Below the pieces are notes generated by a model that made no database searches, was not told where the DNA came from, and worked only from the letters and a program-made list of their open reading frames with translations. Shown piece after piece: positions 1 through 64,000 of a DNA stretch of 64,000 nt. Position numbers and translations under genes: made by a program. The DNA is from Chloroflexota bacterium (GTDB lineage Bacteria > Chloroflexota > UBA11872), in NCBI GenBank assembly GCA_026706485.1, contig JAPOYR010000012.1, positions 62,001 to 126,000 on the forward strand. Direction: 5' to 3'. The stretch's first letter is position 1; each line of letters opens with the position of its first letter.

Positions 1-771
1 CGAAGAGTACTTGATGAACTGTTCGATCGGCCCGACAAGGTATCAGTAATCCACTACTCCTGTGAGAGCTTCTACAACCGCCAAGACGGTAGCTCACCTA
101 GAATCACATCAGTCGCTGTGCGCCGCCTTGACTATGGTCATACGGCTTCATTCTCGATTCACCAAACGGCTGAGATTCGGAGAATTCCGTTCGACAGAAT
201 CACAGACCATTATGACGATCTGGAAAAGGAGATGCTAGGACGCCTGTCTGCCTACTTTGATAGGTCTATGGAGATGACCTATTTGCATTGGAACATGAGA
301 GATTCCAACTATGGGTTTCAGGCTATTGAGCATCGATTCCGGGTCTTGCATGAGCACGGATGCGAGCCACACGTAGTCGACGACAAGTCGAAGGTAGACT
401 TGTCCCGGCTATTGTACGATATTTATGGTGCAGATTATATCGCCCACCCAAGACTAGCGGTATTGTCGCATAAGAATGATATCATGCCGCTTGACTTCCT
501 GCCCGGAGCACAAGAGGCTAGCGCTTTCGAAGAAAAAGACTTCGCCGCCTTACATATGTCCACCCTAAGGAAGGTGGAAGTCATCGCTAAAATTGCCGTG
601 CGAGCTCACGACCGGAACTTGAAGACAGATGCGACATGGTGGGATATGCGCGGTGGACGAATAGTGGCTAGTCTCACTTGGCTTGGAGAGCACCCGCTAC
701 TCACCGTAGCCCTGGGGATCGTAGGTGTTGCTTCGCTTGTGCTGGCGATGGTTTGTATGTTTTGGCCGTAG
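1..771 (+). CDS. Hypothetical protein with C-terminal membrane anchor (5' truncated by window edge)
   Basis: The frame is open from base 1, and codons upstream of the first possible start (GTG at 118) read as ordinary protein, so the gene probably begins outside the window. The visible 256 residues form a soluble domain with a segment V-I-H-Y-S-C-E-S-F-Y near the start and W-N-M-R-D-S-N-Y-G-F in the middle. A single hydrophobic helix (about 20 residues of Leu/Val/Ala/Gly) follows, then a short tail ending at FWP. I do not recognise the family with certainty. It converges on the 939-3334 minus-strand operon. Base composition is visibly lower in GC than from 4000 onward, which suggests acquired DNA. 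A nuclease-like fold for the N-terminal segment is only a guess. Confidence 0.7.
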   Translation, partial: RRVLDELFDRPDKVSVIHYSCESFYNRQDGSSPRITSVAVRRLDYGHTASFSIHQTAEIRRIPFDRITDHYDDLEKEMLGRLSAYFDRSMEMTYLHWNMRDSNYGFQAIEHRFRVLHEHGCEPHVVDDKSKVDLSRLLYDIYGADYIAHPRLAVLSHKNDIMPLDFLPGAQEASAFEEKDFAALHMSTLRKVEVIAKIAVRAHDRNLKTDATWWDMRGGRIVASLTWLGEHPLLTVALGIVGVASLVLAMVCMFWP

Positions 772-938
772 GTGTGGCTGTAGGATGACGGAGCAGAATA
801 TCGTGAGAGGCATGGGTTCGGTTGCGGTGGTGTTGCTGGTGTGTGCGGGCTAGGTCGGTCTCGGAAGAAATTGAGCCCAGGCGGCTTCCATACGTGTGGT
901 GGTTCGGAGTGGGCGATCGTGCAACCGTGCGGTGCCCG

Positions 939-1595
939 TCACGCGGCGAATGGATGAAATGGCGGGCAGCCGGCCAGCACGTAGCCCGCGGCAGACAGGC
1001 CCACAGCCCACCACAGAGCGTTGGTAAATCGGCGCGCTTGCCACTGCGATCGGTAGTCACTTATATCGGCGTGGATCAAGGACTGTCCTAGCCTGGGGGC
1101 TTCGTCTAAGCGGTGATAGCGTGGGGTGCCGTGGTCATCCCAACGAATGAGACGCGAGGCGACCGACAGCGCTAGGCGTGCGACATTGATACCGCGCTGA
1201 TTGGCAGGAAAGACGCGCGGCGCGTATCGTTCGAAGTCTCGAAGCAGCGGCCCAATGCCAGGCCTCACGGCATCAGCTAGGAGATGTTTCGCGGCTACGA
1301 AGTAAGATCGCCGTGTGATTCGGAGCTCTGCTGGATATCTCTGCAGATATCGGTCGAGGCGGCCGGATTCTTCAGTACGGAATTGAACTGTCGGCAAGCT
1401 CCAATACGTCTGAAAGTATTTCCAACCATAGCAGCCGGCACAACTTTTCCATCCGTCTGGGGCATGGCAGGAACACTTACACGCAAAAGGGGCACACGCA
1501 TAGAGGCCCTCAATCTCGGCAGTGCTTGGTTCCCTCGTTACCATTCGCATGGGAGCTCTGGGCGCGGGCAGGTGGTCGGGGCTAGCGTCAGCCAT
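939..1595 (-). CDS. Hypothetical Cys-rich protein with C-terminal membrane segment
   Basis: This 218-aa frame starts at an ATG 32 bases after the stop of the HNH-DGQHK gene, so the two are probably co-transcribed. Residues about 32-60 hold a cluster of cysteines (C-APFA-C-K-C-S-C-H, then C-AG-C-Y) that could bind a metal. The middle is charged and helical. The last 30 residues contain one hydrophobic stretch (WWAVGLSAAGYVLAGC) that looks like a C-terminal membrane anchor. No family is recognised. Plus-strand frames also cross this region, but none has comparable protein-like organisation. Whether this is a real gene is less certain than for its neighbour. Confidence 0.5.
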   Translation of the reverse strand: MADASPDHLPAPRAPMRMVTREPSTAEIEGLYACAPFACKCSCHAPDGWKSCAGCYGWKYFQTYWSLPTVQFRTEESGRLDRYLQRYPAELRITRRSYFVAAKHLLADAVRPGIGPLLRDFERYAPRVFPANQRGINVARLALSVASRLIRWDDHGTPRYHRLDEAPRLGQSLIHADISDYRSQWQARRFTNALWWAVGLSAAGYVLAGCPPFHPFAA

Positions 1596-1627
1596 TGGGC
1601 TCGCTGTATCGAGTCGTGCTCGACAAC

Positions 1628-3334
1628 CTACTCGTCGCCCCGAATCATCTCAAGCAGGTCAAGGCCCCCCGACGGCATCACGCGGGCACCCTCTGGCGTG
1701 TCGCCGGAATCGAAGATTTCGGCCCAGTAGTCATTGTTTCGTTTGGTGCCAAACAGCGAAAGCGACAAGTCTTTGTTTACCCAAAGCGGAAGACGCTTGA
1801 GGGCACCGATGAAGTTTCTGATATTGCCCCAACAGACCTCAGGCACTTCCCGTTGAAATACTCTGTTGTCGTCGGTCACTGGCCGCCCTGTATTCAAGAA
1901 GTATTGCAGCACAACAGAACGCGATAACCTCACCCAATTGTGAAGAATCTCTTCCTTTGACATCCGGAATGCGCGAAGGTGATCCTCCGCAATGTCACTC
2001 CCCTTCTGAACATCAATCTCTATTCGCCGTGTTCCGCGGTTAGGGTCAAATTGACCTAGATATATTTCATCAGCGACCATATTCATCAGCCTGACAATCT
2101 GATCAATCTCCAATTGGCGCGGGTTTGCTCCATCCTCAAACTTATAGTTGAATGGTGTTGGCAGCATTCGCGGATAGATGAAGAATTGGTAAAATGTTCT
2201 CTCGATAGCACTGTAACTTAGCGGCCTGCCGGTACTACGGCCTCCGTACTCTATGTAGTCTCGCAGCTTATTCTTTGGGTCCATGGTGATGCTGTCACGC
2301 ACTCGGTCGAGGACGTATCTCTGCATCTGGCGTCGCTCGCCCTTGAAGTGGTTTACGAGGTCTTGTTCCGAGAAACTCTCGTCATCGGGGTTGAGGCGGC
2401 GTTCTTCACGATATCGGTCGATCCGATTGCTCAGTATGGAGCTTCCCAAACTTCGCTGTACGGATTTGTCGAAAGCGACCTGCCGCAGGGTGGTTCCGGC
2501 ATTGGTGTTGGCTGTCAGAAGGACGTCAGTGTCGGGGTCGACGAAGACCCTGACTGGTAGGGTGCGGGCACCTAGGAGAATCTGGGCGGCAGCCTTGTGC
2601 TGGCCGTCGAAGAGCTTGACCTTGACGTGGTCGCCTTGAGTTGTGTCGATCCAGCCGAGTGATATATGGAGTTGCGGCAGTCCCTTGTAGAACTCCACGA
2701 CGAGTTTTCGCAAATTGACGCCAATTGCACGTGGGTTTATGTGGTCGTCATGATGCAAGTATTCTATTGGGAGGTTGATGAATGATGAACGAAAGCCGGA
2801 AATCTTGTCCGTATAGATCGGGAAGCATTCGATTTCATGGGATCCTACGAGCGGGTAGGAGGTCTTAAGTGACTCGCCGCTCAACGTCACTGCCAGATCG
2901 TGTTTACCGCCTCCATAGTGCGCCAGGAGATCCCCAAGGTTGAATGAGCGGTCATCTTGAGCCGATTGGTCCGCAAGGCTGCTGAATCTGGCAAGAACTC
3001 GGGCCACTCGGAGATCGCTGGCCTGCTTTGATCGGTTGCAGCGGTCGTGGGTGAGGGCGAAGTTCTCCGGAGAGTCTTTCCCGCCGGCACTGGTCGGTTC
3101 GATGTGGTCGACGTCAATCGCGGCGGCGTGAAGCACTAAGTCAATGGGCTTGCCGCAAATGAAACAGTTTCCGCCCTGGGACTCGTGAAGCTTCTTGCGT
3201 AGATCGTTTTGTTCGTCGCTGGATAGGCGGCCCAGGAAGAGTGCCACGGAGTAACTGCTCTCGTCGCCCGGCTGTGTCGTCGCGCAGGCGTCAGGATTGA
3301 GGGGCGGGGATTCTATCGCCGAGGGGTGTGGCAC
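1628..3334 (-). CDS. HNH endonuclease fused to a DGQHR/ParB-like domain
   Basis: The predicted protein has 568 aa. Residues 57-103 form an HNH nuclease motif: a C-F-I-C knuckle, D-V-D-H-I at 74-78, N91, H96 and C99-N100, followed by Lys. Residues about 180-290 contain F-D-G-Q-H-K-A-A-A at 242-250, the signature of DGQHR/ParB-like domains seen in DndB and related to the DGQQR motif of DUF262 (GmrS) proteins. The C-terminal 270 residues are helical and unassigned. In GmrSD enzymes the ParB-like domain precedes the HNH domain. Here the order is reversed. The gene leads a two-gene minus-strand operon with the Cys-rich protein and is divergent from the DUF7662 gene. A role in DNA defence or modified-DNA restriction is inferred. 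GC is lower than in housekeeping neighbours. Confidence 0.85.
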   Translation of the reverse strand: MPHPSAIESPPLNPDACATTQPGDESSYSVALFLGRLSSDEQNDLRKKLHESQGGNCFICGKPIDLVLHAAAIDVDHIEPTSAGGKDSPENFALTHDRCNRSKQASDLRVARVLARFSSLADQSAQDDRSFNLGDLLAHYGGGKHDLAVTLSGESLKTSYPLVGSHEIECFPIYTDKISGFRSSFINLPIEYLHHDDHINPRAIGVNLRKLVVEFYKGLPQLHISLGWIDTTQGDHVKVKLFDGQHKAAAQILLGARTLPVRVFVDPDTDVLLTANTNAGTTLRQVAFDKSVQRSLGSSILSNRIDRYREERRLNPDDESFSEQDLVNHFKGERRQMQRYVLDRVRDSITMDPKNKLRDYIEYGGRSTGRPLSYSAIERTFYQFFIYPRMLPTPFNYKFEDGANPRQLEIDQIVRLMNMVADEIYLGQFDPNRGTRRIEIDVQKGSDIAEDHLRAFRMSKEEILHNWVRLSRSVVLQYFLNTGRPVTDDNRVFQREVPEVCWGNIRNFIGALKRLPLWVNKDLSLSLFGTKRNNDYWAEIFDSGDTPEGARVMPSGGLDLLEMIRGDE

Positions 3335-3365
3335 TGCAATGGTCTAGAGCGTTGCCGGCTAAGGA

Positions 3366-3896
3366 TTGAGCCCTTCAGTGTCCTCCCCCGTGCCGCCCGC
3401 GCTGCGGCTCGCAACTTCCAGAGGCAGCCCGTGTCGCGGCCGTGCTACGGTGCGCGCCCAATGCAGCCCCCCCAAGCCCCGCCGCCTCAAGTACGAGCCG
3501 CTTCGCGCCCACCTGGCCGAAATCGCCGGTCCTGAATGGCAAGGCACGTTCGCCGATGTCGAGCGCATTATCGGCGCAAGGCTCCCGCCGTCGGCTCGAA
3601 ATGCGAACAGCGCAGTTTGGTGGTCGAACTCAAACGGTCACGTGCAGGCGGAAGCCTGGCTGGCGGCGGGCTGGCGAAAGCACCGCGTAGAAGTTGATAG
3701 GGAGCGGGTCGTATTCCGGCGGACAGAACCCGAGCCCAATCCTGCGACGCCGTTCGAGCAGGGCAAGTGCGGTGCTCCCTTCCAGCCGTCAAGGGATCAA
3801 GAGAGGACTAGCTATCGCGAGGCATACCTCGCTGGTGCGCTCACGCGCATAGCCAGTGCGCTCGAAGGAATAGCAGAAGCGATCAAGGTACGGTAG
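3366..3896 (+). CDS. DUF7662-type small domain protein
   Basis: The core from about residue 42 to 118 (K-Y-E-P-L-R-A-H-L, F-A-D-V-E-R-I-I-G, L-P-P-S-A-R, W-W-S-N, Q-A-E-A-W-L-A-A-G-W, V-F-R-R) matches the pattern of a small domain family I know as DUF7662. This family is often found next to restriction or defence genes, and its function is unknown. The first 40 residues are rich in Pro, Arg and Ser and do not look conserved. A GTG at 3450 in the same frame would give a 148-aa protein starting eight residues before the core, and may be the true start. The C-terminal 25 residues form an amphipathic helix. It is divergent from the HNH-DGQHK gene. Confidence 0.7.
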   Translation: MSPSVSSPVPPALRLATSRGSPCRGRATVRAQCSPPKPRRLKYEPLRAHLAEIAGPEWQGTFADVERIIGARLPPSARNANSAVWWSNSNGHVQAEAWLAAGWRKHRVEVDRERVVFRRTEPEPNPATPFEQGKCGAPFQPSRDQERTSYREAYLAGALTRIASALEGIAEAIKVR

Positions 3897-3985
3897 GAGA
3901 GCCGCACCGGGTGAGGCTGGCGGCGATCTCGATGTCCCGCAAGGCTACTTTGGGGCTCTTGGCGCGCAGCGATTGCCCTCCATTC

Positions 3986-4013
3986 TTGATAAACCCGATC
4001 AACTTTATATACT
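3986..4013 (+). promoter_or_regulatory. Candidate sigma-70 promoter for the cysH operon
   Basis: TTGATA at 3986-3991 and TATACT at 4008-4013 are separated by 16 bases, about 30 bases before the cysH start. This is the only AT-rich patch in the gap between the DUF7662 gene and cysH. It is called from sequence match only. Confidence 0.5.
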
Positions 4014-4044
4014 TACCCTCCCTGTAGGTTCCGCATGGTGACTG

Positions 4045-4800
4045 ATGGCGCTGTCCGCCCAGGCCGTGGCAGACGTCGAGCTGCCAGATTCCCAGCCGAC
4101 CGCCGATTCGGCTGAGATCGAGGCCGCCGCGCGACGCCTCGAGACGGCGGCGCCCGAGGACGTCCTCCGTTGGACGGTCGAACGGTTCGGTTCCGACGTG
4201 GCGGTCTCCTGCTCCTTCGGCGGCCCCAGCGGCATCGTGTTGGTGGACATGCTGGCTCGGCTGGCGCTGCTCGACCAGGTCGACGTGTACGTCGTCGATA
4301 CAGGGCTGCTGTTCCAAGAAACCCACGCGCTGCGCGCCGAGGTCGAGCGCCGCTATGGCTTCACGGCCACGGTCTTCGCGCCGGCCCTGAACCTGGAGGA
4401 GCAAGCCGCGGCCCACGGCGACGCCCTGTGGACGCGCGACCCGAACGCCTGCTGCGCCATGCGCCGCGTGGCGCCCAATCGAGAGGCGCTCAGCCGGCGG
4501 GGCGCCTGGATCGCCGGGCTCCGCCGCGACCAGTCGCCCACCCGCGCGAACACGCCGGTGGTGGCCTGGAACGACCGTCACGACCTCGTCAAGGTCGCGC
4601 CGCTGGCGAACTGGACCGAAGCCATGGTCTGGAACTACGTCCGCCGCTACGACATACCCGTCAACGCCCTCCACGCCCAGGGCTACCCCAGCCTCGGCTG
4701 CACCCCTTGCACCACCCCGGCCCGCGATGGCGAAGACCTCCGGGCCGGACGCTGGCGCGGCTCCGACAAGACCGAGTGCGGGCTGCACTGGCAAATCTGA
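4045..4800 (+). CDS. cysH: Adenylylsulfate (APS) reductase, [4Fe-4S] type
   Basis: This 251-aa enzyme reduces activated sulfate to sulfite with thioredoxin or glutaredoxin as donor. It has the PAPS-reductase fold: S-C-S-F-G-G-P-S-G near 55-63 for nucleotide binding, and V-D-T-G at 84-87. The cysteine pairs C136-C137 and C219-x2-C222 are the iron-sulfur ligands that mark the APS-using class. The catalytic Cys lies in K-T-E-C-G-L-H at the C-terminus (C245). The assimilatory PAPS reductase of enterobacteria lacks the cluster. It is the first gene of a long plus-strand operon and is followed 44 bases later by cysC. No good Shine-Dalgarno lies just before the ATG at 4045. Confidence 0.93.
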
Positions 4801-4844
4801 CGCACTTCGCTACCACTCACCAGCTCGAAAGGACCTACCACCGC

Positions 4845-5420
4845 ATGAATCCTGACGGCGTGACCATTTGGTTCACCGGCCTCTCCGGCGCCGGTAAGAC
4901 CACCCTTGCCGACCTATTGGCGCCTGAGCTGGAAGCGCGCGGCCATCGCGTCGAGAAGCTCGACGGCGACGTGATCCGCACGCACCTGAGCAAGGGCCTG
5001 GGATTCTCCAAGGAGGATCGCGACACCAACATCCGGCGCATCGGCTGGGTGTCGGCCATGGGCACCCGCCTGGGCGGCACGATGATCGTCTCGGCCATCT
5101 CGCCCTATCGCGACGTCCGCCGCGAAGTCCGCGCCATGACCCCCGCGTTCTTCGAGGTCTACGTCCAGTGCCCGCTCGATGAGCTGGTGCGGCGCGATCC
5201 CAAGGGCCTCTACAAGAAGGCGCTGGCCGGCGAGATCGACAACTTCACCGGCGTTTCGGATCCCTACGAGCAGCCGGAGCACCCGGAAGTGGTGGTGAAC
5301 ACCGCCGGCGAAACGCCGCACGCGTCGCTGGAAAAGATTCTGACTGCGCTGGAACGCCATGGGCACCTCGCCGACAGCCTGGAGCCGCTGGCGCCCGCGG
5401 TCGCGGGAGCAGTCCGATGA
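4845..5420 (+). CDS. cysC: Adenylylsulfate kinase
   Basis: This 191-aa enzyme phosphorylates APS to PAPS with ATP. The Walker A loop G-L-S-G-A-G-K-T-T is at residues 12-20 and L-D-G-D-V at 39-43, with the family motifs D-R-D-T-N-I-R-R-I and I-S-P-Y-R. The ATG at 4845 has an AAAGGA about 12 bases upstream. The open frame extends further upstream but there it only mirrors cysH. The stop overlaps the sat start by four bases (ATGA). Because the adjacent reductase looks APS-specific, PAPS from this kinase is more likely used for sulfation or recycling than as the reductase substrate. That last point is inference. Confidence 0.95.
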
Positions 5421-6502
5421 GCGCCGTCGCCGCGCCCCCGGCCCTGCGCCTGGGCGAGCGCCACCTCGGCGACGTCGAGATGCTGCGCGTCGGTGGCTAT
5501 GCCCCGCTGACCGGCTTCATGACGCGCGCCGACTACACGCGCGTGGTCGATGAGATGCGCCTCGCCGACGGCGCGCCGTGGTCCATGCCGATCACGTTGG
5601 CGGTCGACGACGAGACGGCAGCGGCCGTTGCCGAAGGCGACGCCGTGGCGCTGCTCGACCACTCCGACCGCGTCGTTGGGCATCTCGAAGTGCGAGAAAA
5701 ATTCGGCTACGACAAGCGGCGTGAGGCCCAAGAGGTCTACCGCACCACCGACGAGGCTCACCCCGGCGTCGCGGCGCTGTACGCCCAAGGCGACACCCTG
5801 CTGGGCGGTCCGGTGCGCCATGCCGCCGAGGGGCCCACGGGTCCGTTCCCCGACTACCGGCTCACGCCCGCCGAGCTAAAGGCCGAGTTCACGGCGCGCG
5901 GCTGGCGCACCGTCGTCGGGTTCCAGACGCGCAATCCGGTCCACCGCGCGCACGAATACATCCAGAAGGCGGCCCTTGAAACCGTGGACGGGCTGCTGCT
6001 CCACCCGCTGGTCGGCGAGACCAAAGGCGACGACGTGCCCGCGGACGTGCGCATGCGCTGCTATCACGTGCTGCTGGAGAAGTACTACCCTCGCGATCGC
6101 ACCATTCTGGCCGTGTTGCCGGCGGCCATGCGCTATGCCGGCCCGCGCGAGGCGATATTTCACGCGCTCATGCGCCGCAACTACGGCTGCACCCACTTCA
6201 TCGTGGGGCGCGACCACGCCGGCGTCGGCAACTACTACGGCAGCTACGATGCACAGCACATCTTCGCGGAGTTCGACCCCAACGAGCTTGGCATCACGCC
6301 GCTGTTCTTCGAGCACGCGTTCTGGTGCCGCGCGTGCAACGGCATGGCCACCACGAAGACGTGTCCGCACGAGCCGTCCACGCGCACGTTCCTCAGCGGC
6401 ACCGCCGTGCGGGACATGCTGCGGGCGAATCAGGCGCTGCCGGTCGAATTCACCCGCCCCGAGGTGGCGCATGAGCTGGTGGCGGCCTACCGCCGCGACT
6501 AG
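5417..6502 (+). CDS. sat: Sulfate adenylyltransferase (ATP sulfurylase)
   Basis: This 361-aa enzyme makes APS from ATP and sulfate. The nucleotide motif [10 protein letters not shown] lies at 170-179 and G-R-D-H-A-G-V-G at 263-270. It is the single-chain Sat type, not CysD/CysN. A C-R-A-C...C-P-H patch at about 303-317 matches the structural zinc site seen in bacterial and archaeal Sat enzymes. The N-terminus is about 20 residues shorter than in many homologues. It overlaps cysC by four bases and is followed nine bases later by hemC. Confidence 0.95.
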
Positions 6503-6511
6503 CGAAGCGCC

Positions 6512-7420
6512 ATGAGTCGCGCGGCGCCCTCGGTGCTGCGCGTGGCCACGCGCGGGACGCCCCTGGCGCGCGCCCAAACCGGCCTGGTGATCGACGCGCT
6601 GCGGCGCGTTCATCCGCAGGTCCAGTGCGAGCCAGTCGTTGTGCGCACCGCGGGCGACGCCGACACCGCGCGGCCGATCACCGCCCTTGGCGAGCGCGGC
6701 GTGTTTACCAAGGCGTTGCAGGACGCCCTGCTCGAGGGCCGCGCGGATCTCGCCGTGCACAGCTACAAGGACCTGCCCACCGAGCCCGCGCCCGGACTCG
6801 CAATCGCCGCCGTGCCGACGCGTGGGGACCCGCGCGAGGCGCTCGTGGCTGGCCCCGTGCGCTCGCTGACCGACCTTGCGCCCGGCGCGACCCTCGGCAC
6901 CGGCAGCCCCCGGCGCGGCGCCCAGGCGCTGCGCCGGCGCCCCGACTTGAACATCGTGCCGCTGCGCGGCAGCGTGGGAACGCGCGTGGCCGCTCAGCGG
7001 GAGGGACGCATTCACGCCACGATCATGGCCGTGGCCGGGTTGCGGCGCGCCGGTCTGGATGCGGCGATCTCCGCCGTGCTCGAACCGCCGGACTTTCTGC
7101 CGGCGCCTGCCCAGGCCGCCTTGGCCGTGGAGGCGCCGGCCGACCGCCCCGAAGTCCTCGCGCTCGTTGCCCAGATCGAAGACGCTGCGACACGCGCCGC
7201 CACCACCGCTGAGCGCACGTTCCTGCACGATCTTCAGGGCGGCTGCTCGTTGCCGGCGGCGGCTCTTGCCGCCGTGAATGGTGACGAACTGGTACTCGAT
7301 ACCGCCGTCTACGTCGAGGACGGCGGCATGGTGCGCACCCACCGGCGAGGTCCCGCCGCCGAGGCGGCGGCGCTGGGCCGCGAGGCGGCGGCCGAGACCG
7401 TGGCGCGAGGTGTCACGTGA
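6512..7420 (+). CDS. hemC: Hydroxymethylbilane synthase (porphobilinogen deaminase)
   Basis: This 302-aa enzyme polymerises four porphobilinogen units into hydroxymethylbilane. The N-terminal R-V-A-T-R-G-T-P-L-A motif, A-V-H-S-Y-K-D-L-P-T at 81-90 and G-S-P-R-R at 131-135 are typical. Cys245 in L-Q-G-G-C-S-L-P is the dipyrromethane cofactor attachment site. Length is normal for the family. It overlaps cobA by four bases (GTGA), indicating translational coupling with the siroheme-branch gene. Confidence 0.95.
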   Translation: MSRAAPSVLRVATRGTPLARAQTGLVIDALRRVHPQVQCEPVVVRTAGDADTARPITALGERGVFTKALQDALLEGRADLAVHSYKDLPTEPAPGLAIAAVPTRGDPREALVAGPVRSLTDLAPGATLGTGSPRRGAQALRRRPDLNIVPLRGSVGTRVAAQREGRIHATIMAVAGLRRAGLDAAISAVLEPPDFLPAPAQAALAVEAPADRPEVLALVAQIEDAATRAATTAERTFLHDLQGGCSLPAAALAAVNGDELVLDTAVYVEDGGMVRTHRRGPAAEAAALGREAAAETVARGVT

Positions 7421-8163
7421 CCGCGCAACCCGGCACCGTGCACCTGGTGGGCGCCGGCCCCGGCGATCCCGGGCTCATCACCGTGCGCGGCCGGCAGATT
7501 TTGCAGAGCGCCGACGTGGTGGTGTACGACCGACTCGTCGCCCCGGAACTGCTGGAATCCGCCAGGCCCGACGCTAAGCGCGTTTCCGCCGGCAAGTCTC
7601 CCGGAGGCCGTGGGCCGTCACAGGCCCGGATCAATGCGCAGATCATCGAGCATGCGCGAGCCGGGCGGTCCGTCTGCCGGCTCAAGGGCGGCGATCCGTT
7701 TGTGTTCGGCCGCGGCGCGGAGGAGATTGCGGAAGTGGCGGCTGCCGGGATCCCCTGGGACGTCGTGCCGGGCGTGACCTCGGCCGTCGCCGCGCCCGCC
7801 GCGGCCGGCATTCCGTTGACCCATCGCGACTGGGCCTCCACTGCAACGCTGGTCACGGGTCACGAGGGCGAATCCAAGGACGGCGCACCGGTCGACTGGA
7901 CCGCGGTCGCCGCCGCCGGTGGCACCATCGTCATCCTCATGGGCGTCGCCACGTTGCCAACGACGTGCGAGCAGCTCATCGCCGCCGGGCGCCCCTCGTC
8001 GGAGCCGGTGGCCGTCATCGAGCGGGCCACCTGGCCCGAGGAGCGAATCACCCTCGGCACGTTGGCCGATATCGCCGAAACTGCCGAGCAGCGCGCCGTG
8101 CGCAACCCGGCGGTTGTCGTCGTGGGCTCGGTGGTTCGGGCATTGCGGGGCGGATCGACATGA
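7417..8163 (+). CDS. cobA: Uroporphyrinogen-III C-methyltransferase
   Basis: This 248-aa SAM-dependent enzyme methylates uroporphyrinogen III to precorrin-2, the entry to siroheme and cobalamin. Visible signatures are V-G-A-G-P-G-D-P-G-L-I-T at 9-20, V-V-V-Y-D-R-L-V, L-K-G-G-D-P-F-V-F-G-R-G and V-P-G-V-T-S-A. It is a stand-alone SUMT without the CysG dehydrogenase/ferrochelatase half. It starts with GTG overlapping the hemC stop and ends in an ATGA overlap with hemD. Siroheme is the cofactor of sulfite reductase, which explains its place behind sat and cysH. Confidence 0.94.
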   Translation: MTAQPGTVHLVGAGPGDPGLITVRGRQILQSADVVVYDRLVAPELLESARPDAKRVSAGKSPGGRGPSQARINAQIIEHARAGRSVCRLKGGDPFVFGRGAEEIAEVAAAGIPWDVVPGVTSAVAAPAAAGIPLTHRDWASTATLVTGHEGESKDGAPVDWTAVAAAGGTIVILMGVATLPTTCEQLIAAGRPSSEPVAVIERATWPEERITLGTLADIAETAEQRAVRNPAVVVVGSVVRALRGGST

Positions 8164-8933
8164 GCCGGCAGCCACGCGTCGTGGTGACACGTCCGCAAGA
8201 CGCCTCCGACGAATTGATCGACCGGCTCGAGGAGTTGGGATTCGAAGTCGTGCATGTCCCGGCGATCGAAATCGGTCCGCCGCGCAGCTACCAGGCGCTC
8301 GATCGACTGGTTGCCGATCCCACGCAGGCCGCTTGGCTGCTCTTCACCAGCCGCAACGCCGTGCGCTATTTCGTCCAGCGCAGCCGGCGGCTGCGGCGGC
8401 CCCGGGCCGTGCCGGACGGCGTGAACGTCGCGGTCGTAGGCCCGGCGACGCAGGCCGCGTGCGATCGGGCCGGTATCGACGTGGACCTGAAATCCAAGGG
8501 ACGCACCGGCCACGATCTGGCCCAGGAGGTCATGTCGCGCGCGGCGCCCGGCGCCGCCGTCGTGGTCGTGCAAGCGGAGGACGGGCGGCCCGACGCGACC
8601 GAGCTGCTGGCGCTGGCGGGGTACCAGGCGCGGTCGGTGGCGGCCTACCGCACCCGCAATGCCAGGGTGCCGCCGTCGGTCGCGCAGGCCATCAAGGACG
8701 GCGCGGTCGACGCGCTGGCCTTCGCCAGCCCATCGAGCGTGGTGAGTTTCGCCATCGCGCTCGGCGGCCTTGGCAAGGCGCCGGCGACGGTGCGGATCGC
8801 GGTCATCGGGGAGACCACGGCGGACGCCTGCCGGCGCGCCGGACGGGCGCCCGACGCGGTGGCGCGGGAGTCCTCCGCGACGGCCCTGGCGGATGCAGTG
8901 GCGGATGTCGTGCAAACGGCGGGAGCCGCCTGA
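8160..8933 (+). CDS. hemD: Uroporphyrinogen-III synthase
   Basis: This 257-aa enzyme closes and flips ring D of hydroxymethylbilane. The N-terminus R-V-V-V-T-R-P-Q-D and the motifs W-L-L-F-T-S-R-N-A-V and A-F-A-S-P-S-S-V are characteristic of this poorly conserved family. The start at 8160 overlaps the cobA stop (ATGA). An upstream extension in this frame only mirrors cobA. The stop overlaps the hemB start by one base (TGATG). Confidence 0.92.
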   Translation: MSRQPRVVVTRPQDASDELIDRLEELGFEVVHVPAIEIGPPRSYQALDRLVADPTQAAWLLFTSRNAVRYFVQRSRRLRRPRAVPDGVNVAVVGPATQAACDRAGIDVDLKSKGRTGHDLAQEVMSRAAPGAAVVVVQAEDGRPDATELLALAGYQARSVAAYRTRNARVPPSVAQAIKDGAVDALAFASPSSVVSFAIALGGLGKAPATVRIAVIGETTADACRRAGRAPDAVARESSATALADAVADVVQTAGAA

Positions 8934-9952
8934 TGGCTGCTAATGAGTCTCGAACCGAAGACTGGGTTCCGCCGGTCGTGCGCCCACGTCGGCTGCGCGC
9001 CACCGCCTCCCTGCGACGGATGCTGCGCGAGACGCGGCTCTCCGCCGATCAGTTCGTCTATCCGTTGTTCGTGGCTCCTGGCAGCGGCGTCGTCGAACCC
9101 ATCGACGCCATGCCGGGACAGTTCATCCGCTCGGTCGATCGTGTCGTGGACGAGGCGCGCCGCGTCGGGGACCTGGGAATTCCGGCCGTCCTGCTATTCG
9201 GCCGCGCGTCCACCAAGGACGCGCAGGGCAGTGAGGCCTCGTCGTCGGACGGTGCCGTCCAGCGCGCCGTGGCCGCCATCAAGGCGGCGGCGCCGGAGCT
9301 GACGGTGATCACCGACGTATGCCTCTGCGCGTACACCGACCACGGGCATTGCGGCATTGTCGTCAAGGAGCAGATCGACAACGATCGGTCCGTGGCGCGC
9401 CTCGTGGACACGGCGTTGTCGCACGCGGAGGCGGGCGCGGACCTGGTGGCGCCTTCCGACATGATGGACGGCCGCGTTGGAGCCATTCGCGCCGCTCTCG
9501 ACGCCGCCGGCCACGCCAACGTCGGCATTTTGGCCTACGCGGCCAAGGCCGCCAGCGCCTTCTACGGCCCGTTTCGCGAGGCCGCCGACTCCGCGCCGGC
9601 GTTTGGCGACCGCCGCAGCTATCAGCTGGACCCCGCCAACGCGCGCGAGGCCCTGCGCGAGGTCGATCTGGATGTGGCCGAAGGCGCCGACATCGTCATG
9701 GTGAAGCCGGCACTGGTAAACCTGGACATCGTGGCGCGCGTGCGCGACCGGGTCACGGTGCCGATCGCCGCGTACTTCGTGAGCGGTGAATACGCCGCCA
9801 TCAAGGCCGCCGCTGCTCAGGGCTGGCTCGACGAGCGCGCCGCGGCGCTCGAAGCCCTCACCGCCATCGTCCGGGCTGGCGCCCAGATCGTCGTGACTTA
9901 CTTCGCGCCGGACGCGGCCCAATGGCTCCGCGACGAGGAGATGCGCGACTGA
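8933..9952 (+). CDS. hemB: Delta-aminolevulinic acid dehydratase (porphobilinogen synthase)
   Basis: This 339-aa enzyme condenses two aminolevulinate molecules to porphobilinogen. The zinc-binding cysteines are in D-V-C-L-C-A-Y-T-D-H-G-H-C-G (C130, C132, C140), so it is the Zn-dependent class. Schiff-base lysines are in Y-A-A-K-A-A-S (K205) and M-V-K-P-A (K258). The start at 8933 is set by the TGATG overlap with hemD and by homology. hemA and hemL, which would supply aminolevulinate, are not in the window. Confidence 0.95.
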   Translation: MAANESRTEDWVPPVVRPRRLRATASLRRMLRETRLSADQFVYPLFVAPGSGVVEPIDAMPGQFIRSVDRVVDEARRVGDLGIPAVLLFGRASTKDAQGSEASSSDGAVQRAVAAIKAAAPELTVITDVCLCAYTDHGHCGIVVKEQIDNDRSVARLVDTALSHAEAGADLVAPSDMMDGRVGAIRAALDAAGHANVGILAYAAKAASAFYGPFREAADSAPAFGDRRSYQLDPANAREALREVDLDVAEGADIVMVKPALVNLDIVARVRDRVTVPIAAYFVSGEYAAIKAAAAQGWLDERAAALEALTAIVRAGAQIVVTYFAPDAAQWLRDEEMRD

Positions 9953-10839
9953 GCGCAAGCGCCTGGCGGGGCATCGCCATGTCGGTGACCGCGGCCTTTC
10001 TCTTCATGTGGAGCGGCGCCGTCACCCGGCTCACCGTCCCCGCGTCGCCGGCCGTGGTGACCTTCGGGCGCTTAGCCGTGGCGGTGGCGGTGGTGCTCCT
10101 CATCACCATGGCGCTGCGCCGCCCGCTGCGGCCGGCCCTCAGCCTGCGCCACGCCGTGCTGGGGGTGACGCTCTATCTGCACTTCTACTTGTTTACCGTG
10201 GCCGCGCAGACCTCGACCGTCGCCCACGCGCTCTCCATCACCTATACAGCCCCGATATTCGTCGCGGCCGGCTCGGCGCTGCTGCTGCGCGAGCCGCCCT
10301 CGCGCACTCAGCTGGCCGGCGTCGTCGCCGCCGTGGTGGGCATCGGAATCCTCGCCGGCTTCGACCCGGGCGAGGCCGGCGTCTCGCTGCTCGGCGACCT
10401 GGCGGCGCTGGGGTCGGCCGTTACGTTGGCGGCCTACGTCCTGGCGGGACGCTGGCTGCGCCGTGCGAATCCGTTGGAAACCTACGTTTCCGGCGTCTAC
10501 GGCTGGGCGGCCCTCGCGGCGCTTCCCGGCGCCGCGGTCACCCTGAACGTCGCCGCCCTCGGGGATGCGTGGCTGTGGATCGTGCTGCTCGGCATCGGGC
10601 CGCTGGCGATTGGCCACACGCTCATCAACGCCGCCTTGCGCCGGCTGCCCGCCACCGTGCCCAATGTCATCGCGGCGCAGGAAGTACCCGCGGGGGTCCT
10701 CATCGGCGTCTGGCTCGTGCAGGAAGTGCCCGGGCCGACGACGCTCATCGGCGGCCTCATCGCGCTTGCCGGCGTGATCGCGGTTATCTCGGGCACGCCC
10801 GCCGCCCGGAGCCGCTCGGCCTCGTCGACGCGCGAGTGA
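9922..10839 (+). CDS. EamA/DMT-family transporter
   Basis: This 305-aa integral membrane protein has about ten hydrophobic helices and the two-repeat layout of drug/metabolite (EamA) transporters. The substrate cannot be read from sequence. It overlaps hemB by 31 bases, longer than other overlaps here. An in-frame ATG at 9979 with a GGGG upstream would remove the overlap and leave all helices intact, so it is a good alternative start. It is probably the last gene of the sulfur/tetrapyrrole operon. Confidence 0.85.
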   Translation: MAPRRGDARLSASAWRGIAMSVTAAFLFMWSGAVTRLTVPASPAVVTFGRLAVAVAVVLLITMALRRPLRPALSLRHAVLGVTLYLHFYLFTVAAQTSTVAHALSITYTAPIFVAAGSALLLREPPSRTQLAGVVAAVVGIGILAGFDPGEAGVSLLGDLAALGSAVTLAAYVLAGRWLRRANPLETYVSGVYGWAALAALPGAAVTLNVAALGDAWLWIVLLGIGPLAIGHTLINAALRRLPATVPNVIAAQEVPAGVLIGVWLVQEVPGPTTLIGGLIALAGVIAVISGTPAARSRSASSTRE

Positions 10840-10908
10840 TCCCCGCGCCCGCGTCGGAGTGAGGCCATCTCCGGCCCCAGAGCGCCGGTGGATGGAACGA
10901 GGCGTTCT

Positions 10909-12399
10909 TCAGCCACCCGCCGCGAGCACCGGGAGCACGGCGAGGATGACCGCGACGAGACTCGCCAAGATCAGGACACTGCACCAAGCCGCGGGCCACG
11001 CATAGTCGCGCCAGAACCGCGACCGACCGAGCGACAACCCGCTCCACGCGGCTGCAATTGGGAAGAGCCACAAGAAGCTCGTCGCCGCTCCGTCGACTAG
11101 CGGCAGCCACTGGGCGAGCACCTCGCCAGCGAGATCGCGTCCCCGCGCCGTCCAGTAGGTGCGCAGCGCCAGGTCATTCCCATAGCCCGTCGCCACCCCG
11201 GCGATCACGATCTCCCCCTCGGGGATCGCATCGTCGTGGGTAATTCCCAGGAATACATAGGGCTCCGGCCCGCTCAACACCCCGACGGCCAGGGTGTAGA
11301 GCTTGCCGCCGCTATCGGGTATCGGCGCGAAATCGAAATCCACGGTCGCGTTGCTGAAGCGCGCCCCGCGCACTTCCGCGCGGCTCTCTCGCACCGGACC
11401 TGGCGACGACCCGTCGGCGGGGGTCAAGCGGGCGAAGATGTCTGCGGACGCGGTTTCCGGGTCCCCGCTGCCGTCCACATAGGCCCATACGGTGATGCGG
11501 TGCCAACGGTCATGGGTTGCGCGGATCCGCTGCTCGACCAGCGAGATGGGACCCGCATAGGTCCACGGGACATCGGGGGGCCGACGCGAGTCCTCACGGT
11601 TGAATTCCGCCAGCAGTACGAATGCGCCGGCCGCCAGCAGCGCCGCCGTCGCCACCAGCGTGGCCCAGCGGCCGCCGCGACCTCCCATTGACATCTCACG
11701 GGAACGGCGAGCCGGCTCCGCCCTCGCTGCCAACAGTTCGACAAGGACCACGACCAAGGTGGCGCCTGCCATGAGTTCCGAACCCTCCTCGAGGAAGTGC
11801 TTCCCGACAGGGCTCATGTACTGGGTTCCTGCAAAGACATCGCGGAGAACTGCGCCCAGCCCAACCGTTACCGCGACTCCGGTGAGCAGCGCCAGCGCCG
11901 GGTGACGGCGCAGCGTCGGGTATGCGCCCCAACTCGCTGTCGCCGCCAGGAGGGCAACGAGCGGTGCGACCATGGGCAGCCAGCGGTCCCTTGGCGGCAC
12001 GTCGGAGAGGTTCATCGACGCCTGGAGCGCCTGGTGGTATCCGAGCCTGTCTTTGAGCTGAGTCAGTTCCTCGGCGGCGACCAGCGCCGCCAGCAGCGCG
12101 ACGCTAAGCCAGCCAAGCGCTCCCAGCCACTTTGGACCCCTGACGGGAGTCGCCGAACGGAACAGTTGCGCCCCGGCCAGGACGGCAACAGCGCCCCAAA
12201 TGATCGCCGCATATAGATTCGCGGCCGTTTGCTCCCTATTGAGGATCACCTCTTGGCTCGCCGGCGAGTCGCCCCACTCGGCCAGAGCCGACACCACGGC
12301 GAGAATCACGTTCAGGGCCAAGAACACCGCGAGTAGTCGCGCGCGGATCTGCCGGGACCGTGTCGCCGATGCAACGGCGCGCAGAGCCGCCTTGCCCAC
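10909..12399 (-). CDS. Hypothetical multi-pass membrane protein with extracytoplasmic domain
   Basis: This 496-aa protein has an N-terminal half with about six hydrophobic helices. A predicted soluble segment follows, roughly residues 265-420 after a seventh helix (A-T-A-A-L-L-A-A-G-A-F-V-L-L), and two more helices lie near the C-terminus. I do not recognise a family. It is downstream of, and on the same strand as, the histidine kinase with a 101-base gap, so it may belong to the parA-ftsZ-kinase transcription unit. It converges with the EamA gene. Confidence 0.7.
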   Translation of the reverse strand: MGKAALRAVASATRSRQIRARLLAVFLALNVILAVVSALAEWGDSPASQEVILNREQTAANLYAAIIWGAVAVLAGAQLFRSATPVRGPKWLGALGWLSVALLAALVAAEELTQLKDRLGYHQALQASMNLSDVPPRDRWLPMVAPLVALLAATASWGAYPTLRRHPALALLTGVAVTVGLGAVLRDVFAGTQYMSPVGKHFLEEGSELMAGATLVVVLVELLAARAEPARRSREMSMGGRGGRWATLVATAALLAAGAFVLLAEFNREDSRRPPDVPWTYAGPISLVEQRIRATHDRWHRITVWAYVDGSGDPETASADIFARLTPADGSSPGPVRESRAEVRGARFSNATVDFDFAPIPDSGGKLYTLAVGVLSGPEPYVFLGITHDDAIPEGEIVIAGVATGYGNDLALRTYWTARGRDLAGEVLAQWLPLVDGAATSFLWLFPIAAAWSGLSLGRSRFWRDYAWPAAWCSVLILASLVAVILAVLPVLAAGG

Positions 12400-12500
12400 G
12401 GCTAGCAGAGCAATCGATCCATCGCGCGGCGGAGCGGGGACAGCGCCTGGGACTCACGATGGAGGCGCCGGCCTGCCAAGCCGGCCCACGGGCGACGCAC

Positions 12501-14537
12501 CTAGGGCGCGAACCTCAGCGTCGCCACCGCCCCGGGTCCGTCGTCGCGCGCCGCGATGGCCACCGAGCCCTCCAGGTTGCGCTCCGACAGATTGCGCACG
12601 ATGGACAGGCCCAGCCCGAGATCGGATTCGAGATCGAAGCCCGACGGCAATCCGCGGCCGTTATCGGCCACCGTCACGATCAGCGTCGGGCCGTCGACCT
12701 CCGCCGTCACCTGAATCTGCCCGGACGAGCGCCCTTCCAATCCATGCTGAAGGGCGTTCCACAGCAACTCGTTGACGACCAGGGCGAAGACCGACGCCTT
12801 GTCCGAGGTGATCTGCGCCGGTTCGGCCTCGACCTGGATTTCCACCGAGCGACCGCTCACCGCAAGGTCGGCGCGCATCAGCGTCACCATGGCCTCGACG
12901 ATCTCGCCCACCGACGCCAGCCCGATGTTCTGGCGGGACAGCAGGTCGTGCACCTGCGCCATGCCCGCGATGCGGCCGGCGCTGAGCTTCAACAGCTCCG
13001 CCGCCTCGTCCGTTTGCGCGCGCCGCGCCTGCATTTCCAGCAGCGACTTGATGGTCTGCATGTTGTTCTTCACGCGATGGTGGAGCTCTTGCAGCAGCAG
13101 CGATTGGCTCTCCAGGCTGCTGCGGGCCTCCTCGAACAGGCGCGCGTTTTCCATGGCGATCGCCGCGTGATTGCCGAAGGTGAACGCCAGGTCCACCTGC
13201 TCCTGGCTGATCTCGCCGGGCTGCAGGCTGTAGAGACTCACCGCCCCCAGCACGTCGTCGCCGGTGATGAGAGGCACCGAGAACATGGCGCGGTAGCCCT
13301 CCCGGCGCACGAGGTCGGGCGGCGCTTGCAGCAGGTCGCTGTTCATCGAGTCGGGCACCACCACCGGCGCGCGCGTCTGCACCGCCCGGCCCACCGCGCC
13401 CTCGCCCAGCGCCAGCCGGTGCTGCGCGTACTCCCGCCCCAGATTGAACGAGGTGATGATGCGGAGCTCGTCGTCCGTCACGCGCCAGATGGCCGCCTTC
13501 TCCATCCCCGTCAGCTCGGCGGCCTGGCGGGCGATCTGGGCCAGCACCGACTGGAGCTCCAGGTTGGACGCCAGCGTGCGCGCCAGGTTTTGCACCGACG
13601 TGAGCTGCTCGACCTTGCCATGCAGCGCGTCGTCGGTTTCGCCGTGCAGGCGCGCGTTCTCCACCGCGATGGCGATATGGCCCGCGGTGATCTCGGCGAA
13701 GCGAATCTCCTCCCGGGCGAAATCGCGAAACTCCGTGGATGTGACGTTGAGCACGCCGATCAGCCGGTTGACGGTGAACAACACGATGGGCACGGCCAGA
13801 AAGCTGCGCAGCCGCTCTTCGCCCAAGCCGGGCACGTATTTGAAACGCGGGTCCGACCACACGTCGCGCACCGGCACCGGACGGCCGATCTTGGCGGCCT
13901 CGCCCACGATGCCCTCGCCGATGCTCAGCGTGAGCTGACCCACCGCCTCGGGGTTGAACGAGCGCGTGCCCCGCAGGATCAAGCGATCGATGGCCGGGTC
14001 GTAGAGATAGATCGTGACCTCTGGCGCGTCCAGCACTTCGCCCACCGACTCGACGGTCAGTCGCAGCACCTCTTCCAGCTCGAGTGACGAATTGATGGCC
14101 GCATTGATGCGGTCCAGGCCCTCGATGGTCTCGGTGAGTTGCCGCTCGCGCTTGGTGGGACTCGAGCTGAGGGCCACCACGGAGCTGTGGCCCTGCAGGA
14201 GGGCTTCGACGACCAGCGCCTGCAGCTCCTCCAGGCGCTCGGCGGCGTGCAGCCGCTGCGAGGCGTCCAGACGGGCCAGGTAGTCGGTCGCGGCGTGCCC
14301 CAGCCGTCGAATCGCGGTCGCGGCCAGCACCGCCGCCGAGCCTTCGTGACTCGCGGCTTCCGCCCCTGCGGCGTTCAGGTGCTGGCGGAACTCCAGGGAG
14401 ACGCCCAGGTGCAGCGCCAGGCGCGCCAGCTCGTGGGGCGGCGCGGTGACGCGTCCGCCTTCGCGGTCGGCAAGCCACAGGGCCAAGCTCTTGGCGTCAA
14501 CCATGTCGGCGCCATTATCGACGGGCAGCGGCCTCAT
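12501..14537 (-). CDS. Sensor histidine kinase with two GAF domains (HisKA_2 type)
   Basis: This 678-aa protein has an N-terminal helical region (1-145), a first GAF domain (about 155-300, with I-G-E-G-I-V-G-E-A) and a second GAF (about 315-465, with L-G-E-G-A-V-G-R-A). A HisKA_2 phosphoacceptor region carries L-H-H-R-V-K-N-N near 485-495. A HATPase domain follows, ending in D-N-G-R-G-L-P and G-L-G-L-S-I-V. No membrane helix is evident, so it is a cytoplasmic sensor of a ligand or redox signal bound by the GAF domains. No response regulator is adjacent. It starts 34 bases after ftsZ. Its input and target are unknown. Confidence 0.9.
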   Translation of the reverse strand: MRPLPVDNGADMVDAKSLALWLADREGGRVTAPPHELARLALHLGVSLEFRQHLNAAGAEAASHEGSAAVLAATAIRRLGHAATDYLARLDASQRLHAAERLEELQALVVEALLQGHSSVVALSSSPTKRERQLTETIEGLDRINAAINSSLELEEVLRLTVESVGEVLDAPEVTIYLYDPAIDRLILRGTRSFNPEAVGQLTLSIGEGIVGEAAKIGRPVPVRDVWSDPRFKYVPGLGEERLRSFLAVPIVLFTVNRLIGVLNVTSTEFRDFAREEIRFAEITAGHIAIAVENARLHGETDDALHGKVEQLTSVQNLARTLASNLELQSVLAQIARQAAELTGMEKAAIWRVTDDELRIITSFNLGREYAQHRLALGEGAVGRAVQTRAPVVVPDSMNSDLLQAPPDLVRREGYRAMFSVPLITGDDVLGAVSLYSLQPGEISQEQVDLAFTFGNHAAIAMENARLFEEARSSLESQSLLLQELHHRVKNNMQTIKSLLEMQARRAQTDEAAELLKLSAGRIAGMAQVHDLLSRQNIGLASVGEIVEAMVTLMRADLAVSGRSVEIQVEAEPAQITSDKASVFALVVNELLWNALQHGLEGRSSGQIQVTAEVDGPTLIVTVADNGRGLPSGFDLESDLGLGLSIVRNLSERNLEGSVAIAARDDGPGAVATLRFAP

Positions 14538-14571
14538 GTCCGGTCGGTTGGGGCCGCGGGCGCTCGGCTCG

Positions 14572-15708
14572 TCAGTTGCCGGCGGCGCCGGCCTCGTCGC
14601 GCTGGTCTGGCGTGGGAACCATCGTGAAGGGGGACTTGGCCGTCGCGCCTCGCCCCGTCCGACGTCGGGCGCGGCGACGCGGCATCGACGATTGCGCGGC
14701 CGACGCCGGCCGGCATCCCGTGGCGATCAGCGTGATGCGCACGCCCTGGGACAGGCGCGGGTCGATCACCGAGCCGAAGATGATGTTGGCGTCGTCGGCC
14801 ACCACGTCGGCCACCGCCTGCGCGGCCGTATTCAACTCCACCAGCGTGACATCCTCCGACGCGGTCACGTTGAGCAGCACGCCCCGCGCGTCCTCGATGC
14901 TGGTTTCGAGCAGCGGGCTGTGCATGGCCTCGTTGACGGCCGTGACCGCCCGGTCCTCGCCGGAGGCTTCGCCCACCCCCATCAGCGCCGGGCCGGCGTT
15001 GGACATCACCGCGCGCACGTCCGCGAAGTCCACGTTGACGATTCCGGTCGTGAGGATCAGGTCGGTGATGCCCTGTACGCCGCGTTGCAGCATCTCGTCG
15101 GCCATCACGAACGCGTCGCCAATGCCCATGCGCGGATCGGACATCTTCAGCAGCCGGTCGTTGTGGACCACGATCAACGCGTCCACCTGCTCGCCCAGGG
15201 CTTGAATCCCGCCCGCGGCGATCTGGTTCCGCCGCGTGCCCTCGAAGGTGAACGGGCTCGTCACCACGCCCACCGTCAGCGCGCCCTGCTCGGAGGCGAT
15301 TTCGGCGATGGCCGGCGCGGCGCCGGTGCCCGTGCCGCCGCCCATGCCCGCTGCAATGAACACCATGTCGGCGCCTTCGGTGGCTTCGGCCAGGGCGCCG
15401 GCGCTCTCGCTGGCCGCCTTCTCGCCGCGCCGCGGGTCGCCGCCCGCGCCGAGTTGCCCGGTGGTGTGCGTCCCGATCTGCACGACCTCCGAGGCGCGCG
15501 AGCCGCGCAGCGCCTGGGCGTCGGTATTCACCGCCACAAACTCCACGCCGTTGAGCCCGGCGTCGACCATGCGGTCCACGGCGTTCACCCCGGCGCCGCC
15601 AACGCCAATCACGCGAATTTGAGTGAATCCGGTCGCCCGCCCCGGCAGCGGGGCGTCGCGCGCCAGGATGCGCGGCACCAGCCCCGGCGGCCGGTTGTTG
15701 GCCTCCAT
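14572..15708 (-). CDS. ftsZ: Cell division protein FtsZ
   Basis: This 378-aa tubulin-like GTPase forms the cytokinetic ring. The family motifs are present: I-G-V-G-G-A-G-V-N-A-V-D-R-M at 34-47, G-M-G-G-G-T-G-T-G-A-A-P at 121-132 and the T7-loop segment N-V-D-F-A-D-V. The start at ATG 15708 avoids a long overlap with parA. Further upstream starts would overlap it by about 90 bases. The C-terminal tail is short, rich in Arg then Gly/Ala, and lacks an obvious conserved C-terminal peptide of the D-I-P-x-F-L-R type. It sits outside any division (dcw) cluster, between parA and a histidine kinase. Confidence 0.93.
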   Translation of the reverse strand: MEANNRPPGLVPRILARDAPLPGRATGFTQIRVIGVGGAGVNAVDRMVDAGLNGVEFVAVNTDAQALRGSRASEVVQIGTHTTGQLGAGGDPRRGEKAASESAGALAEATEGADMVFIAAGMGGGTGTGAAPAIAEIASEQGALTVGVVTSPFTFEGTRRNQIAAGGIQALGEQVDALIVVHNDRLLKMSDPRMGIGDAFVMADEMLQRGVQGITDLILTTGIVNVDFADVRAVMSNAGPALMGVGEASGEDRAVTAVNEAMHSPLLETSIEDARGVLLNVTASEDVTLVELNTAAQAVADVVADDANIIFGSVIDPRLSQGVRITLIATGCRPASAAQSSMPRRRARRRTGRGATAKSPFTMVPTPDQRDEAGAAGN

Positions 15709-15736
15709 GCGCGCGGGATCGAATCCGCCGTGATCG

Positions 15737-16513
15737 CTAGGCGGCACGGGTGAGCACTTCCTCGGCCAGGGCCTCGTAGGCGTCAACCGCCCGCCGCACG
15801 CCGCGGCCGCGCGCGCCGGGCGCAAAGATCGACAGCCCGGAGCTCGACGCTTCCAGAATCTTGCTGTTGGTGGGGATTCTCGCGGCGAACATCTCCGCCT
15901 CCCACTGCTCCTGCAAGTATCCGGCCACGTGCTTTTCCTCGCGCAGGCGTCGGTCGAACTTGTTGAGCACGATCCCCAGCACGCGCAGGTTCGGATTGAC
16001 GATGGTCACCTCTTCGATGCTCTCCGTGAGCATCTGCAGGCCGCGCAGGGAGAAGAAGCGCGCCTCCGTGGGAATGATGACCCACTGCGCGGCGACCAGC
16101 GCGTTGAGCGTCAGCACGCCCAGCGACGGCGGCGTGTCCACGAGCACGTAGTCGTAGTCGTTGTCGATGCGCATCACGTGCTCGCGCAGGCGCATTTCGC
16201 GGCCCAGCTTGGTCTGAAGCTCGCTCTCCACCGCCGCCAGTTCCGGCGTGCCCGGCACCAGGTCGATGGCGACGTCCGTGGAGTCCTGCACGCGGTAGCG
16301 CGGCAGCTCGGCGTCGCGATGCAGCAGGGAATCCGCCAGCGAGGGCGACACCGCCTTGTCGAGGCCGAACGAGGACGTGAGGTTGCTCTGCGGGTCCGTG
16401 TCGATGACCAATACGCGCAAGCCGTGGCGGGCCAACGTGACGGCAAGGTTGGCGGTGGTCGTGGTCTTGCCGACGCCGCCCTTCTGATTGGCAACGGCGA
16501 TGGTGACAGCCAT
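15737..16513 (-). CDS. parA: ParA/Soj-family ATPase
   Basis: This 258-aa protein has the deviant Walker A N-Q-K-G-G-V-G-K-T-T-T at about 8-18, D-T-D-P-Q-S-N-L-T and V-D-T-P-P-S-L-G motifs. It belongs to the ParA/Soj group that positions chromosomes or other cargo with ParB-like partners. The ATG at 16513 precedes M-A-V-T-I-A-V-A-N, the normal N-terminus. No parB gene is adjacent. Instead ftsZ follows after 28 bases, suggesting a link between segregation or positioning and division. The 352-base upstream gap separates it from the divergent sigma factor gene. Confidence 0.9.
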   Translation of the reverse strand: MAVTIAVANQKGGVGKTTTTANLAVTLARHGLRVLVIDTDPQSNLTSSFGLDKAVSPSLADSLLHRDAELPRYRVQDSTDVAIDLVPGTPELAAVESELQTKLGREMRLREHVMRIDNDYDYVLVDTPPSLGVLTLNALVAAQWVIIPTEARFFSLRGLQMLTESIEEVTIVNPNLRVLGIVLNKFDRRLREEKHVAGYLQEQWEAEMFAARIPTNSKILEASSSGLSIFAPGARGRGVRRAVDAYEALAEEVLTRAA

Positions 16514-16636
16514 AGGCGTCTCCGAGCGCTGCCGCCCACGGGCCCCCACGGCAGGCAAACGCCCGCAGCGATGGTAGGCGTCGCCCGCAATTGAGTCAAC
16601 ATAATTGTCAACGGGGAATCGGCTCACGGTAAGTCC

Positions 16637-16722
16637 GTCATTCCCGCGAAGGCGGGAATCCAGGCCGGTCGAATTTGAAGGCGCGCCGAATGCTTGGCGT
16701 CGGGCGGGTCGGAGACCCGCCC
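16637..16722. repeat. Two intergenic hairpin repeats upstream of parA
   Basis: Two unrelated palindromes lie in the 352-base gap 16514-16865. The first (16637-16664) has ATTCCCGC at 16640-16647 pairing with GCGGGAAT at 16652-16659. The second has GGGCGGGTC at 16702-16710 pairing with GACCCGCCC at 16714-16722. The first matches a short palindrome I have seen commonly between genes in many bacteria, so both are probably dispersed REP-like elements. The rest of the gap holds the ECF promoter at 16794. Confidence 0.6.
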
Positions 16723-16793
16723 CTGCCGGACTCTCGGACGGTCTCCGTAGGCGGGGATCGGCAAACAAACCCGGTCATTCACCGTCGCCGCAG

Positions 16794-16820
16794 GGAACGA
16801 TTGCCCCCCAAACGGCGTAC
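16794..16820 (+). promoter_or_regulatory. ECF-sigma-type promoter (GGAAC-N17-CGTA) of the sigma-vWA1 operon
   Basis: GGAAC at 16794-16798 and CGTAC at 16816-16820 are separated by exactly 17 bases, the classic ECF sigma consensus. It lies 46 bases before the sigma factor start. The same pair of boxes with the same spacing recurs before the second vWA gene (19576-19602). A small CCCGC/GCGGG hairpin (16836-16850) in the presumed leader is also conserved. Autoregulation by the adjacent sigma factor is inferred. Confidence 0.75.
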
Positions 16821-16865
16821 TTGTCTATGCAATACCCCGCAGAGTGCGGGTCATGAGGGCGGCTT

Positions 16866-17405
16866 ATGACCGATGAACAGGCTGTCCTGCGCTGTCAGGA
16901 CGGCGATCGTGAGGCGTTTCACCACCTCGTGGAACGCTACCAAGACCTGCTCTATCGCACGGCCATGCTGATGACCGGAAGCCGGGCACTGGCCGAGGAG
17001 TTGGTCCAAGGGGCCTTGCGCTCGGCATGGCGGGGCATCCACGGCTTCCAGCATGGATGCCCGGTCAAACCCTGGCTGATGCGCTATCTCGCCCGTGAGG
17101 GCGTGTCGCAGCGCCGCCGTCGGCCATCGGCCGGCGTCGTCCCGTCCAGCCCCGGGCAGCCGGACGACTCGGACGAGGCGCAGCACGAGCGCCAGGACAT
17201 GCGCCAGGCCTTGGCCGGCCTGGATGCGGACCAGCGGCACATCCTGGTGCTGCACTACTTCGCCGATCTCACCGTCCCCCAGCTGGCGAAAGCCCTCGAC
17301 GCTGGCGAGGACTCCATCAACACCCGCCTCAGCCGCGCGCTCGGTCACCTGCGCGAGCGGCTCGAGGCGCAAGGTGCCCAGGAGGTCGCCAACGATGGCT
17401 CCTAA
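16866..17405 (+). CDS. ECF-family RNA polymerase sigma factor
   Basis: This 179-aa protein has a sigma-70 region 2 (about 15-85, with V-E-R-Y-Q-D-L-L-Y-R) and region 4 (about 118-168, with L-D-A-D-Q-R-H-I-L-V-L-H-Y and an HTH ending in R-L-S-R-A-L-G-H-L). They are joined by a Pro/Ser linker, and region 3 is absent, as in ECF factors. It is preceded by an ECF-type promoter, consistent with self-activation. The vWA1 gene starts inside its last codons (11-base overlap), the usual arrangement for a sigma factor and its membrane-bound partner or anti-sigma factor. Confidence 0.92.
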   Translation: MTDEQAVLRCQDGDREAFHHLVERYQDLLYRTAMLMTGSRALAEELVQGALRSAWRGIHGFQHGCPVKPWLMRYLAREGVSQRRRRPSAGVVPSSPGQPDDSDEAQHERQDMRQALAGLDADQRHILVLHYFADLTVPQLAKALDAGEDSINTRLSRALGHLRERLEAQGAQEVANDGS

Positions 17406-19389
17406 CTACTCCACCGACGAATCCCTGGGCGACGCGCTGCGGGAGTATTTCGCGGCGGAAGCCCCCTCGCTCCGTGCGCCCTTGAACCTTTGGGACTCCT
17501 TGGAGGGTCGTCTCGAAGAGCCCCGGCGCATGCCGCGCCTTCGACGCAAAGTTCTAGCCGCCGCCTCGCGCTATTGGTTCCCCACGTTGGCCACCGGCGG
17601 AGCGGTCGCGGCGGGCGCCGTGCTGGCGGTCTGGGCCACATCGGCAAACCTGGGAGAACCCCAGGTCGTCGAGAAGTTCGTGACGCAAGAAGTCATCAAG
17701 GAGGTCCCAGTCGAGACCATCGTTACCAGAGAAGTGATCAAGCAGGTTCCGGTCGAGACCGTGGTGACCAAAGTAGTCGTGAAAGAGGTCCCGGTTGAGG
17801 CCGTGAGGATGGTCGAGGTCGAGAAGGTCGTAACCAAGGAAGTCATCAAGGAAGTCGCGGTCGAGAAAAGCGTCGTCCGAGAATCGTCGGCGGCGTACTC
17901 ACGCGCCCCCACCGCGGCCCCACCGGCCCCGGCGACGACCCGACCGCCGGCCACGACCTTCCAGGACAACCGGCGGCAGCCCGTCGTCGCCACCGTTGAT
18001 GACGCGGTGTCGACTTTCAGCCTGGACACCGATCGCACGTCATACCAGCTGGCGCTCAACTGGGCGCGGCAGGGCTACGACATCGAGCCGGACTCCGTGC
18101 GGGCCGAGGAGTGGATCAACGCCTTCAACTACCAATACGCCCAACCTGCTGATGCGTGGGGCTTCGCCATCACGAGCGACGTCGTGGCCCACCCGCTGGA
18201 CGAGCGCAAGCATCTGGTGCGCCTCGGGTTCCAGGCGGCGGAGGTCCCGGACGACCGCCCGCTCAACGTGACGTTGGTGCTCGACGCCTCGGGCTCGATG
18301 CGCGACGGCAACCGGGTGGACATTGCCCGGGCGGCGGCGGAGACCATCCGCCAAAGCCTGCGCCCGCAGGATCGCGTGGCGGTGGTGCACTTCACCAGCG
18401 ATGTGATTCACGACCTCACTGTGGAGCATCAAGCCCCGGATCACTCGGCGGTTTGGAACTCCATTCGGTCTCTCTCGCCGCGTGGCAGCACCAATGTGCA
18501 GGCGGGGCTCAATCTCGGGGTCCAACTGGCCGACCGGGCGCGGCGGGAACGGCCCAGCGCCTACAACTACGTCATCCTGATGTCGGACGGCGTGGCCAAC
18601 GTGGACGCCACCAACCCCTTCGCGATCCTGGAGTCGGCCTATGACCGGAACGCGGGCAATCCGTTGCGGCTCATCACGGTCGGCGTGGGCATCAACAATT
18701 ACAACGACGTGTTGTTGGAGCAACTGGCGCAGCACGGCAACGGGTGGTACCGCTACTTGGACGACACCGGCCAGGCGCAGGCCACCTTCAGCCGGGCGAA
18801 CTGGCTGGCGCTGTCCACGCCCTTCGCCGACCAGACGCGGGCGCAGGTCACCTGGGATCCCGACGTGGTCAAATCCTGGCGCATCGTCGGCTATGAGAAC
18901 CGGGTGACGTCGGACGCGAGCTTCGCGGAGGACCGCAAGGAGTTTGCGGAACTGCCATCGGGCGCGGCCACCACGGTGTTCTACGAGGTGGAGCTGCACG
19001 ACGGCGTGCGCCGCGGCGAGGACCTGAAGCTTGGCCGGGTGGAGTTGCGCTGGGTGGTGCCGGAGACGGGCCAATCGCGCAGCCAGCAGGTCGAGGTGAC
19101 GGGTCGGAGCAACCTGGGCTTCGGCAGCCATGAGGCCGACCCGCTGTTGCGGTTGGGCGGCATCGTGGCGCTGGCGGCGGACCGCTACAGCAGCCTGCCG
19201 CGGGGCGCGGATTACGGCGCCGCGGGCGTGTCTACCGACCTCGCCATCCTGCAAGAGGAGCTGAGGGCGCTGGCCGGGCAGCTGGGCGGCTTGGATGCCT
19301 ACCGTGACTTCGGCTTCCTGCTGGAGCGCATGGCGGAGCGGGCCTACACCCAGGCTCCGCCGAGATCCCCCTCCGGCTACAGCCGCTAG
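17395..19389 (+). CDS. Membrane-anchored vWA-domain protein with EVPVE stalk (vWA1); possible anti-sigma factor
   Basis: This 664-aa protein has a short N-terminal domain (1-55, with A-L-R-E-Y-F-A-A-E and N-L-W-D-S-L-E-G-R-L) that resembles the cytoplasmic segment of anti-sigma factors. One membrane helix follows (about 62-82), then a stalk of Val/Glu/Lys repeats based on K-E-V-P-V-E (about 90-162) and a Pro/Ala/Thr linker. The rest is the YfbK-type layout: a vWF_A N-terminal domain (about 203-260), a vWA domain with MIDAS D-A-S-G-S at 297-301 and M-S-D-G at about 396-399, and a C-terminal DUF3520-like domain. The start overlaps the sigma gene. The outer vWA domain probably binds a metal-dependent ligand. 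The anti-sigma role is inference. Confidence 0.88.
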   Translation: MAPNYSTDESLGDALREYFAAEAPSLRAPLNLWDSLEGRLEEPRRMPRLRRKVLAAASRYWFPTLATGGAVAAGAVLAVWATSANLGEPQVVEKFVTQEVIKEVPVETIVTREVIKQVPVETVVTKVVVKEVPVEAVRMVEVEKVVTKEVIKEVAVEKSVVRESSAAYSRAPTAAPPAPATTRPPATTFQDNRRQPVVATVDDAVSTFSLDTDRTSYQLALNWARQGYDIEPDSVRAEEWINAFNYQYAQPADAWGFAITSDVVAHPLDERKHLVRLGFQAAEVPDDRPLNVTLVLDASGSMRDGNRVDIARAAAETIRQSLRPQDRVAVVHFTSDVIHDLTVEHQAPDHSAVWNSIRSLSPRGSTNVQAGLNLGVQLADRARRERPSAYNYVILMSDGVANVDATNPFAILESAYDRNAGNPLRLITVGVGINNYNDVLLEQLAQHGNGWYRYLDDTGQAQATFSRANWLALSTPFADQTRAQVTWDPDVVKSWRIVGYENRVTSDASFAEDRKEFAELPSGAATTVFYEVELHDGVRRGEDLKLGRVELRWVVPETGQSRSQQVEVTGRSNLGFGSHEADPLLRLGGIVALAADRYSSLPRGADYGAAGVSTDLAILQEELRALAGQLGGLDAYRDFGFLLERMAERAYTQAPPRSPSGYSR

Positions 19390-19395
19390 TCCTCT

Positions 19396-19430
19396 CGGCG
19401 CCTGCCGGTCATCCCGACCGGCAGGCGCCG
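19396..19430 (+). terminator. 15-bp perfect hairpin after vWA1
   Basis: CGGCGCCTGCCGGTC (19396-19410) pairs perfectly with 19416-19430 around a five-base loop, six bases after the vWA1 stop. There is no T-run, so termination would be factor-assisted, or it may act in mRNA 3'-end protection. The same stem follows vWA2. Confidence 0.6.
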
Positions 19431-19575
19431 GGACAAGCGCTCAATTCGGAGCGGGCACTGCTTCTTTCGCCAGCCGTCCTTTGTGAGGTTTCTTTCACCG
19501 GCTATCCGCTGTGAGTTTCCTGGCCGGGCGGCGTGCGGGCGGCGGGCGCCCGCCCGGGAATTTGGTCACGGTGAT

Positions 19576-19602
19576 GGAACGATTTCGCCCAAAGTGGCGT
19601 AT
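19576..19602 (+). promoter_or_regulatory. ECF-sigma-type promoter (GGAAC-N17-CGTA) of vWA2
   Basis: GGAAC at 19576-19580 and CGTAT at 19598-19602 have a 17-base spacer, identical in design to the promoter before the sigma gene. The leader hairpin CCCGC (19618-19622)/GCGGG (19628-19632) is also shared. This places vWA2 in the regulon of the neighbouring sigma factor, by inference. Confidence 0.72.
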
Positions 19603-19647
19603 TTCTCTATGCAACGCCCCGCGGAGCGCGGGATTGGAGGGCGGATC

Positions 19648-21537
19648 ATGACGGATGCAACGCCTGTTCTGCACGATCGGGACGGCGATCGTGACGAGAT
19701 CAACCACCAAGTAGGCCAGAGCCACGACGCGGGCGCCGGCCCGGTGGAAGGATCCCGGCCCGTCACGCGGCTACGGCGCAAGATCCTGGCCGCGACTTCC
19801 CGCTGCCGGATTGCCGCGGCGGTCACCGGCGCGGCCGTCGCGGTGGCGGTCCTCGCCGCAACGGCCTGCGGCGAAGCGGAAGTTGTCGAAAAGACCGTGA
19901 CTCAGGAAGTAATCAAGGAGGTTCCGGTCGAGACTGTCGTCACCAAAGCCGTGCACAGGGAGGTTGCGGTCGAGAAGGTGGTAACGAAGGAGGTGGTGCG
20001 GGAGGCACCGGTCGAGCGAAGCATGACCCGGCCGTCAACGGCGTCGCGCGCCACGCCCGCGGCCGTTCGTGCGCCCACGGCCCGGCCGGCGGCCACAATC
20101 GTCCGGGACGCTCGGCGGCAGCCGGAAGTCGCCACGGCCGAAGATGCGGTCTCCACGTTCAGCCTGGACACCGACCGCACGTCGTACCAGCTGGCGCTCG
20201 CCTGGGCGCACCAGGGCTACGAAATCGATCCGGACTCGGTGCGGGCCGAGGAGTGGATCAACGCCTTCAACTATCAATACGCCCTGCCGTCGGACGACTG
20301 GGGCTTCGCCATCACGAGCGATCTCGTCACGCACCCGCTGGACGGGCGCAAGCACCTGGCCCGAATTGCCTTCCAGGCGGCGGAAGTGCCGGATGATCGC
20401 CCGCTCAACGTCACGCTGGTGCTCGACGCCTCGGCCTCGATGGCGAGCGGGAATCGCATTGACATCGCCCGCGCGGCCGCGGAGGCCATTCGCCGGAGCC
20501 TGCGCCCGCAGGACCGCGTGGCCGTCGTGCACTTCACCACGGACGTGATTCGCCAGTTCACCGTGGAGCACAGCGGGCCGGACAACTCCTCGGTGGAGTG
20601 GTCGATTTCGCGGCTGGCACCGACTGGCGGCACCAACGTGCAGGCGGGACTCAACCTCGGGGTTCAGCTGGCCGACGCGGCGCGGCGGGAACGGCCGGAG
20701 GCCTACAACTACGTCATCCTGATGTCGGACGGCGTGGCCAATGTGGATGCCACCAACCCGTTCGCGATCCTGGAGTCCGCCTACGACCGCAACGCCGGCA
20801 ACCCGCTGCGGCTGATCACCATCGGCGTGGGAATCACCAACTACAACGACGAGTTGCTGGAGTTGCTGGCCCAGCATGGCAATGGCTGGTACCGCTACTT
20901 GGACGACCCCGATCAGGCGCGCAGGACCTTCAGCCGGGCGAACTGGCTGGCGCTGTCGACGCCCTTCGCCGACCAGACGCGGGCCCAGGTGACCTGGGAT
21001 CCGGACGTAGTCCGGTCGTGGCGGATCGTGGGCTACGAGAACCGGGTCACGTCCGACGCGAGCTTCGCGGAGGACCGCAAGGAATTCGCGGAGTTGCCGT
21101 CGGGCGCGGCCACCACGGTCTTCTACGAGCTGGAGCTGCACGACCGCTATCGCGGGCGCGTGGCTGAAGACCTGAAGCTGGGCCGGGTGGAGCTGCGCTG
21201 GATCGTCCCGGACACGGGTCAATCGCGCAGCCAGCAGGTCGAGGTCACGGGTCGGAACGACCTCAGCTTCGACGGCAGCCGGGTCGATCCGCTGCTGCGG
21301 TTCGGTGGCATCGTGGCGTTGGCGGCGGACCGCTACAGCAGCCTGCCGCCCGGCACGGACTACGGCGCCGCGGATGTGGCGGATGAGCTGGACATTCTCC
21401 AGGGACAGCTGCGCGCGCTGCAACGCACGCTCGGCGACCTGGGCGCCTACCAGGACTTCAGCTTCCTGCTGGAGCGGATGGCGGAGCAGGCCTACGCCCA
21501 GGCTCCGGCCCCGGCCCGCTCTGGCTACAGCCGCTGA
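19648..21537 (+). CDS. vWA-domain protein with EVPVE stalk (vWA2), N-terminus derived from a sigma factor gene
   Basis: This 629-aa paralogue of vWA1 is closely similar from about residue 135 to the end. MIDAS is D-A-S-A-S and a D-x-G strand follows. The hydrophobic segment at 53-73 ends in A-T-A-C-G, so Cys74 could be a lipidation site, though the lipobox is not canonical. The stalk (79-123) is shorter than in vWA1. The first 27 residues (M-T-D-A-T-P-V-L-H-D-R-D-G-D-R-D) align with the sigma factor N-terminus (M-T-D-E-Q-A-V-L-R-C-Q-D-G-D-R-E), not with vWA1. The anti-sigma-like segment of vWA1 is missing. The ATG at 19648 follows G-G-A-G-G in the leader. A deletion in a tandem copy explains this. 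Confidence 0.88.
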   Translation: MTDATPVLHDRDGDRDEINHQVGQSHDAGAGPVEGSRPVTRLRRKILAATSRCRIAAAVTGAAVAVAVLAATACGEAEVVEKTVTQEVIKEVPVETVVTKAVHREVAVEKVVTKEVVREAPVERSMTRPSTASRATPAAVRAPTARPAATIVRDARRQPEVATAEDAVSTFSLDTDRTSYQLALAWAHQGYEIDPDSVRAEEWINAFNYQYALPSDDWGFAITSDLVTHPLDGRKHLARIAFQAAEVPDDRPLNVTLVLDASASMASGNRIDIARAAAEAIRRSLRPQDRVAVVHFTTDVIRQFTVEHSGPDNSSVEWSISRLAPTGGTNVQAGLNLGVQLADAARRERPEAYNYVILMSDGVANVDATNPFAILESAYDRNAGNPLRLITIGVGITNYNDELLELLAQHGNGWYRYLDDPDQARRTFSRANWLALSTPFADQTRAQVTWDPDVVRSWRIVGYENRVTSDASFAEDRKEFAELPSGAATTVFYELELHDRYRGRVAEDLKLGRVELRWIVPDTGQSRSQQVEVTGRNDLSFDGSRVDPLLRFGGIVALAADRYSSLPPGTDYGAADVADELDILQGQLRALQRTLGDLGAYQDFSFLLERMAEQAYAQAPAPARSGYSR

Positions 21538-21542
21538 CCTAT

Positions 21543-21577
21543 CGGCGCCTGCCGGTCACCCCGACCGGCAGGCGCCG
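21543..21577 (+). terminator. 15-bp perfect hairpin after vWA2
   Basis: The stem CGGCGCCTGCCGGTC at 21543-21557 pairs with 21563-21577 and is identical to the stem after vWA1. Only the loop differs (ACCCC instead of ATCCC). It confirms that the duplication included the 3' flank. Confidence 0.6.
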
Positions 21578-21606
21578 GGGCTGGCGGGGTCACGCGGGAC
21601 TCGGAC

Positions 21607-21631
21607 GGGCGCCCACAAGGGGCGCCCCTAC
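21607..21631. repeat. Dispersed GGGCGCCC...GGGGCGCCCC repeat
   Basis: This GC-rich imperfect palindrome is nearly identical to 29413-29437 (one base different) and related to the shorter-armed elements at 48446-48471 and 57858-57884. It lies between convergent genes. It is probably a mobile or REP-like intergenic element typical of this genome. Confidence 0.6.
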
Positions 21632-21653
21632 GGTTTGAATCCGGCTGGGAAAC

Positions 21654-21977
21654 CTACGGCAGCGGCGAATAGTCCGTCGGCTCGAGGAACCGGTTGTGGA
21701 TCCGGGCCACAATCTGCCCATCGGCTTCCGTGTCGGCCCGGAGTTGCAGCCACTCGGGGTCGCTGATGAAGGCGCCCCATTTCCGCTCGCGGTCGGCCAT
21801 GTCGGCAAAGCGCGTCAGATACACCAGCCGGTCGCTGCGGCCCACGACCTCGTGCCAGAACCCCACCACCTCCACGCCGTGCCGCTCGAAGAAGCCCAGC
21901 GTGTGTTCGCGAAACCGCGCCTCGATGACCGGCATCTTGCCGGGAAGAATCTCGTAGATGCGCAATTCATACAGCAT
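21654..21977 (-). CDS. NIPSNAP-family protein
   Basis: This 107-aa protein starts M-L-Y-E-L-R-I-Y-E, the typical opening of NIPSNAP domains (ferredoxin-like dimeric alpha/beta-barrel). The motifs F-F-E-R-H-G-V-E-V-V-G-F-W and R-F-A-D-M-A-D-R-E follow. Bacterial members are of uncertain function and often occur singly, as here. The ATG at 21977 fits the domain exactly; further upstream codons read as non-conserved sequence. Confidence 0.88.
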   Translation of the reverse strand: MLYELRIYEILPGKMPVIEARFREHTLGFFERHGVEVVGFWHEVVGRSDRLVYLTRFADMADRERKWGAFISDPEWLQLRADTEADGQIVARIHNRFLEPTDYSPLP

Positions 21978-22064
21978 GGTGGATTGACCTCGGACGGCGA
22001 GCGCGCGGGAGCGTAGCATGGGGGCCGCGGGGAGCGGGCGGTTTCGTCGGAGAGGCGCGGGGAC

Positions 22065-22475
22065 ATGTACGCCATCGTGATCGGCTGCGGACGCGCCGGC
22101 GCCGAGATTGCCGCGCGCATGGCGGCCGCCGGTGACTCGGTCGTCGTCATCGACCGCGACAGCCACGCGTTCCAGCGGCTGCCCGACGACTTTGCCGGCA
22201 CGACGCTGGTGGGAACCGCCATCGATCTCGACGTCCTGGAGGCCGCCGGCGTGGCCCGCGCCGACGTGCTGGTGGCGGCCACCTACGGCGACAATTCCAA
22301 TCTCACCGCGGTGCAACTGGCGCGCCTCAAATACGACGTGCCGCGCGTCATCGCCCGCGTCAAGGACCCCGTGCGCGCCCGCGTCTTCGCCGACCGCGGC
22401 ATCGAGACCATCTGCTCCACGGACATCATTGCCAGCGCGATCATGGACCGGCTGGCCGGCTCCCCGGCGGTTTAG
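22065..22475 (+). CDS. TrkA-N (RCK) domain protein, NAD-binding
   Basis: This 136-aa protein is a single Rossmann domain: V-I-G-C-G-R-A-G-A-E-I-A at 5-16, acidic D33 in V-I-D-R-D for the ribose, and the RCK pattern A-T-Y-G-D-N-S-N. It lacks the TrkA-C domain. It has a good ribosome site (GGGGAC before ATG). The next gene, three bases on, encodes a complete TrkA-N/TrkA-C protein, so the two may form the cytoplasmic ring of a potassium uptake system. No membrane subunit (TrkH/KtrB) is in the window. Confidence 0.88.
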   Translation: MYAIVIGCGRAGAEIAARMAAAGDSVVVIDRDSHAFQRLPDDFAGTTLVGTAIDLDVLEAAGVARADVLVAATYGDNSNLTAVQLARLKYDVPRVIARVKDPVRARVFADRGIETICSTDIIASAIMDRLAGSPAV

Positions 22476-22477
22476 GC

Positions 22478-23149
22478 GTGTTCATCATCATCGCCGGCGG
22501 CGGCAAGGTGGGCGCCGCGCTGGCGCACGACCTGCCGCCCGGCGGGCACGAGATCGTGCTCCTCGAGAAAGACCGCCGCAAGGCGCAGGATCTGGAAGAC
22601 GACCTTGGCGCCTCGGTCGTTCCCCAGGACGCCTCGGAGGGCCGGTGGCTCTCGACGGCGGGCGTGGCGCGGGCCGACCTCGTGATTGCCGTCACTGGCG
22701 ACGACGAGGACAACCTTGTCATTTGTCAGCTCGCTCGCGCGCTCTCCAAGGGTCGGGCGCGCACCATCGCGCGTCTCAACAACCCCAAGAATCAGGACGC
22801 TTTTCGCCTTCTGGAGATCGAGGCCATCGTCAACGCCACCGACCTGGTCATGAGCATGATCGAGCGCGACCTGGGCGCGGCGTCCGTGGTGCACCTCATG
22901 CGCCTGCGCTCCGCCGGCCTCGAGCTCGTCGAGCTGACCGTGGCCAGTGAATCAGCCGCGGCCGGGGCGTCGGTCACCGACCTGCAGCTCGAGCAATTGG
23001 GCGCCCGCGTGGCCGTCGTGCTGCGCGGCGACGACGCGCTGTTCACGTTCACCGACCTCGTGCTCAGGTCCGGCGATACGGTGGTGGCGGTTGTGGATAT
23101 CGCGAACGAGAGCGCCGTACGCTCCCGCTTCGACGCCGCCCACTTCTAG
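22478..23149 (+). CDS. trkA: TrkA-family potassium uptake regulatory protein
   Basis: This 223-aa protein has a Rossmann/RCK-N domain (I-I-A-G-G-G-K-V-G at 4-12, L-L-E-K-D, A-V-T-G-D-D-E-D-N) followed by a TrkA-C domain (about 140-215). It gates a Trk/Ktr-type potassium channel in response to NAD(H) or nucleotides. The start is GTG at 22478, three bases after the previous stop. It converges with the L25 gene. Confidence 0.88.
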   Translation: MFIIIAGGGKVGAALAHDLPPGGHEIVLLEKDRRKAQDLEDDLGASVVPQDASEGRWLSTAGVARADLVIAVTGDDEDNLVICQLARALSKGRARTIARLNNPKNQDAFRLLEIEAIVNATDLVMSMIERDLGAASVVHLMRLRSAGLELVELTVASESAAAGASVTDLQLEQLGARVAVVLRGDDALFTFTDLVLRSGDTVVAVVDIANESAVRSRFDAAHF

Positions 23150-23186
23150 ACCGTCCCGCCCCCAACCTCCAGGGCGTAACAGCCGA

Positions 23187-23858
23187 CTACGCCGGAGCTT
23201 CTTCCTCCGGCGGCGCTTCCGCGGCCTCGCCTTCCTCGCCGGGCTCGATCTCCACCTCGTCGAGGTCGACCTCTTCTTCCTCGAGATCTTCGGCCTGCGC
23301 CCGCAGCACGTGCACCGAAATCACCGTTTCGGCGGCATCGCCCACCGGCGCGTACGCGCCGTCCGGCGCCCGTAGGTCGGCCACCACCACCTCGTCTCCC
23401 GGAGCTTCCAAGCCGGAGACATCGGCCACCAGCGTCGATGGGATCTCGGTGGGCAGCGCTTCGACCTCCAGCGTGGTTAGCGATTGAATCACCGTCACGC
23501 CCATGACCGCGGCGGCCGGCGCCGTCCCTTGCAGCTCGATTCCCACCTCCACCGTCACCGGCCTGGTGAGGTCGACGCGGCGGAACGTCGCGTGCAGCAG
23601 GCGGTCGGTGATGATGTCCAACTCGTAGTCGTCGAACAGCACCGCCTCGGTGGAGCCGTCGCATTCGAGGTCGAGCAGCCGGCCGTCGGCCCCATGCCGC
23701 ACCAGGGTGGCCAGCTCGCGCTCATCCACTTGGACGGCGGTCGACGGCTGGTTCGGCGTAACGAGATTTGCCGGAATCACGCCCGAGCGCCGGAGGCGCT
23801 TGACGGCCCGGCCCCGCACGGTGCGGGAGGACGCCTGGAGGCGTGGACGTTCGGGCAC
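23187..23858 (-). CDS. rplY: 50S ribosomal protein L25 (Ctc form)
   Basis: This 223-aa protein begins with the 5S-rRNA-binding L25 domain (1-90, with R-L-R-R-S-G-V-I-P-A). The TL5/CTC beta domain follows (about 95-185, with V-E-V-E-A-L-P-T-E-I-P). It ends in a strongly acidic tail rich in Glu (186-223). The long form is usual in Gram-positive-type and Chloroflexota genomes. It is monocistronic here. Confidence 0.9.
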   Translation of the reverse strand: MPERPRLQASSRTVRGRAVKRLRRSGVIPANLVTPNQPSTAVQVDERELATLVRHGADGRLLDLECDGSTEAVLFDDYELDIITDRLLHATFRRVDLTRPVTVEVGIELQGTAPAAAVMGVTVIQSLTTLEVEALPTEIPSTLVADVSGLEAPGDEVVVADLRAPDGAYAPVGDAAETVISVHVLRAQAEDLEEEEVDLDEVEIEPGEEGEAAEAPPEEEAPA

Positions 23859-24060
23859 TCGGAGTTCCTCTGGGGTGGGTTCGGCGACGACGCCGCAATT
23901 GGGAGACGCGGCGCCGGTGCCTCACGCACGAGCCGCGCGCACCACGAGTCTAGAAACGTCGACCCCTCGCGTCAACGCCGGGATCAGCCTCGCAAGGAGT
24001 GTTACCAAGTGAGAGCGTGGCGCCTCGGAAGACCGGGTATCGAAATCGGATTGCGAGGGT

Positions 24061-24189
24061 ATGACTGCAGCGGCGGCCAAGGAGTATCTGGTGGCGGTGG
24101 CCACGCGCGACCGGGCGGCGTCCAAACGCCGCAAAGGGCATCTGCTGGATGAGGCTAAGCGCGCACCAGGTTGCACCCGAGGTCCCTGA
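24061..24189 (+). pseudogene. Transposase/integrase N-terminal remnant
   Basis: A 42-codon frame reads A-A-K-E-Y-L-V-A-V-A-T-R-D-R-A-A-S-K-R-R-K-G. This resembles the helical N-terminus of integrase-core (DDE) transposases that typically continues L-L-D-E-x-x-x-x-T-G. It meets a stop within about 13 codons of L-L-D-E and nothing of the catalytic domain follows. It lies in the 465-base gap 23859-24323, the largest non-coding stretch. Nothing else in that gap could be identified. It is called as a scar of an insertion sequence, from family resemblance only. Confidence 0.45.
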
Positions 24190-24323
24190 TGCGGCAACTC
24201 GTGTGACAAACGCTGCGTTCTCAGCATTGCAGGTTCACATGTTTCTCCATACCATCGCCGCCGGTCGCCACCCTTCGACGCCGAGTCAATGGCGACGCGT
24301 TGCCCGGCCTCACCAGGAGATTT

Positions 24324-25082
24324 GTGAGCAACGAGAACCGGACTTCTCTAACCCATCGGCTGCTCAGGCGCCCGGGGCTCGTAACGCCCGGCGTCATCGA
24401 TCAAACCTATGATCCCGCCAGCCATCTCCTCTATGGCTGGATCGCTGATTGGCTCAACGAAGACTTGGACGAGGCGTGGCTTCTAGATGCTGGATGCTGG
24501 AATGCGTCCTTCGGCGTGTATCTGCGGGCCCGCGGGGCCGATGTTCGATATGTGGGAGTCGATCTGAGCCAGCCGGCGCTTGGCTACGCCCGCGGGATCG
24601 ACCCAAGCCTGCAGGTGCTTCGGGCGGACTTGGCGAATCCCATTCTGCCGTTCCCCTCGGCGACGTTTGACGGCGTGGCACTGATCCTGACCTACGAGCA
24701 TCTGCCTCGCTTGACCGAGCCTGCGTTGATCCGTGCGGTGGCCGATGTCTTGAAGCCCGGCGGGTGGCTGTTTGTGATCACCGAGCTCAACAGCATCCTC
24801 AACCCGCTTGATCCGGCGTGGCCGTTCGGACACCGTCACTATTCGCCCGGCGACCTCGTGCCGGTGTTCCAGCGCGCGGGCCTGGACATTGAGGACATGC
24901 GCATCAACGGCGGCGTGTGGCACTGCCTGGAAGTCATCGCCTTCTATGTCGCCAAGCACATTTTTCGACGCCGGCTCCACCGACCGGCCTGGTTGCGCGC
25001 GCTTACCACCCGCGAATACGAACCGGCGCCACGTTGGCTGGGATCGCGCCTGTGCTTCAAGTGTCGCCGGCCAGCTGGCTGA
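24324..25082 (+). CDS. Class I SAM-dependent methyltransferase
   Basis: This 252-aa protein shows the Rossmann methyltransferase layout: motif I L-L-D-A-G-C-W-N-A-S-F-G, motif II V-G-V-D-L-S, the E-H-L-P segment after motif IV, and L-K-P-G-G-W-L-F-V-I. Motif I lacks the usual second glycine (G-C-W-N instead of G-C-G-x-G), which is odd. The substrate is unknown. GTG at 24324 is preferred because AGGAGA ends four bases before it. A TTG at 24300 is in frame but has no such site. It converges with the PBP gene. Confidence 0.8.
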   Translation: MSNENRTSLTHRLLRRPGLVTPGVIDQTYDPASHLLYGWIADWLNEDLDEAWLLDAGCWNASFGVYLRARGADVRYVGVDLSQPALGYARGIDPSLQVLRADLANPILPFPSATFDGVALILTYEHLPRLTEPALIRAVADVLKPGGWLFVITELNSILNPLDPAWPFGHRHYSPGDLVPVFQRAGLDIEDMRINGGVWHCLEVIAFYVAKHIFRRRLHRPAWLRALTTREYEPAPRWLGSRLCFKCRRPAG

Positions 25083-25132
25083 GCCAAGGTCCGCGGTGAC
25101 GCCGTTTCGCGGCGCCAGCATGCATCCGTTGG

Positions 25133-28075
25133 CTAGCGCACCGTAAACGTCACCGGGTCCGACGCCGTCTGGTTGCCGGCCCGATCCGTCGCGATCGCCC
25201 GCAGCGTGTACGTGCCCGGCTCCGCCGTCCAGCGGAGGCGATATGGGGCGCGCTGCACCTCGTCTATGGTCTCGCCGTTCATCTCGTAGGCCACCGCCGC
25301 CAATCCACCCGCGTCCTGCCACACCGCCCGCAGCTCGAGCACGCCGGCCGGACGCTCGTCGCCGTTGGCCAGGCCCGCCACCGCCACTGCCGGTGGAGAG
25401 TTGTCCACCACGAACCGCCGGAACACCAGGTCCTCGCGTCCATTCGACGCGCGCACCGCCAGTCGCAGCGTGTAGGGACCGTCGGGGAGTTGACTGGTGT
25501 CGATCGCCCGCAGCGGCCCTTCCGTCACGGGGCTCCCGCCAACCGTGCCAATGCGAATCCAGCTCCCCGGGGCCGGTCCCGCGCCATAGCGCAGCTCGAA
25601 GTCCCTGAATAGGGGTCCGGCCGCCGTCCCCTGGACATCCAGCACGCTGCGCACACGCTCGGAAGGCGCGGGACTGATGATGGCCGCCTGCCCTGACGCG
25701 CCGGAGGACGGCGCCGCCGCTTCCACGAAGGCTTCGGGCGGCAGTCGCAGCGGCGATTCCTCCGACAGCGTTCGCTGCCACTCCTCGGCTTCGGTGGGCA
25801 GCACCACGAACACCTGCTCCTCCACGTCGTCCCGTGGCGTATCCGGCGTGGCGAGCAGCCCCGTCGGCACGTGAATCTCAAACGCCTGATGCACCATGTC
25901 CCGCTGTGCCGGCACCGTGCCGGTGAGGAAAAACTCCTCGCGGGTCTCGGGTGTGAACGGCGATGGCAACAGGCCGGACAGCGCGTCGATCTCCTGCACC
26001 ACCACCGTCGCCGGCTGCGGCCATGCCAGCGCCGGCTGGCCCTGAAGCGCCGCCGTCATGAACCGCTGCCAAATCGGCGCGGCCCCGCGCACGCCTGTCA
26101 CCTCGTCCATCGGCGTCCCGTCGGCATTGCCCACCCACACCCCCGTCACCAGCTGGGGCGTGTAGCCAACCGTCAGCGCGTCGCGCGTGTCCTCCGTCGT
26201 GCCGGTCTTCGCTGCCGCCGCGCGTCCGGGCAGTTGGAGATTGCGCCGCGTGTTGCCGAATCCGAGCACCCGGGCGTTCTCGTCGCTGAGAATCGACGTC
26301 ATCAAGAACGCCAGCCCGGGACTGATCACTTGCGTCGCCGCGATGCGGGTCGGCGCCTCCGCCACGTCCGCGAGCACTCGCGCGCTGCAGCCGTCGTCCC
26401 CCAGCTGCTCGACCACCCGGCCCTGGGCGTCCAGGATGCAGAGGATGCCCGTGGGCGCGACCGACCGCCCCTCGTTGGCGAAGACGCCGTAGGCGCTCGT
26501 CAGCTCGATCAACCGCACCTCGTTGGAGCCCAGCGCCAGCGCCGGGCCGATGCGCGACGGATCCGTCAGCGTCGTGATGCCCAGCCGCTCGGCCATGGCC
26601 ACCGTGGGACTGAGACCGACGTTTGCATCGATCTGCGTCCGCACCGCCGGGATGTTGAGCGAGCTTCCCAGCGCCGTGCGCAGGCTCACCGGTCCGCTGA
26701 ACCGCTCGCTGTAGTTCCTCGGCGCGTACGGCTCTTGCCCCGCGATCGGCACGATCGTTGGAATGTCCAGCAACATGGTCGCCGGGGTATATCCCCGCTG
26801 CAGGGCGCTGGCGTACATGACGGGCTTGAACGCCGATCCCGGCTGGCGCGGCGCCAGCGTCACGTTCACCTGGCCGTCGATCGTCGCGTCGTTGAAGTCC
26901 AGGCTGCCCACCATGGCCAGAACCTCGCCCGTGCCCGGCCGCAGCGCCACCAGCGCCGCGTTCGTCACCGTCTGGTCGGCCAGCGTGGCGACGTGTTCGC
27001 GCGCCGCCGCCTCGGCCTGCTGCTGCAGGTCCAGGTCCAGCGTGGTGACGATGCGCCAGCCCTGCCAGCTCACATCCGGCCCGTAGCGCGCCTGCACTTC
27101 GTCCAACACGTACTGGAAGAAGTGGGGCGCGCGCACCTCGGCTGCCTGCGGCGGCATGATCGTGATGACCTCGCGGCGCGCCGCTTCCACGCGCGCCGGC
27201 GACGCGAGACCGGACTCTTCGAGCCGGTCCAGCACCCGCAGCTGCTCCCGGCGCGCCGCTGCCGGGTCCACGTGGGGATTGTCCGTGGACGGCGACCGCA
27301 ATAGCCCCGCCAGCAGTGCGGCCTCCGCCAGCGTCACGTCACGCAGCGGCTTCCCAAAATAGGTGCGGGCGGCCGCGGCCACCCCGTAGCTCAAGCTGCC
27401 GAAGTAGTTCTGATTGAGGTAGAGCCCCAGGATTTCGTCCTTCGAGAACTGCTCGCTGAGCTGCCACGCCAGCACGGCTTCCTTGACCTTGCGCTCCACC
27501 GTTTCCTCGGGCGTGAGCAGCACGTTCTTGACCAGTTGCTGCGTGATGGTGCTGGCCCCGGAGACGATTTCGCCGCCCGCGAAGTTCTGCCACAAGGCGC
27601 GCACGATGGCGCGCAGCTCGACCCCCGGGTTCTCGTAGAACGTGGCGTCTTCCGCCGCAATCACCGCCGCCTTCACATCGGCGGGGATCGCATCCGGCGG
27701 CACCAGCGTGCGCCGGCCCTGGCCCAACAGCTCGCCCAGTTGACGGCCGCGCCGGTCGACGATCGTGGTGGTTTGAAACAGGCCGGAGCCGACGTCCAGG
27801 ATCTCCTCGACCTCGGGCACGTCCGTCAGCAGCGTGCTGGCGGCCGCCGCGGCGGCGCCCACTCCGCTGGCCGCAATCACCGCGAACACCAGCGTGCCAG
27901 CCAGGATTGCCGCGGCAGCCGCTCCCGTCAGCAACCACACCCAAGCCGCGACCGGGGCGCGCGAGCGCCGGGACCGAATCAGCGAACTCCGCGCAAGCCT
28001 TGCCCGCGCGTCTCGATTGACCTGGCGGCCGCCGGAGGGCCGCATCCGCGAGCTTCGCACCCGCACCAGCCTCAC
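25133..28075 (-). CDS. Class A penicillin-binding protein (transglycosylase/transpeptidase)
   Basis: This 980-aa bifunctional peptidoglycan synthase has a basic cytoplasmic N-terminus, one membrane helix (about 45-70) and a GT51 transglycosylase domain (about 120-290) with A-A-E-D-A-T-F-Y and S-T-I-T-Q-Q-L-V-K-N. The transpeptidase domain (about 370-680) has S-A-F-K (SxxK), S-L-N (SxN) and K-T-G-T-T. After it come a Pro-rich stretch and two Ig-like/Big domains to the C-terminus. The His usual in E-D-x-x-F-x-x-H-x-G is Asn here. It starts with GTG. An in-frame ATG ten codons later is an alternative. It is monocistronic. Its presence implies a murein layer. Confidence 0.93.
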   Translation of the reverse strand: MRLVRVRSSRMRPSGGRQVNRDARARLARSSLIRSRRSRAPVAAWVWLLTGAAAAAILAGTLVFAVIAASGVGAAAAAASTLLTDVPEVEEILDVGSGLFQTTTIVDRRGRQLGELLGQGRRTLVPPDAIPADVKAAVIAAEDATFYENPGVELRAIVRALWQNFAGGEIVSGASTITQQLVKNVLLTPEETVERKVKEAVLAWQLSEQFSKDEILGLYLNQNYFGSLSYGVAAAARTYFGKPLRDVTLAEAALLAGLLRSPSTDNPHVDPAAARREQLRVLDRLEESGLASPARVEAARREVITIMPPQAAEVRAPHFFQYVLDEVQARYGPDVSWQGWRIVTTLDLDLQQQAEAAAREHVATLADQTVTNAALVALRPGTGEVLAMVGSLDFNDATIDGQVNVTLAPRQPGSAFKPVMYASALQRGYTPATMLLDIPTIVPIAGQEPYAPRNYSERFSGPVSLRTALGSSLNIPAVRTQIDANVGLSPTVAMAERLGITTLTDPSRIGPALALGSNEVRLIELTSAYGVFANEGRSVAPTGILCILDAQGRVVEQLGDDGCSARVLADVAEAPTRIAATQVISPGLAFLMTSILSDENARVLGFGNTRRNLQLPGRAAAAKTGTTEDTRDALTVGYTPQLVTGVWVGNADGTPMDEVTGVRGAAPIWQRFMTAALQGQPALAWPQPATVVVQEIDALSGLLPSPFTPETREEFFLTGTVPAQRDMVHQAFEIHVPTGLLATPDTPRDDVEEQVFVVLPTEAEEWQRTLSEESPLRLPPEAFVEAAAPSSGASGQAAIISPAPSERVRSVLDVQGTAAGPLFRDFELRYGAGPAPGSWIRIGTVGGSPVTEGPLRAIDTSQLPDGPYTLRLAVRASNGREDLVFRRFVVDNSPPAVAVAGLANGDERPAGVLELRAVWQDAGGLAAVAYEMNGETIDEVQRAPYRLRWTAEPGTYTLRAIATDRAGNQTASDPVTFTVR

Positions 28076-28343
28076 TCTCGAAGAACTCCATTCTAAGCGT
28101 GCGCGCTTCCCATTCCCGTTACGCCGCCCTTAAGCGGGCACTCGCTGCCGGCGGCAGTCGAAGGCAGCACCAGCGTCAATTGGGACCGCCTGAATGACCG
28201 TTGATCGGGCGGTCGCGCCGGAAATGCTGGCGGCGGTGCTGCGATGCGCGTCGACCCTGTCCTGCAACCGTTGCATCCTCGAGTACCCTCGTCACGCACG
28301 GTGCCGCTAGCGTCCGTTCGCGCCCTGCGGGGGAAGTGAGGCC

Positions 28344-29336
28344 ATGGTGGGCGACATCAGCGTCGGACTCATCGGATTTGGCGGTTGGACGCGCAGCGCC
28401 TACCTCCCGGCGCTGCGCTTAGACGGTCGCGCCAGGGTGGCGGCGGTAGCGGCGCCCAGCGCCGCAACGCGTAACCGCGCCCTTGCGGAGCTCGGGCCGG
28501 AAATCGCCGTGTTTTCCTCGGCGCCTGAACTTCTCGCCGCCGCCGACCTGGATGCCGTCACCGTCGCCGTTCCCGACCAGGCGCACGAGCCGGTGCTGGC
28601 GGACGCGCTGGCCTCAGGCCTGCCGCTCCTGTTCGAACCGCCCGTGGCCTCCGACCGGCCCGGCGTGGAACGCATGCTGGACGCGCTCCGCGCCGCGCCC
28701 CAACTCGTGCACCCCGACCTGGAGCTTTCCTACCTGCCCGTCGTCGCGCGCCTGCGCCAGGCGCTGGACGCCGGCGTCATTGGTCAGCCGCGAACCGCGA
28801 ACGTGCGGCTGCAAGCCGGGTGGGGCCATCCACCGCGGCACGAGTTGAGCGTGGTGCACATGCTGGCCGGCTGGTATCTGGACATGCTGGACCGCGCGCT
28901 CGGCCGCACGGCGCGCCGCGTGCTGGTGCTCAACGGCGACGACGAGCCGGGGCTGATGCAAACGCGCGCCGTCGCTCATCTGGACTACGGCGACGTGCTG
29001 GGCACGTTCCAAATCAACATCGGAGCGGTCGGGCCGCTGCGCATCGACCTGGAAGTGAATGGAACCGACGGCGACGTCGTCTGCGATCCGCTGGCGGGCG
29101 CCTGGCGCCTGCGCACCCGGGAGTTCCCCCACTGGCGCCTGTCGCGGCAGTCGGCCCTGGAACCGCCGGCCGGCTGGCCCGGCGTCCACGAGTGCCTGCG
29201 CGCCTTCCTCGACGCCGTCGAACAGGGAGCGACGAACACCGGCATGCGCGACGCAATCATTCGCCAGCACGAGGTCGGCCTGGCCGCCGATCGGTCCTGC
29301 GAAACGGGCAGGTGGGAAGACGTGCGGCCCGCCTAG
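28344..29336 (+). CDS. Gfo/Idh/MocA-family oxidoreductase
   Basis: This 330-aa protein has an N-terminal NAD(P)-binding Rossmann fold (V-G-L-I-G-F-G-G-W at 7-15) and the family's loop V-A-V-P-D-Q-A-H. Here the usual E-K-P motif is E-P-P. The C-terminal beta-sheet domain starts at about residue 130. Such enzymes oxidise or reduce sugars and cyclitols, but the substrate cannot be deduced. GAGG lies just before the ATG at 28344. It is divergent from the PBP gene across a 268-base gap in which I see no clear promoter. Confidence 0.85.
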   Translation: MVGDISVGLIGFGGWTRSAYLPALRLDGRARVAAVAAPSAATRNRALAELGPEIAVFSSAPELLAAADLDAVTVAVPDQAHEPVLADALASGLPLLFEPPVASDRPGVERMLDALRAAPQLVHPDLELSYLPVVARLRQALDAGVIGQPRTANVRLQAGWGHPPRHELSVVHMLAGWYLDMLDRALGRTARRVLVLNGDDEPGLMQTRAVAHLDYGDVLGTFQINIGAVGPLRIDLEVNGTDGDVVCDPLAGAWRLRTREFPHWRLSRQSALEPPAGWPGVHECLRAFLDAVEQGATNTGMRDAIIRQHEVGLAADRSCETGRWEDVRPA

Positions 29337-29349
29337 CCTCAGCCTTCAA

Positions 29350-29377
29350 TCATTCCGAGCGCAGCGAGGAATCTAAG
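29350..29377. repeat. ATTCCGAGC...GAGGAAT dispersed repeat
   Basis: This 28-base element has ATTCC/GGAAT outer arms and recurs at 38904-38931 with one base changed. Both copies are in gaps after genes. The family is common between genes of related bacteria. Function is unknown. Confidence 0.6.
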
Positions 29378-29412
29378 GGGTCGGCCACGGTCACGCCGCC
29401 GCTCGGTGCCTC

Positions 29413-29437
29413 GGGCGCCCACCAGGGGCGCCCCTAC
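29413..29437. repeat. Second copy of the GGGCGCCC repeat
   Basis: It differs by one base from 21607-21631. Its last bases (CTA at 29434-29436) provide, on the minus strand, the TAG stop codon of the DUF4202 gene, so the element has been exapted as a gene end. Confidence 0.6.
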
Positions 29438-30039
29438 GCCGAAGGCGCTGTATCTCCCACCAGCGCCTGCTCCAGCGCCGCCCGGTCGTCGGATGGCAAG
29501 TCCAGCTCCAACGCCAGCTCACGGGCCGCGGGTGACATCTTGCGCCAGGTCTTTTGCACGATGTCCGCGATCTTCTCGGCCGGATGCTGCGCCCGCAGGT
29601 CGGCGAACTGCGTCTCGAGGAAGACCAGGCAGAGCCCGTCCTCCAGCGTCTGCGCCTCTGGGTCGCGCGTGAGGTTGTGCTTGCGCACCAGCTGCTGGAC
29701 GCGCGCAATCTCGTCGGCGTCGTAGCCGGCTTCCTGCAAGACGCGGCCGACCTCGGCCGCGTGCATGGCATGCAGCGCCGTGCGCCAGCGCAGATAGCCG
29801 CGCCGGCCGCTCGGATAGTCGTCGCGAGGGATGCTCCAGCGGCGGATATGGTGCGCGCGCGCCGCCAGCAGCAGCGCCTCGCCGGCGTCGGGGCGCAGGC
29901 GGCGGACCCAGTCCGTGAGCATCGCGGCGTGGGTGAGCTCCTTGGGCCGGGCCTCGCCGTTGACGATCAGCGTGTGCGGATCGTCGGCGTTGGCCGCGTC
30001 GATGCGCCGGATGGCGTCGTGAAAGCGCTGGGTGTCCAC
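29434..30039 (-). CDS. DUF4202-family protein
   Basis: This 201-aa protein matches DUF4202: R-I-D-A-A-N-A-D-D-P near the start, R-P-K-E-L-T-H-A, A-A-R-A-H-H-I-R-R-W-S-I-P-R-D-D-Y-P, and the closing W-R-K-M-S. The several conserved His and Asp residues suggest an HD-like helical metal site. Its biochemical role is not established. GTG at 30039 is chosen because the family begins right there; the longer upstream frame is Arg-rich and overlaps the divergent flavoenzyme gene. Confidence 0.85.
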   Translation of the reverse strand: MDTQRFHDAIRRIDAANADDPHTLIVNGEARPKELTHAAMLTDWVRRLRPDAGEALLLAARAHHIRRWSIPRDDYPSGRRGYLRWRTALHAMHAAEVGRVLQEAGYDADEIARVQQLVRKHNLTRDPEAQTLEDGLCLVFLETQFADLRAQHPAEKIADIVQKTWRKMSPAARELALELDLPSDDRAALEQALVGDTAPSA

Positions 30040-30092
30040 GGGCGAATTCTCGCACGGGCCGTCGCGCCGCGGCTCGGGTATCGTGCCGCACG

Positions 30093-31184
30093 ATGAGCGA
30101 TCGGTCGGCGGATGTCGTGATCTGCGGGGGCGGCGTGCTTGGCGCCGCCCTGGCCTACGAGCTCGCCGGACGCGGCGCGCGGCCGCTGCTGATCGAATCA
30201 CGCGCCGTTGCGTCGGGCGCCAGCGGCAAGGCCGCCGGGCTGCTCTCGCCGGCGTCGGACGCGCGCGCCGCCGGACCGCTGGGACCGCTCTGGCGGGCCA
30301 GCTTGGCGCGGCATCACGCCCTGGTCCGCGAGCTGGAGTCCCACGGAGCGCCGGGCTACGGGTTCGAGGAAAGCCCGTCGCTGCTCATCACCGCCAACGC
30401 CGCCGAAGCCGAGACGTTGCGGCAGGCCGCCCCGTCCCAGTGGCTGGAGCCCGACGAGGTGCGTGCCCGCTGCGCCTGGATCGACGGTCCTATCGAGGGC
30501 GGCCTGCTGCGCGAAGCGAGCGCTGAGATCGAACCTGACGCGTTCACCCAGGCGCTGATCCACGCCGCTCGAGCCCGTGGCGCGGGAGTTGGGCATGGAC
30601 GCGTGACCGGACTGAGCTTGAACGGCCGACGCGTTGCCGGGGTGCAGGTGAGCGGCGAGCTGATTCGCACCGACGCCGTTGTGCTGGCCATGGGGCCCTG
30701 GACCAGCGAGGCCGGGGCCTGGCTCGGGCTGCCCGTGCCCGTCACCCCGCTCAAGGGCCAAATCCTGCGGCTGCGCCTGCCGATCGCCGCGCCTGAAACC
30801 CGGTTCTCCGACACCGACGGCAACTACATGGCGCGCAAGGCCGACGGCCTAGTCTACGTCGGGACTACTGAAGAGTCGGTCGGATTCGACGAGACGCCAA
30901 CCGACACGGCTCGGCGCCAGATTCTGCGCCAGGCCGGCCGCTTCGTCTCCGCGGTGTCGCGGGCCGAAGTCGTCAAGCAGACGGCGTGCCTGCGCCCGCT
31001 CTCACCCGACGGATTGCCGATCCTGGGCGCCGTCCCCGGACTTTCCGGCGGATACATCGCCACCGGCCACGGACGCGCGGGACTGCTGCTCGCCCCCGGC
31101 AGCGCGGCTGCCCTGGCCGCCCAGATCACCGGCGAGTCGCCCGCCATCGAACTGACGCCCTTCGACCCCGCCCGTTTCGCCTGA
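30093..31184 (+). CDS. FAD-dependent amine oxidoreductase (glycine oxidase/DAO family)
   Basis: This 363-aa protein has the GxGxxG dinucleotide fold V-V-I-C-G-G-G-V-L-G-A at 8-18, the S-G-A-S-G-K-A-A-G flavin-contact segment, and the C-terminal L-R-P-L-S-P-D-G-L-P-I-L-G and G-H-G-R-A-G-L-L motifs of the DAO family. ThiO (glycine oxidase for thiamine synthesis) and D-amino-acid dehydrogenases share this pattern. No thi gene is adjacent, so the substrate is open. Confidence 0.87.
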   Translation: MSDRSADVVICGGGVLGAALAYELAGRGARPLLIESRAVASGASGKAAGLLSPASDARAAGPLGPLWRASLARHHALVRELESHGAPGYGFEESPSLLITANAAEAETLRQAAPSQWLEPDEVRARCAWIDGPIEGGLLREASAEIEPDAFTQALIHAARARGAGVGHGRVTGLSLNGRRVAGVQVSGELIRTDAVVLAMGPWTSEAGAWLGLPVPVTPLKGQILRLRLPIAAPETRFSDTDGNYMARKADGLVYVGTTEESVGFDETPTDTARRQILRQAGRFVSAVSRAEVVKQTACLRPLSPDGLPILGAVPGLSGGYIATGHGRAGLLLAPGSAAALAAQITGESPAIELTPFDPARFA

Positions 31185-31242
31185 TAACGCCTTCCCACGC
31201 GGCACGCAGCGCGGGCCACCGGGCGCGCATCCCGTTCGTGGT

Positions 31243-31279
31243 GAGCCTGTCGAACCATGAACGGGCCTTCGACAGGTTC
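31243..31279. repeat. Imperfect inverted repeat GAGCCTGTCGAA/TTCGACAGGTTC
   Basis: Arms 31243-31254 and 31268-31279 pair over 12 bases with one mismatch. This is a dispersed intergenic palindrome widespread in bacteria. It lies between the flavoenzyme gene and tRNA-Sec. Confidence 0.55.
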
Positions 31280-31326
31280 AGAGCGCCCGGCTCGCAGCGG
31301 CTCGATGCCATGCGCACTCGCTCGGC

Positions 31327-31424
31327 TGGCGGAGGTGCATGGGAGTTGAACCCACCTAGGACGCTGACCAGCGCCCCACAACGGTTTTGAAGACCGCGAG
31401 AGCCACCCGGCCCCTTCCACCTCC
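31327..31424 (-). tRNA. selC: tRNA-Sec (anticodon UCA), selenocysteine
   Basis: The minus-strand transcript of 98 bases, including an encoded GCCA end, folds as a bacterial tRNA-Sec. It has an extended acceptor (seven pairs plus a G-G at the eighth) and a six-pair D-stem GGGGCC/GGCTCT with a four-base loop. The anticodon arm has loop CTTCAAA (anticodon TCA), the extra arm is long (about 7 pairs), and the T-arm is GTGGG-TTCAACT-CCCAT. The long extra arm and UCA anticodon identify it. It delivers selenocysteine at UGA codons with SelA, SelB and SelD, none of which is in the window. Confidence 0.93.
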
Positions 31425-31505
31425 ACCGCCACGCTAGCAGGTTTGCCGCCCGCGGCCCTTACGCAAAGCGCCCTGGCGGCTAAGATCGGCACCGGAGGGA
31501 GGCTT

Positions 31506-31856
31506 ATGGTCCGTGACGCAACCGTCACGCTGTCGCAGACGGCGTACGACGCCCTGATTGCGCGGAATGAGGAGCTTGAGGATCGGCTGGCCGCGATGGA
31601 AGCGGACGACGGGAGTCGAATTCCCCATGCGGTGGCCCTTGCCATCATGCGCGGCGACCGCCCGGTGGCTGTGTTTCGGAAACATCGTGGCCTCACACTA
31701 CGGGCGCTTGCCGAAGAGACGGGGATTGCTGCGAGCTATCTGTCCGAAATCGAACGGGGGCGTAAGCCGGGCTCGGCGGCGGTGCTGACCCGTATCGCCG
31801 TCGCACTGGATACTAGGATCGACGTGTTGAAGACCGACATTGGGGAGGCTTTGTAG
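31506..31856 (+). CDS. XRE-family helix-turn-helix regulator
   Basis: This 116-aa protein has an N-terminal coiled segment (about 15-35, N-E-E-L-E-D-R-L-A-A-M-E) and an HTH_3 domain (about 58-110, with G-L-T-L-R-A-L-A-E-E-T-G, S-Y-L-S-E-I-E-R-G-R-K). The ATG at 31506 has an excellent ribosome site (GGAGGGAGG). It overlaps the Mrr nuclease gene by one base (TAGTG), so it likely controls expression of that enzyme as an antitoxin-like or controller protein. Confidence 0.87.
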   Translation: MVRDATVTLSQTAYDALIARNEELEDRLAAMEADDGSRIPHAVALAIMRGDRPVAVFRKHRGLTLRALAEETGIAASYLSEIERGRKPGSAAVLTRIAVALDTRIDVLKTDIGEAL

Positions 31857-32737
31857 TGGCCGAGATTACGCGCCGCCGTCAGGGCGAGATGACCCAGGCG
31901 CTCTTTAGAATCCTGGCAGAGGCGCCTGGCGGCCTGGCGGCGCGGGAGGCCATTGAACGTGTGGAGAAAATCCTCGAACCCACACCGTTCGAAGACAGCG
32001 AGTACCCCAACCGTCCGGGCGTACGTCGTTTCCCGAAGATCATGCGGTTTACGACTATTGGACCGGTAAAGGCCAGATGGATGGTCAAGCGGCGGGGAAT
32101 CTGGTCAATAACCGAGGAAGGGACTATTGCGCTCGAGCAGTTTCCAGATCCGGAGGCCCTTTTTCGTGAGGCGAATCGGTTATATGGCAAATGGCGTGCC
32201 GAGCAGCCTGACACCCCGGACCAGCCAGACGAGTCAGAGCCCAGTTCGGTGTCGATCCTTGATGAAGCCGAAGAGACGGCGTGGAAGGAAATCGAGGACT
32301 TCATCGCTGTGATGGACCCTTACGATTTCCAGGACCTTGTTGCAGGGCTTCTCAAAGCGATGAAGTATCACGTGCAATGGATCGCCTCCGCCGGGCCGGA
32401 CCGGGGTGTAGATGTCGTGGCATCGGCTGATCCGTTAGGCGCGGCATCTTCACGACTGAAGATTCAGGTCAAGCGGCGCGCCAATCCGGTCGATGTTGAC
32501 GGTTTGCGCGCGTTTCTGGCTGTGCTCGGCGATGCCGATATCGGCATTTTCGTGTCCTCCGGCGGATTCACAAAGAGCGCTGAACTGGAAGCTCGGACAC
32601 AAGAACGCCGGCGAATCACGCTGATCGACTTGAACCGGCTCGCCGGCCTGTGGGTCGAGCACTATTCGAGGCTGGACGAAGAGGCGCGGCGACTGCTGCC
32701 GCTCCAGCCTGTCTACTTCCTCGCACCCGAGGTGTAA
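31856..32737 (+). CDS. Mrr-type restriction endonuclease
   Basis: This 293-aa protein has an N-terminal winged-helix domain (Mrr_N, about 1-110, with W-M-V-K-R-R-G-I-W-S-I-T-E-E-G). After an acidic linker comes an Mrr_cat domain (about 150-260) with the PD-(D/E)xK variant G-P-D-R-G-V-D-V-V and I-Q-V-K-R-R (D...QxK). Mrr enzymes cut modified or foreign DNA. It starts with GTG overlapping the regulator's stop. No methylase is adjacent, which suits a type IV restriction system. GC is lower than in the sulfatase gene that follows, suggesting acquisition. Confidence 0.9.
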   Translation: MAEITRRRQGEMTQALFRILAEAPGGLAAREAIERVEKILEPTPFEDSEYPNRPGVRRFPKIMRFTTIGPVKARWMVKRRGIWSITEEGTIALEQFPDPEALFREANRLYGKWRAEQPDTPDQPDESEPSSVSILDEAEETAWKEIEDFIAVMDPYDFQDLVAGLLKAMKYHVQWIASAGPDRGVDVVASADPLGAASSRLKIQVKRRANPVDVDGLRAFLAVLGDADIGIFVSSGGFTKSAELEARTQERRRITLIDLNRLAGLWVEHYSRLDEEARRLLPLQPVYFLAPEV

Positions 32738-32821
32738 AGCGTTCGCGAAGGGGTTTCGTGCAACGACCGGCGCATCGCCTTGTGCCATAGCTTGGCGAAT
32801 TCCGCTTTCGTGACCCAGCCC

Positions 32822-34267
32822 ATGACCCCCGACCGCCCCAACATCCTCTGGTACTGCACCGACCAGCAGCGGTTCGACACAATCGGCGCGCTGGGCAATC
32901 CCCACGTTCGCACGCCGAACCTCGACCGCTTCGTGGCGCAGTCGGCGGCGTTCACGCACGCCTACTGCCAAAGCCCTATCTGCACGCCCAGCCGCGCCAG
33001 CTTCCTCACCGGCATGTATCCCAGCCGAATCCGCAACGCGCGCAACGGCAACGCGGTGGTGCCCTCGGAGACTGCCGAGCGTCTGGTCACCCGCGCGCTG
33101 GCCGACGCCGGCTACGACGGCGGTCTGGTCGGCAAGCTGCACCTGGCCGGCGCGGCCTCGGCCCAGGAGCCCCGCGTGGACGACGGCTACCGCGTGTTCG
33201 AGTACAGCCACGCCCCGCGCAACGACTGGCCGCTGGCGCAGCACGACTACGCCCGCTGGCTGCACGAGAAGGGCCACGACCCTGCGGAAGTGCTGCGCAC
33301 CAGGGCCGGCTACGGCGGGCTCATGGCGCCTACGCCGGAGCGGGACAACGTTCCGCCAGAGCTCCACCAAACCACCTGGTGCACGGAGCGCGCCATCGCC
33401 TTCATCACCGGCGAGCGACCCAGCGATACGCCCTGGTTCCTCTCGGTCAATCCCTACGACCCGCACCCGCCCTACAACCCGCCCTGGGAGTACTACCGCC
33501 GCTACGACCCGTCGGCCCTGCCCGGCCCGCATTTCCGCCCGAGCGATCTCGAGACCCAGGGCCGCCTCACCCGCGCCGGCGTCGGCTTCCAGAGCGAGTC
33601 GCAGAATCCCGACGACTTCCGCGGACGCGAAGTCCAGGCGGCCTACTACGCCATGATCGAGCTGGTCGATGAGCAGTTCGGGCGGCTGCTCGACGCGCTG
33701 GAGTCAGCCGGCCAGGCCGAGCGCACGGTCGTCGTCTTCACCAGCGACCACGGCGAGTCGGCGGGCGATCACGGCCTGCTCCAAAAGGGCTGCCGCTTTT
33801 TCGACGGCCTCACGCGCGTGCCGCTGATCTGGCGCTGGCCGGAGCGCTTCGTCGCCGGGCTGCGCAGCGACGCGCTGGTGGAGCTCACCGACATCGCGCC
33901 CACCCTGCTGGAGATCGCCGGGCTGCCCGTGCCCGAGGAGACGCAGGGTCGCTCGCTGCTGCCGATCCTGTGCGGCGACGCTCCTGCGAACGACCATCGG
34001 GACTACGTGCGCTGCGAGTACCTCGACGCCGTGGACTTTCCCGGCCACACCCGCGCCACCATGTACCGCGACCGCCGCTGGAAGCTGAACGTCTACCACA
34101 ACCACGGGCTGGGCGAGCTCTACGACATGCAGGCCGATCCACACGAGTTCGACAACCTGTGGGACAGCGCGGACCACCGCAACGTGCGCGACGAGTTGCT
34201 GCAGGCCAGCTTCAACGCCACCGTCATGGCGCTGGATCCGGGCCCGCGAAGGACCTCGGGCTTCTAG
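32822..34267 (+). CDS. Sulfatase (alkaline-phosphatase superfamily)
   Basis: This 481-aa protein has the N-terminal metal motif W-Y-C-T-D-Q-Q-R-F-D-T and the catalytic signature C54-T-P-S-R, whose Cys is converted to formylglycine by a sulfatase-maturating enzyme. T-S-D-H-G-E-S-A-G-D-H-G supplies further metal and active-site residues. There is no signal peptide, so it may act in the cytoplasm. The substrate (an organosulfate or sulfated sugar) is unknown. ATG 32822 starts right before the conserved R-P-N-I-L. It converges directly on the cupin gene with no gap between stop codons. Confidence 0.92.
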   Translation: MTPDRPNILWYCTDQQRFDTIGALGNPHVRTPNLDRFVAQSAAFTHAYCQSPICTPSRASFLTGMYPSRIRNARNGNAVVPSETAERLVTRALADAGYDGGLVGKLHLAGAASAQEPRVDDGYRVFEYSHAPRNDWPLAQHDYARWLHEKGHDPAEVLRTRAGYGGLMAPTPERDNVPPELHQTTWCTERAIAFITGERPSDTPWFLSVNPYDPHPPYNPPWEYYRRYDPSALPGPHFRPSDLETQGRLTRAGVGFQSESQNPDDFRGREVQAAYYAMIELVDEQFGRLLDALESAGQAERTVVVFTSDHGESAGDHGLLQKGCRFFDGLTRVPLIWRWPERFVAGLRSDALVELTDIAPTLLEIAGLPVPEETQGRSLLPILCGDAPANDHRDYVRCEYLDAVDFPGHTRATMYRDRRWKLNVYHNHGLGELYDMQADPHEFDNLWDSADHRNVRDELLQASFNATVMALDPGPRRTSGF

Positions 34268-34585
34268 CTAGGGCCGCGGCGCCATCACGACCAGCAGCCG
34301 CGCCCGATCGCCGGTCTCGTTCGCCACCCCGTGGTCGGATCCTGCCGGCGCCCACACGGCGTTTCCAGGGCCGAAGGCCTTCCGCTCGCCGTCCACCTCG
34401 AACGTCGGCGCGCCCTCGATCACGTAATAGACCTTGTCGGACGCGGCGTGGGCGTGGACCCGCTGGTCCTGTCCCGGCTCCAGGCAATAGACGTCGCAGA
34501 ACATCCGCTCCGACTCGAACAGGTTGTTCTTGGCCATCTTGGCGGCGGCAAAGTCGCTGTGGCGGTCAACGTGGTGCACGTGCAT
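34268..34585 (-). CDS. Cupin-domain protein
   Basis: This 105-aa single cupin has metal-site motif 1 (V-H-A-H-A-A-S-D-K-V-Y-Y-V-I-E-G) and motif 2 (P-A-G-S-D-H-G-V-A-N). Small cupins of this form act as isomerases, dioxygenases or binding proteins, and nothing here distinguishes them. The start ATG at 34585 is followed by M-H-V-H-H-V-D. Its stop abuts that of the sulfatase gene. Confidence 0.85.
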   Translation of the reverse strand: MHVHHVDRHSDFAAAKMAKNNLFESERMFCDVYCLEPGQDQRVHAHAASDKVYYVIEGAPTFEVDGERKAFGPGNAVWAPAGSDHGVANETGDRARLLVVMAPRP

Positions 34586-34647
34586 GGCGTCTCCCGATCG
34601 GCGGGGATTCGAGCCGCAGCGTAGCGCCGGCGGCGCTTGGCCGTCGG

Positions 34648-35949
34648 TTAGGCCGGCAGCTCCGGTCCGGCGGTCACCAGCGTGTAGGCCTCGGGATCGA
34701 GCAGCCGCGCCGCCGCCTGTTGCACGTCGTCCGCCGTCACCGCCTCCACGATGTCCGGATAGCGCATGAGGTAGTCGAGTCCCAGGCCGAAGTTTTCGAT
34801 CGTCAGGAGCATGCCCGCAATGCCGCCGTTGCGCTCCAGCCGCAGCGGCAGCGAGCCGATCATGGCTTGCTTGGTGAGCCGCAGCTCCTCCTCGGTCGGC
34901 GGCTCGTCCATCAGGCACCGCGCTTCCGCCAGCCCGCTGGAGACGGCCTTGGGCACGTTCACCGGGTTGACGCCCGCGCGAATGGTCCACGGCATGCGGG
35001 CGTGGGCCGCCTCGGCGTGGCTGGTGGCGTGATAGGCCAGCCCCTGCGCATCGCGCACGTTGGCGCCAATGCGTCCGCCGAGCCCCAGTTGCCCCAGGAT
35101 GTAGTTGCCCATCATGACCGGGAAGTACGCGGAGTCGAGCCGTCGCACGCCCGGCCAGCCGAGCGTGAACTCGGTTTGCGTCTTGCCTGCCAGGCTCAGG
35201 TCCTCGCGCACACCGCCGGCCGTGGTTGCGGCTGTGTCGAAGGTGCGAATGGCATCGCGCTGGCGCTCGGCGGCGCCCGTGCCGGGTCCGCGCCAGTCCT
35301 CGAAATAGCGCGCCGTAAGGTCGCGCACGGCGTCGGGGGTCACCGCGCCGACCACCGCCAGCACGATCGAGGCCGGATCAAACGCCTCGGCGTGGAAGTC
35401 TCGAACCGCGGTCGGGGTGAGGGCGCGCATGGTGTCCGCGTAGCCCTCGTCGGGACGGCCGTAGGGGTTGTCGCGGCCGAACAGCAGCTCGCGGAAGCGC
35501 CGGTCGGCCAGCGCGCCGGGGTTGTTCTCGACGTGCGCGATTCCGGTGAGCGCCTGGTCGCGCAGGCGCTCGACCTCTTCGTCCGGAAATGTGGAGTTTT
35601 GCAGGCCGTCCGCGGCCAGCCGCAGCAGCACGTCCAGGTCCTCGGCCAGGGCGCGGCCGCTGAAGCTGCCGTGCTCGATGCCCGCGCCGAAGTTGAGCGA
35701 GGCGCCCACGTCGTCGAGCTCGGCGCTGAACTCCATGAAGGACCGCGTGGCCGTGCCGCGGTTGAGTCCGTCGGCGGTCAATCCCGCAAGGCCGCAATCG
35801 TCCTCGGTTTCCAGGATGGCCCCCGCCGCATGCTGGGCGGCCACCGCCACCGACGGCGACGATGGGTTGGGGTAAACCAGCAGCACCATGCCGTTGGCCA
35901 GGGTGGACCTCGCCACCGTCTCGGGACCGAGCGCCGGACCGCGCGTCAC
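34648..35949 (-). CDS. M16-family peptidase-like protein, non-catalytic partner
   Basis: This 433-aa protein has the two-lobed M16 layout, with N-G-M-V-L-L-V-Y near the start and an inner repeat after about 200. The zinc motif HxxEH is absent; the position reads C-G-L-A-G-L-T. Bacterial M16 pairs commonly consist of an active subunit and a subunit that only completes the chamber. GTG at 35949 overlaps the active subunit's stop (GTGA), which supports this start over a longer upstream frame and indicates co-translation. Confidence 0.9.
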   Translation of the reverse strand: MTRGPALGPETVARSTLANGMVLLVYPNPSSPSVAVAAQHAAGAILETEDDCGLAGLTADGLNRGTATRSFMEFSAELDDVGASLNFGAGIEHGSFSGRALAEDLDVLLRLAADGLQNSTFPDEEVERLRDQALTGIAHVENNPGALADRRFRELLFGRDNPYGRPDEGYADTMRALTPTAVRDFHAEAFDPASIVLAVVGAVTPDAVRDLTARYFEDWRGPGTGAAERQRDAIRTFDTAATTAGGVREDLSLAGKTQTEFTLGWPGVRRLDSAYFPVMMGNYILGQLGLGGRIGANVRDAQGLAYHATSHAEAAHARMPWTIRAGVNPVNVPKAVSSGLAEARCLMDEPPTEEELRLTKQAMIGSLPLRLERNGGIAGMLLTIENFGLGLDYLMRYPDIVEAVTADDVQQAAARLLDPEAYTLVTAGPELPA

Positions 35950-37226
35950 GCCCGCGCCGGACCCTCGGGAATGAACCAGCCGGTGGTCCGCCGCTCCGGT
36001 CGCAAATAGGTCTGCGCCGCCCGCTGAACGTCCTGCGGCGAAACTTCCGTGAGGCGGTCGGTGAAGGTCTGCGCCGCGCGCCACGTGTGCGCGATATCCA
36101 GGAATCCCAGCCACATCGCCTGCGCCGTCACGCCCTCCAGGCCAATGGCCTGCTTGGCGCGCGCCTGGCGCACCGCTCGGGCGAGCTCGGCCTCTTTGGG
36201 CGGGGCATCGTGCAGATCCTGGATCGCTTCCTCCACCGCCTCGGCGATCGGCTCGCGGTCGCCGTTTGGCTTCAGCACCACGGTGATCCGGTGCAGGGTC
36301 GGGTCGATGTTGAAGCCGATGTCAGTGCCGACCGCGGCCGCCAGGCCCGAGGCCACGAAGCGCCGATAGAGCCGTGAGGTGCGCACGATCCCGCCGCCGC
36401 CGAACGGTCCGCTTTTCGGCCCGGAGAGCAGCGCGTCAAGCGCCAGCAGCGCTGGAAAGTCGGGATGCGCGAACTCCGGAATCCGGTGGCCTACGGTGAG
36501 AACCGGGAAGGGGCCGGGATGACGCACGTCCACCTCGCGCGGGCTCGTTTGCTCGGGCTCTCGCACGTCGAGCGGCGGCGGTAGGGGCCGGGCGGGAATG
36601 TGCCCAAACGCCGCTTCCATCCGCTCCAGCACGTCGGCCTCGACCATGTCGCCGGCGATGACCGCCAGGGCGTTGTTGGGCGCGTAGTAGGTCTGGTAGT
36701 ACTCGTACAGCTCGTCGCGGGTCATCCGGTTCAGATCGGCCTTGCTGCCGATCACGCCGTGGCCGTAGGGATGGGTGGTGAAGGCGGCGGCCTCCAGCGC
36801 CTCGGCGAGCAGGAACATGGGCTCCGCCTCGTGCCCCTCGCGCTCCGAGATGATGACGGTGCGCTCACTCGCCACGTCGTCGGGATCGAAGACCGCATTG
36901 GCCATGCGGTCGGACTCGATCCGCAGCGGCAGGTCCAGGTGCTGCGACGGCACCGTCTCGAAATAGGCCGTCGTATCCTCCGTGGTGAACCCGTTCCACG
37001 TGCCGCCTACGCCGTTGACCAGACGGCCGATGTCGCCGGGGTTGAGCGTCTCGGTACGCTTGAACAGCATGTGCTCGACCCAGTGGGAGGCCCCGCTCAT
37101 GCCCGGCGGCTCGTTGCGCGCGCCCACGCGATACCACATGACGAAACTGACCAGGGGAACGGCGTGACTCTCGCGCAGCAGGACCTGGAGTCCGTTGGAG
37201 AGGGTGTGCTCGGCGACGTCGTCCAT
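35946..37226 (-). CDS. M16-family zinc metallopeptidase
   Basis: This 426-aa peptidase is related to mitochondrial processing peptidase. The inverted zinc motif H-W-V-E-H is at 48-52 and the third ligand fits E128, exactly 76 residues later as in the family. Typical N-G-L-Q-V-L-L-R-E and G-F-T-T-E-D-T-T-A-Y segments flank it. No signal peptide is seen. ATG 37226 is preferred over a TTG three codons earlier. It forms an operon with the inactive partner. Confidence 0.92.
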   Translation of the reverse strand: MDDVAEHTLSNGLQVLLRESHAVPLVSFVMWYRVGARNEPPGMSGASHWVEHMLFKRTETLNPGDIGRLVNGVGGTWNGFTTEDTTAYFETVPSQHLDLPLRIESDRMANAVFDPDDVASERTVIISEREGHEAEPMFLLAEALEAAAFTTHPYGHGVIGSKADLNRMTRDELYEYYQTYYAPNNALAVIAGDMVEADVLERMEAAFGHIPARPLPPPLDVREPEQTSPREVDVRHPGPFPVLTVGHRIPEFAHPDFPALLALDALLSGPKSGPFGGGGIVRTSRLYRRFVASGLAAAVGTDIGFNIDPTLHRITVVLKPNGDREPIAEAVEEAIQDLHDAPPKEAELARAVRQARAKQAIGLEGVTAQAMWLGFLDIAHTWRAAQTFTDRLTEVSPQDVQRAAQTYLRPERRTTGWFIPEGPARA

Positions 37227-37300
37227 GGGGTGCAATTACCGCCGACGGCGGGCCGACGGGATGCTAGCACAGCGGTCGGCGCCCCAGTCCGCGCCGGCCC

Positions 37301-37669
37301 ATGACTCCGGACCAGTTCGAAGAGCACGTGCGCGAGGCCATCGCCGGAATTCCCGAGGGCTTGCGCGATCACCTGAAAAACGTCGAGGTCCTCATCGCCG
37401 ACTGGCCCACGGAGGAGGAGCTGGAGAGCGCGGAGGTGCCGCCGGGCTATACGCTCTTCGGCCTCTACAGTGGCGTGCCGCTCACCGAGCGCACCTCCGG
37501 CTATCACATGGTGCTGCCGGACCGCATCACCATCTTTCAAGGCCCGCTCGAAGAGGCCTGCCGGAATCCCGACGACCTCCGCGAGGAGATCCGCTCCACC
37601 GTGATCCACGAGTTTGCCCACCACTTCGGCCTCAGCGATGACGATCTTCGACGGTGGGGGGTTGCCTGA
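37301..37669 (+). CDS. Minimal zincin-type metallopeptidase (MMP/DUF1025 family)
   Basis: This 122-aa protein carries V-I-H-E-F-A-H-H-F-G-L-S-D-D-D-L, an extended zincin motif with H103, E104, H107 and a downstream Asp ligand. Family members are small, single-domain and often described as possible metallopeptidases, but their substrates are unknown. It is divergent from the M16 operon and directly abuts the threonine-synthase-like gene, with which it is probably co-transcribed. Confidence 0.88.
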   Translation: MTPDQFEEHVREAIAGIPEGLRDHLKNVEVLIADWPTEEELESAEVPPGYTLFGLYSGVPLTERTSGYHMVLPDRITIFQGPLEEACRNPDDLREEIRSTVIHEFAHHFGLSDDDLRRWGVA

Positions 37670-38830
37670 ATGGCCGCCGTGACGCTGCGCTGTCCGGCCT
37701 GCGCAATTGATATTCCGTGGGACGCCGCGCTGTTGGCATGCCCGCGCTGCGACGGGCTGCTTGACGCGGCCAAAGACTTGCCGAAGCTGACCCGTGACAT
37801 TCAGCCGCTTATCGACCAGGGCGCGCCGGGCGTCTGGCGCTACCGGCCCGCGCTGGCGTTGCCCGGCGACGCGCCCCTCCTGACGATGGGCGAGGGACGC
37901 ACGCCGGTGGTGGAACTTGCGACCTGGGGCGGCGGTCACGGGTTGAGCCAGTGCCGCGCGAAGCTCGAATTCATGGCCCCGACCGGGTCGTTCAAGGACC
38001 GCGGCGCGGCGCCGGTGATCGCTTCGCTCAAGGCCCAGGGCGTCGCCAAGATCGTCGAAGACTCGTCGGGCAACGCGGGCGCCGCCATGGCGGCCTACGC
38101 CGCGCGCGCCGGGCTGTCCGCCGACATCTACGTGCCCGCCGCGGCGCCCGCGGGCAAGCTGGCGCAGATCGCCCAGTACGGTGCCACGGTGCACCCCGTG
38201 GAAGGCACGCGCGAGGACGTAGGCGACGCGGCGGCCCTCGCCGCGCAGGCGCCCGGTGCGGCATACGCCTCGCACAGCCGCCATCCGGCATTCCTCGAAG
38301 GCACGAAGACATTTGTGCTTGAGTTGCTCGAGGACGGCGTGCGCGCCCTGCCGCAACACCTCGTGGTTCCGGTGGGCAACGGCGGGCTGATCCTCGGCGC
38401 GCACAAGGCGCTGACCGAACTGCGGCAAGCCGGATTGCATTTTCGGATGCCGCGCCTGCACATCGCCCAGGCGGCGGCCTGCCAGCCGCTGGTGCAGGCG
38501 TACAACACGGGCGCCGCCGAACCGGTTGCCGTCGAACGCCGGCCGACCATCGCCGGCGGCATCGACGTGGCCGTCCCCGCCCGCGGCGCAGCCGTACTCC
38601 AGGCCGCCCGCGACACCGGAGGCAGCGCCGTGGCGGTGGGCGAGGACGAGATCGCGGCGACCCGTTCCGCCCTGGCTCGCGACGAGGGCCTGTTCGTCGA
38701 GGCGACGTCAGCCGCCGCGTTCGCCGCCGCCGCGCAACTGCGCGCCAAGGACGCCATTGCCGCCGAAGACGCCGTGCTCATTGCCGCCACCGGCAGCGGC
38801 CTCAAGGACCCGCCGCCACAGCAGGCCTAA
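37670..38830 (+). CDS. thrC: Threonine synthase-like PLP enzyme
   Basis: This 386-aa fold-type II PLP protein begins with a zinc-ribbon-like C-P-A-C...C-P-R-C segment (about 9-29), as in many prokaryotic threonine synthases. The PLP lysine is in T-G-S-F-K-D-R-G-A, with S-S-G-N-A-G-A-A for phosphate binding and G-N-G-G-L-I-L-G. Threonine synthase makes threonine from phosphohomoserine. Related paralogues act on other amino acids, and no thrA/thrB is nearby, so the symbol is tentative. It starts immediately after the stop of the metallopeptidase. Confidence 0.82.
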   Translation: MAAVTLRCPACAIDIPWDAALLACPRCDGLLDAAKDLPKLTRDIQPLIDQGAPGVWRYRPALALPGDAPLLTMGEGRTPVVELATWGGGHGLSQCRAKLEFMAPTGSFKDRGAAPVIASLKAQGVAKIVEDSSGNAGAAMAAYAARAGLSADIYVPAAAPAGKLAQIAQYGATVHPVEGTREDVGDAAALAAQAPGAAYASHSRHPAFLEGTKTFVLELLEDGVRALPQHLVVPVGNGGLILGAHKALTELRQAGLHFRMPRLHIAQAAACQPLVQAYNTGAAEPVAVERRPTIAGGIDVAVPARGAAVLQAARDTGGSAVAVGEDEIAATRSALARDEGLFVEATSAAAFAAAAQLRAKDAIAAEDAVLIAATGSGLKDPPPQQA

Positions 38831-38903
38831 GCCGCCGTGTGCCGGTGCGGCCAAGTCTCGAGCATTAGCAGTTGTTGGCGTCTTGCTTGCGGAACCCGGT
38901 GTG

Positions 38904-38931
38904 TCATTCCGAGCGGAGCGAGGAATCTAAG
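38904..38931. repeat. Second ATTCCGAGC...GAGGAAT repeat copy
   Basis: This 28-base element matches 29350-29377 with one change. It lies in the 272-base gap after the threonine-synthase-like gene, in which no gene was found. Confidence 0.6.
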
Positions 38932-39102
38932 ACTCACGATCTCGGGTTCCGGGATGAAGCACTAAAGCCCCGGATCCGGATCCCCACTGAAGGCCGACGC
39001 TCGGGAATACCAAGGGCGGCCGTGTCACGAGCGGCTTGATTCGCCGCCTGCCCTGAGTTCACCGAGGGGACGAACGGGCCGGTTCCGGGAAGCGCCGAAG
39101 AG

Positions 39103-39597
39103 TCAGTAGGCCCGGCGCTTCGCCCGCGCCGCGCGCCGCGCCTCCTTGGCCTCCGGGCTGTGTGCGGCCTCGTGGGCCGCGATCAGGTCCTCGGGCGTCA
39201 CCCGCGCCACGGCCTCGCCGATCACGTCCAGCGCCGCGTCGTCGGCGCGCCGAAACCGCACGCACGACTTGCCCATGTTCAGCTTCTTGCCCGCTTCCGC
39301 GTACGCCGCCACGAACCAGTCCGTCAGCTCCTGGCTGGCGTAGAGCCCGTGCAGATAGACCGAGATGTGCCGCTTCTGCGACGCCAGGGCCACCGAGCCC
39401 AGCGCCTGGCCGTTGTAAGTGTTGGGAAAGCGCTCCAGCGGGATCGCGTAGCCGATCATGCCGTACTGCATGGTCTCCTCGAACCCGTCGGGCAGGTTGG
39501 CCAGGATCGTCTCCCGCACCCGCGCCACGTCCGCCCGCCGATCGTCCGGCAGCTCGGCCAGGTATTGCTCAACCGTCGTCGCACTGCTTGAGACCAT
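39103..39597 (-). CDS. DUF1801-domain protein
   Basis: This 164-aa protein has the DUF1801 pattern: T-V-E-Q-Y-L-A-E-L-P-D-D-R-R near the start, E-T-M-Q-Y-G-M-I-G-Y, K-R-H-I-S-V-Y-L-H-G and N-M-G-K-S-C-V-R-F. The family has a YdhG/phosphate-binding-like fold but no settled function. A basic Lys/Arg/Ala tail closes the protein. It is a single gene, divergent from the ThDP enzyme. Confidence 0.88.
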   Translation of the reverse strand: MVSSSATTVEQYLAELPDDRRADVARVRETILANLPDGFEETMQYGMIGYAIPLERFPNTYNGQALGSVALASQKRHISVYLHGLYASQELTDWFVAAYAEAGKKLNMGKSCVRFRRADDAALDVIGEAVARVTPEDLIAAHEAAHSPEAKEARRAARAKRRAY

Positions 39598-39852
39598 GGG
39601 CTCGTTTCCTCCGGGTCAGGCGAGCAATGCCACGACCATATGGGCTGGATAGCGTAGCGCCGGCGGCTTCGACACACGGGCCAGGTCCAGCGTCATCGCC
39701 CGGTTTGGCCGGCGCCAGTCTCACCGGTGTCCGGCGGACCGAGTGCGATACTACCTGGGTTCCGCTGTCATCCGCGGCAGCACCATGTATCGATTGATCC
39801 CGCCCCCTGGACCGCCCAGACCCCGCCCCGGATCGAGGATGCCGTGGCCCTG

Positions 39853-41532
39853 ATGAGCGGCGGCGAGGCGCTGGTGGAGTCCCTCGTCCGCGAAGGCGTC
39901 GATGTCGTCTTTGGCATTCCCGGCATTCACATGTCCGGCATCATGGCCGCCCTGCGGGACGAGCCCCGCATCCGCCTGATCACCACTCGACACGAGCAGG
40001 CCTGCGCCCACATGGCCGATGGCTATGCCCGCGTCTCCGGCAAGCCGGGTGTCGTCCTCGTTGTGCCGGGCGCTGGGGTGTACAACGCCGCCAGCGGCCT
40101 GGCCACCGCCTACGCTCGGTCCTCGCCCGTCCTCGCCATTGCCGGCCAGATCCCGCGCGGTCAGATCGGCGGGGGCTCAGGCAGCTATCACGAAGTTCTC
40201 GACCAGGGGTCCATCGTCGAGCCCGTCACCAAGTGGCGGCGGCAGGCGCTCACGCCGCGGGAAATCCCGGACGCCGTTTCCGAAGCGTTCCGCCAGATGC
40301 GCACCGGCCGCCCCCGCCCCACGTTGATTGAGATTCCGCCCGAGGCAGGCGTTGAGCGCGACGATGTCGTGCTGCGCGATCCGGTGTCGATTCCGCGCCT
40401 CGTACCGAGCTCCGACCAGTTGCGCGAGGCCGCCCGCGTCATCGCGGAGTCTCGCCTGCCCCTCATCTACGCCGGCGGCGGCGTGGCCCTATCGGACGCC
40501 GAATCCGACCTCGTGGATTTCGTCGAGTCCACGAACATCCCCGTCATCACCTCCGCGGGCGGCAAGGGCGCCATTCCCGACCGCCACCCGCTCTCCTACG
40601 GCTCATGCTTCGCCCCTTGGGGCGAGCACGACGAGATGAACGAGCTCTTCGAGGTGATGCAGGCCGCCGACGTCGTCATCGGCATCGGCGCTCGCTTCTC
40701 GCTGGGGAATCCCGCCCGCGAGGACTCCACCCTCATCAACATCAACATCGATGACGCCGAAATCGCGAGCGTCCACGCCAACACGCTTCCCCTTCACGGC
40801 GACGCCAAGGCCACGATCGAATCCCTGCTTCCCCTCCTGCTCAAAGCCGGCGCCGCCGATCGGCCCTCGCCCATCGAGGCCGTCGCCGCTGCCCGCCGCC
40901 TGATCGCCTACGCCGACATCCGGCGCCAGGAGCCGCAGTACCCAATCCTCGAATCCATCCAACGCAGCATTCCCGAGGACGCCCACATCGTCTGGGACGT
41001 CACCCAGTTCGGCTACTACGCCCGCACCCACTATCAGGTCAATTGCCCCAAGACGTTCATCGACAGTGGCTACTCCTTTAACCTCGGATTCGGTGTCCCC
41101 ACCGCCCTGGGGGCCAAGGTGGCGCACCCCGAGCGCCACGTCCTTTGCGTCAGCGGCGACGGCGGATTCCTGTTCAACGCGGTAGAGCTCGCCACCGCCG
41201 TGCAATACGGGATCAACGTCATCACCGTCGTCTTCCGCGACGACGCGTATGGCAACGTCGGGCGTGATCTCGATGAGCTATTTGGCGGGACCTACGAGAC
41301 GGACTTGCACAATCCCGACCTCGTCGCGTTCACCGAATCCTTCGGTGCCGTTGGACTGCGCGCCGGCGATCCCACGGAGCTGGAAACCCTGCTCCCGCAC
41401 GCCCTCGGATGTCAGGCCCCGGTGGTCATCGACATCCCCATTGGAAACATGCCGCTTCCCCGTGGCAAGTTCATGTCCGTGGCTGTGGCGCTCCCCTGGA
41501 ATCGCCCCCAGGAAGGCCTGATTTCAGACTAA
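39853..41532 (+). CDS. Thiamine-diphosphate-dependent enzyme (acetolactate synthase-like), first copy
   Basis: This 559-aa protein has all three ThDP domains. The PYR domain has the catalytic Glu in T-T-R-H-E-Q-A-C-A-H-M-A-D-G-Y-A-R. A central Rossmann-like domain follows. The PP domain has S-G-D-G-G-F-L-F-N and later D-A-Y-G-N for cofactor and metal. Acetolactate synthase, benzoylformate decarboxylase and related lyases share this build. No small ilvN subunit or ilvC is adjacent, so a catabolic role is as likely. ATG 39853 is chosen; a GTG three codons earlier also fits. Confidence 0.87.
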   Translation: MSGGEALVESLVREGVDVVFGIPGIHMSGIMAALRDEPRIRLITTRHEQACAHMADGYARVSGKPGVVLVVPGAGVYNAASGLATAYARSSPVLAIAGQIPRGQIGGGSGSYHEVLDQGSIVEPVTKWRRQALTPREIPDAVSEAFRQMRTGRPRPTLIEIPPEAGVERDDVVLRDPVSIPRLVPSSDQLREAARVIAESRLPLIYAGGGVALSDAESDLVDFVESTNIPVITSAGGKGAIPDRHPLSYGSCFAPWGEHDEMNELFEVMQAADVVIGIGARFSLGNPAREDSTLININIDDAEIASVHANTLPLHGDAKATIESLLPLLLKAGAADRPSPIEAVAAARRLIAYADIRRQEPQYPILESIQRSIPEDAHIVWDVTQFGYYARTHYQVNCPKTFIDSGYSFNLGFGVPTALGAKVAHPERHVLCVSGDGGFLFNAVELATAVQYGINVITVVFRDDAYGNVGRDLDELFGGTYETDLHNPDLVAFTESFGAVGLRAGDPTELETLLPHALGCQAPVVIDIPIGNMPLPRGKFMSVAVALPWNRPQEGLISD

Positions 41533-41570
41533 GCGACCGGCGCGGGTCTGCCGTCAACCGGGGACCGGGG

Positions 41571-42701
41571 CTAGCGCCGAGCGGTGGCAGCCTCGGGAAG
41601 CGGCAGCGGGTGGTGGTCCTCCTCGGGATACTGCTGGAAGAGTTGGCCCCACGGCCCGCGCAGCGCTTCGGTCACTCGCCGGCGACCGTGCACGTTCCAC
41701 CAGTAGACATCGTGATAGGCACGGGACGCCGCGTAGGACCAGGGCGCGATGACCGTGCGCAGCAGCAGCCGCTCCAGGGGCTTCAGCGGTCCCCAATAGA
41801 TGAGCTTCTGGCCCCGGCTGGCAAACGTCTCGCGGGCCGTGCGGGCCTTCCAGCTCACGGCATCGGGGTCCACGCCCACCACGTCGATCTCGCGCGCGTC
41901 GGCCGTGCCCAGCCCGGCTTCGTGCGCCAGCCGCAGGAACGGAATCTCGAACGGGTCCAGGCCCATCAACCGGGCGATGGTGGCGTCCACGGCGACCTGA
42001 TCGGCGCCGGCCAGCATCAGGCCGCGCTCGTACACGTCCATGCAGCGCGGCCCGGGGCCTTCGCCGATGAACGTGCCGTCCACCACGGCGAAGACGCTGT
42101 GGTGAATCTCCTTCTGAATCGTCAGCAGGTCCACCAGCGTCTCGTGGATCGTGGCGTGGCAGAAGTGGCGCTTTTCGAAGAGCAGGCCGCCAAACGCATT
42201 CTTCATGGCCCCGGTGATGGTGGTGAACACGTGCGTCTTCATGGTCGGTAGGTGGATGATGTTCGTGCCGATCAGTCGCTCGGGAATGCGCACGCCTTCG
42301 GGATACACGTCGTGCAACGTGAGCATCCGGCCCTGCGGCTCATAGCGCACCCAGCGCTCGTCCTCGTAAAGGTGCACGTTGCGCACGCCATGCGCCGCCA
42401 GCACCGGGCGGTGCTTGTTCACGCGCTCGCCCACGCGGGCGCTCACCACCACGGTGCGGTTGTGCGCGCCGAAGAGCGTCTCCACGGGGAAACCGTCGGC
42501 CAGCAGCGTGCGCGTCACGCCGTCGAGCTGCCAAGGCGCGGTGGAGCAGGCCGGATACCAGTGGTGCCAGGAAATGTTGATCTTGAGCGCGGTTTCGGCC
42601 GCGGGGTCCAGGTGGTCGCGGTATCCGGCGCGGCGCATCGCGTCGGCGACGTCGTCGAGGACGGTTTCGGGCTGGGTACGAACCAGCGCGACGGTGCTCA
42701 C
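41571..42701 (-). CDS. DUF362-domain protein
   Basis: This 376-aa protein matches DUF362: K-I-N-I-S-W-H-H-W-Y-P near the start, I-I-H-L-P-T-M-K-T-H in the middle, G-A-M-K-N-A-F-G-G, V-V-D-G-T and A-D-Q-V-A-V-D-A. Many DUF362 proteins carry ferredoxin clusters. This one has no CxxCxxC motif. Function is unknown. It is the last gene of a three-gene minus-strand operon, nine bases after the RibD_C gene. Confidence 0.87.
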   Translation of the reverse strand: MSTVALVRTQPETVLDDVADAMRRAGYRDHLDPAAETALKINISWHHWYPACSTAPWQLDGVTRTLLADGFPVETLFGAHNRTVVVSARVGERVNKHRPVLAAHGVRNVHLYEDERWVRYEPQGRMLTLHDVYPEGVRIPERLIGTNIIHLPTMKTHVFTTITGAMKNAFGGLLFEKRHFCHATIHETLVDLLTIQKEIHHSVFAVVDGTFIGEGPGPRCMDVYERGLMLAGADQVAVDATIARLMGLDPFEIPFLRLAHEAGLGTADAREIDVVGVDPDAVSWKARTARETFASRGQKLIYWGPLKPLERLLLRTVIAPWSYAASRAYHDVYWWNVHGRRRVTEALRGPWGQLFQQYPEEDHHPLPLPEAATARR

Positions 42702-42710
42702 GATGGGCTG

Positions 42711-43463
42711 CTACTCGCTGTAAGGGATGGGGTTGGGTACACGGTAGCGCAGGAAAACCTCGCCCTGGCATTGGGTCACGCTGACCAGGTCGAGCGATAG
42801 GACGTCCTCCGGGTCCAGCGCGCGCTCGCCTTCGACTGCCGTGCGCGGCCGCGGCTCGCCGATGATCGACGGCGTCACGGTGATGAAAAAGTCGTCCACC
42901 AGGCCGGCCCGCAGCATGTGCGCGTTGAGAATCGCGCCGCCCTCGCACACCATCCGCCGGACGCCTCGCTCGCTGGCCAGGTAGGCGGCGAGCGCCGGCA
43001 GATCGACCGCCGTGTCGCCCAGCCACACAATCTCCGCAACTTCGGCGAGCGCCGGGTCCACGACGGCGGCTTCGTGCGTCACCACGATTGGCCGCAGCGG
43101 GTAACGCCGGCGCCGGAACACTCGGTCCGCGGGATTGATCTGGGCGGAGTTGGTCACGATCACGAACAGCGGCGGCTCTTTGAGGCCGCGCTGCCGCCGC
43201 ATGCGCTGGAGCTCATCGCTCCACAGGTACCGGTCCAGCCCCATGCCCAGCGTCCGCGCGCCGTGCAGCACGGCGTCGAAGTGGATTCGAAACCGGCGAA
43301 ACGTGCGCTGGTCGGCCTCGCCGCCGATCGGCCAGTAGGCGTCGGTTGGGCCCTTGATGGCGCCGTCCAGCGTCATCACCATCTGGATCGCCGTGTACGG
43401 ACGGCGGGTGCCGGCGGGCAGGTCGAGATCGTCGTAGATCCCGCCCAATTCCTCCGCCGCCAC
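42711..43463 (-). CDS. RibD C-terminal/dihydrofolate-reductase-like oxidoreductase
   Basis: This 250-aa protein has the RibD_C fold: Q-M-V-M-T-L-D-G-A-I at about 27-36, F-D-A-V-L-H-G-A-R-T-L, and V-C-E-G-G-A-I-L-N. In riboflavin synthesis this domain reduces the ribosylamino-pyrimidine. Stand-alone relatives are reductases of unknown substrates. The deaminase half is absent and no other rib gene is near. It starts with GTG one base after the stop of the enolase-superfamily gene. Confidence 0.87.
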   Translation of the reverse strand: MAAEELGGIYDDLDLPAGTRRPYTAIQMVMTLDGAIKGPTDAYWPIGGEADQRTFRRFRIHFDAVLHGARTLGMGLDRYLWSDELQRMRRQRGLKEPPLFVIVTNSAQINPADRVFRRRRYPLRPIVVTHEAAVVDPALAEVAEIVWLGDTAVDLPALAAYLASERGVRRMVCEGGAILNAHMLRAGLVDDFFITVTPSIIGEPRPRTAVEGERALDPEDVLSLDLVSVTQCQGEVFLRYRVPNPIPYSE

Positions 43464-43464
43464 C

Positions 43465-44616
43465 TCAGATTTCGGCCGGCGCGCCGTCCGAGTAGCGCAA
43501 CAGGTCGGGCGGCGCGGCCGGACCCGCGGACTCCAGCGCCCGGGCCGCGGCCTCGTCGAGCGCGATGCCCAGACCCGGCGACGTGGGCGGCAAGGCGTAG
43601 CCGTCCTTGATTTTCAGGTCGCTCTCGAACAGCGCCTCGACCTCCGGCGCGAAGGGCCAGATCACCTCCTGGATCGCCGCGTTGTGCAGCGCGAAATCCA
43701 GGTGCAGGCTCGCCATGGTGTTGACCGGGCTCTGGGGATTGTGCGGCGCCAGCTTGATCAGGTGCGCGTCGGCGGCCACGCCCATCTTCCAGACCTCGGT
43801 CAGCCCGCCCGCGTGAGCGATGTCCGGCTGCAGGTAGTCCACCAGCTCCTCGTCGATCACGGGCTGGGCGTCCCAGCGGTGCAGCAGCCGCTCGCCGGTG
43901 GCCAGCGGGACCCTCACCGTCCGCCGGATGCGTCGCAGCGGCGCCACGGCTTCGGGCCGGGTCGGCTCCTCCAGGAAGTAGGGATCGAACGGCTCGAGCC
44001 GCCGCGCCAGGTCGACGAACTCGTCGGGCCGCAGCCGCCCATGCGTCTCGATGAGTAAGTGAAACGCCTCGCCCACGAACTCGCGCGCGGCTTCGACGAT
44101 TCGCTCCGCCCGGCGCAGGGCGGCGGGTACGTCCATGCCCCGCTCCTGCTCGTCGGCAGCCATCAGCGGCAGGAACTTGGCGGCGGTCCATCCCGCGTCG
44201 ACCAGTGGACCGAAGGCGTCGGGGACCTCCTCGGGCGTGTTGGCGTGGCAGTGCGTATAGAGCGCCACGCGATCCCGCACCGGCCCTCCGAGCAGCCGGT
44301 GGATCGGCAGCCCCAGCGCCTGCCCGGCAATGTCCCACAGAGCCACGTCGATGCCGGCCAGCGCGCCCATCTGCACCGCGCCGCTGCGGCGTCGGTCGCT
44401 TAGAAACACTCGATGCCAGAGGTATTCGCGCCGCAGCGGGTCCTCGCCGACCACCAGCTCCGCAAAGTCCCGCAGCGCCTCGCGCACCGACCGCTCACGC
44501 CCCATCAGCGTCGCCTCGCCCAGACCGGTCAGCCCCGCATCCGTCCGCACCAGCACATACACATAGCTGCGCCCCGCCTGCGGAACGATGACGCTATCGA
44601 CAGCCGTAATGCGCAT
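43465..44616 (-). CDS. Mandelate racemase/muconate lactonizing (enolase superfamily) enzyme
   Basis: This 383-aa protein has an N-terminal capping domain (1-125) and a barrel domain with A-A-K-F-L-P-L-M, metal-ligand strands I-E-T-H-G-R, F-L-E-E-P and T-G-E-R-L, and L-A-P-H-N-P-Q-S-P with a catalytic-type His. The last feature resembles the galactonate/mannonate dehydratase subgroup of sugar-acid dehydratases. The exact substrate is unknown. The start at ATG 44616 (M-R-I-T-A-V-D) is typical. It leads the operon with RibD_C and DUF362, which suggests an unassigned catabolic route. Confidence 0.9.
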   Translation of the reverse strand: MRITAVDSVIVPQAGRSYVYVLVRTDAGLTGLGEATLMGRERSVREALRDFAELVVGEDPLRREYLWHRVFLSDRRRSGAVQMGALAGIDVALWDIAGQALGLPIHRLLGGPVRDRVALYTHCHANTPEEVPDAFGPLVDAGWTAAKFLPLMAADEQERGMDVPAALRRAERIVEAAREFVGEAFHLLIETHGRLRPDEFVDLARRLEPFDPYFLEEPTRPEAVAPLRRIRRTVRVPLATGERLLHRWDAQPVIDEELVDYLQPDIAHAGGLTEVWKMGVAADAHLIKLAPHNPQSPVNTMASLHLDFALHNAAIQEVIWPFAPEVEALFESDLKIKDGYALPPTSPGLGIALDEAAARALESAGPAAPPDLLRYSDGAPAEI

Positions 44617-44670
44617 GGTCACGAGGCGGCGCGGTCGAGTAGCAGGCAATCGCTCAACCGAGTCCCTCCA

Positions 44671-45057
44671 TCACACAGCTTGGATGGAGATGGGATATTG
44701 GCCCAGTCTCTTGTCCATGGTCAGCAGCGTGATGTTCTCCACTTGGGCTTGCGCCATGAGGATCCGGTCGAAGGGGTCGTTGTGAATGAGTGGCAGGAGG
44801 CCGACCGCCAGCGCGTGTTCCGAGCGAATTGCAAGCTCGCTGTAGCCGTGTCGCCGCAGACCGTCGCGCAAGAGCCGCGGGTCCACACGAAGGCCGCTCC
44901 TACCGAGCGCGCGCTTGATGACGACCTCCCAGATGCTTGCCGTGCTGAACATCAACTCGGCGGCGGGATCGTCGAGGAGCTTCCGAGATTCCGGCGTCAA
45001 CCGCGTCGGATCGCCCGCCGCCCACAGCAACACATGGGTATCTAGCAAGTACGTCAC
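44671..45057 (-). CDS. PIN-domain toxin (VapC type)
   Basis: This 128-aa PIN ribonuclease has the acidic quartet: L-L-D-T-H at 4-8, W-E-V-V, N-D-P-F-D-R and T-M-D-K-R. VapC toxins cleave RNA when not bound by an antitoxin. Its start overlaps the stop of the upstream gene by four bases (ATGA). That partner carries an antitoxin-like tail but is far larger than usual. Confidence 0.9.
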   Translation of the reverse strand: MTYLLDTHVLLWAAGDPTRLTPESRKLLDDPAAELMFSTASIWEVVIKRALGRSGLRVDPRLLRDGLRRHGYSELAIRSEHALAVGLLPLIHNDPFDRILMAQAQVENITLLTMDKRLGQYPISIQAV

Positions 45058-45917
45058 GCCACCGTCCCGAACATCTGCTCGATCTCGGGGCCGCCCATGC
45101 TGTCGAAGTCGTCGGGGACGTCGATTTGTCCGGCCATGAAACCCAGCCGGGCTGGCGCTGTTTCGTTCGGAACTTCAAGGCCAAACTCACGGCGCAGACG
45201 GTCATACACCTCTTGCGCCTCGGCACAGCCCCGCGCCACAGCCTCCTCCAACTGCTTCAAGTCCGCCCCGCCGTAGAGGAGGTCCACCGTATCGGCAATG
45301 AAATCCTCCACAAGAGGATCGCCGATGTCCTGCTGCACGGCCCACCGCCAAAACTTCGCCATGCGCTCATCGGCAGGGTGGGGATAGTCTTCTGGTTGCA
45401 TGCCCGCAACCGCCCACGGCCTGCCCAAGCGGAAGAAGGGATTGATCGAATCCTTGTAGGGCCACATTTGCAGCCCCGCCATGAGGGCCGCGCAAATGAA
45501 CGCCCCGTTGGACGTATAGCGGTTAGTCGGCGGCATCCCTTCATCTCCCTCACGACGCCTCCCACGCGCCCGAAAATACGACTCGACTTGGTGCTTGAGC
45601 CCGTAGCTCGAACGTTTCTGCGGGGCCGGTCCATCGAAATGACGCGCCCAGCCGCACCCCCGCAGTCGATAGCTCAGCGACACCCGCGCCTCGGCAAAGT
45701 ACTCGAGCGTGTGGCGAATTCCCCCCTCGCAATCCCCGCCTGTCCGCAACTCATCCCGCGCGGCGTCCAATTCAATGGGGGTGTACTTCGAGAGTCCCAA
45801 GCCGTTCGCGTTGAGCAAGGGGTGCTCGTCGAGCACGCGCTCGCGTTCCGAATCGAAGAACCTTGGGTCCGAAAGCAGCCTGGCCGCCCGCAACCAGAGT
45901 CGCTGGCTCTTGGTCAT
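45054..45917 (-). CDS. Large hypothetical protein with antitoxin-like C-terminal tail
   Basis: This 287-aa protein ends in A-R-L-G-F-M-A-G-Q-I-D-V-P-D-D-F-D followed by E-I-E-Q-M-F. This is the toxin-binding tail normally found at the end of small Phd/VapB antitoxins that pair with PIN toxins. The PIN toxin gene follows with an ATGA overlap. The first 250 residues are not a Phd or AbrB domain. They are helical, rich in Trp and Arg, with M-P-P-T-N-R-Y-T-S-N-G-A-F-I-C-A-A-L, and I do not recognise them. A TATAAT-like box lies on the minus strand at 45957-45952. Function is inferred from the tail and position. Confidence 0.75.
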   Translation of the reverse strand: MTKSQRLWLRAARLLSDPRFFDSERERVLDEHPLLNANGLGLSKYTPIELDAARDELRTGGDCEGGIRHTLEYFAEARVSLSYRLRGCGWARHFDGPAPQKRSSYGLKHQVESYFRARGRRREGDEGMPPTNRYTSNGAFICAALMAGLQMWPYKDSINPFFRLGRPWAVAGMQPEDYPHPADERMAKFWRWAVQQDIGDPLVEDFIADTVDLLYGGADLKQLEEAVARGCAEAQEVYDRLRREFGLEVPNETAPARLGFMAGQIDVPDDFDSMGGPEIEQMFGTVA

Positions 45918-46035
45918 GACAACCCCTAGGTGTTTGCGGAAATCCCGTGGGATTATACTTGACAGCTAGCCTTTAACGCGATCTCCCAGCGGTTTATCGG
46001 GCAAGGCCGGTGTCGCCGGCCGCGAGAACGTCGGC

Positions 46036-46311
46036 CTACCGCTTCTCGGTCAGCCGTCCGGACAGGTACTTGTGGATCACGCTGGACAGCAGCGTCTGGT
46101 AGGGAATCCCTTCTTCCCTGGCCCGCGCGTGCGCGAGGTTGAAGTCGCGCTCGGTGACTCGCAGGTTCACGCGCTTGGTCTTGTTGAACGTTTGGCGCGC
46201 CGCCTGACGCGCCGCGTGGATTTCGTCCTGAAGGTGAGGAACGGAGCGCAACTCGCCCCGCTCGAACTGATCGAGGATGTCCCGCTCTTCGGGGCTCAGC
46301 GCGTCGGTCAC
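46036..46311 (-). CDS. Ribbon-helix-helix/CopG-type antitoxin
   Basis: This 91-aa protein has an acidic N-terminus and a basic C-terminal half with R-V-N-L-R-V-T-E-R-D-F and L-L-S-S-V-I-H-K-Y, the strand-helix-helix pattern of CopG-like antitoxins that partner BrnT toxins. Its start overlaps the toxin stop by four bases. As in brnTA loci, the toxin gene precedes the antitoxin gene. Confidence 0.82.
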   Translation of the reverse strand: MTDALSPEERDILDQFERGELRSVPHLQDEIHAARQAARQTFNKTKRVNLRVTERDFNLAHARAREEGIPYQTLLSSVIHKYLSGRLTEKR

Positions 46312-46595
46312 GATGGCCGCCTCCTCCGATAGTCTCGCGTAGCCTTTCGGCTGGGAATGATCGTCTTCAGAAAGCGAGTGCCGTCGTCCTGCAGCACATG
46401 CGGCACGAGGTAGACGTAGGCGTCGATGTCCACGACGTAGATCATCTGCCCCGGGTAGCGATCCTGGTTCGGGTGCTCCAGCACGTCCATCAAGTCCCCT
46501 TGCTCAATGGCGGCGACGACACTCTCGAATGAGACTCCCCGCTGCTCAATGAGCTGTCGATTCTTCTCCGTGCTCCAGTCGAAGCCGGCGCTCAT
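46308..46595 (-). CDS. BrnT-like toxin
   Basis: This 95-aa protein resembles BrnT-family ribonuclease toxins in size and pattern: F-D-W-S-T-E-K-N near the start, R-G-V-S-F-E-S-V, a central beta-sheet with a Tyr- and Val-rich strand, and T-I-I-P-S-R-K. The ATG at 46595 is chosen. A GTG nine codons earlier is possible. It precedes the CopG-type gene with a four-base overlap, typical toxin-first order. Confidence 0.82.
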   Translation of the reverse strand: MSAGFDWSTEKNRQLIEQRGVSFESVVAAIEQGDLMDVLEHPNQDRYPGQMIYVVDIDAYVYLVPHVLQDDGTRFLKTIIPSRKATRDYRRRRPS

Positions 46596-46697
46596 GCTCC
46601 AATCATTGCACGATGTGTGCACTTTGGCAACACCAGGGCTGGCTCAGCCATTGACTCCCCCGCTGCGAAACCAGAGCGCCGCAGGTCGCGCTGACGG

Positions 46698-46724
46698 ATA
46701 TTTTCATTCTATTAGAAAAAATAT
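46698..46724. promoter_or_regulatory. AT-rich inverted repeat upstream of the MFS gene
   Basis: ATATTTT (46698-46704) and AAAATAT (46718-46724) form an inverted repeat in the only strongly AT-rich stretch of this area, about 45 bases before the transporter start. It may be the promoter/operator of the exporter. No regulator gene is adjacent, so the call is weak. Confidence 0.3.
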
Positions 46725-46766
46725 TAGGTTACTCAATACTGCCCGTTCCCCTATGCTGAATAGCCC

Positions 46767-48380
46767 GTGAGCGACCCGCAACCAGCCCCTCCCAAGGCCC
46801 CGTCGGAACGTCGCCAGCGCGTGCTGGTGCTGGTGGCGGTCGTGGTCGGCACGATGTTCTCCGCGCTCGATCAGCTCATCGTCATCACGGCCATCCCGCG
46901 CGTGGTGGCCGACCTGGGCGGCCTGGCGGATTTTGCCTGGGTCTTCACGGCCTACACCCTGGTCTCGACGGTCAGCCTCCCGGTGTGGGGCAAGCTGTCG
47001 GACACCCACGGTCGGCGGCGGCTCTGGCTGACTGGCCTGGGGCTGTTCATGGCCGGCTCGGCCATCGCCGGCGCGAGCCAGGAAATGATCCAACTGATCG
47101 TTTCGCGCGGCCTGCAAGGCCTCGGGGCCGGCGCCCTGATGGCGCTGGGTCCGGCGCTGATCGGGGATCTCTTTCCGCCCTCCGAGCGGCCCAAGTGGCA
47201 GGGCGCCCTGATGGCGCTGTTCGGGGTGGTGGTGATCGCCGGACCCACGATCGGCGGCTGGATCACCGACACGCTGACCTGGCGCTGGGTCTTCTATGTG
47301 AACCTGCCGTTCGGCGGCCTCGCGGTGCTGGCCGCGTGGTTCGGGCTGCCGTCCGTGCGGCGAAGCGGGCGACGGTCGATCGACGTCGCCGGCGCGCTGG
47401 CGCTCGTCGGGGCCGTGGTTCCGCTGCTGCTCGCGTTTTCCTGGGCCGGTGGTCGCTACCCGTGGCTGTCGACGCCCATCGTCGGCTTGCTGCTGGGCGC
47501 CGCCGCCATGCTGGGCCTGCTGGTGGTCCTGGAGCGCCGGGCCCGCGACCCCATGATCAACCTGGGGTTTCTGACCAATCGCGTCTACGTGGTCGCCATC
47601 CTCACCACCTTCTTGGGCAGCGCCGGGATGATCGGCGCGGTGCTCTACATCCCGCTCTTCGCCCAGGCCGTTATCGGGACCAGCGCGACCGGCTCCGGGG
47701 CGGTGCTGGTGCCCATGCTGCTCGGCTTCATCGTCAGCGCGATCGCGTCGGGGCAGATCGTGTCTCGCACGGGTCGCTACAAGGCGCTGATCCTGGTGCT
47801 CTTCGCCGTCGGCATCGTGGGCGGGGTGCTGCTCGCGCGCATGGAGGCGTCCACCACCGAGCTCGAGCTCGTGCGCAACATGGTGGTCATGGGTCTGGGC
47901 ATCGGCGGTCCATTCTCCGTGCTGGTCGTGGTGGCGCAGAACGCCTTTCCCGACCGCAACCTGGGCGAGGTGACGGCCGGATCGCGCTTTTTCCGGTCGA
48001 TGGGTTCCACGATCGGCGCGCAGCTCATGGGGTCGCTGCTGAGCCTGTGGTTCGCCGCCAACCTGCGAGAGCGGCTGCCGGACCAGGTGCGCGAGGCGCT
48101 GGGCCCGGAGCGCCTGGCCGAGGTCAGCAATCCGGAGGCGCTGTTCGTGCCCGAAGCCACGGCATCGCTGCGGGAGTCGCTCGGAGCGGCGGCGCCCGCC
48201 GTGACCGACCTGCTGATGGAGGCTCTGCGCCTGGGTCTGGCCGATGCATTGCGCGGACTGTTCGTGGTCACGGCCAGCCTCATGCTCGTCGGCTTTGCCA
48301 TCGCGATCTTCTTGCCGGAGATCCCGTTGCGCACGACGCGCGACGCCGATCTCCCCGCGGACACCGCCGACGCCGCTTGA
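46767..48380 (+). CDS. MFS multidrug exporter (DHA2/EmrB-type)
   Basis: This 537-aa protein has about 14 predicted helices and the motifs of the DHA2 family: L-D-Q-L-I-V-I-T-A-I-P in helix 1, G-K-L-S-D-T-H-G-R-R-R-L in loop 2-3 and G-P-T-I-G-G-W-I in motif C, a proton/drug antiporter hallmark. It starts with GTG. Exported compounds cannot be named. It lies between toxin-antitoxin modules and apparently stands alone. Confidence 0.9.
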   Translation: MSDPQPAPPKAPSERRQRVLVLVAVVVGTMFSALDQLIVITAIPRVVADLGGLADFAWVFTAYTLVSTVSLPVWGKLSDTHGRRRLWLTGLGLFMAGSAIAGASQEMIQLIVSRGLQGLGAGALMALGPALIGDLFPPSERPKWQGALMALFGVVVIAGPTIGGWITDTLTWRWVFYVNLPFGGLAVLAAWFGLPSVRRSGRRSIDVAGALALVGAVVPLLLAFSWAGGRYPWLSTPIVGLLLGAAAMLGLLVVLERRARDPMINLGFLTNRVYVVAILTTFLGSAGMIGAVLYIPLFAQAVIGTSATGSGAVLVPMLLGFIVSAIASGQIVSRTGRYKALILVLFAVGIVGGVLLARMEASTTELELVRNMVVMGLGIGGPFSVLVVVAQNAFPDRNLGEVTAGSRFFRSMGSTIGAQLMGSLLSLWFAANLRERLPDQVREALGPERLAEVSNPEALFVPEATASLRESLGAAAPAVTDLLMEALRLGLADALRGLFVVTASLMLVGFAIAIFLPEIPLRTTRDADLPADTADAA

Positions 48381-48445
48381 GCGGCTCGCGACCGATAGCC
48401 GCCAAGATCGGACCGCCGGTTCTCTCGCGCGAGTCTCCCGCCGTT

Positions 48446-48471
48446 GTAGGGGCGACCCTCGTGGTCGCCCG
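48446..48471. repeat. GTAGGGGCGACC...GGTCGCCC dispersed repeat
   Basis: GGGCGACC pairs with GGTCGCCC around a short loop. It is related in layout to the elements at 21607, 29413 and 57858. It sits between the convergent MFS and PIN genes and could help end transcription. Confidence 0.55.
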
Positions 48472-48502
48472 TTCTACTAACGCTGCGATTCCCACGGCCG
48501 GC

Positions 48503-48904
48503 TCAGACGGTCTTCCCGGCAAGCTTCGCCCCGGCGGCGGCGAGGGCCTGGTCGAAGGTCATGATCTCTCGCACGCCACGCCGCCTGCAGCTCGCAAGAT
48601 GGCAAAGGTCTCTGGCGCTCAGGGCGGGCAGCCGGTCATGGAGCTGGCGGGCGAGGATGATGTCCGCCTCTTCCAAGGGCCACACCTCAATGCCGGCCTT
48701 TTCCATGAGTTCCAACGCTGAGTCCAAGGTGTGCGGTCGTTTCATCCGCAGATAGACATGCATCAGCTCTTGGACGACCTCGGCCGAAGTAGATAGCCGC
48801 TTGCGGTTGCGCAGCGACTCGTCAAAGAACTGCTGGGCGGGAGATTGCAGCGGATGCGGCTTCCCGACCGCATATATGAAGACGCTGGTGTCGACGAAGA
48901 TCAC
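48503..48904 (-). CDS. PIN-domain toxin (VapC type), second
   Basis: This 133-aa PIN protein starts V-I-F-V-D-T-S-V-F at GTG 48904, overlapping the antitoxin stop (GTGA). S-A-E-V-V-Q-E-L, S-A-R-D-L-C-H-L-A and I-M-T-F-D supply the other acidic residues. The overlap and PIN pattern justify this start over a longer upstream frame. It is a predicted ribonuclease neutralised by the upstream ribbon-helix-helix protein. Confidence 0.9.
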   Translation of the reverse strand: MIFVDTSVFIYAVGKPHPLQSPAQQFFDESLRNRKRLSTSAEVVQELMHVYLRMKRPHTLDSALELMEKAGIEVWPLEEADIILARQLHDRLPALSARDLCHLASCRRRGVREIMTFDQALAAAGAKLAGKTV

Positions 48905-49176
48905 ACGCTGGGCAAGCCGTCGGTCTTCGATTCGTGGAGTGTCTGGAGGTGCTCGTGCCAATCCGGTTCCACGCCGGGCCCTTCACGCGCCGCGCAGGTG
49001 TCGAAGAACCGCCGCAGGTCCTCCGACGACGCGAACCGGTCCGTGCGTTGCCGCGCCTCGAGCCGCTCACGCGCGGCGGCCCTGAGCCACGCGCTGAAGG
49101 TCAAGCCCTCCCGGCGGGCCTGGCGGACGAAGCGTTCGCGGTCCTCGTCCGGAATGATGAGCTGAACCCTCGCCAC
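48901..49176 (-). CDS. Ribbon-helix-helix antitoxin
   Basis: This 91-aa protein begins V-Q-L-I-I-P-D-E-D-R-E-R-F-V-R-Q-A-R-R-E-G-L-T-F-S-A-W-L-R, a CopG/RHH fold. A charged region and a C-terminal segment with W-H-E-H-L-Q-T-L-H-E-S-K that probably wraps the toxin follow. It is the first gene of the pair. Confidence 0.87.
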   Translation of the reverse strand: MARVQLIIPDEDRERFVRQARREGLTFSAWLRAAARERLEARQRTDRFASSEDLRRFFDTCAAREGPGVEPDWHEHLQTLHESKTDGLPSV

Positions 49177-49319
49177 GGCGACAGCCCTTGTCTCCGCGCA
49201 ACATGTGTATTGACCCTACACATCGAGGCGAACGGCGTCAACGTCCGTCGTGAACTCGTCGGGCGCCCACACCCGGGCTTGCTCGGACGCGACGTAGCCC
49301 TCGCAGGCCCGGGTCAGTC

Positions 49320-49601
49320 CTAGCCCCGCCCTGTCACCGCCACCAGCAGGATCGCCAGGGCGAAGGCCGCGAGCCCGATCGCCGTGGCCGCCGCCGTGCC
49401 GACGATGAGGGGCCGCAGCGAGCCGCGAGACTCCGACCCGACGCGCAGCCCCAGGTATCCGGCCAGCGCTACCACGACCGCAATCGTGGCCGCGCCGGCG
49501 GCGCGCTGGTTGTCGATGAGGAAGTAGACCGCCGCCACCACGGCCGCGAATGCCGCCGCGCAGACCACCGCAACGCGCACCCGGCGCGCTTGGAACCGCA
49601 T
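49320..49601 (-). CDS. Small hypothetical membrane protein
   Basis: This 93-aa protein has three hydrophobic helices (about 9-28, 34-52 and 66-88) and a basic N-terminus (M-R-F-Q-A-R-R). No family is recognised. ATG 49601 fits; a longer frame upstream would overlap the divergent ThDP gene. It lies 143 bases after the antitoxin start region on the same strand. Confidence 0.7.
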   Translation of the reverse strand: MRFQARRVRVAVVCAAAFAAVVAAVYFLIDNQRAAGAATIAVVVALAGYLGLRVGSESRGSLRPLIVGTAAATAIGLAAFALAILLVAVTGRG

Positions 49602-49689
49602 CGGCGCAGCATAAGCGACCGCCGGCCGGTTGCCGGATGGCCGCGTACGTGCCAACGTTCCACCAGTTGACCTGCCGGGGGACGCTGCC

Positions 49690-51345
49690 GTGACCGGAGC
49701 TGACGCGCTCGTCGCCATCCTCAAAGCCGAAGGTATCCAGCAGGCGTTCTGCTACCCCACGACGCCCATTCTCGAAGCGCTGGCCCGCGGAGGCGTCCGC
49801 ACGCTGCTGGCACGCCAGGAGCGCGTCGCCGGCAACATGGCCGACGGCGTGGCGCGCTCCACCAACGGACGCCAGCTGGGCGTCTTCACCGTGCAGCAAT
49901 CCGCCGGCTCCGAAAACGCCTTCGCGCCGATTGCCCAATCGTTTACCGACGCATCGCCGTTGCTGTTCATTCCGGGCCATCCGGGCTTGCAAAAGGCCGG
50001 CATCCCGCCGGCGTTCGACGGCCTGCCGCATTACAGCGCGGTCACCAAGCTGGCGCTGCAGCCGACGTCGGCCGAGCAGATCCCGCAGCGCGCCCGTATG
50101 GCCATCGCGGCGTTGCGCTCGGGCCGGCCGGGCCCGGTGATGTTCGAGATGCCCACCGACGTCGCCGCGCAGGAATTCAGCGGCCCCATCACGCACACGC
50201 CGGTGCAACCGGTCCGAAGCGCCGCCGATCCGGGCGCCGTCGACGAGGCCGCGGAGCGCCTGCTGCGATCCGAGTCGCCGCTGATCTGGGCCGGTCAGGG
50301 CGTGCTCTACGCCGAGGCTTCCGCCGAGCTGCAAGCCGTCGCCGAACTCCTCGGGGCACCGGTCATGACCACCTTGCAGGGCAAGAGCGCCTTCAACGAG
50401 CGCCACGAGCTCTCGGCCGGCGTGGGCGCCTACGTCGAGACCGGCATGGTCACCCACTACCTGGAGCACAGCGACACCCTGCTGGGCGTGGGCACGAGCC
50501 TGAGCCTCAGCCCGTTCACGCCCAAGATTCCCGAGGGCAAGACGATCATTCACGCCACCAACGACCCCGCGGACCTGCACAAGGTCTACCCGGCGGACGT
50601 GGCCGTTTGTGCCGATGCCAGGCTGTTTCTGGCGCAACTGGCCGAGGCCTTGCGGTCCCGCGTCGGCGCCCCGCAGCAGGAGTTGCGGCGGAGCACGGCC
50701 GCCAATCTCGCCGAGCTACGCAGCGCCTGGCGGGCGGACTTCGCCGCCGAGTTCGGCGACGACAGCGACCCTGTCAACGGCTACCGCCTATTCGGCGAGC
50801 TATGGAGCTTGCTGGACCCCGACGCGTCGATGGTCACGCACGAGTCCGGCGCCACTCGCGACATCCAATGCGTGTTCTACGAGTCGACCGTGCCGCGCAG
50901 CTATCTCGGCTGGGGGCAATCCTCGCAGCTCGGCTTTTCGCTGGGTCTGGCCATGGGCGCCAAGCTGGCCAATCCCGACAAGCTCGTCGTGAACGTGATG
51001 GGCGACGGCGGCGCCGGCATGACCGGCATGGACTGGGAAACCGCCTCGCGCGAGAACATCCCTATCCTCAGCGTCATCAAGAACGACGCCATATTCAGCG
51101 GCTACGACCGCAACATCCCCACCGCCATCGAGAAGTTCGGCGTGTCCTCGCTCTTCGGCGACTACGCGGGCGTGGCGACGGCGCTGGGATGCCACGGCGA
51201 GAAGGTGAATACGGTGGCCGAGCTGCGGCCGGCGCTCCAGCGCGCCATCCGCGCCACGCAGGAGGGCCAGCCCGCGGTGGTGGACGTATCCACTGCCGAA
51301 ACCCGGCGGCTCTCAATCCCGCCGCCCGAGCGCAAGACGACTTAG
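49690..51345 (+). CDS. Thiamine-diphosphate-dependent enzyme (acetolactate synthase-like), second copy
   Basis: This 551-aa protein has the ThDP fold with the catalytic Glu in L-L-A-R-Q-E-R-V-A-G-N-M-A-D-G-V-A-R and the PP motif G-D-G-G-A-G-M-T-G-M-D-W-E-T. It is only distantly similar to the enzyme at 39853. The D-W-E-T segment and the missing Asn of the usual GDG...NN pattern make a non-ALS activity likely. GTG 49690 is the plausible start. No partner gene adjoins. Confidence 0.85.
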   Translation: MTGADALVAILKAEGIQQAFCYPTTPILEALARGGVRTLLARQERVAGNMADGVARSTNGRQLGVFTVQQSAGSENAFAPIAQSFTDASPLLFIPGHPGLQKAGIPPAFDGLPHYSAVTKLALQPTSAEQIPQRARMAIAALRSGRPGPVMFEMPTDVAAQEFSGPITHTPVQPVRSAADPGAVDEAAERLLRSESPLIWAGQGVLYAEASAELQAVAELLGAPVMTTLQGKSAFNERHELSAGVGAYVETGMVTHYLEHSDTLLGVGTSLSLSPFTPKIPEGKTIIHATNDPADLHKVYPADVAVCADARLFLAQLAEALRSRVGAPQQELRRSTAANLAELRSAWRADFAAEFGDDSDPVNGYRLFGELWSLLDPDASMVTHESGATRDIQCVFYESTVPRSYLGWGQSSQLGFSLGLAMGAKLANPDKLVVNVMGDGGAGMTGMDWETASRENIPILSVIKNDAIFSGYDRNIPTAIEKFGVSSLFGDYAGVATALGCHGEKVNTVAELRPALQRAIRATQEGQPAVVDVSTAETRRLSIPPPERKTT

Positions 51346-51420
51346 CGCGCCGGCGTTGGAAGCCGGGACCGACTAAGCCCGGGGACCGTGGTCAGATCGA
51401 CGCCGGGGGCGCCGCGGTGC

Positions 51421-53646
51421 TCAGGTACCGTGCTGCCAGCGCTCGATGATGGCCTTGGCGGTGGCCGCCGATTCTGGCGTCGCGCCGGTCGTGAACGCCT
51501 CCGTAATTGCCTCCAGATACGGTGTCCGCTGCACGGGAGGGCACGGGGCATCGATGGTTTCCCGTTCCGGAAAACAGCTGCCGTGCAGGTTGCCGTATCT
51601 CATGTTGGCCAGTTGGGCGAAGCCTTTATGAAACGACTCCGAATCTAACTCCTGATATAACTCGACAAATAAACGCGGACCGAAATAGTAGTCGCAGCTC
51701 CCAATCACGTCACCTATGGCGTCACTAATACTATCGAATGCGCACGGCGGGATCTCTCCAGTCTGTAGATGTGGTGAACCCGACTCGGGTAGTGTATACA
51801 AGTCGCGATAACCAAGCCCGAATTCAACAACCGTGGCCGCTCCTTCATCCACCAAGCGATCGCCGGTCTGCCAGTAATAGTGCGCGATGATATGGGACAG
51901 TATTCTTCGTGTGTCAGTTGTTATACTCCAATTCCTAATGTACTGCAAGTCAATCTCGATAATATGTCCTAGGTTATCGCCTCTTCCCGATGCGGCGTCA
52001 GTCTTCAAAACCACATAGCCATGTGGAAAGGGGACGTCGACGAACTCGGCTACTTCTTGCAAGACGCTTTCCAGGATGTCCATGGCGCTAGGGTCTACGG
52101 TTTCGCTGAGATGATGGATGAAGAACAACTTAACAAAGCCGGAGGATGGAATATAGACAGTGCGCTTCTTGACGGCGAAGTCCTGCCTCCAGCCGTTGAG
52201 CAAGTGAGGGACGTCCCAGGGGGTGGCGCGGAAGTCGCGCAGGGTGGTACCGAGATATCCGTAGGCGAGCGCTTGTGCGTCGGTAATCCCGCCAGTCGAG
52301 AGAAACTCTTGGAGGGCCCTCTGCGTGTGCGAAAGTCCTCCGTAGGTGCCGGCAGGTCTGCCGGGACGTGCGGCAAATGCAATTTCTTTGGGCAGATCTT
52401 GAATGATATGGGTTTCGTAGCCCTCGAAGGTATCCAGGAATGGCATGTCGAGCATGAGGCTGAGGAGCTGGTTGACCTCCTCCGTCTCGCCGAAGTAGGT
52501 GGTGCCGGGATAGCGCGGATAGTTGAGCGTGAAATAGAGGAAATGGTCGACCAGCTGCAGCTCATCCCAGGTGACTCCGTCCCGCATCCAAGACTTTTGG
52601 AGGAGCTTCTGGAAGGCGTGTGGCCAATCGGCTTGGGGTGTATGGAGTAACACTCGCATGATCAGAGGTTCGGTTGCGCTGACGTGCTTGCGTGTCCAGG
52701 GGATGTCGGCGATGGCGAGGAGAATGCCCAGGGCGGCTTCGGTCTGAGGATTGGGTGGCTGGTGCACCCAGGCCGTCTGCCGTTCGAACACGAGACGCGA
52801 GAAAAGCTCGGGGGAGGTCGCATAGAGCCTGCGAAGCAGCGCAACGGATTCCCGATCGCCGGCGGCAATGCCGTCCGCGATCCAGGAGATGGACTGGATG
52901 GCAGGGTCTAGCGCGGGGTCTGGGGGATAGGCCGGGATCTTGGCGGCGTCCGGAATGACGACGTTGCTGAGCTGCTTCAGCTTGTCCGGCACGTTTTGGA
53001 GGTTCACCCGGCCCACCGTGATGCCGGCCGCCGGCACGTTCCAGACCACGAAGACCGTCCGCTGGGCCCGGAGCATTTGCACGCCTTGCGGGTTTCCTGA
53101 GACCTCCAACTCCGCATAGCGGATCGGCAGCCCGTAAAGGTTCAGCCAATCGGGCTCGCTGAGGAACCGTCGCTTGATTGCCGGATTCTGATCCAGGATG
53201 GCGAGATGGTTGCGCGTGATGGTGCCGAAATCGGCGCCGCGGTCCGCCTCCAGCACCTGGTGTGGCGGCACGAATGGAAGCTCCACCTCCGGGTAGCGGT
53301 TCGCCAGCGCGTCGAGGGTGTTGAAGTAGTTCATGCGTTGCTTGCTGGAGTCCCACTGCAGGATGACCTTCTGAAAGGCCTGGAGGGTGAATGGGCCATC
53401 CGTCCAGCGCTGGCTGATGGGAAAGCCGATGGCTTGGAGATCCCGGTCGCGGACGAAGTCCCACATCGGCACACCGTTGACGTTGGTAACGGCGAAACCG
53501 TCGTCCGGATCGGGCGTGTCGCCGCCGGTGATGGTGAAGAGACAGCCGTCGTCGAGCGCATCGCCCGCGCAATCGAGCGCGTGGACCGGCGCCGCCGCGG
53601 CGAGCACCACGGCGAGGACGATGAGGCCAACCGCCAGCTTTCGCAC
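51421..53646 (-). CDS. Secreted paralogue A, inactive gluzincin-like protein
   Basis: This 741-aa protein has a signal peptide (1-25: V-R-K-L-A-V-G-L-I-V then A-A-P-V-H-A-L-D). A short Cys-bracketed segment and a G-F-P-I-S-Q-R-W-T domain common in Chloroflexota secreted proteins follow, then a long helical middle. Near 590-610 it reads S-H-I-I-A-H-Y-Y-W followed by V-D-E-G-A-A-T-V-V-E, the layout of a peptidase_MA zincin in which the catalytic Glu of H-E-x-x-H is replaced by Ile. GTG 53646 with GGGGA upstream fits the paralogue's start. GC is visibly lower in the C-terminal third. Function unknown. Confidence 0.8.
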   Translation of the reverse strand: MRKLAVGLIVLAVVLAAAAPVHALDCAGDALDDGCLFTITGGDTPDPDDGFAVTNVNGVPMWDFVRDRDLQAIGFPISQRWTDGPFTLQAFQKVILQWDSSKQRMNYFNTLDALANRYPEVELPFVPPHQVLEADRGADFGTITRNHLAILDQNPAIKRRFLSEPDWLNLYGLPIRYAELEVSGNPQGVQMLRAQRTVFVVWNVPAAGITVGRVNLQNVPDKLKQLSNVVIPDAAKIPAYPPDPALDPAIQSISWIADGIAAGDRESVALLRRLYATSPELFSRLVFERQTAWVHQPPNPQTEAALGILLAIADIPWTRKHVSATEPLIMRVLLHTPQADWPHAFQKLLQKSWMRDGVTWDELQLVDHFLYFTLNYPRYPGTTYFGETEEVNQLLSLMLDMPFLDTFEGYETHIIQDLPKEIAFAARPGRPAGTYGGLSHTQRALQEFLSTGGITDAQALAYGYLGTTLRDFRATPWDVPHLLNGWRQDFAVKKRTVYIPSSGFVKLFFIHHLSETVDPSAMDILESVLQEVAEFVDVPFPHGYVVLKTDAASGRGDNLGHIIEIDLQYIRNWSITTDTRRILSHIIAHYYWQTGDRLVDEGAATVVEFGLGYRDLYTLPESGSPHLQTGEIPPCAFDSISDAIGDVIGSCDYYFGPRLFVELYQELDSESFHKGFAQLANMRYGNLHGSCFPERETIDAPCPPVQRTPYLEAITEAFTTGATPESAATAKAIIERWQHGT

Positions 53647-53807
53647 GCTTATCCCCAGGCGAGCCGCGCCCCGGCGAGATTTCGGTTGTTCTATATCGAA
53701 GCGTTGCGGCGTGTCAATCGGCGACCGGCGGAAGCCGACGGGCGCATGGCAATCTCGCCGGCGTACCGTGGTGCCACGCCCACCACGCCTCGGGACGCTC
53801 CAAGCCC

Positions 53808-55985
53808 CTAGCGGCCGTAGTACCACCGTTGAATCACGGCCCTGGCGTTGGCTGCGGCTTCGGGCGACACGCCGGTCGTAAACGCGTCGGTGAGCGCTGT
53901 TTCAAAGGGCGGTCGCTCCGGATACACGCAAGGAATGTCAAGAATTCTATCCTGCGCCCAGCAATAGCTATAGAGAGGAATCCAGCCATTCGTGTTGGCA
54001 ATCATCCTGGCAAAGCCATTGCGAAACGACGCGGTATCCAATGATCGATATAGGTCGAGAAAGAAGCTTACGCCAAGATACTCATGACAGCTGGCATCGC
54101 CAAGGACGAATTGATTATTGACGGTATTGACCGGGCACTGGACGTTTTCTCCAGGGTCTTGAAATTCATTGAGGCCAGGATTCCAATGTGCGGGGCGGTA
54201 ACCCATTCCCAACTCAACGACCGCAGCAATTCCCTCAGTCGCCCAATATGGCACTTCGTACCCATTGTGATAGGCGATAAAACGCCGGACCAGTTGTCGT
54301 CGTGCCTCTCGGATTTCAGAAGGGGATCCAGGGACAATATAGTCGCTGAAGCTCACATAGTGCCCGGGAAATGGCATCTGCGTGAACGCAACCAATTCAT
54401 TCAAGACGCTCTCAATGGTACCCAGCGTATGGGAGATGGCCGTCGGACTGGCGACAATGTCCTGGCGATTGATGAGAACGATGCGTACGCGGCCGGATAG
54501 CGGCAGAAAGATGTCCTTTTCGATAACTGAAGACTCGCTCGCCCTGTGACTAACGGCTGCGGCGAATTCCTCGGGCTCCCCGTGGAAATCTCGAGGTCTA
54601 GGGAACAGCGCCTGACGATCCGTGATGCCGCCAGTGGCGGCGAAGCCGCGCAGCATCCGCATGACGAGATCCGGTCCATGAAGCCATTCGCTGGCTCCGG
54701 TGCGTGGATTTGTGCGGGTATAGCCGAAAAAGAGATTTTCGGTAATGGTAGTTTCATAGCCTTCGAAGCTGTCCAGATAAGGCATATCGAGCATGATGCT
54801 TAGAATGTTATCGAGTTCAGCGAGTTTGCCGTTGTATTGGGGGTTGTTTGCCTCGGCAAGCACGAGGGTTTGCCTGAGCGCGATTTCGGCAAATCTCAAC
54901 TCACCCCAGGTGACGCCGTCGCGAATCCAGGGCTTATGCATTAGCTTGCGGAACGATGACGGCCATTGGTCTTCGGTAGCGTTGAGCAAGACACTGAGGA
55001 GGATTGGCTGGGCGGGGCCGATATGCTTCCGAGTCCAGGGGATTTCAGCGAATGCGCTGATCATGCGGAGGGCGCCTTGCCCTTGGGCGCCGGGTAGGCG
55101 CTGAAGCCAGTCGGGCTGCCGCGTGACCAGGAGCCTGGAGAGGAGCTCGTCGGAGGATGAGGCGAGCTTGCGGAGCAGCAGCAGGGTTTCCTGTTCGTGC
55201 GGGAAGACGCCGTCGGCAACCCATGGAAGGGCTCGGATGGCCGGATGCAGGCTGGGATCCGGGACGCGGGCGAGGGTCTTCGCGGTGTCTGGGATGACCA
55301 CGTTGCTCAGCTGCTTCAACTTGTCGGGCACGTTTTGGAGATTCACGCGGCCGACGGTGATGCCGGCGGCGGGCACGTTCCAGACCACGAACACTGTCCG
55401 CTGGCTCCGCAGCAGTTGCACGCCCGCGGGGTCACCGTCGACCTCACGTTCCTCGTAGCGGATCGGCAGCCCGTAGAGGTTGAGCCAGTCGGGCTCGCTG
55501 AGGAACCGTTCCTTGATGGCCTCGTTCTCGTCGAGCAGCGCCAGGTGGTTGCGGATGATGGTGCCGAAGGTCGCCCCCTGGTCCTCCTCGAGCACTTGGT
55601 GCGGGGGCACAAACGGCAGCTCGACCGACGGATAGCGGTTCGCCAGCGCGTCGAGGGTGTTGTAGTAGTTCATGCGCTGCTTGATGGGGTCCCACTGGAG
55701 AATGACTTTTTGGAAGGCCTGCAGCGTGAACGGCCCCTCGGTCCAGCGCTGGCTAATCGGATAGCCGATGGCCTGGGCCTCGCGGTCGCGGACGAAGTCC
55801 CACATGGGCACGCTGTGGGCATTGGTGACGGCGTAGCCGTCGTCCGGATCGGTCGTGTCTCCCCCGGTGATCGTGAAGAAGCAACCGTCGTCGAGGTCGA
55901 ATCCCTCGCAATCGAGGGCATAGGCCGGGGCGGCTACGGCGAAGACCACCGCAGCGACGACCAGGCCGACCGCTAGCTTCCGCAC
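53808..55985 (-). CDS. Secreted paralogue B, inactive gluzincin-like protein
   Basis: This 725-aa paralogue has the same N-terminus (V-R-K-L-A-V-G-L) and signal peptide ending A-P-A-Y-A-L-D. It is highly similar to paralogue A through about residue 240. The zincin-like region is more eroded: F-I-A-Y-H-N-G-Y-E-V-P-Y-W-A-T-E-G-I-A-A-V-V-E keeps the T-E-G but not H-E-x-x-H. GTG 55985 has a GGGGGGCAGA site. It ends 161 bases before paralogue A. The two are probably a tandem duplication on the same strand. A binding rather than proteolytic role is inferred. Confidence 0.8.
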   Translation of the reverse strand: MRKLAVGLVVAAVVFAVAAPAYALDCEGFDLDDGCFFTITGGDTTDPDDGYAVTNAHSVPMWDFVRDREAQAIGYPISQRWTEGPFTLQAFQKVILQWDPIKQRMNYYNTLDALANRYPSVELPFVPPHQVLEEDQGATFGTIIRNHLALLDENEAIKERFLSEPDWLNLYGLPIRYEEREVDGDPAGVQLLRSQRTVFVVWNVPAAGITVGRVNLQNVPDKLKQLSNVVIPDTAKTLARVPDPSLHPAIRALPWVADGVFPHEQETLLLLRKLASSSDELLSRLLVTRQPDWLQRLPGAQGQGALRMISAFAEIPWTRKHIGPAQPILLSVLLNATEDQWPSSFRKLMHKPWIRDGVTWGELRFAEIALRQTLVLAEANNPQYNGKLAELDNILSIMLDMPYLDSFEGYETTITENLFFGYTRTNPRTGASEWLHGPDLVMRMLRGFAATGGITDRQALFPRPRDFHGEPEEFAAAVSHRASESSVIEKDIFLPLSGRVRIVLINRQDIVASPTAISHTLGTIESVLNELVAFTQMPFPGHYVSFSDYIVPGSPSEIREARRQLVRRFIAYHNGYEVPYWATEGIAAVVELGMGYRPAHWNPGLNEFQDPGENVQCPVNTVNNQFVLGDASCHEYLGVSFFLDLYRSLDTASFRNGFARMIANTNGWIPLYSYCWAQDRILDIPCVYPERPPFETALTDAFTTGVSPEAAANARAVIQRWYYGR

Positions 55986-56107
55986 TCTGCCCCCCGACCA
56001 CACGCCCGCCTTGGGGGCGAACCGGTTGTTCTATACCGGTATGCTGTGACGTGTCAAGCGGCGGGCGCAGGAACCGCGGGAGGCGGGGGCGCCGGGGCTG
56101 CCTTTAG

Positions 56108-57190
56108 CTAGAAGCCGTCCACCTCATCGCCGAACCACTTCGCGATCAGCACGTTCAGCGAGCCGTCGCCTTTCATGTCGGTGATGGCTTGGTCCAGCTT
56201 GTCCTTCAACTCGCCGTCGTCTTCTCGGACACCAATGCCGATACCGAGATCGAGCTTCACTTCCGGGCCGACGATGGCCAACATTCCCTCGTGCTCGGCC
56301 AGGCTCTTGTGGGCAACCTTCAGGTCCACCAGCGCCGCATCCGCCTCGCCGCTCAGCACGGCCGCAATGGCTTTGGGTACAAGCTCGTACTCGAGAAGGG
56401 TTGCGCCCGATTGCGACGCTAGGTAGTCGGCCTGGACCGTGGCCCCTTGTGCGGCCACCTTGCCATTGATCGCTTCGTCGCCGGCGCCGGCCGCGGCCAG
56501 ATAGACCGATGCGCCGGGTGGGAGGTACGGCTGCGTGAAGTCAATAATCTCGTCTCGTTTCTGCGTGATGCTCATCCCGGCCACGATCGTGTCGTATTGG
56601 CCGGCCACGAGATTGGGAATGATGGTGTCCCACTCGTTGATGACCCAGGTGCACTCGAGATTGGCCCGCCGGCAAATCTCGTCACCCAGTTCCCGATCAA
56701 ACCCGTCGATCTCACCAGCATCGTTGATGAAGTTGTACGGCGGATAGGCGCCCTCGATTCCCATCCGGATGGCCTCGGGCGCTTCAGAGCATGCTGAGGA
56801 CACCGCGAGGAGGACCGCCGCTATGGCGCCCACGAATATGCCTCTAGCCATGTCTATCGTCCCAACGTGTTTGCATAGGCCCTCGGAGCTTGCCACAAGC
56901 CTTCCGCTCCGCCCGCCACCGGACATGGCCGGGAGGATCGTCAGCGTGTCCCCGCTCGCCAAGGTCGACGCCAGCCCGTCGAGCGTGGCGACGTCCCGCT
57001 CGTTGAGGAACAGATTCGTAGCTTCGAGCACGTTGCCGCTGGGCGGCGTCAACGATTCTCGCAGCGACGGATACACCGCGAAGAGCGCTTCAAGGGCCTC
57101 GTGCACCGCGCCCGCCTCGACGTCGACGCTGCGCGCCCCGGCGGTGTGGTGCCGCAGCACTTGCGGAATGCGGATAGTGACGGTGGGCAT
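56108..57190 (-). CDS. MoaD/ThiS-like domain fused in frame to an amino-acid ABC solute-binding protein
   Basis: One uninterrupted 360-aa frame. Residues 1-93 (P-T-V-T-I-R-I-P-Q-V-L-R and the end I-L-P-A-M-S-G-G-G) are a MoaD/ThiS-type ubiquitin-like sulfur carrier, which normally stops at the Gly-Gly. Here the frame continues through about 20 linker residues to a second possible ATG (56851, residue 114). There a signal-like helix and Cys (S-S-A-C-S-E) begin a periplasmic amino-acid-binding protein (A-Y-P-P-Y-N-F, I-I-D-F-T-Q-P-Y). It could be two genes with a lost stop, an assembly error or a real fusion. No transporter permease or moa gene is near. Confidence 0.75.
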   Translation of the reverse strand: MPTVTIRIPQVLRHHTAGARSVDVEAGAVHEALEALFAVYPSLRESLTPPSGNVLEATNLFLNERDVATLDGLASTLASGDTLTILPAMSGGGRSGRLVASSEGLCKHVGTIDMARGIFVGAIAAVLLAVSSACSEAPEAIRMGIEGAYPPYNFINDAGEIDGFDRELGDEICRRANLECTWVINEWDTIIPNLVAGQYDTIVAGMSITQKRDEIIDFTQPYLPPGASVYLAAAGAGDEAINGKVAAQGATVQADYLASQSGATLLEYELVPKAIAAVLSGEADAALVDLKVAHKSLAEHEGMLAIVGPEVKLDLGIGIGVREDDGELKDKLDQAITDMKGDGSLNVLIAKWFGDEVDGF

Positions 57191-57329
57191 GAGGCGGCGG
57201 CGCGGCCTGGGGCTGCGGCGGGCCATTTTCCGCGATGGGGCTCGCCAATGGCAATGCCGCTCCCCGACTTTCGGCGGTCCAGGCTGGGGACCTACGATGG
57301 GGTAGCGGATTTGCCCAGAGAGAAACCCC

Positions 57330-57686
57330 ATGCAACCCAAGGTCATCGATCCCGGCGATGTCGTCGCGGAGCACGTCTATCCCGACGCCCCGAGCAAGGT
57401 CATCAAGCGCAACCTGGTGACCCACCGGGACGACGCGCCGAACTTCGGCATGCGGCTCTTCGAGGTCGAGGCCGGCGGCGCGACCGATCATCACCAGCAC
57501 CCCTGGGAGCACGAAGTATTCATCGTCAGCGGCAGCGGCCACCTGCTGACCGACGACGGGCTTAAGCCCTTCGCGCAAGGCCAGGCCGTCTTCGTGCCGC
57601 CCATGGCCATGCACCAGTTTCAGAACACCGGCGCCGCGCCGCTGCAGTTCATCTGCATGATCCCCAACAGCGGGGACTGTCAATAG
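57330..57686 (+). CDS. Cupin-domain protein
   Basis: This 118-aa cupin has T-D-H-H-Q-H-P-W-E-H-E-V-F-I-V-S-G-S-G as motif 1 and P-P-M-A-M-H-Q-F-Q-N-T as motif 2, so three His and one Glu can hold a metal. The rest is a compact beta-barrel. The substrate is unknown. It lies between the divergent MoaD/binding-protein gene and tRNA-Glu. Confidence 0.87.
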   Translation: MQPKVIDPGDVVAEHVYPDAPSKVIKRNLVTHRDDAPNFGMRLFEVEAGGATDHHQHPWEHEVFIVSGSGHLLTDDGLKPFAQGQAVFVPPMAMHQFQNTGAAPLQFICMIPNSGDCQ

Positions 57687-57702
57687 ACGGGACGGGCGGA
57701 GG

Positions 57703-57775
57703 CGCCCCCGAGGGAATTCGAATCCCTGTCGCCACCTTGAAAGGGTGGTGTCCTAGGCCTCTAGACGACGGGGGC
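57703..57775 (-). tRNA. tRNA-Glu (anticodon UUC)
   Basis: A 73-base minus-strand cloverleaf: acceptor GCCCCCG/CGGGGGC, anticodon loop CTTTCAA with anticodon TTC, T-arm with TTCGAAT, discriminator G. The terminal A of CCA is not encoded (CC then T), so CCA is added enzymatically. Confidence 0.95.
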
Positions 57776-57857
57776 CGTGGCGCAGGCGGATCACTCTAGC
57801 ACCGAGGTCCGCTCCGCCAGCCGTAGATCAGTACGGGGCGACGCATTCGCCGGTTCT

Positions 57858-57884
57858 TGCAGGGGCGAGCCTTGTGCCCGCCCG
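57858..57884. repeat. GCAGGGGCGAGCC...GCCCGCCC dispersed repeat
   Basis: Member of the same GC-rich palindrome family as 48446-48471. It lies between tRNA-Glu and the AlkD gene. Confidence 0.5.
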
Positions 57885-57985
57885 AGACCGGCACAGCCTG
57901 AAGTGACCTGTCATTCTGGCGGCACGTCGCTGCCTTGAGCATCGCAAATGACCCCGCGACTCCCCAATGCTCCGTGCGGCGCACC

Positions 57986-58792
57986 ATGACCGATTCGCTT
58001 CCAGACAGCCCGCAAGACCCGGCGCTTGAGCTGCGCTCGCGGCTCGAAGCCGTCGCCGACCCGGTGCGCGCGGCGGGCGAGGCCAGGTACCTGAAGCTGG
58101 AGCGGCGGCGGGTGATCGGCACGTCGATGCCCGGCGCCGAGCGCGTGATCACCGGCTTTGTCCAAGACTTCGGTCTTCCGTCGGACCTGCGCCTGCTCGA
58201 ACGGCTCTTCGACGGATCGCTGGAAGAAGCCTGGTGCGCAATCTGGATGCTGGCGGCGCAGCCGGCATTCAGTGCCGACACCTGGCGACTCACCGAGGCC
58301 TGGAGCGGCGCCCCGGACACCTGGGCGCTGGCCGACCCCATCTCGCTGCTGCTGGTCGCGGGCCATCTCGACGCCGGCATCATCGACGAGGACCTATTGC
58401 GTGCCTGGGCCGCGCGCGAGTCGCCCTTCTGGTACCGGCGCGTCGCGTTGGTGTCCACGGTGTCGCTCAACGATGGCCTCGGCGGTCCCACGCAGCGGCG
58501 CCTCCGGCGGATCGGACGCGTGCCGCCCATCGGCGAGTCGCCGCGGCCGCGGCTGACGCTTGACCTGCTGGAAGCCAGCATCCACGACCGCCGACACTTC
58601 ATCCGTCTGGGCATCGGCTGGGCGCTGCGACCGTTGTCCGCGGTGGACCCCGACGGCGCCGCGGCGTTCGTCCAGCGTCACCGCGACCGAATCACCAAAG
58701 CCATGCTGCGCAAGGCGCGCCTGGACGACGACGGGCGAGCAGTCCGGGCGGACCGACCCCATAAACTGCCGCGAGGAATTCCGAGAAGGTGA
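57986..58792 (+). CDS. DNA alkylation repair protein (AlkD-like, HEAT repeat)
   Basis: This 268-aa protein shows the AlkD pattern: Y-L-K-L-E-R-R-R-V-I-G-T-S-M-P near 35-50, A-W-C-A-I-W-M-L-A and A-D-P-I-S-L-L-L, W-Y-R-R-V-A-L-V-S and I-R-L-G-I-G-W-A-L-R-P-L. AlkD enzymes remove bulky or charged alkylated bases using tandem HEAT repeats. ATG 57986 is the natural start. The end carries an extra basic tail. A broken copy of this gene lies at 61352-61445. Confidence 0.88.
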   Translation: MTDSLPDSPQDPALELRSRLEAVADPVRAAGEARYLKLERRRVIGTSMPGAERVITGFVQDFGLPSDLRLLERLFDGSLEEAWCAIWMLAAQPAFSADTWRLTEAWSGAPDTWALADPISLLLVAGHLDAGIIDEDLLRAWAARESPFWYRRVALVSTVSLNDGLGGPTQRRLRRIGRVPPIGESPRPRLTLDLLEASIHDRRHFIRLGIGWALRPLSAVDPDGAAAFVQRHRDRITKAMLRKARLDDDGRAVRADRPHKLPRGIPRR

Positions 58793-58803
58793 GTGAGGAG
58801 ACG

Positions 58804-59079
58804 ATGGGCCATTTCGCGGAGTTGGCCACCCGGACCAAAGCCCCGACGGTCCTTGCGCTGGTTGTGCTCTTGACGGCGACCGCGCTGGGATGGATGTGGG
58901 TATGGGGAGTCTTTTTCTTCTATTGGGCCGTCGTTGGCATCGTGGCGCAGCAGGCATTCGTGGTGCAGACGGTTCGACGCGACGAGAACCCTGTGCTGTT
59001 CTGGGTCATCAGCGTGTCGTGGCTGGCACTGTCCGGCTTGATGATTCTGAGCAGCGTCTTCTCGTGGGCCACGGGCTAG
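58804..59079 (+). CDS. Small membrane protein of the Rieske cassette
   Basis: This 91-aa protein has two or three hydrophobic helices (about 14-35, 36-52 and 68-88). It starts at ATG 58804 with GAGGAG five bases upstream. A GTG at 58789 overlapping the AlkD stop is an alternative. Its close packing with the oxygenase genes suggests a membrane or transport accessory role, but no family is recognised. Confidence 0.7.
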   Translation: MGHFAELATRTKAPTVLALVVLLTATALGWMWVWGVFFFYWAVVGIVAQQAFVVQTVRRDENPVLFWVISVSWLALSGLMILSSVFSWATG

Positions 59080-59088
59080 CCCGCGCCC

Positions 59089-60243
59089 ATGGACCGTCGC
59101 CGCACCATGCCCGTCCTCCCGGTGGAGGCCTACACCTCCCAGGAGTGGTTTGACCGCGAGCGGGAGCGCATCTTTTCCCGCACTTGGGCCTACGCCGGCT
59201 TTGCCGAGGACATCAGCGAGCCGGGGCAATATCTTTCGGTGCAGGCCGGGCTCAACAACATCTTCATCGTCATGGGGCGGGACCGCCGGCTGCGCGCGTT
59301 TCACAATATTTGCCGTCACCGTGGCACGCAGTTGCTCCGCGCGGTGGGACAGACCCAGCGCGCCATCGTCTGCCCCTACCACGATTGGACGTACGACCTC
59401 GAGGGACAGCTCATCTCCGTGCCCAACCGCGAGCAGGAGTTCCCGAACCTGGACCTGAGTTGCATCGCGCTAAAGGCCGCTTCCGTGGACCTCTGGCGCG
59501 GAATGTTGTGGGTGCACCCCGAGGCGAGTGCCGGATCCATCATGCGTTGGTTCGGCGATGTCGAGTCCCACCTCGGCCCCCACAATGTGGACCAGTTGGT
59601 GGAGGACCCGAAAAGTCGCACCGAGCACACCATCGCGGCCAACTGGAAGATCGTGGTGGAAAACTACATCGACGGCTACCACCTGGCGCACCTGCATTCC
59701 GGCACCCTGGCGATGTATGACCATTCCCGCATCGAATCGGGGTTCGTGGGGCCGCACTTCGCCTTTTGGGAGCCGCTGGCGCCGGAGTACGCCAAACGCC
59801 TCGAGCAGAGTGCTCCGTATCCGCTGGTTGTCCCCACGGAGCAGGCTGGCGCGTGGGTGCCGATGCTGTTCCCCGGCATTGGCTTGGCCGAGACCGAGAG
59901 CTCCTGGTCCATTTTTCACGTCACGCCCCTCGCCCCCGACCGGACGCGCGTGGTGACCCGAACCAAAACAGCCGATGCTTCGATCTGGGCCTACATGCAC
60001 CAGGCGGTTCGCTCGTACGGCTTCTGGGCTGGCCGGGTCCGGGGCAAGTTCGCTGGAGACGGCGACTCCGATGACCCCATGGCATCGGGCGACTTCATGG
60101 CCGAAGACGTGTACGCCTGCGAGCAACAGCAACGGTCGCTGCGAAGCCCCTACTTCGAGCATGGCCCCTCCTCGGTCCGTGGCGAGGCCGGCGTCCGGCG
60201 GCACCAGCAGCTGGTGCAGGAGTGGGTGGCGGGCGATGCGTGA
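59089..60243 (+). CDS. Rieske-type aromatic-ring-hydroxylating oxygenase, alpha subunit
   Basis: This 384-aa protein has a Rieske [2Fe-2S] domain with C75-R-H77 and C95-P-Y-H98. The mononuclear iron site is in N-Y-I-D-G-Y-H-L-A-H-L-H (H198, H203), with a later Asp expected. It oxygenates an aromatic or amine substrate. Glycine betaine or stachydrine demethylases are close in build. It is followed by its reductase with a TGATG overlap. Confidence 0.92.
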   Translation: MDRRRTMPVLPVEAYTSQEWFDRERERIFSRTWAYAGFAEDISEPGQYLSVQAGLNNIFIVMGRDRRLRAFHNICRHRGTQLLRAVGQTQRAIVCPYHDWTYDLEGQLISVPNREQEFPNLDLSCIALKAASVDLWRGMLWVHPEASAGSIMRWFGDVESHLGPHNVDQLVEDPKSRTEHTIAANWKIVVENYIDGYHLAHLHSGTLAMYDHSRIESGFVGPHFAFWEPLAPEYAKRLEQSAPYPLVVPTEQAGAWVPMLFPGIGLAETESSWSIFHVTPLAPDRTRVVTRTKTADASIWAYMHQAVRSYGFWAGRVRGKFAGDGDSDDPMASGDFMAEDVYACEQQQRSLRSPYFEHGPSSVRGEAGVRRHQQLVQEWVAGDA

Positions 60244-61301
60244 TGCGCGGCGAATTCCACCGCCTGCGCGTGCTCGCAACCCAGGCGGAGACGCCACAGG
60301 CCACCAGCATTGTCTTTCAGGTGCCGCCGGCCAGCAGCGGGACGTTCCGCTGGCGCGCCGGCCAGCACATCACCCTGCGTCTGCGAATTGACGGTGCCGA
60401 GGTCCGCCGCACCTACTCCATCTCCGAGACTCCGGCCGCCGGGGCCCCACTGCGCATAACCGTCAAGCGCGTGGCCGGCGGCCTTGTGTCCAACCACATC
60501 AACGACCATGTCGGCGCGGGCGACACGATGGAGGTGCTGCCGCCATTCGGCAGCTTCAGTCTGGACGCCGACCCGCAGGCGCGGCGCACGCACTATTTCT
60601 TTGGCGCTGGCAGCGGAATCACCCCGCTGTACGCGATGATCCGCTCCGTCCTCGCGGCCGAACCCTACTCCGTGGCCCGGCTCGCCTACGGCAACGCCAA
60701 CGTCGACGCGATCATCTTTCGTGATGCCCTCGCCAGACTGGAAGCGAGCGGCGGCGGCCGGCTGACCGTTCGGCATGTCCTCTCCGCACCCTCCGATCAA
60801 TCTGCCTTCAGCTACTGGCGGCACGGCCGAATCGACGCCGCCACCGTCGCTGCATTCATTGACGCCCATCCGCCCTACGCCCAGGACACTCGTTACTACG
60901 TCTGCGGGCCGGGTGGGATGAATGCCGCCGTGCGCGCGGCCCTGCGCGGGCTGGACGTGCCGGAAGTCCGCATCTTTAGCGAGAGTTTTGGCGCGGTGGC
61001 GCCGCCGGACGACTCGGTCGTCGGGGTGGCCGCCGAGGCGCGGGTGAGGCTGAATGGCCAGACGCTGACCGTCCCGGTCGCTGCCGGCCAAACGGTGCTG
61101 CATGCGGTGCGCGCGGCCGGTGGTCAGCCACCCTACTCCTGCGAGTCGGGCGTCTGTGGCGCCTGCCGTGCCTGGCTGCGAGATGGCGCCGCCCACCTGC
61201 GCGCGCGGATGGCCCTCACGGACGCCGAGGCGGACCGAGGCGTTGTCCTGACCTGCCAGGCCCTCCCGACGACCTCGCACCTGACCGTAGACTACGACTG
61301 A
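60243..61301 (+). CDS. Oxygenase reductase: FAD/NAD domain plus C-terminal [2Fe-2S] ferredoxin
   Basis: This 352-aa protein has the ferredoxin-NADP reductase fold with R-R-T-Y-S-I-S at 55-61 for FAD, G-A-G-S-G-I-T-P-L at 121-129 and Y-V-C-G-P-G-G-M for NAD(P). Its plant-type ferredoxin has Cys300, Cys305, Cys308 and Cys338. It transfers electrons from NADH to the Rieske oxygenase just upstream. The ATG at 60243 overlaps the oxygenase stop (TGATG). Confidence 0.92.
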   Translation: MRGEFHRLRVLATQAETPQATSIVFQVPPASSGTFRWRAGQHITLRLRIDGAEVRRTYSISETPAAGAPLRITVKRVAGGLVSNHINDHVGAGDTMEVLPPFGSFSLDADPQARRTHYFFGAGSGITPLYAMIRSVLAAEPYSVARLAYGNANVDAIIFRDALARLEASGGGRLTVRHVLSAPSDQSAFSYWRHGRIDAATVAAFIDAHPPYAQDTRYYVCGPGGMNAAVRAALRGLDVPEVRIFSESFGAVAPPDDSVVGVAAEARVRLNGQTLTVPVAAGQTVLHAVRAAGGQPPYSCESGVCGACRAWLRDGAAHLRARMALTDAEADRGVVLTCQALPTTSHLTVDYD

Positions 61302-61351
61302 ACGGGCCGCACGGCGCCGCCATTTGCCTCCACCGACCGCAGCCGCCCCAG

Positions 61352-61445
61352 CCTGAAGCTGGAGCGCCGCGTGTGATCGGCACATCAATGCCCGGTGCCG
61401 ACCGCGTGCCCGCTGCGCAAGGGCGCTTGGACGACGACGGCAGGC
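61352..61445 (+). pseudogene. AlkD remnant (two joined fragments)
   Basis: 61352-61408 is similar to AlkD bases 58090-58146 (C-T-G-A-A-G-C-T-G-G-A-G-C then GTGATCGGC-like). 61411-61445 is similar to 58704-58740 near the AlkD end. About 560 bases between them are missing, and each fragment has a one-base deletion. No open frame remains. It shows a second AlkD copy once lay here. Confidence 0.6.
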
Positions 61446-61452
61446 GGACGGC

Positions 61453-62316
61453 GTGATCTCGCTCATCCTCGACACGGACATCGGCGACGACGTGGACGAC
61501 GCCTTTGCGTTGGCCTTCGCCGCGCGGCACCCGGCAATCCGCCTCTGCGCCGTGACGACCGTGCTGGGCGACACGCGCTGGCGGGCGGCGCTGTCGCTGC
61601 GCCTGCTTGACGAGTTGGGCGTCGGCGATGTTCCAGTGGCCGCGGGCGAGCCGGACGGCGGCATCGAGGGCATTCCCCTGTCCGGCGATGTCGTGCTGCC
61701 CCAGGGCCGCGACGATCCTCGCCGCGATCCCCGGTCGGCCATCGATCTCATGGCCGACATGATCGCCACCGCGCCGGACCCCGTGTGGCTGGCAATCATC
61801 GGTCCCGCGACGAACGCCGCCGCCCTCCTGGCCGATCGCCCCGAGGCGCTCGATCGCCTGGCCGGGATCGTCATGATGGGCGGCCGGCACGATCCGAACA
61901 ACCCGCGCGAGCACAACTTCGGCGCCGATCCCGCCGCTGCGGCCGCCGTGTGCAACAGCGGCCGGCGCGTGCGGGTGGGCGATTACCTCGTCACGTCCCA
62001 GGCGAAGCTCCGGCGGGACGACCTGGCCCGGGTGCGACGCGCGCCAGGCATTGGCGCCTCGCTGGGGCTCATGCTCGAAACCTACCTGGACCGGCGCAAT
62101 CGCGATTGGACCAGCATGTACGACCCCGCGGTGCTCACGCTGGCATTGGGCGAGCAATTTCTGCGACTCGGTCTGACCTCCAGGCGCGCCGAGGTTGAGT
62201 CGGGCCAGGTTTGGTTTCGGGTCGCGAGTGAAGCAACCGAATTGCGCATCGCGGCATCGATCGGCGCCGCGGCCTTTCGCCGCGAACTGCTCGACGTCAT
62301 CGGAAGTAACGGGTGA
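61453..62316 (+). CDS. Nucleoside hydrolase (inosine-uridine preferring type)
   Basis: This 287-aa protein begins I-S-L-I-L-D-T-D-I-G-D-D-V-D-D-A-F-A, the calcium-binding DxDxxxDD motif of nucleoside hydrolases at residues 7-16. I-I-G-P-A-T-N and M-M-G-G are further family segments. It splits nucleosides into base and ribose. It starts with GTG at 61453. Its stop overlaps the next gene by four bases (GTGA). Confidence 0.9.
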   Translation: MISLILDTDIGDDVDDAFALAFAARHPAIRLCAVTTVLGDTRWRAALSLRLLDELGVGDVPVAAGEPDGGIEGIPLSGDVVLPQGRDDPRRDPRSAIDLMADMIATAPDPVWLAIIGPATNAAALLADRPEALDRLAGIVMMGGRHDPNNPREHNFGADPAAAAAVCNSGRRVRVGDYLVTSQAKLRRDDLARVRRAPGIGASLGLMLETYLDRRNRDWTSMYDPAVLTLALGEQFLRLGLTSRRAEVESGQVWFRVASEATELRIAASIGAAAFRRELLDVIGSNG

Positions 62317-63584
62317 GACTGCCCCGGAACCCCGACCTGGCCCCCGACAGCCCGCAGTTTCGACTCATCGACTCAGCGCGCATGGTGCTGGAGCAGGACG
62401 CCACGATCGAGGTGGTGTGGGTCGGCGGAAGCATTGCCGAAGGCACGGCGGACCGCTGGTCGGACGTGGACCTTCGCCTCGCCGTCGAGGAAGCCGATCT
62501 TCCCGCGGTCGTCGACACCATTCCGGAAACGCTGCCGGCGATCCATCCGGTGCTGGGATGGTTCAGCCGGACCCTTCGCGGTGGACACCTCGTCGTCGTC
62601 ACCTTCGAGGGCCCGCTGCGCGTGGACGTCGAGATCGCAACGCCGGCGGTCCTGCGCGGCCCGCGGCACGAGGCGGTGGCGCCGCTGATCGACCGGGACG
62701 GGCAGGTGGCGCGATTCGCCGACAAACCCTTCGCGCCGCCTCGACTCACGCCGGCGGAGTTGATCGAGCGTGAAGCGGCGCGGATTCCGTCCGAGGCGGG
62801 ACGCCTGCGGCAGGCCATCCAAGCCCGCTCGATTCTGGCGGCGATGCAGGCCCAGGCCACGCTGCTGGAGTCCGCCCAGCGCCTGCTTCTGCTGCTGCGC
62901 GACCCGCGCGCCGCAGGCCTTGCCGGGCCCAAGCACGCGGCGGACGCGCTGACGGCCGCCGATGTCGAGCCGCTCCTGGCTCCCCTGGGCGATTGGAGCG
63001 CCGCCTGGCCCGAACCGGCGGCAGATTCCATCGACCCCACCCTCGATATCCTGCGTCCGCTCGCGGCGGAGATACGGAATCGCCACGGGGCAACTGTTCC
63101 CCTGCATCCAGTGCCGCCGGATCCGGAACGCGCTCCGGCTGGTTCGAGCTACTTCAGCCGCGGTGCACTCACGGCGGCCGGAGCCGTTGAGGCCGCCCAC
63201 AACCTGCTGGTGCACGCCATGGTCGGCGCCAGCTACTACAACCGCGGCCTGTACACCGGGCTGCTCTGGGGCTATGCCATGGCGGCGCAACTCGCCGCCG
63301 ACCTGGCCCGCGTGCGCCCGCGAACGCCGGAGCTCGCGGCCCGGCTCGCGCCCGCCGACGCGGCCGCGTTCGAGTCCGCCCTGCGGCCGCTGCGGCTCGG
63401 CGGCGTCGAGGCCGTCCGCCTTGTCGCGGCCAACGTGTCGGCGTTGTATTCGCGCTACCTCGAGCGCGCCTGCGCCGCGCTCGGCGTGGCCTACCAGCGG
63501 CGGCTCGACCGCGAGGTCAACGCCTATCTATTCCGCGAAGGTGTGTTCGCCTACGACGTAACCGCCGCCAACCTCTCGCCGTGA
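62313..63584 (+). CDS. Nucleotidyltransferase-domain protein
   Basis: This 423-aa protein has an N-terminal nucleotidyltransferase signature V-G-G-S-I-A-E-G-T-A...S-D-V-D-L-R (about 36-55), the GS-x-DxD motif of minimal NTases. A long helical C-terminal half with S-S-Y-F-S-R-G-A-L and N-R-G-L-Y-T-G-L-L follows. Such proteins modify antibiotics, proteins or RNA. The target is unknown. Translation is coupled to the nucleoside hydrolase. Confidence 0.83.
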   Translation: MRLPRNPDLAPDSPQFRLIDSARMVLEQDATIEVVWVGGSIAEGTADRWSDVDLRLAVEEADLPAVVDTIPETLPAIHPVLGWFSRTLRGGHLVVVTFEGPLRVDVEIATPAVLRGPRHEAVAPLIDRDGQVARFADKPFAPPRLTPAELIEREAARIPSEAGRLRQAIQARSILAAMQAQATLLESAQRLLLLLRDPRAAGLAGPKHAADALTAADVEPLLAPLGDWSAAWPEPAADSIDPTLDILRPLAAEIRNRHGATVPLHPVPPDPERAPAGSSYFSRGALTAAGAVEAAHNLLVHAMVGASYYNRGLYTGLLWGYAMAAQLAADLARVRPRTPELAARLAPADAAAFESALRPLRLGGVEAVRLVAANVSALYSRYLERACAALGVAYQRRLDREVNAYLFREGVFAYDVTAANLSP

Positions 63585-63594
63585 ACCCGGCTGC

Positions 63595-64000
63595 TCACTC
63601 CAGCCGCCCGCTCGCGCCGCGTGCTCGCCGCCGCGCCCAACCCAGCGCGATGCACGCCCCCACCGCCGTCGTGCTGGCGAGCACGTTGAACAGGATGTCT
63701 CGCGCGTCAAATACGCGGTTGGGCAGAACCGCCTGAATGCCCTCGTCGAGCAGGCCCAACGACCCGGTCGCGAGAACGGCGACCAGGGGCGGCAGCGGAA
63801 CCCGCCGACCCTGGCGCGCGCGCTCGGCCAGCGCTTCGTAAACGAAGACGCCCACCACGCCGTATTCCATTAGGTGGGTGCGCTCTTCCTGACCAGTCAT
63901 CAGCCGCGCGACCATCAACAGGTAGGCCGCCGCGATGCCCAGCGCGACGGCGATCTCCACCCCGCCCGGACGCACTTGCAGCCCCTGCGTGACGATGGTC
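63595..64000 (-). CDS. VanZ-family membrane protein (cut by window end)
   Basis: The visible part has helices with H-L-M-E-Y-G-V-V-G-V-F-V and D-E-G-I-Q, the VanZ pattern near residues 35-80, and R-D-I-L-F-N-V. It ends in R-G-A-S-G-R-L-E. The frame stays open past a possible GTG at 63975 to the last base, so the start is probably beyond the window. VanZ relatives are small membrane proteins of uncertain role, some linked to antibiotic or phage resistance. Confidence 0.75.
   Translation of the reverse strand, partial: TIVTQGLQVRPGGVEIAVALGIAAAYLLMVARLMTGQEERTHLMEYGVVGVFVYEALAERARQGRRVPLPPLVAVLATGSLGLLDEGIQAVLPNRVFDARDILFNVLASTTAVGACIALGWARRRARGASGRLE

Follow-up and report, generated by a model that had tools for sequence, protein, structure and literature searches.

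A probable ECF sigma factor regulon in Chloroflexota with a membrane-bound vWA protein as the putative anti-sigma partner

A stretch of 64,000 nt from Chloroflexota bacterium (UBA11872; assembly GCA_026706485.1, contig JAPOYR010000012.1, positions 62,001-126,000 of the forward strand), hereafter the window, carries two gene units that very probably belong to an autoregulated regulon of an ECF sigma factor and a membrane anti-sigma factor in Chloroflexota that are marine and mostly live with sponges, with a vWA protein as the putative anti-sigma partner. A third ECF-vWA pair, unlinked to the window, lies on contig C10 of the same genome. In this canonical pair, a vWA N-terminus of ~55 residues would bind the ECF sigma factor and hold it at the membrane, with the vWA-YfbK head placed outside the cell at the end of a flexible V/E linker. 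The sigma factor would be freed when the head senses a change (a ligand, force or cleavage), and would then use A(G/T)GGAACG(A/T)TT-N13-CGTA promoters to transcribe its own operon and a small set of genes for exported proteins, including vWA, DUF4349, LRR and RCC1 proteins and PD40 propellers. The window would hold a paralogous pair, whose sigma factor has diverged in the core- and DNA-binding regions, and a second vWA protein, vWA2, which lacks both sigma gene and anti-sigma domain and would be an output of the regulon.

Both units are encoded on the + strand. Unit 1 opens with an ECF-type promoter (GGAACGATT-N13-CGTA, 16794-16819), identified by motif scan and by column conservation within the genus, followed by a small leader hairpin (16836-16850), a Shine-Dalgarno-like GAGGG (16855-16859) conserved in most relatives examined, and the gene of a divergent ECF sigma paralogue (16866-17405), assigned by Pfam domains and alignment. 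The vWA1 gene (17395-19389), whose start overlaps the end of the sigma gene by 11 nt, encodes a candidate cytoplasmic anti-sigma domain (residues 1-62; 17395-17580), a putative membrane helix read from hydrophobicity (~residues 64-85; 17584-17649), a V/E stalk of 14-residue repeats (17659-17889) and a head composed of vWF_A (residues 187-276), VWA (291-462, with the MIDAS motif DASGS) and YfbK_C (477-536) domains. A 15-bp stem-loop without a U-tract closes the unit (19396-19430).

The initial annotation had placed GGAAC-N17-CGTA boxes in front of both units. The boxes are indeed present, the second at 19576-19601, and they belong to one and the same promoter, which extends beyond CGTA by any base and a T. 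A scan for GGAACGWTT-N12-14-CGTA returned eight sites in the whole 3.4-Mb genome and 33 in a set of six congeneric genomes, against none for the reversed-motif control in either case. Among the genus sites, columns that were not part of the search pattern are conserved as well, with A at -2 in 28/31, G before CGTA in 30/31 and T two bases after CGTA in 31/31, which lends the motif independent support. The match between the two boxes of the window does not count as independent evidence, because the units are homologous by duplication. A looser scan for GGAAC-N15-19-CGTA was set aside as evidence on its own, as its 67 matches against 104 in the control do not exceed chance. The window contains a third GGAAC...CGTA box at 44582, with a spacing of 18 and mismatches to GGAACGWTT, which we take to be a chance occurrence.

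The pairing of ECF genes with following vWA genes recurs across genomes, as the initial annotation had proposed to search for: we found 38 distinct ECF-vWA operons, 36 of which carry GGAAC-N17-CGTA or CATA directly 5' of the ECF gene. This supports the proposed autoregulation of such operons by a putative AAC/CGT-type promoter. Positive autoregulation, promoters of this type and co-transcription of the anti-sigma gene are standard in ECF systems (PMC8103513). The majority of motif sites lie directly 5' of sigma operons or genes for exported proteins, and the genus sites that were read precede either ECF genes or genes whose products have exported-looking N-termini. The non-sigma targets include one LRR, one RCC1-repeat, two PD40/LRR and one DUF4349 protein gene, and a SIMPL protein gene is also preceded by a site, with one mismatch. 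The DUF4349, LRR and RCC1 targets were seen again in the sister genus, where they were assigned by resemblance. At two order-level motif matches (L208, L223) no exported gene was found downstream, and three genomes (G008, G014, G016) have motif sites with no detected PF12450 vWA, the site in G008 abutting a contig end. One exported PD40/LRR target (L024, G000:C10:191199) appears split, its signal-peptide ORF ending early and the propeller lying in another frame; in a relative, L153, the frame stays open over 475 residues or more.

Which sigma factor drives these promoters is a separate question. The window sigma factor (P0001) scores above the Pfam cut-offs with Sigma70_r2 (43 bits) and Sigma70_r4_2 (41 bits), matches TIGR02937 (87.6), and consists, like ECF (group 4) factors, of sigma2 and sigma4 only with a short linker. 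Its operon retains the promoter, and purifying selection acts on all the genes including this one, so the protein does something. These observations make it a credible though not favored explanation that it is a working sigma factor, of the same or altered promoter specificity, which drives the local units itself. However, the VQEAF-like motif of region 2.2 has become VQGAL (within VQGALRSAW) and the EGTVKSRL-like motif of the region 4.2 recognition helix has become GEDSINTRL, whereas nearly all canonical sequences aligned keep both motifs. The C10 sigma factor (Sigma70_r2 53 bits, Sigma70_r4_2 57 bits) retains VQEAF and EGTVKSRL. In an unrooted tree, in which long branches call for caution, a well-supported branch places the window sigma on the same side as further decayed sister-genus relatives, which are also without VQEAF and EGTVKSRL and are fused to the putative anti-sigma domain, often together with a membrane helix. 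Because of the divergence in regions 2.2 and 4.2, the canonical C10 sigma factor is the more likely driver of the regulon. Of the self-activating system originally proposed, the autoregulated promoter stands, but the window's own sigma factor is probably not what activates it. Tentatively, and with considerable doubt, the window sigma lineage may be losing DNA recognition, its members serving as decoys or tethers that tune the amount of canonical sigma factor which anti-sigma proteins can hold.

Unit 2 can be aligned to unit 1 over the promoter and some 20 codons of the sigma gene (16794-16926 versus 19576-19708, 76%). The aligned part includes a copy of the leader hairpin (19618-19632) and a remnant of the sigma gene start (19648-19707), which is identical to unit 1 at 45 of 60 nt and now forms the beginning of the vWA2 gene (19648-21537). 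Past this point, the gene encodes a hydrophobic segment ending in LAATAC, a possible lipobox, followed by the stalk and head; the anti-sigma domain is absent, and the 15-bp stem-loop lies at 21543-21577. Between the units, the promoter boxes are identical at 14/14 positions, compared with 7/12 in the spacer and 28/100 in the 100 nt upstream, which shows that the boxes were selectively retained. Judging from the alignment, unit 2 is a duplicate in which the sigma gene is lost and the promoter, the 3' stem and about 20 codons of the sigma gene survive. A recent duplication of vWA1 into vWA2 finds no support, since the distances from vWA2 to vWA1 and to the C10 vWA protein are about the same. In the sister genus, G012 has a comparable second unit that also lacks a sigma gene and carries a box of its own. 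The initial annotation had read both units together as a surface-sensor system; with the sigma gene and anti-sigma domain lost, unit 2 is better read as a member of the regulon than as a second sensor.

Box-bearing vWA genes are not confined to such duplicates. A GGAAC-N16-18-CGTA-like box (at most one mismatch) precedes 29 of 58 unpaired vWA genes versus 7% in shuffles, which points to vWA genes as regulon outputs in many lineages. The vWA proteins could accordingly be structural, adhesive or transport members of an ECF stress regulon with no part in sensing, but this is unlikely, as pairing with an ECF gene goes along with an extra cytoplasmic domain and membrane helix, both missing in the output form. 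The head of the paired form may act as a sensor.

The predicted architecture of this form agrees with the initial description of a membrane helix, V/E repeats and an outer vWA domain, here resolved into vWF_A, VWA and YfbK_C, and supports a membrane-anchored head probably exposed outside the cell. In vWA1 and vWA2 all three head domains exceed the Pfam cut-offs, as in the YfbK family, with the YfbK_C profile matched over its first third only. In the AlphaFold model of vWA1, the head alone is confident, and its fold matches solved vWA structures. The V/E stalk, in contrast, had been given a special role that did not hold up. Its repeats have 26 matches in some 20 proteins of the same genome, all four of those checked being solute-binding lipoproteins, and we rejected it as a defining part of the system in favor of a generic exported linker. 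The 15-bp stem, reported to end each unit, does so in all three including C10, and no further copy was found in the genome when up to three mismatches were allowed. A scan for intrinsic terminators found none, and an Rfam search of 16500-22100 returned nothing. The leader hairpin is likewise present in both units as described, but it is kept only in the window-type sigma lineage and missing from C10-type and sister-genus leaders, and was rejected as a conserved regulatory element. Long G/C homopolymer runs downstream of the vWA gene at three other loci (L034, L039, L051) are possibly assembly artefacts.

The N-terminus of vWA1, which had been likened to an anti-sigma factor, is best read as a short putative anti-sigma domain, a view that association, fusion and co-segregation support. 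A cytoplasmic N-terminus of ~55 residues followed by a membrane helix is predicted in 37/37 ECF-paired vWA proteins. Unpaired vWA proteins begin with an apparent lipoprotein signal peptide or other leader and lack the domain, the exceptions being L052 and L074, each located at the very start of its contig. When the domain alone was used as a query against 301 Chloroflexota genomes, it was also found directly after ECF genes on non-vWA ectodomains (L198, L199, L200, L201 and L203), the one in L203 being DUF4179-like. The weakest non-vWA matches (L202, L204, L205) have no adjoining ECF gene and look like chance. At L198:1591-3288 (G290), the ECF gene is followed by the domain on a DUF4349 ectodomain, and DUF4349 also occurs among the regulon outputs of the genus to which the window belongs.

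In the sister genus, the domain is joined to a sigma-like part in single-frame fusions at six loci (L191, L192, L194, L195, L196, L197), and at a seventh, L193, which is near-identical to L192. The fusion at L191:1450-3678 (G009) is 743 residues long and combines the sigma-like part, the anti-sigma-like domain, a membrane helix, a stalk and a VWA head, in which no vWF_A or YfbK_C matches were found.

N-terminal identity is 65-69% between paralogues as opposed to 90-91% between orthologues, while head identity within one genome reaches up to 98-100%. Among the 12 copies of the genus, sigma and N-terminus distances correlate with r = 0.957 (partial 0.956), for which tight linkage of the overlapping genes could be part of the cause, and head distances with only 0.19. 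By these measures, the N-terminus tracks the sigma gene between paralogues, and the vWA head undergoes gene conversion. Conversion between the two unlinked paralogues of a genome can be seen at L044/L057 (G001) and in other genus pairs, where heads are 98-100% identical in parts and the N-termini remain distinct.

Class I (ASDI) anti-sigma domains are four-helix domains, often with Hx3Cx2C, and binding to both sigma2 and sigma4 is common to classes I to III (PMC7406223). The vWA N-terminus differs from class I in its length of ~55 residues, in being modeled by AlphaFold as three helices at low confidence and in the absence of the Hx3Cx2C zinc signature from its alignment. Pfam and PDB sequence searches gave no credible match, and none in the PDB to class II or III (CnrY, RsbN). 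In an alternative reading, the promoter and regulon are real but the N-terminus is a cytoplasmic tail serving some other function, and the sigma factor is controlled by its expression level or by another protein. This would suit the missing zinc signature and the lack of detectable homology to known anti-sigma domains but is very improbable given the strict ECF association even with unrelated ectodomains, the natural sigma fusions and an N-terminus that segregates with sigma while the head converts.

The proposed anti-sigma system resembles RpoE-RseA and SigW-RsiW in having a sigma gene followed by that of a membrane protein, positive autoregulation and a GGAAC/CGTA-type promoter. It differs from them in its ~55-residue cytoplasmic domain, which has neither a zinc signature nor a match in Pfam or among solved structures, and in its vWA-YfbK ectodomain. 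A further known system resembles it in the way it works only, through a short cytoplasmic segment of few helices before a membrane helix; there the ectodomain differs from the vWA head, and sequence similarity was not detected. The E. coli YfbK family shares the three-domain head above Pfam cut-offs, to which the ECF-paired form adds the N-terminal cytoplasmic domain, the membrane anchor and the ECF gene partner. Like ECF41-type factors with a fused regulatory domain, the sister-genus fusions combine sigma factor and regulator in one polypeptide, but in them a decayed sigma part is joined to the vWA-type anti-sigma-like domain, which is often accompanied by a membrane helix.

In the open literature, of which our coverage is incomplete, we found no paper that pairs an ECF gene with a vWA anti-sigma protein, although an earlier description may exist, and none describing either this short N-terminal domain or its fusion to sigma-like proteins. 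The present comparison links vWA-YfbK proteins to a concrete putative signalling architecture, points out a short candidate anti-sigma domain that occurs in part of the Chloroflexota, and makes a regulon of repeat-containing surface proteins (LRR, RCC1 and propellers) accessible to testing. Head conversion within a genome, with the inner tail still paired with its sigma factor, amounts to a natural experiment on signalling specificity.

The named relatives of vWA1 are Chloroflexota MAGs, many of which, to judge by their bin names, presumably come from sponges. For sponge symbionts, LRR proteins figure among the proposed mediators of contact with the host (PMC6306507), and that the regulon serves symbiosis is our guess. 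On either side of the two units, translations suggest one FtsZ-like and one ParA-like gene at 14572-16768 on the - strand, and a gene pair resembling TrkA-type potassium-uptake regulators at 22065-23149 on the + strand.
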